From positions 1-45,352 of the forward strand of contig JAGYLU010000011.1 in assembly GCA_018400755.1 (NCBI GenBank): a stretch of 45,352 bases of DNA, given 5' to 3'. Of this stretch, positions 1 through 45,352 are shown one piece after another (the first letter of the stretch is position 1; the number at the start of each line of letters is the position of its first letter). The notes beneath the pieces were generated by a model, which saw nothing but the letters and a program-made list of their open reading frames with translations, did not search any database and had not been told where the DNA came from. Origin of the DNA: Acholeplasmataceae bacterium (GTDB lineage Bacteria; Bacillota_I; Bacilli_A; Acholeplasmatales; Acholeplasmataceae). A program made the position numbers and the translations under genes.

Positions 1-1
1 T

Positions 2-1798
2 GACAGTGCTGTTGACTATGACACACCTGGTGTCTATGAGGCAACTTATACCGCGACTGACAAAGACGGGTTTTCAATGACGAAAACAGTCAACATATTC
101 GTGATTGAACGGGGGAGCAACATTGAAAATGAAGCTCCTTATATTTTTAATGCGGTCAACTATGTCTTTGATATCGGTGACGAAACCCCTCAGTATCTTG
201 ATAATCTCATTGCCTATGACCCAGAAGATGGCATCATCACATCTTTGCTTGCTTTTGATGACTCCGCTGTTGATTATGATAGCGAAGGTGTCTATGATGT
301 CATCATCAGCATTATCGATTCCGATGGGAACCTGACGGAAGAGACGATCACAGTGACGGTTCTTGCCGCAGTTGACATCGACACACTGAACATCTACTAC
401 ATCAATGATGTCCATGGGGCATTGCTCGCTGGTGATGGCCAAATCGGATTTGAAGCGATGGGCTCCGTCATTATCGATGAAAAAGAGACCAATCCTGAGG
501 AAACACTTTTTCTGGCAGGTGGCGACATCCTTCAAGGACAGGTCATCAGCAACTATTTCTATGGCGCGTCAACCATGGATACGTTAAACGTCATGGGTCT
601 TGATGCGTTTGCTTTGGGTAACCATGAATTCGACTGGGGACTCGATGTTGTGACATCTTTCAGAGACCCTCAAAGTGATGGGGTCAAAGCTGATTTTCCG
701 CTTCTTGGAGCCAATATATTCTTCAAAGGCACACGGACAATGCCCGATTTTGTTGATCCTTATACGATCATTCACAAAGGGGATGTCAAAGTTGGCATCA
801 TCGGTGTCATGGGTTACGGACTTGAAGGATCGATTGCCAATTCAAGGGTTGAGGCCTATGAGTTCGCGGAACCAGTGGCTGAGGTCGCCCTTCATGCTGA
901 GCATTTGCGGACCAACGAGCAAGTGGATGTCGTGCTTGTGATGATTCATGGTGCGGACACGAGCTTCAATCAGGCCGTTGGTGCCATGACCGGTGACCAA
1001 CGGGTCGATGCGGTTTTCAATGGTCATTCCCATCAGGCATATACGACGTTCATTTCCCGTGCTGGCACTGATATGCCGGTGATCCAATCCGGTGGGAATG
1101 GATCCAATCTTGGCTTTGTCCAGCTTGATCTCGATCAGGACAACAACGTCATCGATTATGCCGCTGAGAATCTTAGGACATATAACGATTCGCGGATGAA
1201 CACACCTCATCCTGATGTCACAGCTGCCCTCCAACCATATCTCGATCAGGTCCAAAGCCTCCTCGATGATGTCATCATCGTCGCTGGTCAGTCCGTTGAC
1301 AAGTTCACGTTGACCACATATATGGCCAAAGTCATGAGGATTGCATCGGATGCCGATGTCGCTTTCCATAACTCCGGGGGCACAAGAGCCTCGATTTCGA
1401 ATGGCCAGAACATCACAGTGGCGACGCTCTACCAGATCTTTCCCTTTGACAACCGGATCAAGACGGTTGAACTCACCGGATCAGTCATCAAATCACTCTT
1501 TAATGATTCATACTATGACTTTCGGGATGTCAGACCAGGGGTGGTCTTTGAAGATCATCTCTACTATACAGTCGCAACCAACGATTACGTCTTTGATTAT
1601 CCCGAGGGGGTATTCATCCATGGCCGTAACATCGTTGATACCGGCATCCTGATCAGGGATATCCTAGAACAAGTACTCAGGAATCAAGCCGAACTCTATG
1701 ACACGTTCCTGCTCAGCCGTCCGGTTGTGCTTCACTTTGGAGAACAAGTGCTCTGGGTGCCTTATCGGGAAGAAATTGGGATCTTTTCAAACATGTGA
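2..1798 (+). CDS. 5'-nucleotidase/UshA-like secreted metallophosphoesterase with Ig-like repeats (5' end outside window)
   Basis: The reading frame is open to the first bases of the window, so the gene starts upstream and the ATG at 77 is internal. The N-terminal part holds two similar Ig/cadherin-like segments: DSAVDYDTPGVYE near nt 2-40 and DSAVDYDSEGVYD near nt 260-298. A metallophosphatase domain begins near nt 395 with the family's metal-ligand motifs in order: NDVHG, GGDILQG, GNHEFDWG, MIHGAD and GHSHQ. A C-terminal 5'-nucleotidase domain follows (NSGGTRASI, then FPFDNRI, near nt 1370-1460). Known members hydrolyse extracellular nucleotides or related phosphoesters; the substrate here is inferred only. 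There is no visible C-terminal anchor. Any signal peptide lies outside the window. It stands apart from the downstream operon, which has its own promoter. Confidence 0.88.
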   Translation, partial: DSAVDYDTPGVYEATYTATDKDGFSMTKTVNIFVIERGSNIENEAPYIFNAVNYVFDIGDETPQYLDNLIAYDPEDGIITSLLAFDDSAVDYDSEGVYDVIISIIDSDGNLTEETITVTVLAAVDIDTLNIYYINDVHGALLAGDGQIGFEAMGSVIIDEKETNPEETLFLAGGDILQGQVISNYFYGASTMDTLNVMGLDAFALGNHEFDWGLDVVTSFRDPQSDGVKADFPLLGANIFFKGTRTMPDFVDPYTIIHKGDVKVGIIGVMGYGLEGSIANSRVEAYEFAEPVAEVALHAEHLRTNEQVDVVLVMIHGADTSFNQAVGAMTGDQRVDAVFNGHSHQAYTTFISRAGTDMPVIQSGGNGSNLGFVQLDLDQDNNVIDYAAENLRTYNDSRMNTPHPDVTAALQPYLDQVQSLLDDVIIVAGQSVDKFTLTTYMAKVMRIASDADVAFHNSGGTRASISNGQNITVATLYQIFPFDNRIKTVELTGSVIKSLFNDSYYDFRDVRPGVVFEDHLYYTVATNDYVFDYPEGVFIHGRNIVDTGILIRDILEQVLRNQAELYDTFLLSRPVVLHFGEQVLWVPYREEIGIFSNM

Positions 1799-1817
1799 TT
1801 CATGCTTGAAGCATCTA

Positions 1818-1831
1818 TGCAAACGGTTTCA
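1818..1831. promoter_or_regulatory. LacI/cre-like operator upstream of the RDD-amylase operon
   Basis: TGCAAACGGTTTCA matches the cre-type consensus TGWAANCGNTNWCA at all defined positions except the third. It lies about 15 bases upstream of the putative -10 element, so a bound LacI-family protein or CcpA would block transcription. A local LacI-family gene lies at 23.3-24.3 kb. Binding is inferred. Confidence 0.55.
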
Positions 1832-1843
1832 CTTTTCAAGGCG

Positions 1844-1852
1844 TGGTATGAT
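1844..1852 (+). promoter_or_regulatory. Putative extended -10 promoter of the RDD-amylase-DUF1189 operon
   Basis: TGG followed by TATGAT is an extended -10 element 26 bases upstream of the RDD start codon. No good -35 box is seen at the usual distance, and the -35 position is covered by the cre-like operator. Confidence 0.45.
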
Positions 1853-1878
1853 TGAGATGAAGGAATTGAGGTGTTAGA

Positions 1879-2328
1879 ATGGTACCATCATTTGAGAAAA
1901 GAGTTCGGGGATTCGCCATTGATACGTCGGCGGTTGCGGTCATTGCGATGATTGGTTTTTATGGGATTGGAAATCTCTATCTCAGATACGTGATCGTGAT
2001 CGGCGCATTCATCGGTGTCTATTTTCTGCCCTATGTGTTCTCATCCGGGCAGACATTTGGCAAACGCATTGAAAAAACACGGATTGTGATGAGCGACGGA
2101 TCACCGGCTTCTCTCACCAGAATTCTTTTAAGGGATCTCTTCAAGGTCGGCCTCAGTATCGGAACGTTTGGACTTTATCTGGTCATCGCGTTCTTCGTCA
2201 TGTCCGAAAATACAAGCCAGACCATCCATGACCGTTTGTTCAAAACCAAAGTCATTGATCTTCAGGGACCACAAGGGAAAGATAACTTCCTCGGTCGCGG
2301 GGAATCGATGCGAAAGAGAGGCTTATAA
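1879..2328 (+). CDS. RDD family membrane protein
   Basis: The 149-residue protein has the RDD family layout. A conserved Arg/Asp segment (FEKRVRGFAIDTSAV) opens the first helix, there are about three hydrophobic segments (residues ~15-30, 35-52 and 85-110), and the typical TIHDRLFKTKVI ending of the domain follows. RDD proteins are poorly characterised membrane proteins, some proposed as ion transporters or insertase-like factors. The stop codon overlaps the ATG of the amylase lipoprotein by one base (TAATG), so translation of the two is probably coupled. Its role beside a surface amylase is not known. The start is preceded by a plausible GAGGTG ribosome site. Confidence 0.8.
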   Translation: MVPSFEKRVRGFAIDTSAVAVIAMIGFYGIGNLYLRYVIVIGAFIGVYFLPYVFSSGQTFGKRIEKTRIVMSDGSPASLTRILLRDLFKVGLSIGTFGLYLVIAFFVMSENTSQTIHDRLFKTKVIDLQGPQGKDNFLGRGESMRKRGL

Positions 2329-3857
2329 TGAAGAAAGCAAGTCTTTTAGTCCTCGTCTTGTTGACGCTGGTCTTTGTCACGTCCTGTGATGACCAAGGCG
2401 GCACAACCGATGATCTTGAATCCTTGAACCCGCATAATGATATCTATTATGAAGTGTTTGTGCGGTCGTTTGCCGATAGTGACAATGACGGAATTGGCGA
2501 TCTGAATGGCCTTCGTGACAATCTCGATTATTTCACTGATCTTGGCGCTACCGCGCTTTGGCTCATGCCGATCAATCCCTCACCCTCTTATCACGGGTAT
2601 AGTGTGACCGATTATTTTGCGATTGAAGAGGATTATGGAAGCATGGCTGATTTTGAGGCCTTGATGGAAACAGCTGATGACCTTGGCATCAAGATCATGC
2701 TTGATCTGGTGATCAACCACACCTCTGATCAGCATCCTTGGTACATCAGTGCGACCAACCCCGCAAGTGCTTACCGTGATTACTACATTTGGGACAACGG
2801 ATACGCCTATGAAAGTTTTGTTGGTGGCATGAAGGATTTGAACCTGTCCAATCCGGATGTTGTTGAACACATCAAGTCGATGATGACCTTTTGGCTTGAA
2901 AAAGGTGTCCATGGCTTCAGACTCGATGCCGCGAAACACTTTTTTGACAAGCCTGGCATCGTCGGGGTTGATCTCAAGAACACCTTGTTCATCAATGAGT
3001 TGAACCTTCATATGGATGCTGTCAATCCTGACAGTTATTTGCTCTCAGAAGTCTTTGAGTACTCTGAGACCATCTATCCGAATTATTACATCGGATCGGA
3101 CAGTCTTTTCAACTTCTTCGCAGCTGGTCAGATCTGGGACAAGATCGGAAGTGGGAACTCAAGGTATCTTCTGGCCCGCAATCTTGAACGGTTCTATGAT
3201 CAGATCAGAGTGATCGATCCCGAGTTTACTGACGCCCCTTTTTTGACCAATCACGACCTTGACAGGCTCGCTTCGACCGGTGGGTTCACCGGGGCGGATG
3301 GTGAAGCCAAACTCAGACTCGCGGCCAATGTGCTGTTGACGCTACCTGGTTCTCCCTTCATCTATTACGGTGAGGAACTCGGGATGAAAGGGTACCGTGA
3401 TTATGCCAATGATGGGCAAAACGTGCCTGGATACGGCATCGCTTATGATGAATATCGCCGGACACCCTTCCTTTGGGGCGACTCATCGAAGGAGACCACG
3501 TGGTTCCCGGATACTCAAAATGTCAACACCGATCCGGTTTCAGTCCAAAAGAACGACCCTGATTCCTTGTACAACCATTACAAACAACTGATTCAGCTTC
3601 GGCTTGAGAATCCGGCATTGATGTATGGCAATCAGTTCATCCCTTATGTCGGAAACGAGACCACCTTGCAAGGATATGTCAGAGTTTATGAGGATGAGGA
3701 TGTCACGCATGCGGTCCTGATTCTTCATAATCTCTCATCGGGCACCCAGACGGTTGATATCGATCATCTCTCCATCCTTTATGGCACCCAGACGCTTGAG
3801 GGCTTCAGCACGATTGTCTATGAGATCGATCCTGAGCTGATTGAGGATTACATCTGA
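2328..3857 (+). CDS. Extracellular alpha-amylase family (GH13) lipoprotein
   Basis: The protein has 509 residues and begins with a lipoprotein signal peptide whose lipobox VTSC places the lipidated cysteine at residue 20. It is therefore likely membrane-anchored facing outward. The GH13 barrel shows all conserved regions: LDLVINHTS (I, ~125-133), GFRLDAAKH (II, nucleophile Asp200), LLSEVFE (III, acid/base Glu241) and FLTNHDLDR (IV, His309-Asp310). It should hydrolyse alpha-1,4-glucan or dextrin outside the cell. The sequence resembles extracellular amylases intermediate between alpha-amylase and oligo-1,6-glucosidase, so exact specificity (amylase, amylopullulanase or dextrin glucosidase) cannot be fixed. 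A C-terminal beta-sandwich-like region ends the protein. The gene starts inside the stop of the RDD gene, and its stop overlaps the next ATG by one base (TGATG). Confidence 0.9.
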   Translation: MKKASLLVLVLLTLVFVTSCDDQGGTTDDLESLNPHNDIYYEVFVRSFADSDNDGIGDLNGLRDNLDYFTDLGATALWLMPINPSPSYHGYSVTDYFAIEEDYGSMADFEALMETADDLGIKIMLDLVINHTSDQHPWYISATNPASAYRDYYIWDNGYAYESFVGGMKDLNLSNPDVVEHIKSMMTFWLEKGVHGFRLDAAKHFFDKPGIVGVDLKNTLFINELNLHMDAVNPDSYLLSEVFEYSETIYPNYYIGSDSLFNFFAAGQIWDKIGSGNSRYLLARNLERFYDQIRVIDPEFTDAPFLTNHDLDRLASTGGFTGADGEAKLRLAANVLLTLPGSPFIYYGEELGMKGYRDYANDGQNVPGYGIAYDEYRRTPFLWGDSSKETTWFPDTQNVNTDPVSVQKNDPDSLYNHYKQLIQLRLENPALMYGNQFIPYVGNETTLQGYVRVYEDEDVTHAVLILHNLSSGTQTVDIDHLSILYGTQTLEGFSTIVYEIDPELIEDYI

Positions 3858-4663
3858 TGTTTCTGTATCGGTACTTCAAGTACTCATTCTCATTCTCCAC
3901 CCTCTTCACCCATGGCCATGAGGCGTTATGGAAAATGCTTCTCTATCTTGGTCTGTTATCGATGATGGCAGCCTTTCCGTTGAACTATCTGATTGTAAGA
4001 GAACAGGGCTGGCGTCTAGATTTCATTGAGGAGTCTTTCTTACAGGAGGTTCCTGATTGGGAACTGCCCAATGATTGTGAGATCAGGGCGTCGAAACTGG
4101 TCTGTGAAAGTGAGTCCAAAACGACATTTGAACATCGCGGAATCACCTATGTGTTCAATGGGACAGAAGAGGATCTTGTGTCCGATGAGAAGACGGTTAT
4201 CCTGATGGAAGAGGCGGTCATCTACGTCAATGCCGGGGCAAAGATGACGTCTGACGGCTATGCGGGATTTTCTGAAACCCTGAAGTTCCGTGAACTGAAC
4301 CTTTTGGACGGTGATGATCGCAATCAGGCGATGCAAGCCTTCGCAACCGCTCTTGAGGACTCGTTTTCTTCTCAGATCGTGCTATACACACTGATCATCA
4401 ACAGCGTCATCACGCTGTTGTCAAACATCATGTTCATTGTGTTGCTTTCTATTGTGTTACAGATGTTCAGGTTTGGATTCTCGACATTCATGACCTTTGG
4501 TGAAAGCATCCGGTTTGTGATTCTCGTGATGGGGTTGCCAGCTGTCTTGAGTCTGATTGTGGGACTGTTCATTCCGGCATTCTCAACGGTGTTCTTCCAA
4601 CTGGCCATGGGTCTTGTCACGATGCTTGTGATGCTGGTCTATGGACGAAAGACATTCGCATAA
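3857..4663 (+). CDS. DUF1189-like membrane protein
   Basis: The 268-residue protein has a cytoplasmic start, a transmembrane segment at about residues 28-45, an extracytoplasmic region of about 130 residues with two cysteines (Cys75 and Cys84), and three to four C-terminal hydrophobic helices (about 175-265). This is the layout of DUF1189 proteins of Bacillota, whose function is unknown; some sit beside maltodextrin transport or amylase genes. It overlaps the stop of the amylase lipoprotein gene by one base and ends at a strong terminator, so it is the last gene of a three-gene operon. A role in assembly or quality control of the lipoprotein enzyme is possible but only inferred. A second protein of this type lies at 37.5 kb. 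Confidence 0.65.
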   Translation: MFLYRYFKYSFSFSTLFTHGHEALWKMLLYLGLLSMMAAFPLNYLIVREQGWRLDFIEESFLQEVPDWELPNDCEIRASKLVCESESKTTFEHRGITYVFNGTEEDLVSDEKTVILMEEAVIYVNAGAKMTSDGYAGFSETLKFRELNLLDGDDRNQAMQAFATALEDSFSSQIVLYTLIINSVITLLSNIMFIVLLSIVLQMFRFGFSTFMTFGESIRFVILVMGLPAVLSLIVGLFIPAFSTVFFQLAMGLVTMLVMLVYGRKTFA

Positions 4664-4695
4664 AAAAATCAGGGACGCTAAGTGCGTCCCTTTTT
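4664..4695. terminator. Bidirectional intrinsic terminator
   Basis: A GGGACGC / GCGTCCC stem (4672-4678 and 4684-4690) is followed by TTTTT on the plus strand and preceded by a run of seven A on the minus strand. It can end both the DUF1189 operon and the convergent lipoprotein-pullulanase operon. Confidence 0.85.
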
Positions 4696-4700
4696 GTTGG

Positions 4701-5087
4701 TCAGTTGATCGCCAGATTGTTTTCACCGGTTGTCAATCCCGGATGAGACAGTGTTTCATTGATCTCAAAGGTATGACTGCCATAGGTTGGATGACGATCG
4801 TCATAATCTGATTCCGTTTTGTAAAGCCTTATGGTCATGGTGTAGTGGTCGGTTCCGATGTCTGAGAAGTGGCTGTTGTAGGTTTGACGGGCGATGTCGA
4901 GGGTGATCTCAAAAAGATCATCAAGGTCATCAATCGCTTCTGGAATCACAACATCAACTTCGATGGTCCTAAAACCCATCCGTTCATTCATGACGGTGAC
5001 ATCAAAGTCATCACCACTTGATTTGTTACAGGCAGCAAGTCCGAAGAGGAGCAGGGCCATTGCGAATACAAGGATTATTTTTTTCAT
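4701..5087 (-). CDS. Small lipoprotein of unknown function
   Basis: The 128-residue product begins with a signal peptide and a LAAC lipobox, so it is probably a membrane-anchored surface lipoprotein. The remaining ~105 residues are acidic and look like a small globular domain; I recognise no family. The start at 5087 is chosen over an upstream in-frame ATG at 5126 because the signal sequence begins there and a GGAGGAC ribosome site lies at the right spacing. It follows the secreted pullulanase gene by 13 bases and is probably co-transcribed with it. It ends at the shared bidirectional terminator. Confidence 0.75.
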   Translation of the reverse strand: MKKIILVFAMALLLFGLAACNKSSGDDFDVTVMNERMGFRTIEVDVVIPEAIDDLDDLFEITLDIARQTYNSHFSDIGTDHYTMTIRLYKTESDYDDRHPTYGSHTFEINETLSHPGLTTGENNLAIN

Positions 5088-5100
5088 GGATTTGTCCTCC

Positions 5101-8043
5101 CTATGCATTTGGATTGAGCCTGACATTGTAGGTCTGGCCCTTGACGTTCAGCGTGTAGAAATAATGCGTGATCCGTCCGAAGTCTTCCTGGACGGCAACG
5201 GTCACGGTATAGAATCCGGGACGGTTGACGTCATGGTAACTTGAATAATAGATGTTGGCATCCGGGTACAAGTCGGTTCTAATGGTGACATTGGATGCAG
5301 GATTGAAGGTATCGCCGGCATCAATCTCGACAACGCTGTCCTTGATGGTGATGACAGCTGTTGTGTCCTCGACCAGGATGGCGGTTGTGTTGGCAGGAAT
5401 GAAGAGGGTGCCAGATACAGACTCAAGACCACTTGGATCATGCATCATGTAGTTGGTCAGGATCTTGAAGGTTTTGCCAGCAGGGAGCGTGACGCTTGAG
5501 AGACCACCGGATGGGGTACCGCTATGAAGTACGACGATGTCGGGATCATTGCCGAGACCTTCGATTTGGTAAGCGATGGCGTTGCTGCCATTGGTGGTAT
5601 CAAGGAAGGACAGGCGGGTTCTGATCTCATTGGCGTTATCGATCCGGAAATGGTCATAGGCTTTTCTGATTCTGATCAGATCCCGGTAATACTCAAACAC
5701 ATCGTTGTACTGGAGCTTTCTATCCCATCTGAGCTGATTGACAGAATCAGGGGATTCATAGGAGTTGTGGTCGTATCCACCTTCTTCAAGCGGTTTTGAT
5801 CGCATGAACTCAACCCCGGCATGAAGGAACGACAATCCTTGTGATGTCAAGATGATGGCATTGGCCTGGACCTGCATGGCTTTGACCTTGTCGCGGTGTC
5901 TTGTGCCGGAGAAGCCAGAGAGCATGAACTTGTCGTAGAGGGTGTTGTTATCATGGGCGGTGACATAGTTGATGGTCTGGGTTGGATCGAGATGCCAGGC
6001 GTTGGTTGTTTCAACACCAGGGAAACTCACACCACCGACGATGCCATATTTGACGGCACGGGCGGTATCATTTGTCTGGTTGCCTTGGACCCATCCTTGT
6101 TCGGCGGCTTGGAACACCGATCCTTTGACGCCGTCTCTCACGGTGTCATTAAAGGCACCGACACCAGGCATCAGATCGATGTTTTCTTTGTCGGCACGGA
6201 TGCTTTCAGGTAGCGGACTTGTACCGCCATTCCAAGGTTCACCAAAGACGGCGATGGTCGGATCAATCGTGTCAAGGAGATCTCTGATGTCATTCATGGT
6301 GCTAGTATCGTGAAGCGCCATGAGGTCGAATCTGAATCCGGAAAGATTGTATTCCGATGCCCAGAAATCGACTGAGTCAAGCATGAATTTACGCATCATG
6401 GATCGTTCCGAGGCGGTTTCATTACCGGTGCCGGATCCATTGGAGAAGCCACCGGTTTCGGTCAGACGGTGATAGTAACCGGGAACGATCTTGTGGAAAT
6501 TGGATGTTTCTGATTCACCGGTATGGTTGTAGACAACATCCATGATGACGCGGATGTCATAGGCATGAAGAGCCATGACGGCTTGTTTGAACTCATTGAT
6601 TCTGGTGCGTCCGTCAAAAGGATTGGTTGAATAGGAGCCTTCAAGGGTGTTGAAGTGATAAGGCATGTAGCCCCAGTTGAAAATATTCGTGTAGTTGGGA
6701 TTCGTAAACGCTTCGATCTCATCGACATAGCCAAAGTCGAAGATCGGCAACAACTGGACAGCGTTCACGCCAAGATCGGCGATGTGATCAAGGCCGGTCG
6801 TGACGGTGGTTTCGCCGTCACTGTAGGTGGTGCCGGTCTCAGTGAGTCCTAGGAAAGTGCCGCGATGATCATCGGTGCCGTTCCAGGAATCATGGGAGGT
6901 CAGATCACGGACATGGAGTTCGTAGATGATGTAGTCGGTCAAGGAAGTGATTGTGTCGGGTCGGTCACCATAAGCCCAACCTTCGGGGTTGATGGCATCG
7001 AAGTTCACAATCATGCCGCGTTGACCGTTGGCGCCAGTTGAATAGGCATAAGGGTCGGTGACCTCATTGGTCACACCACTATTGGTGACAGAAAACGTGT
7101 AATACATGAAATCAACGTTTTCAGTGACAACCGTTTCCCAGGCCCCGTTTTCAATTCGGTCGAGGGGGATACTCATGACGGGTGTGTCCTCACTGCTTGG
7201 TTGGCCAAGATCGTTGTAATCGGGATGACCTTGGTTGTAGAGATTCAAGACGACCGCGTCGGAGAGGGGTGCCCAAAGTCTGAAGACGGTGTTGTCACCG
7301 GAGAAACTCACGCCTAAGGTGCCTTCGTAGGTGTATAGGTCTTCAAAGTCATCGGTATCAAAGAGATTTTGAAGAGAGACAACCTTCTCTGAGGACAAAG
7401 CTTCTGAGAAATGAACAACAAGTGTGTAGGTCTTAGAGATGTTGACATCAGGCACAGTGATGACCATTGATGTCGAGGTCGCGGTTCCGGAGAACAGGAA
7501 GACGCCGTCTTCATAAACATCATAACCGTTTTCCGGGATGGCAGTCAAGGTTGCCGCGATGCGCTTCTGGACATCGAATGAGGCAATCAGGATCTTGTCA
7601 CGGTAATCAGGAATGTTGTTGGCAAGGTCAGCCTCTGACATGCCAATGTTGATGTCCTGTTCGACAAAATACGCATGGGCGACGCCCCCGATGACTTCAA
7701 GGTCAGAGAGTTCAATGAACCGGTCACCACCGATTTCACGGTAACCGTCCCATCCGCCTTGCTTGATGATGATTCCGATCTTGGTCGCTCCAGGGTAGGA
7801 TGCGTCAAGATCGATGGTGTAGTAGACACCGTGTTCATCGGTCTGCAAAGGATCAAAGTTGTGTTGGATACCGCCCCTGGCAACAGGTTCGTTCTCCCAA
7901 ACCCACATATTGAAATTCGTGTAGTCGTCATCGTAGCGATAATAATGGACGACAAGTGATGTTGGTGTTTCATCCGCCTGAACAATCAGGCCGGTGCCAA
8001 ACAAAAGCAGAGTGCCAAAAAGCAGCACAATCATTTTTTTCAT
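5101..8043 (-). CDS. pulA: Secreted type I pullulanase with CBM41-like module
   Basis: The 980-residue protein has an N-terminal signal peptide ending near residue 23. It is followed by a CBM41/PUD-like alpha-glucan binding module (~28-130, aromatic-rich VVHYYRYDDDY...MWVWE), a linker or Ig-like region, a CBM48-like domain (~240-340), the GH13 catalytic barrel (~370-800) and a C-terminal beta-domain. Conserved sites include the pullulanase FNWGYMP variant of YNWGY (~455), VIMDVVYNHTG (region I), GFRFDLMAL (nucleophile Asp573), FGEPWNGG (Glu602) and TAHDNN (His697-Asp698). It should hydrolyse alpha-1,6 branches in pullulan, amylopectin or glycogen outside the cell. No LPXTG sorting signal is visible. 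GGAGGT lies just upstream of the ATG. It is divergent from the starch-binding/malEFG operon. Confidence 0.93.
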   Translation of the reverse strand: MKKMIVLLFGTLLLFGTGLIVQADETPTSLVVHYYRYDDDYTNFNMWVWENEPVARGGIQHNFDPLQTDEHGVYYTIDLDASYPGATKIGIIIKQGGWDGYREIGGDRFIELSDLEVIGGVAHAYFVEQDINIGMSEADLANNIPDYRDKILIASFDVQKRIAATLTAIPENGYDVYEDGVFLFSGTATSTSMVITVPDVNISKTYTLVVHFSEALSSEKVVSLQNLFDTDDFEDLYTYEGTLGVSFSGDNTVFRLWAPLSDAVVLNLYNQGHPDYNDLGQPSSEDTPVMSIPLDRIENGAWETVVTENVDFMYYTFSVTNSGVTNEVTDPYAYSTGANGQRGMIVNFDAINPEGWAYGDRPDTITSLTDYIIYELHVRDLTSHDSWNGTDDHRGTFLGLTETGTTYSDGETTVTTGLDHIADLGVNAVQLLPIFDFGYVDEIEAFTNPNYTNIFNWGYMPYHFNTLEGSYSTNPFDGRTRINEFKQAVMALHAYDIRVIMDVVYNHTGESETSNFHKIVPGYYHRLTETGGFSNGSGTGNETASERSMMRKFMLDSVDFWASEYNLSGFRFDLMALHDTSTMNDIRDLLDTIDPTIAVFGEPWNGGTSPLPESIRADKENIDLMPGVGAFNDTVRDGVKGSVFQAAEQGWVQGNQTNDTARAVKYGIVGGVSFPGVETTNAWHLDPTQTINYVTAHDNNTLYDKFMLSGFSGTRHRDKVKAMQVQANAIILTSQGLSFLHAGVEFMRSKPLEEGGYDHNSYESPDSVNQLRWDRKLQYNDVFEYYRDLIRIRKAYDHFRIDNANEIRTRLSFLDTTNGSNAIAYQIEGLGNDPDIVVLHSGTPSGGLSSVTLPAGKTFKILTNYMMHDPSGLESVSGTLFIPANTTAILVEDTTAVITIKDSVVEIDAGDTFNPASNVTIRTDLYPDANIYYSSYHDVNRPGFYTVTVAVQEDFGRITHYFYTLNVKGQTYNVRLNPNA

Positions 8044-8102
8044 AGGTCTATACCTCCTTCATTATCACTATATCATGAATTCGCTTGACAGACTGTTTCA
8101 AA

Positions 8103-8116
8103 TGATAGCGATTACA
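8103..8116. promoter_or_regulatory. LacI/cre-like operator 1 in the pullulanase/malE divergent region
   Basis: TGATAGCGATTACA matches TGWAANCGNTNWCA except at position 4. It is the first of three related sites between the divergent start codons and lies nearest the pullulanase gene. Confidence 0.5.
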
Positions 8117-8119
8117 AAA

Positions 8120-8133
8120 AGAAAACGGTTGCA
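8120..8133. promoter_or_regulatory. LacI/cre-like operator 2
   Basis: AGAAAACGGTTGCA carries the central CG and both arms of the cre-like pattern with two mismatches. Its centre is 17 bases from operator 1. Confidence 0.4.
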
Positions 8134-8146
8134 CATTGCGCACGCG

Positions 8147-8161
8147 TGTAAAGCGTTTACA
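8147..8161. promoter_or_regulatory. Palindromic LacI-type operator 3
   Basis: TGTAAAGCGTTTACA has perfect 6-base inverted arms (TGTAAA/TTTACA) around GCG. It includes the putative -35 hexamer of the rightward promoter, which fits simple repression by a maltose-responsive LacI-family regulator. Confidence 0.6.
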
Positions 8162-8185
8162 TATTTATATGTTTCGTGATAAGAT
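8156..8185 (+). promoter_or_regulatory. Putative promoter of the starch-binding/malEFG operon
   Basis: TTTACA (8156-8161) is followed after 16 to 18 bases by GATAAG or TAAGAT (within 8178-8185). The -35 box is the right arm of operator 3. A strong AAGGAGG ribosome site precedes the ATG at 8234. Confidence 0.5.
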
Positions 8186-8233
8186 GTACGTGTCAAAGAA
8201 TGGTCACATTCTTATACAAAAAGGAGGAAAACA

Positions 8234-9676
8234 ATGAAGAAAGCATTGCTTGCTTTGGTTCTCGGAATGTTCGCGATTGCCGCATTTGGCGTCATGTCAT
8301 ATGCAGTTACAAACGACACCGGGAATTTGGTCGTTCATTTCCAATCTTGGGAAGGCGACTACGAAAATTTGGGCTCATGGGCTTGGGGCGGACCAGCCGC
8401 AGGCAAATTGGCGGATGGCACTGACGACTTTGGTGCTTACTGGGAATACAATGACATTCCTGTTGGCACATCGGTCGGCTTTATTGCTGTCTATTGGGTT
8501 GGAGAAGGTCCGAACTGGGACGCGAAACTGACTGGCGACATCAACATCGATCCTTCAGCGATCATTGCTGGTGAAACTGTCCACGTTTACGTCTTTGAAG
8601 GTGCTGCAACCAACGCGGAAAATCCAGGTTACTTCATCGCAAGCAACACGCATGCGAACATGCTTGTTGTCTACTATGATCCTGCTGGAAGCTATGAAGA
8701 AACCCTCGGCGTTCACGCATGGGGCTGGCTTGATGTTCCGTCCGAATGGGGCAATCCTTACCAAGGCTTTACCAAGGCTGGCGCTTCTGAAGCTGGTTAT
8801 GATGTCAAGGGCATGATGCTTCAGGCAACTGAAGACGGGGCTGGTCTATTGATTTATGCTGGCGCAGATGCCAACAAGAAGACCGGTGATGTCACGCTTG
8901 CTAATTCGACAACATTCGCACCTGGCAATGTCGGTGTCTCTTATGTTGTGAGCAAGGGCGATGCCTATACTGCCAATGACAATGTCTTCTACAATGATCC
9001 TGCAGCTTTCTCGGAAATGGCATTCTCATTCTCGCTTGTGCCTTACAACAACGAAGACAAGACTGGCACATACGCTGTCAATCCTTCAACCGTGATCGTT
9101 CAGACTGGCGCTCAGATCAATTCTCCTTATCCTGATGCTGAGGACAAAGAAGTGGCCACAGCAACCATCGAAGGTTGGTTTGAAATCAAAGAAGTGATTG
9201 AAGAAGGCGTCTATGGTGATCCATTGACACTCGAACGTGTTGACTTCGCAACCACAAACACAACCCTGAACGCGTTCGTCTTGGTGCTTGCTGACGGTAG
9301 TGAACTAGACAACACGAAGGATTATGAAGTGTTCTTCAATGATGGTGTCAATGACGCATCTCTCGCCGTCGATATCGACCGCGACGCACCGGTATTGACA
9401 TTCATCAATCCGTCATCGATTGTCGGACAACTTCCTGAAGACCGGATCATCACTGTTGAGTGGGGTCAGCCGTTCAATCCGAACCTCTTCCCGAGATTCT
9501 TGGTTGACGACAACCGCGATGGTGACTTGACTCCGTTCGTTTATGTTCCTGAGGGTGATTTCTCTGTGCTTGACACCGGAGAAGAAGGCGACTACACCAT
9601 TATGCTGCGCGTTGAAGATGAATGGGGCAATGTCACAGAAGAAACATTCATTTTCAGAGTCGCAAAGACTAATTAA
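8234..9676 (+). CDS. Secreted non-catalytic starch-binding-like protein (CBM41/PUD-like modules and Ig-like domain)
   Basis: The 480-residue protein has a signal peptide with likely cleavage after SYA (~residue 25). Two tandem aromatic-rich modules follow (~31-130 and ~136-270). They open with LVVHFQSWEGDYENL and LVVYYDPAGSYEETL and each contains a WAWG or HAWGW motif, resembling the CBM41/PUD module of the neighbouring pullulanase. A region of ~290-380 is unassigned, and the C-terminus is an Ig-like bacterial surface domain (~388-480, with DDNRDGD and a GDYTIMLRVEDEWGN ending). No GH13 barrel or catalytic motif is present. The gene lies 12 bases upstream of malE. I infer that it captures alpha-glucan or dextrin at the cell surface for the MalEFG transporter; no anchor is visible, so retention is unexplained. 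Confidence 0.75.
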   Translation: MKKALLALVLGMFAIAAFGVMSYAVTNDTGNLVVHFQSWEGDYENLGSWAWGGPAAGKLADGTDDFGAYWEYNDIPVGTSVGFIAVYWVGEGPNWDAKLTGDINIDPSAIIAGETVHVYVFEGAATNAENPGYFIASNTHANMLVVYYDPAGSYEETLGVHAWGWLDVPSEWGNPYQGFTKAGASEAGYDVKGMMLQATEDGAGLLIYAGADANKKTGDVTLANSTTFAPGNVGVSYVVSKGDAYTANDNVFYNDPAAFSEMAFSFSLVPYNNEDKTGTYAVNPSTVIVQTGAQINSPYPDAEDKEVATATIEGWFEIKEVIEEGVYGDPLTLERVDFATTNTTLNAFVLVLADGSELDNTKDYEVFFNDGVNDASLAVDIDRDAPVLTFINPSSIVGQLPEDRIITVEWGQPFNPNLFPRFLVDDNRDGDLTPFVYVPEGDFSVLDTGEEGDYTIMLRVEDEWGNVTEETFIFRVAKTN

Positions 9677-9688
9677 GGGAGGCGCGCT

Positions 9689-11038
9689 ATGAAAAAACTA
9701 CTTCTCTTCATCTTCATCCTGTCAGGCGCACTTGCACTTGCAGCGTGTACCGAAGAAGAAAACAACGGCGAAGTCATTGACTTCAGTCAGACTTTCGTCC
9801 AGAAGACCAAGATCCGTGTTTGGATCGACGATGAAAACGGCGAGTATATGGCTGCTGTCATCGAAGAATTCAACAAGGTCTATCCGAACATCATCGTTGA
9901 ACACCAGCACATGGGTTCCGTTGATGCCCGTGAACGTTTGAAGACTTTCGGTCCTTCCGGTAACGGTGCCGACGTCTTCCAGTTCCCGCATGACCATTTG
10001 GCCCAGGCGATTCTTGAAGATCTCGTTCTGCCGCTCCCAGGAGCAACCAAGGCAACCCTTGAAGAACGTGCACATGAGCTTGGTCTGTCGATTGCGACCG
10101 TCTCTTATGATGATGTCAACAAGTCATTCGATCCTGAAAGCCCGAATGCTGTCGAACGTCTCTATGCGGTTCCGATGTCCATCGAATCGATTGGTTTGTT
10201 CTACAATACCGATCTGATTGATGTTCCGGCAACCACATTTGAAGACATCTTCGCAGAAGCTGCGATTTGGAATGCTGCACTCGCAGCTGATGAATCAGGA
10301 CGTACGAATGCTGAAGCAGGTCTCTTCTATCTGGCGACATCAAGTCACTGGGCAGACAGCTACTTCATGCAGCCGATTTACTCCGCATTTGGCTTCTATC
10401 CGTTTGGACCGAACCTAAATGATCCGACGGCAGTTGGATTTGTGAACGCTGTTCCAGCGCTCGAGTGGATGCTAAGTGATCTCAAACCGGCAACAACCGG
10501 CAATGGGTCACACAATTCGATTTCTGGCGGTGCCAGCTTCGAAGAAGGCTCCATTCCTTACATCATTGGTGGCCCATGGAACCATGAAGCTTACCAGGAT
10601 GCTGGCCTCAATTATCAGGTTGCACCGTTCCCGTCCATCAATGTCGATGGTGTTGACACACCTACCCAGACATTCGCTGGTGCGATCATGGCTGCTGTCT
10701 ATAAGTATTCAGACAATACCGAAGATGCCATCAAGTTCGTTGAGTTCTTGAACTCAGACGTTGCGATGGAACTCCAGTATGAATACAAAGGCAAGCTCCC
10801 GGCTTTGAAGACTGAACTGCTTGATGGTATCGAAGGCGTTGCTGATGACGCACTCCTTCTCCAAATGGCTGAACAGCTCAACTCCTCGATTCCGATGCCG
10901 ACGATTCCTGAAGTTACCTATTACTGGGGACCAGGTGAAACCATGATCATCGACGTTTGGAACAATGGTAAAGACCCAGCCGAAGCTGCGGCAGATGCTG
11001 AAGCATCTTATCTTGCCCGCATTGGACTTGCTGGATAA
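9689..11038 (+). CDS. malE: Maltodextrin ABC transporter substrate-binding lipoprotein
   Basis: The 449-residue protein has a lipoprotein signal peptide (LALAAC, lipidated Cys20). The body has the family 1 solute-binding fold signature: KIRVWIDDENGEYMAAVIEEFN at the start, FQFPHDHLA, YAVPMSIESIGLFYNT, and GAIMAAVYKYS with EDAIKFVEFL near the hinge. It would bind maltose or maltodextrins and deliver them to the MalF/MalG permease. A GGGAGG ribosome site lies upstream. It is followed by a stem-loop before malF. The sugar is inferred from the surrounding alpha-glucan genes. Confidence 0.9.
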   Translation: MKKLLLFIFILSGALALAACTEEENNGEVIDFSQTFVQKTKIRVWIDDENGEYMAAVIEEFNKVYPNIIVEHQHMGSVDARERLKTFGPSGNGADVFQFPHDHLAQAILEDLVLPLPGATKATLEERAHELGLSIATVSYDDVNKSFDPESPNAVERLYAVPMSIESIGLFYNTDLIDVPATTFEDIFAEAAIWNAALAADESGRTNAEAGLFYLATSSHWADSYFMQPIYSAFGFYPFGPNLNDPTAVGFVNAVPALEWMLSDLKPATTGNGSHNSISGGASFEEGSIPYIIGGPWNHEAYQDAGLNYQVAPFPSINVDGVDTPTQTFAGAIMAAVYKYSDNTEDAIKFVEFLNSDVAMELQYEYKGKLPALKTELLDGIEGVADDALLLQMAEQLNSSIPMPTIPEVTYYWGPGETMIIDVWNNGKDPAEAAADAEASYLARIGLAG

Positions 11039-11083
11039 ATCCATTTTATCGATTTGAAACACTAAGTCATTCATGAACCGGAT

Positions 11084-11116
11084 GAGGGCGGCAGGCATCT
11101 GTGCCTGAACGCCCTC
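11084..11116 (+). terminator. malE-malF intergenic stem-loop (attenuator or mRNA stabiliser)
   Basis: GAGGGCG + GCAGGCA pairs with TGCCTG + CGCCCTC with a short loop and a two-base bulge. It is followed by GTTTGGTT, which is only a weak U tract, so partial termination or 3'-end protection of the malE message is more likely than full termination. Confidence 0.65.
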
Positions 11117-11141
11117 GTTTGGTTACATTATGGAGGAGCAA

Positions 11142-13517
11142 ATGAAACTATTCAGCATATTAAAATCCATTGCTTCTGCTGTCGTCTGGGGATTCGGGCA
11201 ACTACTGAACATGCAGTTTCTCAAAGCCCTGTTCTTTTTTATTGTTTTTGCCGGTTTTATTGGCATTGAACTATCGACGAGCAGCTATTTTGAAGAGACC
11301 AGCGCTTATGACAAACTCATAGGTGAGGACTACGGCGATTACTATTATCAAGAGATTTTCATGAGTTACTACAATACCGCAAATGGCACTCAGTCACTCG
11401 GTTATGAGGCATTCGATGAATATCTCACTGAAATCGGCGGTCAGGGAAACTTGACAGAGTCTCTGTTCATCGATTTTCTTGCTAATGATCTGATTACAAA
11501 CAATGAGCCAAGATTCACAGAACTCGATGGCTTCATGGGCAATAACCCGACCATTGTTGATGCTGATGACATGGCAACACTCGATCAGGTCCACCTTTCT
11601 AGACGCGGAACGCTCTATCGGGATGCCGATGGCACTTATTACAAAGAGCGGACGGTCAAGCAAGAAGACGGAACCAATAAAAAAGAATACGTAGAGACAA
11701 CCATATTGACCGATGAATTGAATGAGGAGAACATCAAGTTCTCAACCGATGGTATGATTGTGTTCACCAAGGAAAGCACCATCTATGATGACAATGGTGA
11801 CTTCTTCCTGAAGGTCACCGTCGATGGTTCAAACAGGTATGTGAATCTGATGACCGAAGAGATCGTTGAGTCGGTTGACACAGACGACGAGATCGAAATC
11901 ACAGGACCTCTTTATAAGATCGAAGGGGTGATCTATGAATACTATGAAGCAGGTCTGACCTATAATTCGGTCATTATGCAATATGAGGGGACCGTCTTCA
12001 CAGACCTCTTCAGGCAAGTGAATTACTACACATACACACTGCCTAGAAACCAGTACACCAACCGTGATTTCAACCGCCTTCTGATCAAGGTTCATCTCGC
12101 GATGAACCCCGATATCCGTTCGGTCTTTGAATCCCAATACAACAACTTCTTTTATGACAAAGCGGGCTTTTTCATCAGAAGTTATTGGTCAGTGACGACA
12201 CTAGGTGTCGCTCAAAAGATCAATTTTACTGGTCACATGGCACTCTATGACGCGATGGTGGGTTCACCACGCGGTGATGCCTACTATATGGACGGACTCC
12301 CTGAAATCACGATTTCTGAAGACGTGCCAGTCCAAGGTCACACCTCGACAATCATTCTCCTTGAAGGTCTGATCGGTGTCATTCTCTCATTCTTTTTCTT
12401 CATTTTCATGATTTGGTCGGTGACGGATGCTTACCGGGTCGCGGAAGCGAAACGACAAGAGAAGAAGGTCTTAGGAGATCGGGCTTACTTCAAGGATGTC
12501 TATGAGAGCATGTTCGAGTACATCATTCTTTCTCCAGCCATGTTCGTTTTGGCATTCATCTCAATCATGCCAATCATGTTTGGATTCGTCATCAGCTTCA
12601 CAAGTATTTCCGGTAATGAATCGATGGTCGCAACCTTTGACTGGGTTGGCTTGAAGAATTTTATCGCGTTGTTCAATTTCTCATCCGGTTTGGGTTCTAG
12701 CTTCGGTCAGGCGTTTTGGCGCGTGCTCGGATGGACGGTCATCTGGGCAGTCCTTTCAACCGCAACCGTCTTCTTCGGTGGTTTCTTCCAGGCACTGGTC
12801 CTAAACAGTGAGAAAGTGGTCTTTAGGAAACTTTGGAGGACCGTCCTGATCTTACCATGGGCAATTCCGGCACTGCTTTCACAGATGGTCTTCTCAGTCA
12901 TGTTCAATGAGTTTGGATTTATCAACACATTCTTTCAAGAGATTGGCATTTATGAGATCTTGCACAATTTCGGGATGCTTGGGGTTGAATTCAACGATCT
13001 CTCTGGCATCAGAACACTTCTCTATCTTGGTAAGGATAACATCCAGTGGTTCTCAAATCCGTTTAATCCAACCTTTGTCAGGGCAACCTTGATTGTTGTC
13101 AACATCTGGCTTGGATTCCCGTATTTCATGGCGCTGATGACGGGCGTCATGACCGCCATTGACAAGACACTTTATGAAGCTGCTGATATTGATGGTGCGA
13201 GCAAGTGGCAAAAGATCAAGAGCATCACCATGCCACTCGTCCTTTATTCGACCGCACCCATCCTGATCATGACTTTCTCGGGGAATTTCAACAACTTCGG
13301 GGTCATCTACTTTATCACCGGCGGGGGTCCGAATGCCGGGCATTATGCCCGCGGATTCGCTGGGGATACGGATATTCTCATCTCCTGGATGTACAAACTG
13401 ACGGTTGATGAGGCCATCTTCAACATGGCGTCCGTCTTCTCGGTTTTGATCTTCCTGTTTGTTGGCTCACTTACCGCGTGGAATCTCTCCAAAACCCGCG
13501 CGTTCCAGGAGGACTAG
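11142..13517 (+). CDS. malF: Maltodextrin ABC transporter permease MalF with large extracytoplasmic domain
   Basis: The product has 791 residues, much longer than the ~290-510 of usual MalF-type proteins. There is a hydrophobic helix at ~25-44, then an acidic, probably extracellular region of about 355 residues (~46-400), then a helix at ~405-430. The canonical permease core (~460-790) carries the EAA loop YEAADIDGASKWQKIKSITM. The start at 11142 is preferred over the ATG at 11130, because the GGAGGAG lying between them is a good ribosome site for the second ATG. The core should form the channel with MalG. The extra domain has no family I recognise and may contact MalE or the co-encoded starch-binding protein. 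No ATPase gene is adjacent, so a shared MsmK-type ATPase must be elsewhere. Confidence 0.88.
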   Translation: MKLFSILKSIASAVVWGFGQLLNMQFLKALFFFIVFAGFIGIELSTSSYFEETSAYDKLIGEDYGDYYYQEIFMSYYNTANGTQSLGYEAFDEYLTEIGGQGNLTESLFIDFLANDLITNNEPRFTELDGFMGNNPTIVDADDMATLDQVHLSRRGTLYRDADGTYYKERTVKQEDGTNKKEYVETTILTDELNEENIKFSTDGMIVFTKESTIYDDNGDFFLKVTVDGSNRYVNLMTEEIVESVDTDDEIEITGPLYKIEGVIYEYYEAGLTYNSVIMQYEGTVFTDLFRQVNYYTYTLPRNQYTNRDFNRLLIKVHLAMNPDIRSVFESQYNNFFYDKAGFFIRSYWSVTTLGVAQKINFTGHMALYDAMVGSPRGDAYYMDGLPEITISEDVPVQGHTSTIILLEGLIGVILSFFFFIFMIWSVTDAYRVAEAKRQEKKVLGDRAYFKDVYESMFEYIILSPAMFVLAFISIMPIMFGFVISFTSISGNESMVATFDWVGLKNFIALFNFSSGLGSSFGQAFWRVLGWTVIWAVLSTATVFFGGFFQALVLNSEKVVFRKLWRTVLILPWAIPALLSQMVFSVMFNEFGFINTFFQEIGIYEILHNFGMLGVEFNDLSGIRTLLYLGKDNIQWFSNPFNPTFVRATLIVVNIWLGFPYFMALMTGVMTAIDKTLYEAADIDGASKWQKIKSITMPLVLYSTAPILIMTFSGNFNNFGVIYFITGGGPNAGHYARGFAGDTDILISWMYKLTVDEAIFNMASVFSVLIFLFVGSLTAWNLSKTRAFQED

Positions 13518-13520
13518 ACC

Positions 13521-14594
13521 ATGCCACTACTACTCTCATTGCTGCTCATCTATGCCGCAATCGTTTTGCTGATGCTACATCAAGGGACAGTCGCTGAATA
13601 TGCCAGAAAGAAGGGTTATGAAGGCATTCTTCCGGGTGTGTTGGGATTGATTCCGATTGTGGGATTACTGATCTACATGTTCTATTTTCCTAAGCGTCGG
13701 AATGTCTCGAAACAGGGACTCAGAGATGTGTTCAGACTGAAACACATGATTGGCCGGATTCTGATCTATGGTGAGATCGCCTTGGTCGCGGTCATCGTCA
13801 TTGTACCAGTGGTTTATATTGTTGGATTGTCACTTTCGAACATCCAAAGTGCGATTCCGAATTCCATCTGGCCCGATGAGCCCAACCTTGAAGCGTTCAG
13901 ATACTTGTTTGAAGAGACCAAATTCACACTCTGGTATTGGAACACCTTATCCATCGCATTGATCAATATGGTCGTGGGAACAGTCTTGATCACGGGTGCC
14001 GCATTTGTTTTTGCCCGGTTCAGTTTCAAGGGCAAAAAAGCCGGTCTCTTGACCATTCTTGTCCTTCAGGCATTCCCATCATTCATGGGACTCATCGCGA
14101 TGTATGTGCTCTTCTGGAAGTTTGGATTGCTCGGACAGCCCCGAGCCTTGTCCATTCTCTATATCGGTGGTAGTATTCCCGGAAATCTTTGGTTGATCAA
14201 GGGCTTTTTGACCCAAATCCCCAAAGACCTGGATGAATCTGCCATGATCGACGGAGCGAACAAGTTCCAGATTTTCTGGAAGATCATCTTGCCGCTCTCG
14301 GTCCCGATTCTGACGTTTGTCGCCGTGTCCATGTTCATGGGCCCGTGGATGGATTATATGCTTCCTGGATACTTGTTGAACTACTATCCGCCTGATGCGC
14401 CGGTTGGATATGATGTCACCAATCAATGGACCCTCGCGGTCGGGTTGTTCAAGTTCATCAATGATCTTGAGTATATCCACTACTCGGCATTCGCCGCTGG
14501 TGCACTCCTTGTGGGGCTTCCAATCACAGCCCTCTACATGGCTTTCCAGCGTTATCTGATTGAAGGGATCATGGCTGGTGCGACAAAGGGTTAA
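13521..14594 (+). CDS. malG: Maltodextrin ABC transporter permease MalG
   Basis: The 357-residue membrane protein has two extra N-terminal hydrophobic segments (~3-20 and ~37-56) before the standard MalG-type core of about six helices. The EAA motif reads LDESAMIDGANKFQIFWKI, with the ATPase-contact glycine. The C-terminus ends in YLIEGIMAGATKG, as in MalG proteins. The gene starts 3 bases after the malF stop and is followed by a strong terminator, closing the starch-binding-malEFG operon. It forms the second half of the membrane channel. Confidence 0.92.
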   Translation: MPLLLSLLLIYAAIVLLMLHQGTVAEYARKKGYEGILPGVLGLIPIVGLLIYMFYFPKRRNVSKQGLRDVFRLKHMIGRILIYGEIALVAVIVIVPVVYIVGLSLSNIQSAIPNSIWPDEPNLEAFRYLFEETKFTLWYWNTLSIALINMVVGTVLITGAAFVFARFSFKGKKAGLLTILVLQAFPSFMGLIAMYVLFWKFGLLGQPRALSILYIGGSIPGNLWLIKGFLTQIPKDLDESAMIDGANKFQIFWKIILPLSVPILTFVAVSMFMGPWMDYMLPGYLLNYYPPDAPVGYDVTNQWTLAVGLFKFINDLEYIHYSAFAAGALLVGLPITALYMAFQRYLIEGIMAGATKG

Positions 14595-14610
14595 GACGAT
14601 TTGATGATGC

Positions 14611-14645
14611 AGGCGACATGCGGCTTTCCTGGCATGTCGCCTTTT
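14611..14645 (+). terminator. Intrinsic terminator after malG
   Basis: AGGCGACATGC / GCATGTCGCCT forms an 11-base-pair stem with a short loop, followed by TTTT. Confidence 0.88.
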
Positions 14646-14662
14646 CATGGGATGGGCACGGT

Positions 14663-14691
14663 TTCACATGAGTGTGCATCATTCTTATGGT
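14663..14691 (+). promoter_or_regulatory. Putative promoter of the glgP-amy-pulA-glgB operon
   Basis: TTCACA, then 17 bases, then TATGGT lies shortly upstream of glgP. The -35 overlaps the right half of a degenerate cre-like site at 14653-14666 (TGGGCACGGTTTCA, three mismatches in the left arm). A ribosome site, AAGGAG, precedes the ATG at 14730. Confidence 0.4.
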
Positions 14692-14729
14692 AAAATGAAA
14701 GAGACAGAAGACAAAGGAGACTATCAATC

Positions 14730-17120
14730 ATGCACCATATTTTCCAGAACAAAGACACTTTCAAAGGCGCGTTTCTGACCCGCCTTGAAGAACATTTCGC
14801 GGTTGATCTCGAACAGTCAACCGTGTATCAACGTTATACCATTTTGTCCGAATTGTTGGACGCTTGGATGGATAAGCATCTCAAGGCCACTGAGAACGCC
14901 ATGAAAGAACACAACCATAAGAAGGCAATCTATTTTTCTATGGAGTTTTTGATGGGCCGGATGATTACAAACAATTTATACAACAGTGGCTTCTATCCGG
15001 TTGTCAAAGAAGCGTTTGATGATCTTGGACTTGACTTGAATGAAGTCGAACTCGCGGAGACAGATGCCGGTCTTGGTAATGGTGGACTTGGCCGTCTATC
15101 TGCCTGTTTTCTTGATTCCGCCGCCTCGTTGGGCCTTCCTCTCTATGGGAACAGCCTCAGATACCAACATGGCTTTTTCACCCAAGATATCAAAAACAAC
15201 CGCCAGGTTGAGTTGCCGGATCTTTGGTTGAATCGCCCGTTCATCTGGGAAACCAAAAGAGATGACCAGGCTATTGATATTCCGTTCTTTGGATATGTTG
15301 AACACACCAAACTGATCAATCCCGTCTGGATCAAGGCAGTGCCTTATGATGTCAAGATCATCGGTGACCAAAACGGTGTTGTCACAACCCTCAGACTTTG
15401 GTCGACCGAACCATGTGAACGTCATATGCATCAGGACCAGAAGTATCTTGAGATGGTCAGGAAGATCAGCGATGTGCTTTATCCTGATGATTCCAAGGAA
15501 GATGGCAAAACCCTTCGTTTGCAGCAGCAATACCTCTTTTCCGCCGCTGGCGTCAAGCAGGTGATCAATGAACACAAAGCACTGGAACGGGATTTGAAAG
15601 ATCTGCCCGATTATTATGTCTTCCAGCTCAATGACACTCACCCTGCCCTAGTCATTCCCGAACTGATGAGAATCCTGATGGATGAGGAACATTTCGGATA
15701 CGATGAGGCATGGGACATCACAACGAGGATGTGTGCCTTCACGAACCATACGATTCTCTCCGAAGCACTTGAGAAATGGGACATTGGCATTTTCAGAAAC
15801 TTGTTGCCGCGTATTTTTGAGATTCTCTTGGAAATGAACCGACGGTTCAAGGCCATTCTCGTATCGGATACCCGTTTCAACAAAGAACAGATCTATCTGA
15901 TGGCATTGATCGGACATAACCATCTCAGGATGGCCCATATCTCGATCTATGGCGCGTTTTCAATCAATGGGGTTGCGGAACTTCACACTGATATCCTGAA
16001 GAAAGATGTCATGAAGGATTTCTATACCTTATATCCGGAGAAGTTCAACAGCAAGACCAATGGGATCACCCATCGCCGTTGGCTGATCCAGTCGAATCCG
16101 GAGTTGACTTCAATCCTTGATGAGACGATTGGCACCGATTGGCGAAGCGATCTTGATGGCCTGAAAGCGTTTGAAGCATTCAAGGATGACAAGATGGTCC
16201 AAGCAAAGGTCGACGGTATGAAGAGAGCCAAGAAACAGGCACTCTCAGATCGGATTTACCGTGAACAGGGCATTCGTCTTGATGTCGACATGATCTTTGA
16301 CATTCAGGTCAAACGTCTTCACGAATACAAGCGGCAGCTGATGAATATCCTTCATATCATCTATGTCTACCAAAGACTCAAGGTTGATGCCAAGTTCAAG
16401 GCCGCTTATTATCCCCATGCGTTTATCTTCGGAGCCAAAGCGGCACCGAGTTATCACATGGCCAAAGCGATCATCGAACTGATCAACACGGTCGCTGGCA
16501 TCATCAACAAGGATCCCGAGACCAAGAACCTGCTCAAAGTCGTCTTTGTCAGGAACTATAACGTGACCTATGCCGAGTTCATCATGCCAGCCGCTGATTT
16601 GTCCGAACAGATTTCAACAACCACCAAAGAAGCCAGCGGGACCGGCAATATGAAATTCATGATGAACGGTGCGCTCACGATTGGGACGCTAGATGGGGCC
16701 AACGTTGAGATTGTCCGTGAGGCCGGCGAGGAGAATGTCATCATCTTTGGTCTCTCTGCTGAAGAGGTGAATGACCTCTACCGGAACAATGGATACAAAC
16801 CGCGTGAGATCCACGACAAGGATCCGCGTCTCCAAAGCGTCTTCAGATTCATCCGAGCGATCAATCCGAATGCCCAACACTTTGACTACGTCTTGAACAA
16901 TTTGTTAAACAGTGACTACTTCTTGGTCATGAAAGACTTCGATGCGTACGTTAAGGCTCATGAACGGGCTAACAAGATCTATAAGAATAGAGAAGAATGG
17001 CTTAGAAAAGCCATTATCAACATCGCAAACTCAGGGTTCTTCACATCCGACCGCACCATCACCGACTACAACAACGACATTTGGCATCTGTCACCGATCA
17101 ATCTTAAAGGAGTCCGCTGA
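14730..17120 (+). CDS. glgP: Glycogen/maltodextrin phosphorylase
   Basis: The 796-residue protein has the usual length of a GT35 phosphorylase. Recognisable blocks are the N-terminal KKAIYFSMEFLMGR, GLGNGGLGRLSACFLDS, FQLNDTHPALVIPELMRI, KTNGITHRRWL, DIQVKRLHEYKRQ, and the pyridoxal-phosphate lysine block EASGTGNMKF (Lys at about 641). It releases glucose-1-phosphate from non-reducing ends of glycogen or maltodextrin in the cytoplasm, using phosphate. The stop overlaps the ATG of the GH13 gene by one base (TGATG), so the two are translationally coupled. Sequence alone does not separate glycogen from maltodextrin preference; the operon with glgB and a debranching enzyme suggests both storage and import roles. 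Confidence 0.95.
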   Translation: MHHIFQNKDTFKGAFLTRLEEHFAVDLEQSTVYQRYTILSELLDAWMDKHLKATENAMKEHNHKKAIYFSMEFLMGRMITNNLYNSGFYPVVKEAFDDLGLDLNEVELAETDAGLGNGGLGRLSACFLDSAASLGLPLYGNSLRYQHGFFTQDIKNNRQVELPDLWLNRPFIWETKRDDQAIDIPFFGYVEHTKLINPVWIKAVPYDVKIIGDQNGVVTTLRLWSTEPCERHMHQDQKYLEMVRKISDVLYPDDSKEDGKTLRLQQQYLFSAAGVKQVINEHKALERDLKDLPDYYVFQLNDTHPALVIPELMRILMDEEHFGYDEAWDITTRMCAFTNHTILSEALEKWDIGIFRNLLPRIFEILLEMNRRFKAILVSDTRFNKEQIYLMALIGHNHLRMAHISIYGAFSINGVAELHTDILKKDVMKDFYTLYPEKFNSKTNGITHRRWLIQSNPELTSILDETIGTDWRSDLDGLKAFEAFKDDKMVQAKVDGMKRAKKQALSDRIYREQGIRLDVDMIFDIQVKRLHEYKRQLMNILHIIYVYQRLKVDAKFKAAYYPHAFIFGAKAAPSYHMAKAIIELINTVAGIINKDPETKNLLKVVFVRNYNVTYAEFIMPAADLSEQISTTTKEASGTGNMKFMMNGALTIGTLDGANVEIVREAGEENVIIFGLSAEEVNDLYRNNGYKPREIHDKDPRLQSVFRFIRAINPNAQHFDYVLNNLLNSDYFLVMKDFDAYVKAHERANKIYKNREEWLRKAIINIANSGFFTSDRTITDYNNDIWHLSPINLKGVR

Positions 17121-18412
17121 TGGCATCTCACACCGACATCAATCTCAGATCGATGATGGTCTATCAGGTCTTTGTGAGGCAACACAGTGCAGAAGGCAAT
17201 TTCGCGGGTGTTATCAATGATCTTGACCGGATCAAAGGTCTTGGGACCGATATCCTTTATCTTTTGCCGATCCATCCGATTGGGGAGAAAGACCGTAAAG
17301 GATCCCTTGGTAGTCCTTATTCGATCAAAGACCACAAGGCCATTGATCCCGCCTATGGCAATGAAGACGATTTCAAACGACTCATTGCCGAGTCAAGACA
17401 TCGGGGCATGAAGGTGATGATGGATATCGTCATCAATCATACGTCTCGTGATTCGGTGTTGACAGACATCCATCCTGAATGGTTTTATCGGACCCCGGAA
17501 GGCGCTTTTCGAAACCGCGTTGGTGACTGGAGTGATATCACCGACCTGGATTTCAATCTTTTAGAAGTCAGGTCTTACTTCAAGCAAGTGCTCGTTGATT
17601 GGGCCAAACTGGTTGATGGCTTCAGGTGCGATGTCGCACCGATGCTGCCAATGGAGTTTTGGCGTGAGGTCAAGGCTGAAATCAATGATTTCAACAAGGA
17701 TTTCATCTGGCTATCGGAATCCGTCCATCTCTCATTCATCAAGTATTTGCGAGATTCAGGCTTTGAATGCGCCTCAGACTCGATGATCTATGATGTTTTT
17801 GATATGGCCTATGACTATGATATCTTTGATCACATGGATCACTATTTACGTGATCCCGGTCATCTTTCAAGATGGCTAGAGGAGATCATCCGGCAAGAAA
17901 GTGTCTATCCTAAAAACTATGTCAAGCTCCGAGGTTTTGAGAACCATGACCAAGCTCGGTTGATGAGCAAGGTCAGAGACGACAAGCATTTCAAACAGAT
18001 GCTCGCCCTTCAGTTTTTTATCAAGGGCACACCGATGGTCTATGCTGGTATGGAACATATGGTGGATCACCGACCGGACTTGTTTGAAGATGACAAGGTC
18101 CCTTGGAATGAGGCACAGTCAGTTGAATCATTGATCCATAAACTATCGACAATGAAGAAACAGCCAATCTTTGCCAAGGGTGTCTTTAACCACATCCAAC
18201 ATGATCAAGCGGCGATTTTCACATACGATTTCGAAGAGACATATCTGATTGGCATCTTCAATCTTGAACACGCAGAAACCATCACACTCAATCTGAAAGA
18301 TGGGCAGTATCAAAACCTCTTGACAGGTCAGGAGATCACAATCAAGGATTCGATCCTGAATCCTTTGAATGAGCCCCTGATTCTCATTGCACGTCAAGGA
18401 GATAAACGATGA
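17120..18412 (+). CDS. Cytoplasmic alpha-amylase family (GH13) hydrolase
   Basis: The 430-residue protein has no signal peptide and a compact GH13 barrel. Conserved regions are MMDIVINHTS (I, ~100-109), VDGFRCDVAP (II, nucleophile Asp171), IWLSESVH (III, acid/base Glu200) and FENHDQAR (IV, His276-Asp277). The C-terminal domain is short. It probably hydrolyses maltodextrins in the cytoplasm. Its small size and short loops suggest an exo- or oligosaccharide-acting enzyme over a classic endo-amylase, but specificity is not readable. It is coupled to glgP upstream and overlaps pulA downstream by four bases (ATGA). Confidence 0.85.
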   Translation: MASHTDINLRSMMVYQVFVRQHSAEGNFAGVINDLDRIKGLGTDILYLLPIHPIGEKDRKGSLGSPYSIKDHKAIDPAYGNEDDFKRLIAESRHRGMKVMMDIVINHTSRDSVLTDIHPEWFYRTPEGAFRNRVGDWSDITDLDFNLLEVRSYFKQVLVDWAKLVDGFRCDVAPMLPMEFWREVKAEINDFNKDFIWLSESVHLSFIKYLRDSGFECASDSMIYDVFDMAYDYDIFDHMDHYLRDPGHLSRWLEEIIRQESVYPKNYVKLRGFENHDQARLMSKVRDDKHFKQMLALQFFIKGTPMVYAGMEHMVDHRPDLFEDDKVPWNEAQSVESLIHKLSTMKKQPIFAKGVFNHIQHDQAAIFTYDFEETYLIGIFNLEHAETITLNLKDGQYQNLLTGQEITIKDSILNPLNEPLILIARQGDKR

Positions 18413-20379
18413 AAGCTTTCATTGATGATTTTTCTTTGGTGAGAATTGAGTCCAATCACGCGATTGGATCGGTCACTGTCAGGGATATGCCGCTCGAGTT
18501 GATCAGACGAGAGGGCACCCATATGTACTATCAAAGTCCAAAACCGCTGTTGTTGCACGTGGATGACAGCATTTGGATTGACGGGACCAAAGTCACGCTA
18601 GAAATCGGCACCGTGACCTTGAAGCCAGCCTTTGACCAGTCCTTTCGATATGATGGCCCCTTAGGTGCCGAGTATCACAGAGATCAGACGATTTTTACTG
18701 TTTTCTCACCGGTTGCCAAAGAGATCATCCTTGTCTTAGATGGGAAGGAAAGACCGATGCGTTTCGAATCCCCGGTCTGGACTGTGACCGCAAAAGGTGA
18801 TTTTGAGGGCAAACCATACCATTACCGGGTCAGGCTCACAAGAGACTATCATGATGTCAAAGACCCGTATACGACCGCAACTGGCTTCAAAGACCAGTCA
18901 TATGTGATTGACTGGTCAAAAACCAACCCAGTCAGGCCTCTTTCGAAGAAACTCAGAGCTTATACCGATGCCGTCATTTATGAAGGGCACGTTAGGGATC
19001 TCACGATCAATCTTGATGTCCCATCAAAGGGTCTGTTCGAGGGTCTGATTGAACACTCGAACACCTTGTCAGGGTCGGTTCTTGATTACGTCAAGAGGTT
19101 GGGGATGACCCATCTTCAACTGCTTCCTGTATTTGATTTTGATGGCGTATTTGATCGGGATAAGTCCAAAGCTTATAACTGGGGTTACAATCCCGCCCAG
19201 TATTTTGTGCTAGAAGGATGGTATGCAAGAGATCCTGATGATCCTTATGGAAGGGTCAACGCTTTCAAACAGGTACTTGATATTGCCCATGGAATCGGTC
19301 TTGGGATCAACATGGATGTGGTCTACAATCACGTCAACAACCGTGATACATTCCCCTACGATTATCTCGTCCCCGGGTACTTCTTCAGACATGATGCCAA
19401 AAGCAAACCCACCGAAGCCTCTTTTTGTGGCAATGATGTCGAGACCAGGCATTACATGGTCAGACGCTTGATCATTGACAGTCTTGTCCATTTCGTGACA
19501 CATTACCAAATCGACGGTTTCAGATTTGATCTGATGGGTCTGATGGATTTGGAGACAATGCGACAGATTGAAAAGACGCTTAAGGCCATCAACCCCAACA
19601 TCATGCTCTACGGTGAAGGCTGGAACATGATCACCGAAGTACCGACCAAAGAACAGAGCAACATGGCCAACCAAGCGCGCTTCAAAGGCATCGCGCATTT
19701 CAACGATCAGTTCAGGAACACCATGAAAGGTGCGTTACACGGCCCTGAGATGGGGTATGCGATGGGAAATAAGGCATTGGCCGTCAAAGTCCCGGAACTG
19801 CTTCTTGGATCCCCCCATCTCTTTTTGGCTCCAACCCAAAGCATCAACTATGTCGAATGTCATGACAATCTCACGTTCTATGACAAAATGCTTTTGTCAT
19901 ATGGCTTTGAAAAGGATGATTTCAAACACAAGGCTGATGTTGCCAACCAGTTGATCGCAATCAGTCAAGGTATTCCCTTCTATCATGCGGGACAGGAGTT
20001 CTACAGAAGCAAAAAAGGTGTGGAAAACAGTTATAAGAGTCCTGATGAGATCAATATGATCCATTGGCGGCCACGGCTTGAGTCGATCAGGAAGCTCAAG
20101 AAGCTGCTCAAGATCAGACGGACATACAAACTCTACAGAATGGCTTCATATGGCGATCACGCGGCGGTCTACAAAATCGGTGAATGTCTTGTTTACCGAC
20201 TTGAGGACGCCTCAAGGGTCCTCATTCATTACATCAAGGCAACCAAGGGACTTGAGAAGATTGACACGCATGGTGCCAAACTGATTTTCAACACCTGTGA
20301 TGTCCTGATGCAGGAAGATTCGATGGTTGTTGACGAACAGGGCATCTATATCTTGAGGATTGACAAAAACAGCAAGTAG
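18409..20379 (+). CDS. pulA: Cytoplasmic type I pullulanase (debranching enzyme)
   Basis: The 656-residue protein lacks a signal peptide. A short N-terminal beta region and a CBM48-like domain (~80-170) precede the GH13 barrel. Signature sites are YNWGYNP, INMDVVYNHV (region I), IDGFRFDLMGL (nucleophile Asp374), LYGEGWNM (acid/base Glu403) and VECHDNLT (region IV). It should cleave alpha-1,6 branches of imported dextrins or stored glycogen so that GlgP can proceed past them. It is distinct from the secreted pullulanase at 5.1-8.0 kb, giving the cell one debranching enzyme on each side of the membrane. The ATG overlaps the preceding stop (ATGA), and the branching enzyme follows directly. Confidence 0.93.
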   Translation: MKAFIDDFSLVRIESNHAIGSVTVRDMPLELIRREGTHMYYQSPKPLLLHVDDSIWIDGTKVTLEIGTVTLKPAFDQSFRYDGPLGAEYHRDQTIFTVFSPVAKEIILVLDGKERPMRFESPVWTVTAKGDFEGKPYHYRVRLTRDYHDVKDPYTTATGFKDQSYVIDWSKTNPVRPLSKKLRAYTDAVIYEGHVRDLTINLDVPSKGLFEGLIEHSNTLSGSVLDYVKRLGMTHLQLLPVFDFDGVFDRDKSKAYNWGYNPAQYFVLEGWYARDPDDPYGRVNAFKQVLDIAHGIGLGINMDVVYNHVNNRDTFPYDYLVPGYFFRHDAKSKPTEASFCGNDVETRHYMVRRLIIDSLVHFVTHYQIDGFRFDLMGLMDLETMRQIEKTLKAINPNIMLYGEGWNMITEVPTKEQSNMANQARFKGIAHFNDQFRNTMKGALHGPEMGYAMGNKALAVKVPELLLGSPHLFLAPTQSINYVECHDNLTFYDKMLLSYGFEKDDFKHKADVANQLIAISQGIPFYHAGQEFYRSKKGVENSYKSPDEINMIHWRPRLESIRKLKKLLKIRRTYKLYRMASYGDHAAVYKIGECLVYRLEDASRVLIHYIKATKGLEKIDTHGAKLIFNTCDVLMQEDSMVVDEQGIYILRIDKNSK

Positions 20380-20388
20380 GTGAGGGTT

Positions 20389-22248
20389 TTGGAACTGATT
20401 TCAGATCTGGTTGTCAACCGGTTTTTAAACGGTAAGGCGGATGATGCGCACACCTTTTTAGGCGCGCATCTGATCAAGGATCAGGGTCATGTTATGATGA
20501 CCAGATTCACGGTCTATGCCCCAAATGCCAAAGAGGTCCGGCTGGTGGCCGACTTCAACGGGTATGAGGGATGGAAGCATTGTCTGACGAAGATTCATTA
20601 TCAGGGCTTCTGGCGTATCGAGATTCCTGGCGATCACACATGGGCGACCTACAAGTATGAGATCCACACCGACCACGGCGCTGTCCTTTACAAGGCTGAT
20701 CCTTTCGCGATGTACGCTGAGCTACGCCCCGGCACCGCATCAAAGGTCTATGATATCGATGGGTATGAGTGGCATGACGAGGCCCATAGGGTAGGAAAGA
20801 AAAAGCCATATGACCAACCCGTGCTCATCTATGAAGTCCATCTGGGTTCATGGCGACGTTCGTTTGGGGCTTTCAGGGCTTATAACGAGGTTGTTGAAGA
20901 GTTGATCGATTACGTGACAACCCAAGGATTCACCCATGTCGAACTGATGCCGGTTTATGAGCATCCCCTTGATGACTCGTGGGGATATCAGGGGACTGGG
21001 TATTTTGCGGCGACGTCAAGGTATGGTGTCCCCAAAGACCTGATGTATATGATCGATCGTCTCCATCAAGCCGGAATTGGGGTCATCATGGACTGGGTTT
21101 TGGGCCATATTTGCAAGGACGCCCATGGGCTTTCTTATTTCGATGGGTCACCGCTTTATGAGTTTGATGATCAGTTTCGGCGCGAAAATGTCACCTGGGG
21201 CACGAACAATCTTGATTTCGGCAAAGGCATCACGCGCAGCTTCATGCTGTCCGCGCTCACTTTCTGGATGGATGTGTTTCATGTGGATGGGTTTCGGATC
21301 GATGCGGTCTCAAATCTGATCTATACTCTCGGAAATGCCTCGTTTGGTGTCAACCACGATGCCATTGACTTTATTCGGGATTTGAGCAAACACCTGTTCA
21401 AAAAAGATGACAGGGTGCTCTTCATGGCTGAAGATTCCACCGATTATCCTGGCGTCACCCACCCTGTCTCGGCTGGTGGGATTGGGTTCAATTACAAGTG
21501 GAACATGGGCTTCATGAATGATGTCCTTGCTTACTTCAAACTAGACCCGGTGTTCAGAAAACATCATCATAACAAGATCACGTTTGGCCTAGTCTACGCC
21601 TTCAACGAACAGTTTGTCCTGCCTTTTTCCCATGATGAGGTCGTCCATATGAAGGGCAGCCTCGCCAACAAGATGCCAGGGGATTATTTTCAGAAAATGG
21701 CCAATTGGCGGTTGCTGATGACACTCTTTATGACCCATCCTGGAAAGAAGCTTTTATTCATGGGATCCGAATTCGCCTCATTCTCCGAATGGGACTTCAA
21801 GAGCGAACTCGATTGGCACCTCTTCACCTATCCTGCCCATGATTCCCAAAACCGCTACTTTCGTGATCTCGCTTCCATCTATCGTCATCATGAAGCCTTT
21901 TTCAAGGATGATCACAACCCCAGCACATTTACTTGGCTGGTCGTGGATGACAGTGCTCAAAGTGTCTTTGCATATGAGAGAAAGAGTGATGAAGAACGCT
22001 TCGTGGTAATCTTGAATATGACGCCAAACGTCCATGAGACCTATGAGCTTGGCGTGCCTTTGGAAGGCGTTTATGAAGAGGTTATCAATAGCGATCAAAG
22101 TATCTACTTTGGTTCCGGATTGTATAATGGTGTCCCTTTGAAGACCACAACTGGAAAGAGAAACGGATTTGATCAACACATCCGACCGACTCTTGGTCCA
22201 TTGACTGGCATGGTGTTCAGATATGTCGGACCATCATCGAAAGGATAA
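20389..22248 (+). CDS. glgB: 1,4-alpha-glucan branching enzyme
   Basis: The protein has about 619 residues: an N-terminal CBM48 domain (~20-120) followed by a GH13 barrel. Signature sites are DSWGYQGTGYFA, VIMDWVLGH with KDAHGL (region I), VDGFRIDAVSNL (nucleophile Asp305), FMAEDSTDYP (acid/base Glu348) and LPFSHDEVVH (region IV). It transfers alpha-1,4 chains to form alpha-1,6 branches in glycogen. No ATG is available. Candidates are GTG at 20380, directly after the pulA stop, and TTG at 20389. I favour TTG because AGGTGA lies at suitable spacing before it, but the GTG is possible. Length is normal for Bacillota GlgB. Confidence 0.93.
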   Translation: MELISDLVVNRFLNGKADDAHTFLGAHLIKDQGHVMMTRFTVYAPNAKEVRLVADFNGYEGWKHCLTKIHYQGFWRIEIPGDHTWATYKYEIHTDHGAVLYKADPFAMYAELRPGTASKVYDIDGYEWHDEAHRVGKKKPYDQPVLIYEVHLGSWRRSFGAFRAYNEVVEELIDYVTTQGFTHVELMPVYEHPLDDSWGYQGTGYFAATSRYGVPKDLMYMIDRLHQAGIGVIMDWVLGHICKDAHGLSYFDGSPLYEFDDQFRRENVTWGTNNLDFGKGITRSFMLSALTFWMDVFHVDGFRIDAVSNLIYTLGNASFGVNHDAIDFIRDLSKHLFKKDDRVLFMAEDSTDYPGVTHPVSAGGIGFNYKWNMGFMNDVLAYFKLDPVFRKHHHNKITFGLVYAFNEQFVLPFSHDEVVHMKGSLANKMPGDYFQKMANWRLLMTLFMTHPGKKLLFMGSEFASFSEWDFKSELDWHLFTYPAHDSQNRYFRDLASIYRHHEAFFKDDHNPSTFTWLVVDDSAQSVFAYERKSDEERFVVILNMTPNVHETYELGVPLEGVYEEVINSDQSIYFGSGLYNGVPLKTTTGKRNGFDQHIRPTLGPLTGMVFRYVGPSSKG

Positions 22249-22254
22249 GCGACC

Positions 22255-23229
22255 ATGAATCAGAAGAATCTTAAAGATGTCTTTGCTAGAAATCATCTCC
22301 CTGATGAGGTATTCAAGGCGACCTATGCGATTGGTTTGGCGTTTGAAGAACACACTGGTGGGGCCATTGAAACCGCAACAACGGCGGATCTTGATGCCTT
22401 TGTCGCCCATGAGCTCAAGGATCATTTGCTATCGGTTGACTTTTTCATCGCTTTGATGAGACTCTCACTATCTTCTGACAGACAGGATCTCTTTGTCAGA
22501 ACCACCATGTATACGGGCGGTCTTGATGTGATTGAGAACATCACCGCAAGACTCCAAAAGATGGTCTCGGAAACGCTTTATGAGACCATCATGGATGGCG
22601 TTGTCCTGCCCGTGCTTGGTACCCATCCGGATGATGTTCCAAGATTTACCGCTGACTTTGTCAATCGTCTCGAAGCCCATCTCACAGAGCAACAGGTGCA
22701 CCGCGCTCTGGTCGGCAACAACCACGGACTAGACACCTCGGTCCTGGCAGCCGAGAAAGTGCTTTATCAGCAAGCACCAAGCCTTGACGCCTACCTTTTG
22801 GATCATCATAGACGACAGGTTGAGACACTCGAGTCCCATGCCCGAAGTGGGAAGGTCTGGTTCGAGCAGATCATCACCGATGAGGTGGTGGACCATGTGA
22901 AAGCCCATCCTGAGATGCTCTCCGCTGTCCGCAAGAATGATGTGCTTCACATCAGAAAGATCCCTTATGACACGAAAGCCTATCTTAAGGCTGAAGATGA
23001 TGTCACCAGGCGGTACCACGCCTGTCATTGTCCGTTTGCGAAAGCCTCAATCCGCTCTGATCACCCGGTTCAAGCCAGATGGTGTGACTGCAGTGCGGGC
23101 TTTGCAAAAGTCCTTTTTGATGTGCTTTTTGATGCGGATCTTCCGGTCTCAACTGTCAAATCTGCGCTTGCCGGTGATGATCATTGTGCCTTTGAACTCT
23201 CACTTGAAGGGGTGCCTTACAAACACTAA
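22255..23229 (+). CDS. Conserved protein of unknown function with cysteine-rich C-terminal motif (DUF6144-like)
   Basis: The 324-residue soluble protein is mostly helical by composition. Its distinctive C-terminal motifs are YHACHCPFAKASI (~258-270), WCDCSAGFAKVLFDVLF (~281-297) and DDHCAFELSL. I recall this CHCP...CxCSAGF pattern from uncharacterised Bacillota proteins (DUF6144-like, distantly like ATC-hydrolase/V4R-type folds). The family name is from memory and should be treated as tentative. The gene starts 6 bases after glgB and ends at a terminator, so it is the last gene of the glycogen operon. A metal-binding or redox-sensing role is conceivable from the Cys/His pattern, but no function can be assigned. 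Confidence 0.7.
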   Translation: MNQKNLKDVFARNHLPDEVFKATYAIGLAFEEHTGGAIETATTADLDAFVAHELKDHLLSVDFFIALMRLSLSSDRQDLFVRTTMYTGGLDVIENITARLQKMVSETLYETIMDGVVLPVLGTHPDDVPRFTADFVNRLEAHLTEQQVHRALVGNNHGLDTSVLAAEKVLYQQAPSLDAYLLDHHRRQVETLESHARSGKVWFEQIITDEVVDHVKAHPEMLSAVRKNDVLHIRKIPYDTKAYLKAEDDVTRRYHACHCPFAKASIRSDHPVQARWCDCSAGFAKVLFDVLFDADLPVSTVKSALAGDDHCAFELSLEGVPYKH

Positions 23230-23254
23230 AAAAACGTCCGTCAGAAAGACGAAC
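23227..23254 (-). terminator. Intrinsic terminator for the leftward lacI operon
   Basis: Read on the minus strand, GTTCGTC and GACGGAC form a 7-pair stem (one G-T pair) followed by a run of T. It lies downstream of the lacI-type stop codon. Confidence 0.7.
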
Positions 23255-23275
23255 GGTGATAGATAGTCTGTGATC

Positions 23276-23297
23276 AGCGTCCTTAGGGACGTTTTTT
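23276..23297 (+). terminator. Intrinsic terminator for the rightward glycogen operon
   Basis: GCGTCC, a TTAG loop and GGACGT are followed by TTTTTT. It overlaps the last codon of the convergent lacI-type gene. Confidence 0.7.
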
Positions 23298-24279
23298 ATT
23301 GTTGTTTGGGTTTGGTGGTCGAGCGTTCGATCAATGAGACATCGATGATGTCATGCAAACTATCGAGTTCAACCCCTCTGATCAACCTGGTCAGGTTGAT
23401 AAATGATTGCTTGCCCATGAAATTGATGGACTGGTTGATGGTTGTGATCGAGGGTGTCACCCACTGTGAGAAAGGGGTATTGTCATAACCGATGACCTGG
23501 ACATCCTCAGGCACCCGCCTTTTGAGTTTGGTCAAAATGTTCAGGACAACGAATGCGATGGTGTCGGAGAAGGCGAAGATTCCGTCTACAGAAGGGTTGT
23601 TGATGAGGATTTCTTCGATCAGATGGGCGTCAGGATTGACCAAATCCATGTCAAAGATATCTGCGAACAATTTATGTTTTTTGAGTTCTTTCAAGAAGCC
23701 GATGGTCCGTTCCATCGTGGTCAGCAAAAAGGACGGTCCTCGAAAGACTAGGATGTTTTTGGCTCCGGAACTGATCAGTTTGTTGGCGGCAAGCATGCCG
23801 CCTTTGACGTTGTCAGAGGTGATTGAAGGGATATTCTCATCAAGGATGTGGTCAACGGTGATGACTGGGATGTTCAGTTCAGCCAGTTTGTCGCGGTTGG
23901 AGAAGTTCGAGGCGATGATCAGACCCTCGATGTTGTAGGATTCAAAGAACTTCAGGTATTCAAGCTCGCGGTCGGGATCGTCTTGGGTATGACAAAACAT
24001 GATCTTATAGCCATAGGCAGCGGCTTGGGATTCGATGCCTTCAAGCAGTTCGCCATAAAAGGACGGACCGATATGGGGGACAATGACGCCGATGATTTTG
24101 GAGCTTCTTGATGTGAGACTGCGGGCGAGTTGGTTGGGAATGAATCCGAGTTCAACAATGGTCCGTTCGACAAGCACTTTGGTGTCTTCGTGAACATAAC
24201 CTTTCTGGTTGATGACACGGGAGACGGTTGAGACGCTCACATTGGCTTTTTTGGCAACATCTCTGATGGTCGGTTTCAA
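23296..24279 (-). CDS. LacI-family transcriptional regulator (MalR-like)
   Basis: The 327-residue protein has an N-terminal LacI helix-turn-helix (TIRDVAKKANVSVSTVSRVI, ~4-23), a hinge (IPNQLARSL, ~52-60) and a periplasmic-binding-like effector domain (~62-325). The start is TTG at 24279, supported by AAGGAGG at good spacing and by a four-base overlap (TTGA) with the stop of the cyclomaltodextrinase gene. It is thus in one operon with that gene. It probably responds to maltose or a maltodextrin and acts on the cre-like operators at 1.8, 8.1 and 26.1 kb. That link is inferred from context and half-site similarity; CcpA is the alternative reader of those sites. Confidence 0.88.
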   Translation of the reverse strand: MKPTIRDVAKKANVSVSTVSRVINQKGYVHEDTKVLVERTIVELGFIPNQLARSLTSRSSKIIGVIVPHIGPSFYGELLEGIESQAAAYGYKIMFCHTQDDPDRELEYLKFFESYNIEGLIIASNFSNRDKLAELNIPVITVDHILDENIPSITSDNVKGGMLAANKLISSGAKNILVFRGPSFLLTTMERTIGFLKELKKHKLFADIFDMDLVNPDAHLIEEILINNPSVDGIFAFSDTIAFVVLNILTKLKRRVPEDVQVIGYDNTPFSQWVTPSITTINQSINFMGKQSFINLTRLIRGVELDSLHDIIDVSLIERSTTKPKQQ

Positions 24280-26078
24280 CGGGTGACCTCCTTTGAAAGG
24301 ACGTGGACTCCGTACCCTTCAATGGTTATTTTATCACCAATGGTCACTTTTTCGTTCAAAAGCACTGAGACATAGGTACCCATCAGATTCTTCGGTAGAG
24401 TGAAGGTGATGGATTCAGAGGTATTGTTCATGAACACATAGAGGTGATCATCACCTCTGATTTTTTCGAAGGCGAGTACCGGAACATCGATGAAATGGAG
24501 GTCATGATCCTTCGATGCGGGATGTGTTTTTCTCATCACGATCAGGTTTTTGACCAAATTGAAGAAATCAAGGTCATGATCCTTTTGATCAAAGGTCATG
24601 CACCGACGATTGTCAGGATCGTGATCTCCGGTCATGCCGATTTCATCTCCATAATAGATGTTCGGAGCTCCGGCCTGCAAGAACATGAAAACGTAGGCAA
24701 GCTTCACTCGTCTGGGGTCATCATCAAGGCGTCTTTTGATTCGGACGGTGTCATGACTGCCAACAAGATTGAACATGTTCTCCATGACGTTCTTAGGTGT
24801 GGTTGCCTGATAGACCGACATGAGATCCTTGAAGGTCATCAGATCGATCTTGTGTTCGAGATATGACCAAAGCGGATAAGCCAGGTCATAGTTCATGACC
24901 GAATCCATCTGGTCGCCTTGAAGCCAAGGATAGGCACTGTCCCAATTCTCGCCAAGAATAAAGGTGTCTTTCTTGGTGGCTCTTGAGACCCATTTGATGT
25001 CTCTTAAGAACGTGTGACTGATCTCATTGGCGACATCAAGACGCCATCCGTCGATGTCATAGACCTCAATCCAATACGTGATGGCCTTAAGAAGATGAGC
25101 GCTCGCAAGAGCGTCTGAGGTATTCCATTTTGGCATATGGGGCGTGAATGCGAAGGTTTTGAAGTTCAATGGAATCCCATGGTACTGATGAGGGAGATTC
25201 TGATCATCAAGGGGAAAATTGATGACTGGATAATGGTCGATATAGAAACAGTTCTTATAAATGCTCTTCTCACCATGCTTGATGACATCCTGGAAAAAAG
25301 GATGGGTATATCCGGCATGATTGAAGACACCATCAAGCATCACCTTGATGCCTAAGGCATGGGCTTTCTTGACGAGGTCACCAAAATCCTCATTGGACCC
25401 AAACTGCGGATCGATCTTGAAGTAGTCAGTGGTGTCGTATTTGTGGGCGGAAGGGGATTCGAAGATAGGCGTGAAGTAGATGCCGGTGACACCGAGGTCT
25501 TTGATGTAGGGAAGCTTGTCGATGATGCCAGGCAGATCGCCACCATAGAGTTCGTGGTTGTTGACAGGGAGCTTGCCCCAAGGGAGGGATGATCGTTTCA
25601 TTTTGGAATGAAAGCGATCAGGGAAGATCTGATACCAGATGGTATCTTTGACCCAGCTTGGAGTTTGGTGAAGATCTTCGAAGTTGAGATAGGGAAAATT
25701 ATAGAACTCGCTCAAATCATAATGTCCATAAACCGATTCATTGGGCGAAAGGCGACGGGCCCGTTTCGAACCAAATAAAAACCGCTCTTCTCCATCGTCT
25801 AGGAGGAAGGCGTACTTGGTCCGCAAATTGATCGGTTCAATGGCGACAAAGTAAAAATCAAAATCGTTGCTTTGAACGCGTTTTGTCATGGAAACCGTTT
25901 TGTAAGCCCAATGGGCTTTCTTGTCATCACCAAGCGTCCAGGCGAAAGGATCACCGTAGACAAGCGTGACGTGTTTGATGTCGTCGCGTCCGGTTCTGAT
26001 AGACAGATGCAAGGTCTTTTCATCGTAAGCGTAAGAGTAAGCTGACTTGGCGCTATGCCAAAGTACGTTTGTATTCAT
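24276..26078 (-). CDS. Cyclomaltodextrinase/neopullulanase-type GH13 enzyme
   Basis: The 600-residue cytoplasmic protein has the N-terminal CBM34-like domain (AYSYAYDEKTLHLSIRT, ~10-27) typical of cyclomaltodextrinase, maltogenic amylase and neopullulanase. A GH13 barrel follows: YQIFPDRF, VMLDGVFNHAG (I), GWRLDVANE (II), ILGENWD (III) and VGSHDTVR (IV). It hydrolyses cyclodextrins, maltodextrins or pullulan to small sugars. The start at 26078 (MNTNVLWHSA) is preferred over 26117, because a TATAAT element lies between them and GGTGATC is a suitable ribosome site. The hydrophobic stretch encoded before 26078 would therefore be untranslated. It overlaps the lacI-type gene at its 3' end. Confidence 0.9.
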   Translation of the reverse strand: MNTNVLWHSAKSAYSYAYDEKTLHLSIRTGRDDIKHVTLVYGDPFAWTLGDDKKAHWAYKTVSMTKRVQSNDFDFYFVAIEPINLRTKYAFLLDDGEERFLFGSKRARRLSPNESVYGHYDLSEFYNFPYLNFEDLHQTPSWVKDTIWYQIFPDRFHSKMKRSSLPWGKLPVNNHELYGGDLPGIIDKLPYIKDLGVTGIYFTPIFESPSAHKYDTTDYFKIDPQFGSNEDFGDLVKKAHALGIKVMLDGVFNHAGYTHPFFQDVIKHGEKSIYKNCFYIDHYPVINFPLDDQNLPHQYHGIPLNFKTFAFTPHMPKWNTSDALASAHLLKAITYWIEVYDIDGWRLDVANEISHTFLRDIKWVSRATKKDTFILGENWDSAYPWLQGDQMDSVMNYDLAYPLWSYLEHKIDLMTFKDLMSVYQATTPKNVMENMFNLVGSHDTVRIKRRLDDDPRRVKLAYVFMFLQAGAPNIYYGDEIGMTGDHDPDNRRCMTFDQKDHDLDFFNLVKNLIVMRKTHPASKDHDLHFIDVPVLAFEKIRGDDHLYVFMNNTSESITFTLPKNLMGTYVSVLLNEKVTIGDKITIEGYGVHVLSKEVTR

Positions 26079-26094
26079 CATGATCACCAAAACC

Positions 26095-26100
26095 ATTATA
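26095..26100 (-). promoter_or_regulatory. Putative -10 box of the cyclomaltodextrinase-lacI operon
   Basis: On the minus strand a perfect TATAAT lies 17 bases upstream of the chosen start, giving a leader of about ten bases. The -35 region (ATTTCG, 17 bases away) is weak and lies next to the operator at 26125-26138. Confidence 0.5.
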
Positions 26101-26124
26101 GCATGGTGTTTGAACATCGAAATA

Positions 26125-26138
26125 TGAAACCGCTAACA
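26125..26138. promoter_or_regulatory. Perfect cre/LacI-type operator in divergent region
   Basis: TGAAACCGCTAACA matches every defined position of TGWAANCGNTNWCA. It sits between the divergent promoters of the cyclomaltodextrinase-lacI and alpha-glucosidase operons and could control both. Confidence 0.65.
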
Positions 26139-26161
26139 TGATGTGAGAGAGGCAACGGGTG

Positions 26162-26170
26162 TGATACAAT
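26162..26170 (+). promoter_or_regulatory. Extended -10 promoter of the alpha-glucosidase operon
   Basis: TGATACAAT contains TG, one base, then TACAAT, the extended -10 form. It lies 26 bases upstream of the ATG at 26197. No clear -35 box is seen. Confidence 0.55.
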
Positions 26171-26196
26171 GATAAGGGTGGACAAGGAGTGTGTTG

Positions 26197-27897
26197 ATGG
26201 ACAAAAAGTGGTGGATGGAAAGTGTCGGATACCAGATCTACGTCAAGAGTTTCAAAGACGGAAATGATGACGGGATCGGTGACCTTTTAGGCATCCATGA
26301 CAAGCTTTCATATCTGTCTGACCTCGGTGTCAATCTCTTGTGGATTGGACCCTTTTATGATTCACCAATGGATGACAACGGATACGATGTCAGAGATTTC
26401 TTCAAGGTCAATCCGACCTATGGAACGCTTGATGATGTCAAAAGGATCATCCGTGATGCCCATCAATTGGGCATCAGAGTCATTCTTGATTTTGTCTTGA
26501 ACCACACCTCTGATGAGCACCCTTGGTTTGTCGCTTCAAGATCTTCAGTAGATGATCCGAAACGCCACTATTACATCTGGCAAAAAGGCCGGATGACCAA
26601 GGATGGATTGATCGAACCGACCAACTGGGCCTCATTTTTCGGAGGGTCATGCTGGACTAGAAATCCGGGGACTGATGATTACTACATGCACATCTTCTCC
26701 AAGAAAATGCCTGATCTGAACTGGGCGAACCCACTGGTCAGAAAAGAGATGGCCAAGGTTGGCGCGTGGTGGCTCGATCTGGGCGTCGATGGCTTCAGGA
26801 TTGATGCTGTCTCCCACCTTGACCGGGCACCATTTGAAGATATTGAGACGACTTCCAGAGGACCTGTTCTGGATTGGCATCGGTTTTCGAATCTGCCCGC
26901 TGTTCATCCTTATCTGAAGGAAATGAACGAAAGACTCTTCAAGCCCTATGGCTGCCTTACGATTGGTGAGGTCGGAGGTGAGGCGAGCATCGAAGAGGGA
27001 CTCAAATATGCCGCTTTTGATGCTGAAGAGCTTTCGATGGTCTTCAATTTCGACCATAACTGGTGCAACAATCTTCACGAGAGTGATGATCCAGACGCCC
27101 TAATAACCGATGTTCATTGTCTGAGACGGACATTCATGGCATGGCAAAAGGCGTTTGCTTCAGACGGTTGGTTGCCTTTGAACTGGCTGAACCACGACCA
27201 ACCCAGACTGCTCAGTCATTACGGGTCTAAAGCCTATCCGAAGCGATCCGCGAAGATGCTTGCGACCATGCTCCACATGATGCGGGGCACGCCCTTCATC
27301 TATCAGGGTGAAGAGATTGGGATGAAGAACTATCCGTTTACCAAGGCTGATGAGTTCAGAGACATCGCGAGCATTCAGCAAATGAAAACGCTCGAAAGAG
27401 ACATGCCCGATGTCAATCAAGAAGAGCTTGTCAGGATTGTGGCCAAGACGTCCCGTGATCATCCAAGAACACCGATGCAGTGGAGCGATGAGCCCAACGC
27501 GGGATTCTCCAGCCAAACGCCATGGATCAATGTCCATCCCGACTATCAAAGCGTCAACGTTCGCTTAGAACAATTGGATCATCGTTCGATCCTGGCCTAT
27601 TACAAGCAATTGATCGATTTGAGACTGTCGAGTCGTTACCAAGATGTCATCAAAGACGGAGAGATTCGTTTTCTGGACCTCGACGATCCCGATCTGATGA
27701 CTTATCTCAGAATTGGCGATTCAATCACGCTTCTGGTCATCAACAACATGCATGACATTGAAAAACCATATGATCTCAGTCCATATGATACCTTGCGCGT
27801 TGTGATCTCAAATCATGACACACCAATCATCAAGGACCATGTCCTCACACTCAAACCGTTCGAATCAATGGTATTCGAAGTAAAGGAGCACTTATGA
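26197..27897 (+). CDS. malL: Oligo-1,6-glucosidase/alpha-glucosidase (GH13)
   Basis: The 566-residue cytoplasmic protein has the standard length and order of the oligo-1,6-glucosidase group. Motifs are WWMESVGYQIYVKSF, NDDGIGDLLGI, VILDFVLNHTSDEHPWF (I), GVDGFRIDAVSHL (II), CLTIGEVGGE (III) and WLNHDQPR (IV). It should release glucose from isomaltose-type or malto-oligosaccharide ends. The valine after the nucleophile Asp (DAVSHL) is the alpha-1,6-type signature. The ATG at 26197 is chosen because AAGGAG lies 7 bases upstream; earlier GTG and TTG codons in frame lack a ribosome site. It overlaps malQ by four bases (ATGA). Confidence 0.92.
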   Translation: MDKKWWMESVGYQIYVKSFKDGNDDGIGDLLGIHDKLSYLSDLGVNLLWIGPFYDSPMDDNGYDVRDFFKVNPTYGTLDDVKRIIRDAHQLGIRVILDFVLNHTSDEHPWFVASRSSVDDPKRHYYIWQKGRMTKDGLIEPTNWASFFGGSCWTRNPGTDDYYMHIFSKKMPDLNWANPLVRKEMAKVGAWWLDLGVDGFRIDAVSHLDRAPFEDIETTSRGPVLDWHRFSNLPAVHPYLKEMNERLFKPYGCLTIGEVGGEASIEEGLKYAAFDAEELSMVFNFDHNWCNNLHESDDPDALITDVHCLRRTFMAWQKAFASDGWLPLNWLNHDQPRLLSHYGSKAYPKRSAKMLATMLHMMRGTPFIYQGEEIGMKNYPFTKADEFRDIASIQQMKTLERDMPDVNQEELVRIVAKTSRDHPRTPMQWSDEPNAGFSSQTPWINVHPDYQSVNVRLEQLDHRSILAYYKQLIDLRLSSRYQDVIKDGEIRFLDLDDPDLMTYLRIGDSITLLVINNMHDIEKPYDLSPYDTLRVVISNHDTPIIKDHVLTLKPFESMVFEVKEHL

Positions 27898-29384
27898 GAA
27901 GAAGCGGTATTCTCTTGCACATCTCGAGTCTTCCGGGGCCGTATGGCATCGGATCATTTGGTAAAGAAGCTTATCGGTTTGTCGATCAGCTTCACAGTGC
28001 CAAACAGACATACTGGCAGATTTTGCCACTCGGACCGACATCCTATGGCGATTCCCCTTACCAGACTTTTTCAGCATTCGCGACCAACCCATACTTCATC
28101 GATCTTGACATGCTCAAAAAAGAGGGTTTGTTGAAGACTTCGGAGATCAAGGATCAGATCGTGCCCACATCCCGTGTCGATTACGGCTGGCTTTACAGTA
28201 CCCGTCTTAATGTGCTCAGAAAAGCGTTTGCACGCTTTGATGTGAACCAAGACGATTTTCTCGCATTCGTCAGGAATGAAGCTGCTTGGCTTGAAGACTA
28301 TGCCTTGTTCATGGCCATCAAGGAGCATCATGGCGGTCTTTCCTGGTCAAAGTGGGATGACCCTTTGAGAATGCGAAAGACCGAAGCCATCCAGACGATC
28401 AAAGAGTCCTTGAGAGAAGAGGTCCTCTTTCATCAGTTCATGCAATACTTGGCGTATGGACAATGGATGAGACTCAAGGCATACGCCAACAGCAAGGGCA
28501 TCAGGATTATTGGGGATATGCCGATCTATGTCTCCTATGACAGCAGTGATGTCTGGGCCCAACCCGATCTCTTTGACCTTGATGAGGCAAGAAATCCCAA
28601 ACATATCGCCGGTGTGCCACCGGATTCCTATTCCGATGACGGACAGCTTTGGGGCAACCCTCTCTATGACTGGGATCGCATGAAAGAAAATGGATATCAA
28701 TGGTGGACCCGCCGCGTCACTTCTTCAATGGTTCTCTTTGACCGCATCAGAATCGATCATTTCATCGGCTTCCAAAATTACTTTTCGGTCAAGTTTGGTG
28801 AGACAACCGCCCAGCATGGGGTCTGGAAACAAGGGCCTGGAATCGATTTGTTCGATGCCATCAGAGAAACCCTTGGAACCCCGGATATCATTGCCGAGGA
28901 TTTGGGTGTGGTCACACCCGAGGTCAGGGCTCTGCTCAAAAAGACCGGATTTCCAGGTATGAAGTTGTTGCAGTTCGCCTTTGATGCCCGGGAATCTTCA
29001 GATTATCTCCCTCATTACTATGATCGGAATGCCGTTGTCTATACGGGGACTCATGATAATGAGACGACCAAGACATGGCTTTCAAACTTGACAAAAGAGA
29101 ATCAGCGCTATTGTCTGGACTACATCAACCATCAGGGCAAAGGGCATGCGGTTGACAGCATGATCAAAGCGACCTTGCTATCGATGGCGGATACCGCCAT
29201 CATACCGATGCAGGATTATCTTGCCTTGGGTGAAGAAGGGCGGATGAATACCCCGTCCACACTTGGAAACAATTGGACATGGCGACTGCAAAAGCAAGAT
29301 TTCCACGTCCGTTTGGTCAAGAAGATCAGTCGTTTCACGACCCTTTATGGCCGTGAACCGAAGGGGGAACAAGACCATGGATAA
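27894..29384 (+). CDS. malQ: 4-alpha-glucanotransferase (amylomaltase, GH77)
   Basis: The 496-residue protein is a standard-length GH77 enzyme. Its start, RRSGILLHISSLPGPYGIG, and QILPLGPTSYGDSPYQ are hallmark blocks. FDRIRIDHFIGF carries the nucleophile Asp, IAEDLGVVT the acid/base Glu, and GTHDNETT the stabilising Asp. It disproportionates short maltodextrins into longer chains plus glucose in the cytoplasm, feeding GlgP with usable substrate. It overlaps malL by four bases, and its own end overlaps the GH5 gene start by eight bases, so the three genes form a tight operon. Confidence 0.95.
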   Translation: MRRSGILLHISSLPGPYGIGSFGKEAYRFVDQLHSAKQTYWQILPLGPTSYGDSPYQTFSAFATNPYFIDLDMLKKEGLLKTSEIKDQIVPTSRVDYGWLYSTRLNVLRKAFARFDVNQDDFLAFVRNEAAWLEDYALFMAIKEHHGGLSWSKWDDPLRMRKTEAIQTIKESLREEVLFHQFMQYLAYGQWMRLKAYANSKGIRIIGDMPIYVSYDSSDVWAQPDLFDLDEARNPKHIAGVPPDSYSDDGQLWGNPLYDWDRMKENGYQWWTRRVTSSMVLFDRIRIDHFIGFQNYFSVKFGETTAQHGVWKQGPGIDLFDAIRETLGTPDIIAEDLGVVTPEVRALLKKTGFPGMKLLQFAFDARESSDYLPHYYDRNAVVYTGTHDNETTKTWLSNLTKENQRYCLDYINHQGKGHAVDSMIKATLLSMADTAIIPMQDYLALGEEGRMNTPSTLGNNWTWRLQKQDFHVRLVKKISRFTTLYGREPKGEQDHG

Positions 29385-30387
29385 ACTCAAAGGGGTCAAC
29401 TTGGGCGGATGGTTCGTGCTTGAGAAATGGATCAAACCATCGATGTTTGAAGGCCTTGATGCCGAGGATGAAACAGGATTTGTCCTCAAACATCCCAATC
29501 CCCAAGAAGCGCTTGTCGAGCATTGGGAAACATTCATTACGGCCCATGATCTGAAGTTGATTCATGATGCCGGAGTCAACACGGTCCGTCTTCCGGTACC
29601 ATGGTGGATGTTTGGGGCTGCTCCCTATGTCCCATCCGTCGATCATATCAAGCGTGCCATCAAAATGATTGATGAGGCCGGTCTTGATGTCATCATCGAT
29701 TTGCATACCGCACCTGGGTGTCAAAATGGTTTTGACAATGGCGGCATCAAAGGTGTCATTGGATGGCATACCGATCCCGCAAACATCACTGAGACAATCC
29801 GGATTTTGGCTAAAATTGTCGACACGTTTGATGGGATGCCAAGTGTGGTCGGTTACGAGGTTTTAAATGAACCTCATATGACCGTTCCTGAAGACACACT
29901 CAAGGATTTCTATCTGCGGGCATATGGGGCCATCAGGAAACAATCTGACAAAACGGTCTTCTTCGGTGATGCGTTTCGCACCGACGCCCCGTTCTGGGAA
30001 CCGTTTCTGACGCAATCGTCATTTGAAAACATCGCTTTTGACCTTCATCCCTATCATTGTTTTGGAGATGCATTGCCTTTCGCACCCTTTGAAAAGCATC
30101 TGGCTCTCGCGCTTGATAGGCGTTTGACCCAGATCAAGCGGATTTCTATGTTTGTTCCGGTCATCATCGGTGAATGGTCGCTCTGCATGAGATATGAAAC
30201 GATGCCCAAGGGAGAGACGTTCGATACAGGGCTTTATGACCGGATTATCGGCAATATCCAACGTTATGTCTATGATCATGCCTGGGGACAGTTTTTCTGG
30301 ACTGCGAAAGTCGAGAAGCCAGATGACCACCATTGGGATTATCTGAAGCTCGTCGAGAAAGGGATTCTCGCACCATTCTCCAAGTAA
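29377..30387 (+). CDS. Glycoside hydrolase family 5 (exo-beta-1,3-glucanase/cellulase-like)
   Basis: The 336-residue protein has no signal peptide. The start block KLKGVNLGGWFVLEKWIKPS is typical of the exo-1,3-beta-glucanase-like GH5 group. YEVLNEPHMT holds the acid/base Glu and VIIGEWSLC the nucleophile Glu; HPYHCF and FFWTAKVEK are also GH5-like. The likely reaction is hydrolysis of a beta-glucoside or beta-glucan oligosaccharide in the cytoplasm, which is unexpected inside an alpha-glucan operon. The ATG at 29377 is chosen because GGGGGAAC precedes it and the homologous region begins there. The frame stays open upstream to 29263, inside malQ. Confidence 0.85.
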   Translation: MDKLKGVNLGGWFVLEKWIKPSMFEGLDAEDETGFVLKHPNPQEALVEHWETFITAHDLKLIHDAGVNTVRLPVPWWMFGAAPYVPSVDHIKRAIKMIDEAGLDVIIDLHTAPGCQNGFDNGGIKGVIGWHTDPANITETIRILAKIVDTFDGMPSVVGYEVLNEPHMTVPEDTLKDFYLRAYGAIRKQSDKTVFFGDAFRTDAPFWEPFLTQSSFENIAFDLHPYHCFGDALPFAPFEKHLALALDRRLTQIKRISMFVPVIIGEWSLCMRYETMPKGETFDTGLYDRIIGNIQRYVYDHAWGQFFWTAKVEKPDDHHWDYLKLVEKGILAPFSK

Positions 30388-30419
30388 TGCTTTGAAGTTC
30401 AAAAAAACAGTTTGAAGGA

Positions 30420-30448
30420 TTGACAAACACTCATAAATCACGTATACT
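30420..30448 (+). promoter_or_regulatory. Strong sigma-A-type promoter of acpP
   Basis: TTGACA, 17 bases, TATACT: one mismatch to consensus with ideal spacing, just upstream of the acyl carrier protein gene. Confidence 0.88.
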
Positions 30449-30477
30449 GTTTCCGTTAAATCAAGGAGGACATGACA

Positions 30478-30705
30478 ATGGTATTTGAAAAAATCAAGAG
30501 TCTGATCGTTGAGGAACTCAATGTCTCCGAAGACAAAATCACACTCGAAGCACGTTTGGCTGAAGATCTTGGCGCCGATTCCATTGATGCCGTCGAGCTG
30601 ATCATGAACATCGAAGAAGCATTCGATATCCAAGTCAGTGACGAGGATGCGCAAGGCATCAAAACGGTTGGTGACCTCGTTCGCTACGTCGAAGGATTGA
30701 AATAA
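30478..30705 (+). CDS. acpP: Acyl carrier protein
   Basis: The 75-residue acidic protein contains [11 protein letters not shown], in which Ser35 is the phosphopantetheine attachment site. It carries growing acyl chains in fatty acid synthesis. The ATG at 30478 is chosen because AAGGAGGA is 7 bases upstream; the ATG at 30472 is too close to it. It is a monocistronic unit between its own near-consensus promoter and a terminator, unlike the fab-cluster location common in Bacillota. Confidence 0.95.
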
Positions 30706-30708
30706 GAC

Positions 30709-30733
30709 AAGGGGTGTGAAATCCCCTTTTTTT
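30709..30733 (+). terminator. Intrinsic terminator after acpP
   Basis: AAGGGG / CCCCTT stem with an 8-base loop, followed by TTTTT. Confidence 0.88.
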
Positions 30734-30735
30734 AT

Positions 30736-30764
30736 TTGAAAAAACCACATGTTTCGTCTATAAT
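30736..30764 (+). promoter_or_regulatory. Sigma-A-type promoter of leuS
   Basis: TTGAAA, 17 bases, TATAAT, directly after the acpP terminator. The expected transcript start near 30771 rules out the upstream in-frame start codons for leuS. The leader of about 20 bases is too short for a T-box. Confidence 0.88.
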
Positions 30765-30792
30765 GAAAGAGATATCGAAACGAGGGATCAAC

Positions 30793-33204
30793 ATGACATG
30801 GTATGATTTCAAAACCATCGAAGCGTCGTGGCAAAAACACTGGTACGACAATAAACTGTTCAAAACTCAGGACAGTGATTTCAAAGACAAATATTACGTT
30901 TTGGACATGTTTCCATACCCGAGTTCATCGGGACTGCATGTCGGCCATATCGAAGGATATACGGCAACCGACATTATCAGCCGTTTCAAACGGATGCAAG
31001 GCAAGAACGTCCTGCATCCCATGGGATGGGATGCTTTTGGTTTGCCTGCTGAACAATATGCGCTTTCAACCGGTCAGGACCCACGCACATTCACCTATCA
31101 GAACATCAGCACTTTCAAGCGTCAGATCATCCAGTCCGGCAAAGGTGTTGACTGGGACCGGGAGCTCGCCACCGCGGATCCTTCCTATTACAAATGGACC
31201 CAGTGGATTTTCAAGAAAATGGTTGAGAAAGGGCTTGCTGTCCTCAAGGATGTCGAGGTCAACTGGTGCGAGGGATTAGGCACTGTCCTGGCCAATGATG
31301 AGATTGAACTTGAGGATGGACGAATGGTATCTGAACGCGGGAAGTATCCCGTGGTCAAGAAGGCCATGCGTCAATGGGTCTTGAGAATCACGGCATATGC
31401 TGACCGCTTGCTTGAGGGTCTGGATACACTTGACTGGCCGGAACATCTAAAAGAGATGCAACGGAACTGGATTGGAAAGAGCAAAGGGGCGATGATGACC
31501 TTCAAGGTCGCAGATGGCCATGCCTCCTTCGATGTCTTCACCACCCGACCGGATACCATCTATGGGGCGACCTATTGCGTCCTCGCACCTGAGCATCCGC
31601 TTGTCCTAGACATCACCAGCGAGGATGAGTATCAGGACGTCAAAGCCTATATCGAACGGACCAAACAGAAGTCCGATATGGACCGGGCGACCGATAAGTC
31701 CAAGACGGGTGTCTTTACCGGCGCATTCGCGATCAATCCTTTGAACCAGAAGAGAGTGCCCGTTTGGGTCGCTGATTATGTGTTACCTCATTATGGCACC
31801 GGTGCGGTCATGGCGGTTCCCGCCCATGACGAACGCGATTTTGAGTTTGCCCAGATGCACGGTCTTGATTTGATCGAGGTTGTGATGAGTGATGATGATG
31901 GCCCTTTTGTAGGTGATGGGATTCATTTCAACAGCGGCATCATCGATGGTCTTAGAAATGAGGACGCCAAAGCGAAGATCATTCGCTATCTTGAGGAAAC
32001 CAAACAGGGATATGCGCACAACACCTACAAACTAAGAGATTGGGTCTTCTCAAGACAGCGGTATTGGGGTGAGCCTTTTCCGGTCATTTTCGATGAGTAT
32101 GACAACATCCATCTCCTAGACGATGAAGAACTGCCACTCGAACTGCCAATCCTGAAGAACATCCGTCCCAGCGGAACCGGTGAAAGTCCTCTCGCCAATG
32201 CCCGTGAATGGCTTCATGTTGACCTTGACGGGGTCAAGGGCAGACGTGATACCAACACCATGCCACAGCTGGCCGGCTCATCATGGTACTTCATGGGGTA
32301 TATCTTGAAAAACCATCTCGACATGATACCTTTGAACGCCGAAGAGGCCAAGAAAGCCTTGGACAGATGGCTTCCGGTCGATTTGTATGTGGGTGGGACC
32401 GAACACGCTGTCGGACATCTCTTGTACTCACGATTTTGGACAAAATTCCTTTTCGACATCGGACTGGTCACAGTTGAGGAACCTTTCAAGAAACTCTTCA
32501 ATCAGGGCATGATTCTGGGGTCTGATCACAGCAAAATGAGCAAATCCCGGGGCAATGTCGTCAATCCTGACGATGTCATCAAACATTATGGGGCAGATGC
32601 CCTGAGGCTATACGAGATGTTCATGGGTCCTCTTGACTCCGAGAAGCCATGGTCAACTGAGAGTTTGAACGGATCAAAGAAGTTTTTGGACCGGGTCTGG
32701 CGGATGTTTGAGTTCCCGGTGGTTCCCTCTTCCGTCACGGATCTTGAAACGGTTTACCATCAGACCGTCAAGAAAGTCACTGATGATTTTGAAAAGTTGG
32801 CGTTCAACACGGCCATCAGCCAGTTGATGATTTTCGTCAATGAGGTCTACAAACAACAAAAGATCGGCAAGGCCCAGGCCATCGGTTTTCTGAAACTTCT
32901 CAATCCCATTTGTCCTCACATCACCGAAGAGATCAACAAGCGCATCTTGAAACAACATGAGGAGCTGATCTACTCGGATTGGCCGGATTATGATGAAGAG
33001 AAACTCATCATCGATGAGGTTGAGATCGTTGTTCAGGTCAACGGCAAAGTCCGGGCGAAGTTCAAGGCATCAAGAGGACTTGAGAAATCTGTGCTTGAAG
33101 AGATGGCAAGGCATCATGAGAATGTCATCAGACATCTTGAGGGCATGACCATCAGGAAAGTCATCATCATCCCTGACAAACTTGTCAATATTGTTGCCAA
33201 TTGA
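30793..33204 (+). CDS. leuS: Leucyl-tRNA synthetase
   Basis: The 803-residue protein has the class I aminoacyl-tRNA synthetase layout. It begins with [17 protein letters not shown] (HIGH-type HVGH), has the CP1 editing domain ([11 protein letters not shown], with [13 protein letters not shown]), [16 protein letters not shown] (KMSKS loop) and a C-terminal beta-domain ending in [10 protein letters not shown]. It charges tRNA-Leu in the cytoplasm and edits mischarged products. The start at 30793 is set by the promoter at 30736-30764 and the family N-terminus. It is flanked by its own promoter and terminator. Confidence 0.96.
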
Positions 33205-33209
33205 TGATC

Positions 33210-33246
33210 AAAAGGACGCTTTTTGTCAAATCAGCGTCCTTTTTTC
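33210..33246 (+). terminator. Intrinsic terminator after leuS
   Basis: AAAAGGACGCT and AGCGTCCTTTT form a long stem around a 12-base loop, with a run of T at the end. Confidence 0.88.
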
Positions 33247-33304
33247 GTTCTTTGACCAATAATTTAAGGTCATCAGATGTATGATAGGTGGATGGGGGCA
33301 TCAT

Positions 33305-33814
33305 ATGGAACAGATCAAAGATTTTGTTGTTGCATTTAAAAACCATGATTACACCACCTTTGACCGTTTTTATGATTTGACCAAGAAGAAGGTCTTTTTC
33401 GCTGTCATCGCGATTGTCAGGGATGAGGACGCCGCATCCGATATCATGCAAGAGACCTACATGTCGTTTTTGAACAACATCGACAAAGTCGAACCGGCCC
33501 TGAATGTGATCGCATATCTCACCACCATCGCAAGGCACTTGGCCATCAACCAGTACAACAAAGACAAACGGATTGTCTGGTCTGATGAGCTTGTCCAGTC
33601 CATACCGAGTGCGGAGGAGGCAAACGATGATGACATCTTCTGGCTTCTTGATGTCTTACCTCAAGACCAAAGAGAGATTGTCGTCATGCACGTCATCAAT
33701 GACATGACATTCAGAGAAATTGCCGGCATCATGAAGAAGCCACTTGGAACCGTCTTATGGCTTTATCAAAAAGCACTTAAAAAAATGAAAGACCAATTGG
33801 GGGATGACCTATGA
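33305..33814 (+). CDS. ECF/SigI-like RNA polymerase sigma factor
   Basis: The 169-residue protein has a region 2 (~8-75, with DAASDIMQETYMSFLNN) and a region 4 helix-turn-helix (~112-160, with LPQDQREIVVMHVINDMTFREIA). No region 1 or 3 is visible, as in ECF sigma factors. It would redirect RNA polymerase in response to an envelope signal. The ATG at 33305 is chosen because a GGGGG-containing ribosome site precedes it; the earlier start at 33281 has none. The ATGA overlap with the next gene is the usual sigma/anti-sigma arrangement. No clear autoregulatory promoter was identified. Confidence 0.88.
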   Translation: MEQIKDFVVAFKNHDYTTFDRFYDLTKKKVFFAVIAIVRDEDAASDIMQETYMSFLNNIDKVEPALNVIAYLTTIARHLAINQYNKDKRIVWSDELVQSIPSAEEANDDDIFWLLDVLPQDQREIVVMHVINDMTFREIAGIMKKPLGTVLWLYQKALKKMKDQLGDDL

Positions 33815-34854
33815 AAAGAAAACAACTCATTCAACTCATCAAATCAAAGGCTGATCAGGTTCAGGTTCCTGATCTGTCACAAACGATTGTGGACAAGATC
33901 AAAGACATGCCGGTGGCTGTGCCCATCATCCGTCCGGCCCGTGTCTCATTCAATCGCCGGCTTGCTTTGGTGTCCTTTTCCTTTGTGCTTCTTTTGGCCA
34001 TCTCCTTCTTTGCCTTGATCAGTCCCTCACCAACCTATGTGTTCGCCGCCGAAGATGATGTCATGCTCATGTCATCGATCTATGCCGAAGGGCTTCATAC
34101 CGATGATCTTGAGGCCTATGGCCCAGGGGATGTCGCTTTGGATAGTGAGGTGCTCTATGTCGGTCTTGAACTGCCAAAAATCGCCGGGTATATGACGCTT
34201 GTTGATACCAGACTGGGACTTCAATCACTGCCTTTGATCCATAAATCAACAGAAGACGGGTTGACGGTGATGACGTTTGTGATCAGTGCTGGAGATGATG
34301 ATGAGAAAACGTATGTGCTCCGTTATGAGACATCGGTCACAGATGCCAAAAAAGATCTCTTCGTCCATATCGGAACGCTCACAAGCGGACTCAGGACCTT
34401 GCCGTTTCGCGCCCGGAGTGTGCTTGAAGACGGCCAACATGGACTTGTGTTCACACTTGGACAGCAAGAGACCGATGGCATCATCATCACCTATAACCAA
34501 AGAAATGACGGACGTCAATTTGACGCTCAGATCTATAACGATGGCACCATGAGAAGACGGGTCGAACTATCGGCACTGGCGGAATCCCCTGATGATTTCA
34601 CGATGCACTTCGTCGAAGGGGATGTCGTGGGAACGTATCGATTTGAGCGCCATGACGCTTTGGAAGCTCACGATATTGATGTCACTTATGCGATCATGGT
34701 GGGATCAGATACCGAGACTGGAACGATGCGGGTGACGCTTGCGGGCATGCCAGGCCAACAAACGATGCGGTTTGACATCCATGCCCGCGGCAAAGATGCC
34801 CATTCCATGATGTTTGGTCATGACCATCACGACCCCCATGATGACAATCTTTGA
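33811..34854 (+). CDS. Putative transmembrane anti-sigma factor with large extracytoplasmic domain
   Basis: The 347-residue protein has a cytoplasmic N-terminus of ~48 residues, one transmembrane helix (~50-69, ALVSFSFVLLLAISFFALI) and an extracytoplasmic region of about 275 residues that looks beta-rich. The cytoplasmic part is shorter than a zinc-type anti-sigma domain and lacks the HxxxCxxC motif. The tail is His/Asp-rich (HSMMFGHDHHDPHDD) and could bind metal. Assignment as the anti-sigma partner rests on topology and on the four-base overlap with the sigma gene. The RsgI-like lipoprotein gene follows. No family is recognised for the outer domain. Confidence 0.65.
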   Translation: MKRKQLIQLIKSKADQVQVPDLSQTIVDKIKDMPVAVPIIRPARVSFNRRLALVSFSFVLLLAISFFALISPSPTYVFAAEDDVMLMSSIYAEGLHTDDLEAYGPGDVALDSEVLYVGLELPKIAGYMTLVDTRLGLQSLPLIHKSTEDGLTVMTFVISAGDDDEKTYVLRYETSVTDAKKDLFVHIGTLTSGLRTLPFRARSVLEDGQHGLVFTLGQQETDGIIITYNQRNDGRQFDAQIYNDGTMRRRVELSALAESPDDFTMHFVEGDVVGTYRFERHDALEAHDIDVTYAIMVGSDTETGTMRVTLAGMPGQQTMRFDIHARGKDAHSMMFGHDHHDPHDDNL

Positions 34855-34870
34855 AAATCATAAAAAAAAG

Positions 34871-34907
34871 CACCAATAAAACCGGGCTTGAGTTGGTACT
34901 ATTGGTG
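34871..34907. other. Inverted repeat between anti-sigma and RsgI-like genes
   Basis: CACCAAT and ATTGGTG (7 bases each) flank a 23-base loop that itself contains ACC/GGT. On the minus strand the hairpin is followed by a T-run; on the plus strand there is no U tract. It may set relative expression or mRNA stability within the operon. Confidence 0.45.
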
Positions 34908-34925
34908 AAATGGAGGAGAATACAA

Positions 34926-35930
34926 ATGAGAAAAATGAAACAATTGCTTTTTGCAGTCATCTTGCTAGCCGCGGTCTTTGGGATCGTCGCTTGCGACCAG
35001 ACCGAGGAAATCACCGAAACCTTGGGCACAACTGATTCCTATGTGACCATCGATATCAACCCCTCAGTCAGTCTAGTGGTCTCACCAGCGGGGATCGTTG
35101 TCGCCGCAATCCCTCTCAATGAAGACGGGGAAATGCTGTTATTGGAACTCGAACTTGAAGGATTGACATTGGAAGAGGCAACCGACCTGATCATCGCCGA
35201 AGCCATCGCCCTTGGGTTTATCGATGTCGATAGCGAAGAGGTCATTGTCACCGTCGATGTCACCAACAGCGACGATGCCATTCAGGACCGGGTCCGTGAC
35301 CGGGTCAAAGAACATTTGAACAACGCGTTCTTGAAGCGGGCCATGATGGGCCGGGCCGAAGACAAAGGCTATGATCCCGAACTGATTGCTGAAGCCGAAG
35401 GCTATGGCGTCACCCCAGGTTTCTTGCTTCTTGCGAAGAGCGTCGTTGAACTCAATGACGAGCTGACTCTTGAAGACGTGTTGCTGATGGACAAAGAAGA
35501 CTTGATTGCGCTCGTCAAGGATGCCAAAGAAGCTGCCAAAGACGTTGCCCAGGCACTCAAAGAACAGTTCTTTGCTGCCCGTCAGGAACTCTTTGATCTC
35601 TATCTTCCGCAAATTGAGGCTTTGAATGCCCAAATCGCGGAAGCGACTGAAGAAGAACTTGACGCATTGGTTTTGCAGCTCGAAGCACTTGAAGCTGAAC
35701 TTCATGCCGCTGTCATCGAACTCAGAGATGAGTTTCATGTGGAATCCATGCTGCTCAAACTTCAGCTCAAAATCCAACATCAAGCCAAGATCGCTTTGCA
35801 TCATGAGAAGGTCCAAGATTTTCTAGATCACATCAACCAACGCAAAGAAGAACGTCAGGAAGACATTGAGGATTATCAGGACAGAGGAAACGGGACGCCC
35901 ATGAATGCCCTCTATCCAGGGCGTTATTGA
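34926..35930 (+). CDS. Lipoprotein carrying an RsgI-like extracytoplasmic domain and coiled coil
   Basis: The 334-residue protein has a lipoprotein signal peptide (GIVAC, Cys23). It then carries SYVTIDINPSVSLVV (~38-52), PLNEDGEMLL, EEATDLIIAEAIALGFI and a later AEGYGVTPGFLLLAKSV. These blocks match, in order, the middle extracellular domain of the anti-sigma factor RsgI, including the DINPS motif whose Asn-Pro bond is the autocleavage site in RsgI proteins. Residues ~200-315 are strongly helical, Glu/Leu/Ala-rich and probably coiled coil. The N-terminal cytoplasmic anti-sigma domain of RsgI is absent, replaced by lipid anchoring. The ATG at 34926 follows GGAGGAG at 7 bases. It probably takes part in signal sensing for the upstream sigma/anti-sigma pair. 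Confidence 0.8.
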   Translation: MRKMKQLLFAVILLAAVFGIVACDQTEEITETLGTTDSYVTIDINPSVSLVVSPAGIVVAAIPLNEDGEMLLLELELEGLTLEEATDLIIAEAIALGFIDVDSEEVIVTVDVTNSDDAIQDRVRDRVKEHLNNAFLKRAMMGRAEDKGYDPELIAEAEGYGVTPGFLLLAKSVVELNDELTLEDVLLMDKEDLIALVKDAKEAAKDVAQALKEQFFAARQELFDLYLPQIEALNAQIAEATEEELDALVLQLEALEAELHAAVIELRDEFHVESMLLKLQLKIQHQAKIALHHEKVQDFLDHINQRKEERQEDIEDYQDRGNGTPMNALYPGRY

Positions 35931-35933
35931 GTA

Positions 35934-35972
35934 GAAAAGGCTCGACCATCAAGGTCAGCCTTTTCTTTTTTT
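35934..35972 (+). terminator. Intrinsic terminator of the sigma operon
   Basis: GAAAAGGCT / AGCCTTTTC stem with an inner GACC/GGTC extension, followed by a T-run. Confidence 0.85.
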
Positions 35973-36506
35973 GCAAACAGGATTTGTGGCGGGTGATGCT
36001 TTTGAATTCACAAAGTGATCTCAATGACCTCAAAGAGATGATCATCAACGGGGAGAAAATGATTCGACATGTCTTTCCTCGAGGCCACCTTCATGACCGG
36101 ATAAGCAGACGACAAGAATCGTGAATCTGAAGGAGTTAAGGCAGGAAGAAGCGAAAGATAAGGCATTGATGGTTGTCTTCTTAGTCGTTTTGATGGCTTT
36201 GTTATCCCCTGGAAGATAGCCGAGATTGAAGACCACACCTTTAAATGATCTGATATGAGTCAAGATATGCTCATGGGAGTCATGGATCAGGGTGACATTG
36301 TCTTTTGGTGATTTGTCAATTAGACGTTTGCGGGTCATCACAAGGGCTTTCTCCTGGATATCAAAGGCGTAGACATGATCAGAAAGTTGGGCAAGGAAGA
36401 GGGTGTCATGGCCATGACCCATGGTGGCATCAACGACGGTATCAGGTGCTGGTGATGTTTTGCCCTAGCAAGTGATGGGCGAGATCAATGATCGCGGCTT
36501 GGTCAT
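35960..36506 (-). pseudogene. ytqB: YtqB-like class I SAM methyltransferase, frameshifted
   Basis: A 125-codon open frame (36422 to 36045) carries the SAM-binding block of the YtqB/rRNA methylase-like family: DATMGHGHDTLFLA, YAFDIQEKA, VVFNLGYLPG and LVVCLSGHEGGLEE. Coding similarity continues beyond it in other frames. Upstream, a frame reading AAIIDLAHHLLGQNITS (about 36490-36436) precedes VVDATMG after a shift. Downstream, HFLPVDDHLFEVIEIT and then NQKHHPPQILFAKKEK-like residues lie in further frames. The original ATG probably overlaps the radical SAM stop codon at 36503-36506. At least three frame changes are needed to restore a full-length protein of about 180 residues. Sequencing error or true decay cannot be separated here. 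Coordinates are approximate. Confidence 0.65.
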
Positions 36507-37444
36507 AGAGGCCCTTGGAACAGATGCTCGCGGCGCATCTTTTTGTCAATCTCATTCATCACGACGAATTTCTTTTTCGTCCAATCAGGGGCAATCAGCA
36601 TCTCACCTGGGGCGTCACCGGTGACACGGTGAACGACAATCGATGGTTTGAGCCATCTGAGTTGGGTGACGGTAATGTCGACATAGGCCTCAAGGGTCAA
36701 AAGATCCCAAGGGGCTTGTTTGTATTGATGACCCATGCGGGTTTTCTCCATGATATGAAGCATGTGGATCTTGACGCCTTGGATATCAAGCTGATTCAGA
36801 TGCTTGGCCGTCTCAACCATCATCTCTTTGGTCTCTCCAGGTAACCCGTTGATGATATGGACAACCACCTCGATCGCTTGGGCCCGAAGGGCTTCGACCG
36901 CTTGGTCGAAGACCTTCAGGTCATGACCCCGATTGATGGCGATCGACGTGCGTTCATGAATGGTCTGGAGACCGAGTTCGACTTGAACAGGCATTCGTTT
37001 GTTCAAGTCGCCAAGATAGCCTAGAACGTCATCAGGCAAGGCGTCTGGTCTGGTTGCGATTGAGAGCATGATGATGTCAGGATCAAGGGTGATGGCGTCC
37101 TCAAAGAGTGATTTGAGCCGGTTCAAGGGGGCATGGGTGTTTGTGTTGGCCTGAAAATAAGCAATCAGAAGGCCATCTTCCCATTTTGACTGCATCCGTT
37201 TCCTAACGGTTTCAAACTGTGTTTTCAAAGGGTCATGCCGGTCACCGGCGAATTCACCACTGCCCATGGCGGAACAAAAGGAACATCCGCCGGTTGTGAC
37301 CGTGCCATCGATGTTCGGACATGTGAAACCACCGTTCAATGGAATCTTGTAGACCTTCCGATTGAAGCGGCTCCGATAGTGGTTGTTCAAGGTGTTGTAG
37401 TGTTTTTCAGGGTTTCTTTTGGTCTCTATTTTCATCACTTTCAT
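36503..37444 (-). CDS. ytqA: Radical SAM protein of the YhcC/YtqA (TIGR01212) family
   Basis: The 313-residue protein contains the iron-sulfur cluster site GGFTCPNIDGTVTTGGCSFC (~38-57), in which the three cysteines have the long spacing of this family. Further blocks are SIATRPDALPDDVL, VELGLQTIHERTSIAINRGHD and HIINGLPGETKEMM. The reaction is not established by sequence; homologues are commonly paired with the YtqB methyltransferase, as here, where the next gene overlaps its stop. The frame is intact, unlike its two neighbours. Start at 37444; a second in-frame ATG lies at 37435. Confidence 0.9.
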   Translation of the reverse strand: MKVMKIETKRNPEKHYNTLNNHYRSRFNRKVYKIPLNGGFTCPNIDGTVTTGGCSFCSAMGSGEFAGDRHDPLKTQFETVRKRMQSKWEDGLLIAYFQANTNTHAPLNRLKSLFEDAITLDPDIIMLSIATRPDALPDDVLGYLGDLNKRMPVQVELGLQTIHERTSIAINRGHDLKVFDQAVEALRAQAIEVVVHIINGLPGETKEMMVETAKHLNQLDIQGVKIHMLHIMEKTRMGHQYKQAPWDLLTLEAYVDITVTQLRWLKPSIVVHRVTGDAPGEMLIAPDWTKKKFVVMNEIDKKMRREHLFQGPL

Positions 37445-37474
37445 TTTACCACCGAATGGCCTCTATGTTATAAT
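37445..37474 (+). promoter_or_regulatory. Promoter of the second DUF1189-like gene
   Basis: TTTACC, 18 bases, then TATAAT with an extended TGT. It lies in the short divergent region upstream of the ATG at 37494; a TATAAC on the opposite strand at the same place may serve the radical SAM gene. Confidence 0.65.
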
Positions 37475-37493
37475 GACTTCGAGGAGATTCCAT

Positions 37494-38281
37494 ATGTTTT
37501 CACGCATTCTAGTCAGTTTGACAAAGCCACCGCAAACCATCAGGTTTGCAAAAGACAGCTGGATCAGGGTCGTCGGTCATCTCTTGAGTGTTCCGCTTTT
37601 TTTATTGTTGCCGCTCATGCTTTCGGCATTTGCCGCACCGGGTATGTCTCAGGATCGATATGAGTTGTTGATCAATGCGGTCGAGGACGACTTTCGCACG
37701 GAAGGTGCCGTCATTGAGGAAGGACGCTTGCGTTCGACAGCGGTGATGACCGCATCCTTTGATCACTTTCTTCTGGTGATGGGAGATTCTCCGGAGACAT
37801 TGTCACAGATTCTGATTGTTTTTGATGAGACAGAGGTCCGGATCGTGATGTCAAATGTGGTTCTTGAGACTCATCGATATGAGGATATGGGATTATCATC
37901 CCATGATTTTTCAGATATGGGACCGGAGTCGGTGCGAGCACTTGCGTTATCAGTCAGAACCTTGATTGAATCGATACCGGTTCTGACAGCATTGGATTGG
38001 ATGATTGTCTACATGACGGGATTGATTGATTTCATTCTGATGGTGATGTTCATGGCGATTGTGCTGATGCTTTTCACGGGAAACACGCCATTCTTGTTCA
38101 AAGTCAGAGTGAAACTCTCCGTGTATCTGACGACCATCTATATCTTCTCACAAATGGTTTTGATCCTTTCGGATTTACCGGATATGAAACCATCAGTGTG
38201 CTCATCGTCTATGTTTGGCATGTGGGCATACCGCTCATTCTCAATGTCTTGAAAGGGGGAAGCATTGCGGATGCCAGATAA
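37494..38281 (+). pseudogene. Second DUF1189-like membrane protein, late frameshift
   Basis: The open frame starting at 37494 (after GAGGAG) encodes a helix at ~32-52, an extracytoplasmic region (~55-165) and two hydrophobic segments (~175-200 and ~215-235). It resembles the protein at 3.9 kb. Near 38160-38175 the coding signal moves to another frame, which reads GFTGYETISVLIVYVWHVG and continues to a stop at 38279-38281. The frame used by the nominal open reading frame ends in low-complexity Ser-rich residues. One indel therefore separates it from a full-length product of about 262 residues. It may be a sequence error, since the rest of the gene is undamaged. Confidence 0.6.
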
Positions 38282-39264
38282 GTTCAAATCTGTTCTGAAA
38301 CACCGGAGTGTTGTCAGTCCGATACCCTTAAGTCCGCCCGTTTGGATCAGGTTTTTGCTGATTTGTTAAGACTTGGCATTTCAAGATTGCCCTCAAAGAC
38401 ATGGTCGAAGCGGAGATGCTCATCCGACGGTCGAGATCGCCCGTTACTTCTACCGCCCCTCGGTCTTGAAAGCGACATTGATGTGAGCATCACTTACGAC
38501 AGCCCTGTTGACCTTGCGAAACATGCCAGACTCATTGGAACCATGTGCCTATGATGCTCATGGAAGATAAGGAACGCTATGCCTTGCTCAAAAATTTCTG
38601 GACGTGTCATACAAAGAAGGGACATATACCGAACATGGTCGATGGTGAAAGTGCCTTTGTTGAGGATCTTTTGAAGGATTACTAACGCCTTTCCAACGAT
38701 TGGGATTCAAGATTGGCATCATCCTTGATATCAAAGTGATCTCGTCACCGTCAGTGACATGATCCAGGCATCACCGGCGAGCAGAACAAGACCCAAGTCG
38801 CGCGCAAAGAAGCGATCAGACAAGTCGAAAAGATTGAGAAAAAAGAAAGCTGCTTCTCAAGAAAAGCAGTGCCCAAGCGGTCGCAATCAGCGAGATTCCA
38901 GTTGACCAGTACGGCATTGACAAATATAAGAATGAGAAGCAGCAGGACACCGAATTTCTGATCGAAGGGACAGTGATCAAAACCGAGATCGTAGTCTGAC
39001 CAACACCGATATGCTGACGTTTGTTGTCGGTGATGATCATGACGCCATCACCGTCAAACAATTTTTGAACAATGCCCAAGCCAAAGCGCGTTCGCTGAAG
39101 GATCAGCAGCTGGACACCGCGTTCAGGCTGCGGGTAGCGCATCTATGATACGTACTCGCACGTCGTTTTGATGGCCAAATCGATTGTTTTTTGGCGGTCA
39201 ATAAAAGTATGAACGGCTTGACAAAGCTAAAGAAAAGCGCGTTAACCAGCACGTCCACACCAAG
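38271..39264 (+). pseudogene. polC: N-terminal part of polC broken by many frameshifts
   Basis: This stretch has no long open frame but reads as the PolC N-terminal and OB-fold regions across shifting frames. Examples in order: MPDKFKSVLK (38271), KTWHFKIALKDMVEAEMLI (from 38368), TVEIARYFYRPSVLK (from 38427), ERYALLKNFW (about 38570), RKEAIRQVEKIEKKE (about 38800), YGIDKYKNEKQQDTEFLIEG (about 38910-38970), TDMLTFVVGDDHDAITV (about 39010-39055) and EKRVNQHVHTKMSNMDG (about 39230-39285, the PHP motif). At least ten frame changes are needed. The order and spacing match an intact PolC. The downstream frame is intact except for a compensated pair of shifts near 39283-39335. Confidence 0.75.
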
Positions 39265-42200
39265 ATGTCCAACATGGATGGGGGTGGACATCCGTCTCGA
39301 TTATATCGATCAGGCTATCAAATGGGACATGAGGCATCGCTCACGGACCATAATGGTCTTTATGCCTATCCTGAGATTCATCACGCCACCCACGGCAAAC
39401 CCATCAAACCGATTTATGGTGTCGAGCTGGATTTCGTTGACGATCATGCTTTTGAGATTGCTTTCAAAGCCCCTGTCGATCGACCTCTCAAACAAGCCCG
39501 TTATGTCGTCTTTGACATTGAGACGACTGGTTTGTCCGCGACCCGCGACAAGATCATCGAGATTGGCGCGGTCATGATTGAAGGCAACGCCGTGATCAAG
39601 ACCTATCAGACATTTGTCAATCCGCTTGAGGAAATCTCTGAGCAGATCACCTCGCTTACAGGAATCACCTATGAGATGGTTCAAGACGCCCCCACCATCG
39701 ATTCGGTCCTTCCGGAGTTTCTGTCCTTTGCCAAGGATGCCATCCTTGTCGCCCAAAACGCCACCTTTGACATCGGGTTCATCAAAGAGAACGCCAGGGT
39801 CCTAACCCTCCCATTTGAAAACCACCATGTCATTGACACCATGAATCTGGCCAAATATTTCTATGGTGACCAGCTCAAACGGTTCAACCTCAAAGTCTTG
39901 GCCAATTTCTTCAAGGTCAAACTCGAGCAACATCACCGGGCTGATCAAGATGCGAATGCGACTGCCCAGATCTTTTTGATTATGCTTGCTGAGCTGCAAC
40001 AAAAAGGCATTCGGACATACGTTGAGATCAACAACGCCATCGACAAGACCCAAGCCTGGAAACATATCAAGCCCCATCACGTGAATGTCCTGGTCAAGAA
40101 TCAGATTGGATACAAGAATCTTTTCAAGGTGATCAGTGACGCATTGACGGATCACTTCCATAAAGGTCCACGGACGCTTAAGTCTGTTCTCGATCAGCAT
40201 CGCGAAGGTCTTCTGGTCTCAAGCGGATGTGTCAACGGTGATGTTTTTGAAGCGGCTTTGAACAAGGATGATGACACGCTCAGAAAAGCGATTGATTACT
40301 ATGACATCATCGAGGTCCAACCCCCTGAGGCCTACCTCCATCTTCACGAGGAGCTCGGTCAGTTTGCTGCTGAGACGATTGAAGCCATCATCTTCAAGAT
40401 CATCAAGATGGCCAAACAGGCCCAAAAGATCGTCATCGCCTCCGGTGATGTCCATTATCTGGAAAAAAAGGATGTCTTATACCGTGAGATCTATATCCGG
40501 ACCCCGCTTGTCGGAGGGGGGTTGCACGATCTGAAGAGGTATAAGACCATGCCCGAACAATATTTTCTCACAACCGATGAGATGCTCAGGCGCATGTCAT
40601 TCTTGGGCGAGGATCTCGCCCATGAGATTGTTGTGACAAACACCCAAAAGATCAATCGTCAGATTGATCGCATCCGCGCTTTCCCCAAAGAACTCTATTC
40701 CCTTCCCGATGACGCCTTCAAAGAGACACTTGGGATTGAGAGCATCACCGATGAGGTCAAGCGTCTTGTCTATGAGAACCTCGGTCATTTCTATGGACCA
40801 GAGCCTCACCCCTATGTCCTTGAGCGGGTCACAAGAGAACTGAAAAACATCATCGAGAACAATTTCGCTCCGATTTACTATATGTCCCATCTTTTGGTCA
40901 AGAAATCACTTGACGATGGCTACCTTGTCGGCTCCCGCGGATCAGTTGGATCGTCCTTGGTGGCGACCCTGATGACCATCACCGAAGTCAACCCGTTAAG
41001 ACCCCATTACCGTTGTCCAAACGGAGATTTCCAAGCGTTCCATCTGTCTGATGAGGAAATCAGGATGTATGGCATCTCCCCCGAACAAAAAGCCTTTCAG
41101 GATGTCTTGAAGGATGCCCAGGCGGGCTATGACCTGCCTGATCGGATGTGTCCGATCTGTCAACACAAGCTCATCAAGGATGGCCATGACATTCCCTTTG
41201 AGACCTTCCTTGGTTTCGACGGCGACAAGGTCCCGGATATCGATCTCAATTTCTCGGGCGATTATCAGTCCAAAGCCCATGCCTATGTCCGTGAGTTGCT
41301 CGGAGAGGATCATACCTTCAGGGCCGGCACCATCCAGACGGTGGCGGAACGAAATGCCTTTGGGTATGTCAAAGGGTTCCTTGAGGACCGCAATCTCAAT
41401 TTGCGCAAAGCCCAGCTTGAACGTCTGGCCGCCAAGATCGAAGGGGTCAAACGCTCAAGTGGCCAACATCCCGGAGGAATCGTGGTTGTTCCCAAGTCAA
41501 AGACCATCTTTGACGTGACGCCTATTCAATATCCAGCCGATGATACCACATCCGACTGGAAGACAACCCACTTTGACTATCACTCGTTTGAATCGAATCT
41601 GTTGAAGCTTGACATCCTCGGTCATGATGATCCGACCATGATCAAGTATCTGATGGACTACGTGACGAGTCATCCCAACGAATTCCCCTTTGACAAGGCC
41701 CAAGACATTCCAATGGATGATCCAGATGTCTACAAGCTTTTTTCAGGGACCAAGGTCATCGGTCTTGAACCATCGGATATCATGAGTGACATCGCATCCT
41801 ATGCGATTCCTGAGTTCAACACGTCATTCACCAGACAGATGCTTTCAGATATCAAACCATCGACGTTTGCCGGGCTCGTCAAGGTGTCCGGACTCTCCCA
41901 TGGCACGGATGTCTGGCTCAAGAACGTCAAGACGTTGATTGTCGGACATCCCGACTACGGTAAGGTCCCTTTGGACCAGATGTTCGCGTGTCGCGATGAC
42001 ATCATGGTCCAGCTCATGCACCGCGGCATGGAGCCACTCAAGGCTTTTGAGATCATGGAGTTCATCCGTAAGGGCAAGCCTTCGAAAGACCCTGCCAAAT
42101 GGGTCACATACGAGGCTGAGATGCGAAAGAACAACGTGCCGGATTGGTACATCTGGTCAGCCGGCCGGATCAAGTATTTGTTCCCGAAAGCACACGCCAC

Positions 42201-42735
42201 CGCTTATGTCATCATGGCGGTCAGGATTGCTTGGTTCAAGATCCATCAGCCATTGTTGTTCTATAGCGCGTTTTTCTCCAAGCGGGCATCCCAGTTTGAC
42301 CATCAGACGATGACCGCCGGCGCAAACGCCATTCGAAACAAACTCGTGGATTTGTCACAGGTCTTCAACCGGAAAGTCAAGGATGAGTCATTGATGGTCA
42401 CGCTTGGGGTCGCTCTTGAGATGACCAAGCGGGGGTTTAAATTCCTGCCTGTCGATATCGAACAGTCAGAAGCGACCACCTTCAAAATGGAAGAGGGCGG
42501 ACTCCGGATGCCATTTGCCTCGATTGAAGGACTCGGGGGCGCGGTTGCTGAGGATATTGTTACCCAGAGAGCCGAAAAACCATTCAGTTCACTAGACGAT
42601 ATCAAAAACCGGACCAGGATCAACAAGACATTGTTTGAAAAAATGGAAGATTTCGGGGCATTCAAGAACATAAAATCGGAAAATAATGTGATTGATGATG
42701 GTTTGTTTGCACTTGGTCCCCAAAACAGCGTATAA
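39265..42735 (+). CDS. polC: DNA polymerase III alpha subunit PolC (main body)
   Basis: The 1156-codon open frame holds most of PolC, the replicative polymerase of low-GC Gram-positives. The 3'-5' exonuclease is inserted in the PHP domain (YVVFDIETTGLS, VAQNATFDIGFI and HHRADQDANAT). The polymerase core includes DDGYLVGSRGSVGSSLVATL, the zinc-type CPN...CPIC cysteines, KVPDIDLNFSGDYQ with the catalytic aspartates, FRAGTIQTVAERNA and the C-terminal helix-hairpin-helix region. Full PolC proteins have about 1430-1500 residues, so the ATG at 39265 is internal and the N-terminus lies in the broken stretch upstream. Near 39283-39335 a short segment reads in the wrong frame, and VDIRLDYIDQAIKW appears in another frame. 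Confidence 0.93.
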   Translation: MSNMDGGGHPSRLYRSGYQMGHEASLTDHNGLYAYPEIHHATHGKPIKPIYGVELDFVDDHAFEIAFKAPVDRPLKQARYVVFDIETTGLSATRDKIIEIGAVMIEGNAVIKTYQTFVNPLEEISEQITSLTGITYEMVQDAPTIDSVLPEFLSFAKDAILVAQNATFDIGFIKENARVLTLPFENHHVIDTMNLAKYFYGDQLKRFNLKVLANFFKVKLEQHHRADQDANATAQIFLIMLAELQQKGIRTYVEINNAIDKTQAWKHIKPHHVNVLVKNQIGYKNLFKVISDALTDHFHKGPRTLKSVLDQHREGLLVSSGCVNGDVFEAALNKDDDTLRKAIDYYDIIEVQPPEAYLHLHEELGQFAAETIEAIIFKIIKMAKQAQKIVIASGDVHYLEKKDVLYREIYIRTPLVGGGLHDLKRYKTMPEQYFLTTDEMLRRMSFLGEDLAHEIVVTNTQKINRQIDRIRAFPKELYSLPDDAFKETLGIESITDEVKRLVYENLGHFYGPEPHPYVLERVTRELKNIIENNFAPIYYMSHLLVKKSLDDGYLVGSRGSVGSSLVATLMTITEVNPLRPHYRCPNGDFQAFHLSDEEIRMYGISPEQKAFQDVLKDAQAGYDLPDRMCPICQHKLIKDGHDIPFETFLGFDGDKVPDIDLNFSGDYQSKAHAYVRELLGEDHTFRAGTIQTVAERNAFGYVKGFLEDRNLNLRKAQLERLAAKIEGVKRSSGQHPGGIVVVPKSKTIFDVTPIQYPADDTTSDWKTTHFDYHSFESNLLKLDILGHDDPTMIKYLMDYVTSHPNEFPFDKAQDIPMDDPDVYKLFSGTKVIGLEPSDIMSDIASYAIPEFNTSFTRQMLSDIKPSTFAGLVKVSGLSHGTDVWLKNVKTLIVGHPDYGKVPLDQMFACRDDIMVQLMHRGMEPLKAFEIMEFIRKGKPSKDPAKWVTYEAEMRKNNVPDWYIWSAGRIKYLFPKAHATAYVIMAVRIAWFKIHQPLLFYSAFFSKRASQFDHQTMTAGANAIRNKLVDLSQVFNRKVKDESLMVTLGVALEMTKRGFKFLPVDIEQSEATTFKMEEGGLRMPFASIEGLGGAVAEDIVTQRAEKPFSSLDDIKNRTRINKTLFEKMEDFGAFKNIKSENNVIDDGLFALGPQNSV

Positions 42736-42736
42736 T
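42707..42736 (+). promoter_or_regulatory. Putative promoter of the BI-1/YccA-like gene
   Basis: TTGCAC, 18 bases, TATAAT, overlapping the last codons of polC. AAGGAGTGAT lies before the ATG at 42773. Confidence 0.65.
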
Positions 42737-42772
42737 CTTAGTGATCAAGTATGATAAAAAGGAGTGATTTAA

Positions 42773-43495
42773 ATGCGTAGTTCGAATCCTGTTTTCGCAA
42801 CCTTAGAGCGCGACCGCGCATATGCCTCAGCCGAGGTGGCGAGCTATCGTGGCATTGTTTTCAAGACGTTGACATTGTTTATCGCCGCGGCCTTGAGTGG
42901 ATATATTGTCATCACCAATTTCATGAATGAACAGAACATCATAGGATGGTTGATTGGATCGATGATCGTGGCATTGATTGCCGTCATTGTCGCTTCGAGA
43001 AGTGTCAGATTGGCGATGCCGTTTGCGTTTATCTACGCGGCCGCCGAAGGGGTCGTTCTAGGCTTTGTCACCGTGCTTGCTGAGGCCTTCGTCGAAGGGG
43101 CCGCGATTACCGCGTTGATTGGAACCGCCTCGATCTTCCTGGTCATGCTCTTCCTCTATTCGAGTAGGACGATCAGGGTCACGACCAGGTTCAGACGCAT
43201 CATGTATGGTGTCTTGTTGTCGATTCTTGTCTTCTTCATCCTCTATGGATTGCTTTCAATGCTTGGGGTCTACACGATTACCAGTCCGGCAATCGCAATC
43301 GGAATCAGCATCTTCCTGATCATCTTCGGTGCCCTCATGCTCGCTCTTGACTTTGACCGAGCGGAGTCGATTGTCGAAGGTGGCGCGGACAAGCGTTACG
43401 AATGGATGGTCTCGGTTGGCCTGATGGTCACCTTGGTCTGGATCTATATCGAAATCATCAGATTGTTGATTATTTTGTCAGCCAACCGAAATTAA
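42773..43495 (+). CDS. Bax inhibitor-1/YccA-like membrane protein
   Basis: The 240-residue integral membrane protein has about seven hydrophobic segments. It opens with MRSSNPVF and VASYRGIVFKTL, the start typical of the bacterial BI-1/YccA-like group, and ends with VWIYIEIIRLL. Acidic residues in the later helices (DFDRAE) are characteristic. The family is linked to ion leak or protease modulation, but its role in bacteria is uncertain. It has its own promoter and is followed by the pheS T-box leader. Confidence 0.85.
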   Translation: MRSSNPVFATLERDRAYASAEVASYRGIVFKTLTLFIAAALSGYIVITNFMNEQNIIGWLIGSMIVALIAVIVASRSVRLAMPFAFIYAAAEGVVLGFVTVLAEAFVEGAAITALIGTASIFLVMLFLYSSRTIRVTTRFRRIMYGVLLSILVFFILYGLLSMLGVYTITSPAIAIGISIFLIIFGALMLALDFDRAESIVEGGADKRYEWMVSVGLMVTLVWIYIEIIRLLIILSANRN

Positions 43496-43496
43496 C

Positions 43497-43713
43497 TCGA
43501 TGACGGGAAAGAGTACCCGATTTCATGTCTGCCAAGAGAGCGTGGCATTTGCTGCAAGCCACGTCTGACATGCTCGGCGAATTCATCCCCAAGAGGTGCC
43601 AATCCCACCCGTTGGTCCGCGTTAAGGACAATTGAGAGCCCGCAGGTCTTGCGGGAACTAAGGTGGTACCGCGTGCAAACGTCCTTAGGCTTGTCCTAAG
43701 GCGTTTTCTTTTA
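43497..43713 (+). ncRNA. T-box leader (tRNA-Phe-sensing riboswitch) of pheST
   Basis: The T-box AAGGTGGTACCGCG (43660-43673) is followed by a terminator hairpin. Stem I is recognisable from ACGGGAAAGAGTACCCG, AGAGAGCG and a distal loop with TTTGCTGCAAGCC. The specifier loop reads GAATTCATCC, giving TTC (43582-43584), a Phe codon, which fits the downstream genes. Stem III is GTCC...GGAC. Uncharged tRNA-Phe would favour the antiterminator and raise pheST expression. Confidence 0.95.
43678..43713 (+). terminator. Regulated terminator within the pheS T-box leader
   Basis: AACGTCCTTAG / CTAAGGCGTT stem (one bulged T) followed by TTTCTTTT. Its left arm competes with the T-box antiterminator. Confidence 0.88.
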
Positions 43714-43743
43714 TATCCATCAAACCAAAGGAGAGAGACCATT

Positions 43744-44757
43744 ATGACTGATACACTACAGGCGTTGACATCATCGATTTTAGGTGAGATCAATGACGCC
43801 AAGACGCTCGATGCCCTCGAACAGATCCGGGTTCGGGCCCTCGGCAAGAAAGGGACACTTGCCGGGGTGATGCAGACGCTTCGCACGTTGAGCCCAGAGG
43901 AACGGCCGGTCTTTGGACAGGCCGTGAACAATGCCAAAGAAGACCTTGAGAATGCGATCCGAGAGAAGAAGGATATGCTAGAAAAAGAAAAACTCATGAA
44001 AAATCTTGAAGATGGCCGGATTGACGTGACATTGCCTGGTGTCCGGTTTCCCAAAGGAACCGTTCATCCTTTGACCCAAGTGATCGAGGATCTTGAGGAT
44101 TTCTTTGTCGGCCTCGGATATGAGATCGAAGATGGCCCAGAACTCGAAAACGACCACTACAATTTTGAGATGATGAACCTCTCAAAGGATCATCCGGCAC
44201 GGGCGATGCAGGATTCATTTTATACCGATGAGACGATGTTGTTGAGAACCCATACCTCACCGGTTCAGGCCCGCGCGATGCTCAAACGCAAAGGCCAGCC
44301 GCTTCGGATCATCTGTCCCGGCAAAGTCTACCGGCGCGATGATGATGATCCGACCCATAGCCATCAGTTCATGCAGATTGAAGGACTTTTGATCGATCAA
44401 GGGGTCTCGATGGCCTCACTTCGAGATGTCTTGAAGCAGATGGCCAGACACCTCTTTGGGGAAGACCGCGACATCAGGCTCAGACCATCTTATTTTCCAT
44501 TTACCGAACCATCGGTCGAGGTCGATGTCTCCTATGTCAAAAAAGATGGGACAACCGGCTATATTGAGATCCTTGGGGCGGGGATGGTCCATCCGAATGT
44601 GCTCAAGATGGGTGGCTATGACCCGGATGTCTACCGCGGATTTGCCTTTGGTGTCGGTGTTGAACGGATTGCCATCCTGAAATATGGCATCGATGATATC
44701 AGACATTTCTATACCAATGATCTTAGGTTTCTAAACCAGTTCAAGGGGGTCGAGTGA
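43744..44757 (+). CDS. pheS: Phenylalanyl-tRNA synthetase alpha subunit
   Basis: The 337-residue class II synthetase subunit has an N-terminal coiled-coil (~1-85) and a catalytic core. Markers are [48 protein letters not shown] (motif 2 region), [19 protein letters not shown] and [18 protein letters not shown] (motif 3). It forms an alpha2-beta2 enzyme with PheT to charge tRNA-Phe. The ATG at 43744 lies after GGAGAG and beyond the T-box terminator; the longer frame from 43663 starts inside the T-box and is rejected. pheT follows after 4 bases. Confidence 0.96.
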
Positions 44758-44761
44758 ACGT

Positions 44762-45352
44762 ATGAAAATTGTATCGAGCATGCTCTCAAAATGGATCAAC
44801 ATCCCTTCCGATATTGAGGCCATCACCAACCAGAAAATCATTGAGACCGAATCATTTGAGAAAATCAACACCGCAACCAATCTCGTGACCGGTCATGTTT
44901 TGACCTGTCTGAAACATCCAAACAGCGACCATTTGTCCGTGACGACAGTTGATATCGGTACCGAGATCCTAGACATTGTCTGCGGGGCACCAAACGTCAG
45001 AAAAGGTCAGGATGTCATCGTTGCCAAAGTCGGCGCAGTTCTGCCCGGCGATTTCATCATCAAAGAAGCAAAGATCAGAGGTGCTGTCTCTAAAGGCATG
45101 ATCTGCAGTCTTCAGGAATTAGGTTTTGATGAGAAGAATGTGCCGGAGCGTTATCGTGATGGCATTTACGCCTTTGATCAGAAAACAACACCCGGACTTG
45201 ATGCCCTCGAGGTCATCAGCCAGGAAGGCTTCGTCCTTGAACTGGGATTGACCCCTAACCGCTCCGATCTGCTTTCTGTCCTCGGATTCGCCTATGATCT
45301 TGCTGCGATGACCAATCAGAAGGTCACGCTTCCAACGTTCAACATTGAGACC
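44762..45352 (+). CDS. pheT: Phenylalanyl-tRNA synthetase beta subunit (3' end outside window)
   Basis: The first 197 codons are present and open to the window end. The protein begins KIVSSMLSKWINIP. It then has the tRNA-binding OB domain (VTGHVLTCLKHPNSDHLSV, ~41-59; IVCGAPNVRKGQDVIVA), KGMICSLQELG, and the start of the B-domain (LELGLTPNRSDLLSVLG). Full-length PheT has about 790-800 residues, so about a quarter is visible. It is co-transcribed with pheS under the T-box. Confidence 0.95.
   Translation, partial: MKIVSSMLSKWINIPSDIEAITNQKIIETESFEKINTATNLVTGHVLTCLKHPNSDHLSVTTVDIGTEILDIVCGAPNVRKGQDVIVAKVGAVLPGDFIIKEAKIRGAVSKGMICSLQELGFDEKNVPERYRDGIYAFDQKTTPGLDALEVISQEGFVLELGLTPNRSDLLSVLGFAYDLAAMTNQKVTLPTFNIET

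Follow-up and report, generated by a model that had tools for sequence, protein, structure and literature searches.

The window, by which we mean the whole stretch of 45,352 nucleotides that was analysed, carries on its forward strand three consecutive genes, named here SIG, ASF and LIP. SIG (33305-33814) encodes an ECF sigma factor that matches Pfam Sigma70_r2 (5e-9) and Sigma70_r4_2 (5e-10), exceeds the cut-off of TIGR02937 (sigma70-ECF) in an NCBIfam search and is 43-54% identical to its orthologues. We place its start at 33305 because the alternative ATG at 33281 sits inside the -10 box of the promoter. Its reading frame shares 4 bases with that of ASF (33811-34854), which encodes an N-terminal domain, a single transmembrane helix (about residues 53-71, positions about 33967-34023) and a beta-rich ectodomain (about 34042-34851). 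The preliminary description of an ECF sigma gene overlapping the gene for a one-helix anti-sigma protein, with a lipoprotein gene behind them, is thereby confirmed, coordinates included. With a putative autoregulatory promoter in front, SIG and ASF have the make-up of an ECF sigma factor and its one-helix anti-sigma protein, and ASF is predicted to inhibit SIG.

The whole ASF protein has no match in Pfam or NCBIfam. In profile comparisons its N-terminus and transmembrane helix match those of fused ECF anti-sigma proteins, in which an RsgI_M domain follows the helix (93% probability, E 2.5e-7), and its ectodomain gives no match to LIP or RsgI_M. The AF2 model of ASF (pLDDT 69) consists of helices followed by about 14 strands, and a fold search of the ectodomain against the PDB returned nothing below 1e-3, with weak matches to other beta proteins (OspA, 5e-3). 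Since the ectodomain matches neither RsgI_M nor any solved structure, ASF is not an RsgI trimmed of its outer part; it has an unrelated 14-strand ectodomain of its own. A diverged RsgI_M concealed in ASF is ruled out by the profile comparison and the fold search.

LIP (34926-35930) is preceded by a ribosome-binding site and encodes a protein with a type II signal and lipobox (Cys23), an RsgI_M domain of the SEAL type (35037-35432) and a long helical tail (35493-35888), which the AF2 model shows as a pair of long helices. RsgI_M is its only recognised domain (residues 38-169; PF23750, 8e-24, 85 bits against a cut-off of 25), so that the profile search proposed in the preliminary description gave a significant match, and its claim of a lipoprotein bearing the RsgI domain and no anti-sigma domain holds. 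DINPS lies at residues 43-47, and VTPGFLLLAKSV is present too. Within DINPS, the Asn45-Pro46 codons (35058-35063) mark the predicted autocleavage bond: Pro46 aligns with residue 1 of the post-cleavage RsgI chains 8her_B, 8hep_B and 8u9o_B, and in the AF2 model (mean pLDDT 70) the bond falls at the turn between predicted strands beta1 (38-43) and beta2 (47-52). RsgI domains are the only Foldseek matches of this model below 1e-3 (8t9n, 8her, 8hep and 8hdj; for 8t9n_B, E 8e-5 and TM 0.71). The Asn-Pro pair is kept in 18 of 19 LIP orthologues and is also present in the other RsgI_M lipoproteins that we read. LIP agrees with RsgI_M/SEAL domains in sequence, fold and scissile bond, and it probably cleaves itself.

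Conservation, promoters and predicted targets

The order leuS-SIG-ASF-LIP-methylase-radical SAM is kept at every intact locus of this kind in the family Acholeplasmataceae; the preliminary description had left the three-gene order to a survey of relatives, and it is conserved. Among 41 family genomes, SIG orthologues (E <= 1e-73) occur in 17 and LIP orthologues (E <= 1e-45) in the identical 17, a coincidence whose formal probability of 7e-12 overstates the evidence, the genomes being related. Identity to the window protein across relatives is 40-50% for LIP as against 17-24% for ASF. Judged from gene content, LIP is an obligatory companion of the predicted sigma/anti-sigma switch. The genome of origin is a draft of 239 contigs and belongs to the same genus as the Acholeplasmataceae MAG G002 (locus L034). 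Downstream of LIP, on the reverse strand, the methylase gene (36008-36422) consists of a 125-aa frame and a second, overlapping frame, and most relatives have a protein of about 176-186 aa, which suggests a frameshift or a sequence error.

A conserved ECF-like element, ACCAATAAAA-N14-GTATATAnnGTG, precedes both SIG and LIP. The promoter of SIG and ASF (33255-33290, forward strand) reads ACCAATAAT-N15-GTATGATAGGTG and is found upstream of SIG, at fixed spacing, in 18 of 19 family loci. LIP has a separate promoter of the same type (34872-34907, forward strand; ACCAATAAAA-N14-GTACTATTGGTG), found at all 20 family loci checked and without mismatch in the genome of origin. The -35 and -10 boxes are retained across loci and the spacers are variable. 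A matrix built from the SIG and LIP sites reached a score of 20 nowhere in 2 Mb of random sequence with the same composition as the window, and a pattern search of the genome of origin yielded six sites at the correct spacing against seven summed over eight other spacings.

With the extended pattern and zero mismatches, that genome holds three sites only: those of SIG and LIP, and a third that precedes the gene for a secreted S8 subtilase of 887 aa. The family has orthologues of this subtilase in nine genomes, each of them one of the 17 that have SIG and LIP (p 7e-5, likewise overstated by genome relatedness), and a CCAATAAW-N15-GTA site lies just 5′ of the gene in eight of the nine, G002 being the exception. 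The same element stands upstream of genes for DUF2202 proteins in three genomes (L128:4347-4925 in G027, L129:1147-1695 in G016 and L131:2597-3202 in G064), and upstream of paralogues of LIP that have no sigma neighbour (L055, L056). One of these paralogues (L056:5016-7364, in G036) is a 782-aa lipoprotein with three tandem RsgI_M domains and a one-mismatch promoter of this type. SIG would read the shared element, and its predicted regulon would include the secreted subtilase and the DUF2202 proteins.

Natural variants lack one part or another of the system. One genus, g9 (four genomes), retains leuS, the sigma gene and ASF together with the two promoters, and it has a third gene as well; this third gene has neither lipobox nor RsgI_M, and its product is matched by the helical part of LIP alone. 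Because the g9 sigmas group with the SIG1 clade (support 100/99) at the same leuS-linked site, loss of RsgI_M is the simplest reading. The homologue L032 has Ser-Pro in place of Asn-Pro and a Ser/Thr-rich insert, the LIP of G063 keeps Asn-Pro and lacks the lipobox, and that of G019 is split over two frames. These variants come from draft genomes, and single cases may be assembly errors. Since g9 has lost RsgI_M and the lipobox, and L032 the Asn-Pro bond, autocleavage and lipid anchoring are to all appearances usual yet dispensable, and cleavage is apparently not essential in every member.

Relation to SigI/RsgI and to other detached ectodomains

The operon resembles the SigI/RsgI systems of Bacillus subtilis and Clostridium thermocellum in its RsgI_M domain, in the Asn-Pro bond and in having a sigma gene that adjoins the gene of a membrane anti-sigma protein. 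In contrast to them, its sigma factor is of the ECF kind, RsgI_N is absent, RsgI_M sits on a separate lipoprotein, and both the promoter type and the predicted targets differ. Group V SigI proteins consist of SigIN and SigIC and have no region 4, whereas SIG has one; this match and that to TIGR02937 led us to reject SigI identity. The RsgI_N model (PF12791) finds no match in ASF and does match the RsgI of locus L121 (RsgI_N plus RsgI_M), and thus detects true RsgI. RsgI_M occurs in LIP only, on a different polypeptide from the anti-sigma domain. SigI promoters have an A-tract -35 and a CGWA -10 (PMC10575876); those of this operon are of the ACCAATAAAA-N14-GTATA type. The operon lacks the defining features of SigI/RsgI and should not be classed there, so that this assignment in the preliminary description falls.

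Further parallels are systems with an ECF sigma factor and a fused anti-sigma::RsgI_M protein (L037, L045, L053 and L054 in sister families, and also L122, L123 and L126). They share with the window operon the ECF sigma, a homologous anti-sigma N-terminus and RsgI_M, and differ in that the domain is on the anti-sigma itself as well. In two sister families (f5 and f3) the resemblance extends to an RsgI_M lipoprotein downstream of the sigma and fused anti-sigma genes. In f10, an RsgI_M+PepSY lipoprotein lies 5′ of the sigma gene and an RsgI_M+PepSY anti-sigma 3′ of it, and f16 has a SigI/RsgI-type pair with an RsgI_M lipoprotein behind it. The ectodomains of fused anti-sigmas match LIP with an E value of 2.7e-26. 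The same type of third gene was observed in the SigI-type operons L121:1929-4535 and L127:747-3433, where the RsgI_M lipoprotein carries Asn-Pro-Glu.

A second operon of the genome of origin (L103:1893-4746, that is, G000:C1:57392-60245), also present in many relatives, encodes a lipoprotein followed by SIG2 and ASF2. Its lipoprotein carries the anti-sigma ectodomain of the ASF type (E 2.8e-38) and has an ECF-like promoter of its own, with a -10 of the CGTTTA kind. Because the RsgI_M type recurs in f5, f3, f10 and f16, and the ASF type in operon 2, the ectodomain of an anti-sigma is met again on a lipoprotein in two unrelated folds; the window operon is a mixed case, with an ASF-type anti-sigma and an RsgI_M lipoprotein. 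Cross-talk of LIP with an RsgI_M anti-sigma in a second operon is excluded, LIP being the only RsgI_M copy in a genome-wide search of the 239-contig draft.

The preliminary description had spoken of a split RsgI, and this does not hold: ASF has its own ectodomain, and relatives bear RsgI_M in anti-sigma and lipoprotein alike. LIP is therefore better read as a detached copy than as a split-off part of RsgI. In the literature searched, of which coverage was incomplete, we found no earlier description of a detached RsgI_M lipoprotein; here RsgI_M serves in an ECF sigma system, on a detached lipoprotein with a promoter of its own.

Possible roles of the lipoprotein

The reading that we favour, tentatively and with somewhat less than an even chance of being right, is that LIP is an accessory lipoprotein under the control of its own sigma factor that modulates ASF in trans, in an RseB/CpxP-like feedback. 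RseB, encoded with sigma and anti-sigma in the Escherichia coli sigma-E operon, binds RseA and has to be displaced before cleavage (PMC8103513); LIP shares with it the position of an accessory extracytoplasmic protein and differs in its unrelated fold and its lipid anchor and in having a sigma-type promoter to itself; that LIP binds ASF is putative. CpxP acts on CpxA (PMC4160245), and no promoter is induced by Cpx more strongly than that of cpxP (PMC4817254); the likeness lies in an accessory protein strongly induced by its own system, as predicted for LIP, and in an envelope protease among the predicted targets, and the difference in that CpxP is an unrelated protein of a two-component system and that feedback by LIP is putative. 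LIP shows no homology to RseB or CpxP, since every Foldseek match below 1e-3 is an RsgI domain. Like an accessory regulator of this kind, the LIP gene bears the predicted promoter of the system itself.

In the mechanism that we propose, ASF would hold SIG in the resting state, and an envelope signal would lead to cleavage of ASF outside and then inside the membrane. RsgI6 undergoes self-cleavage in its periplasmic domain and an intramembrane cut by RseP, and what is left is degraded by ClpXP (PMC12203970). Freed SIG would raise the expression of SIG itself, of the subtilase and, from its separate promoter, of LIP, which would act in trans on the ASF ectodomain as a feedback modulator, as RseB does on RseA and CpxP on CpxA. 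Restraint would be released when LIP loses its body, either because the strand already cut at Asn-Pro dissociates or through the action of the co-regulated subtilase. M50 proteases are present in all ten family genomes tested; the 530-aa (RseP-type) M50 protease of seven relatives was not found in the draft genome of origin, which holds a 414-aa M50 protein only, and this may be a gap in the 239 contigs.

We lean towards a modulator since the ectodomain of an anti-sigma is so often found on a lipoprotein as well. This role is further supported by the identical sets of 17 genomes, the conserved order and the LIP promoter at 20 of 20 loci, by the confinement of the subtilase to those genomes with a promoter site in 8 of 9, and by the kinship of LIP with fused anti-sigmas together with the operon 2 parallel. 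The ectodomains of ASF and LIP are unrelated, and therefore homotypic contact cannot explain the window operon. Against a modulator we count g9, without RsgI_M and lipobox, L032, without Asn-Pro, the 530-aa M50 protease that was not found in the draft genome, and the consideration that a regulon gene may adjoin its sigma gene without regulating the sigma.

One alternative is nearly as likely as the modulator: LIP would be no more than an effector of the sigma regulon, either a surface protein or a chaperone of the envelope, would never touch the anti-sigma and would adjoin SIG as its main target gene. Spy is such an effector of the Cpx regulon. The separate promoter of LIP, the promoter-bearing paralogues that have no sigma neighbour and the helical tail, which is the part kept in g9, all agree with an effector; it leaves unexplained, however, why the same ectodomain occurs on lipoprotein and anti-sigma in f5, f3, f10, f16 and operon 2.

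The self-cleaving domain of known RsgI proteins signals through its attachment to the membrane helix that bears the anti-sigma. The preliminary description had proposed that LIP is itself the sensor module and acts in trans on a separate transmembrane protein; in this reading, Asn-Pro autocleavage and loss of the outer part would signal positively to ASF. We consider this unlikely. It fits the RsgI_M domain and the near-universal Asn-Pro bond of the orthologues and other RsgI_M lipoproteins, but cleavage of LIP yields no membrane stub for a site-2 protease on ASF, the system persists in g9 without the domain and in L032 without Asn-Pro, and predicted induction of LIP by the sigma fits feedback better than primary sensing. 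Most improbable is a decoy or buffer, left over when the anti-sigma took the operon 2 ectodomain, that binds a ligand or force-bearing partner once shared with an RsgI_M anti-sigma: homologous anti-sigma N-termini with different ectodomains and the ASF-type ectodomain of operon 2 agree with it, but LIP is better conserved than ASF and its promoter is kept throughout, unlike a leftover.

Across a whole bacterial family, a probably self-cleaving domain and an anti-sigma have been separated and long kept together, and one genus has discarded the domain. This is a natural experiment on the purpose of autocleavage, in which it can be tested whether an RsgI_M domain signals when it is unattached to the inhibitor. 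Detached anti-sigma ectodomains of two unrelated folds suggest a general design principle of ECF systems that annotation would miss. The stronger proposal, that anti-sigma ectodomains of unrelated fold are repeatedly re-issued as free lipoproteins beside the sigma gene, we regard as doubtful; it would make them a general sensor module working in trans, with a separate anti-sigma controlled by a self-cleaving RsgI_M lipoprotein that is itself produced by the sigma it helps to control.

The alpha-glucan island

The preliminary description had also linked the sigma factor to a neighbouring alpha-glucan island and to polysaccharide sensing. We reject this link: the locus is anchored to leuS throughout the family, and the scan of the window gave two promoter matches only, those of SIG and LIP, with no such site within the island. 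The otherwise alpha-glucan island ends in a GH5 (cellulase-family) protein gene (29263-30387), whose longest frame overlaps the GH77 gene. The window also contains, at 5101-9676, a divergent pair of genes whose products have PUD (pullulanase-associated) domains; one of the two proteins bears an amylase domain besides, and the other has no recognised catalytic domain.
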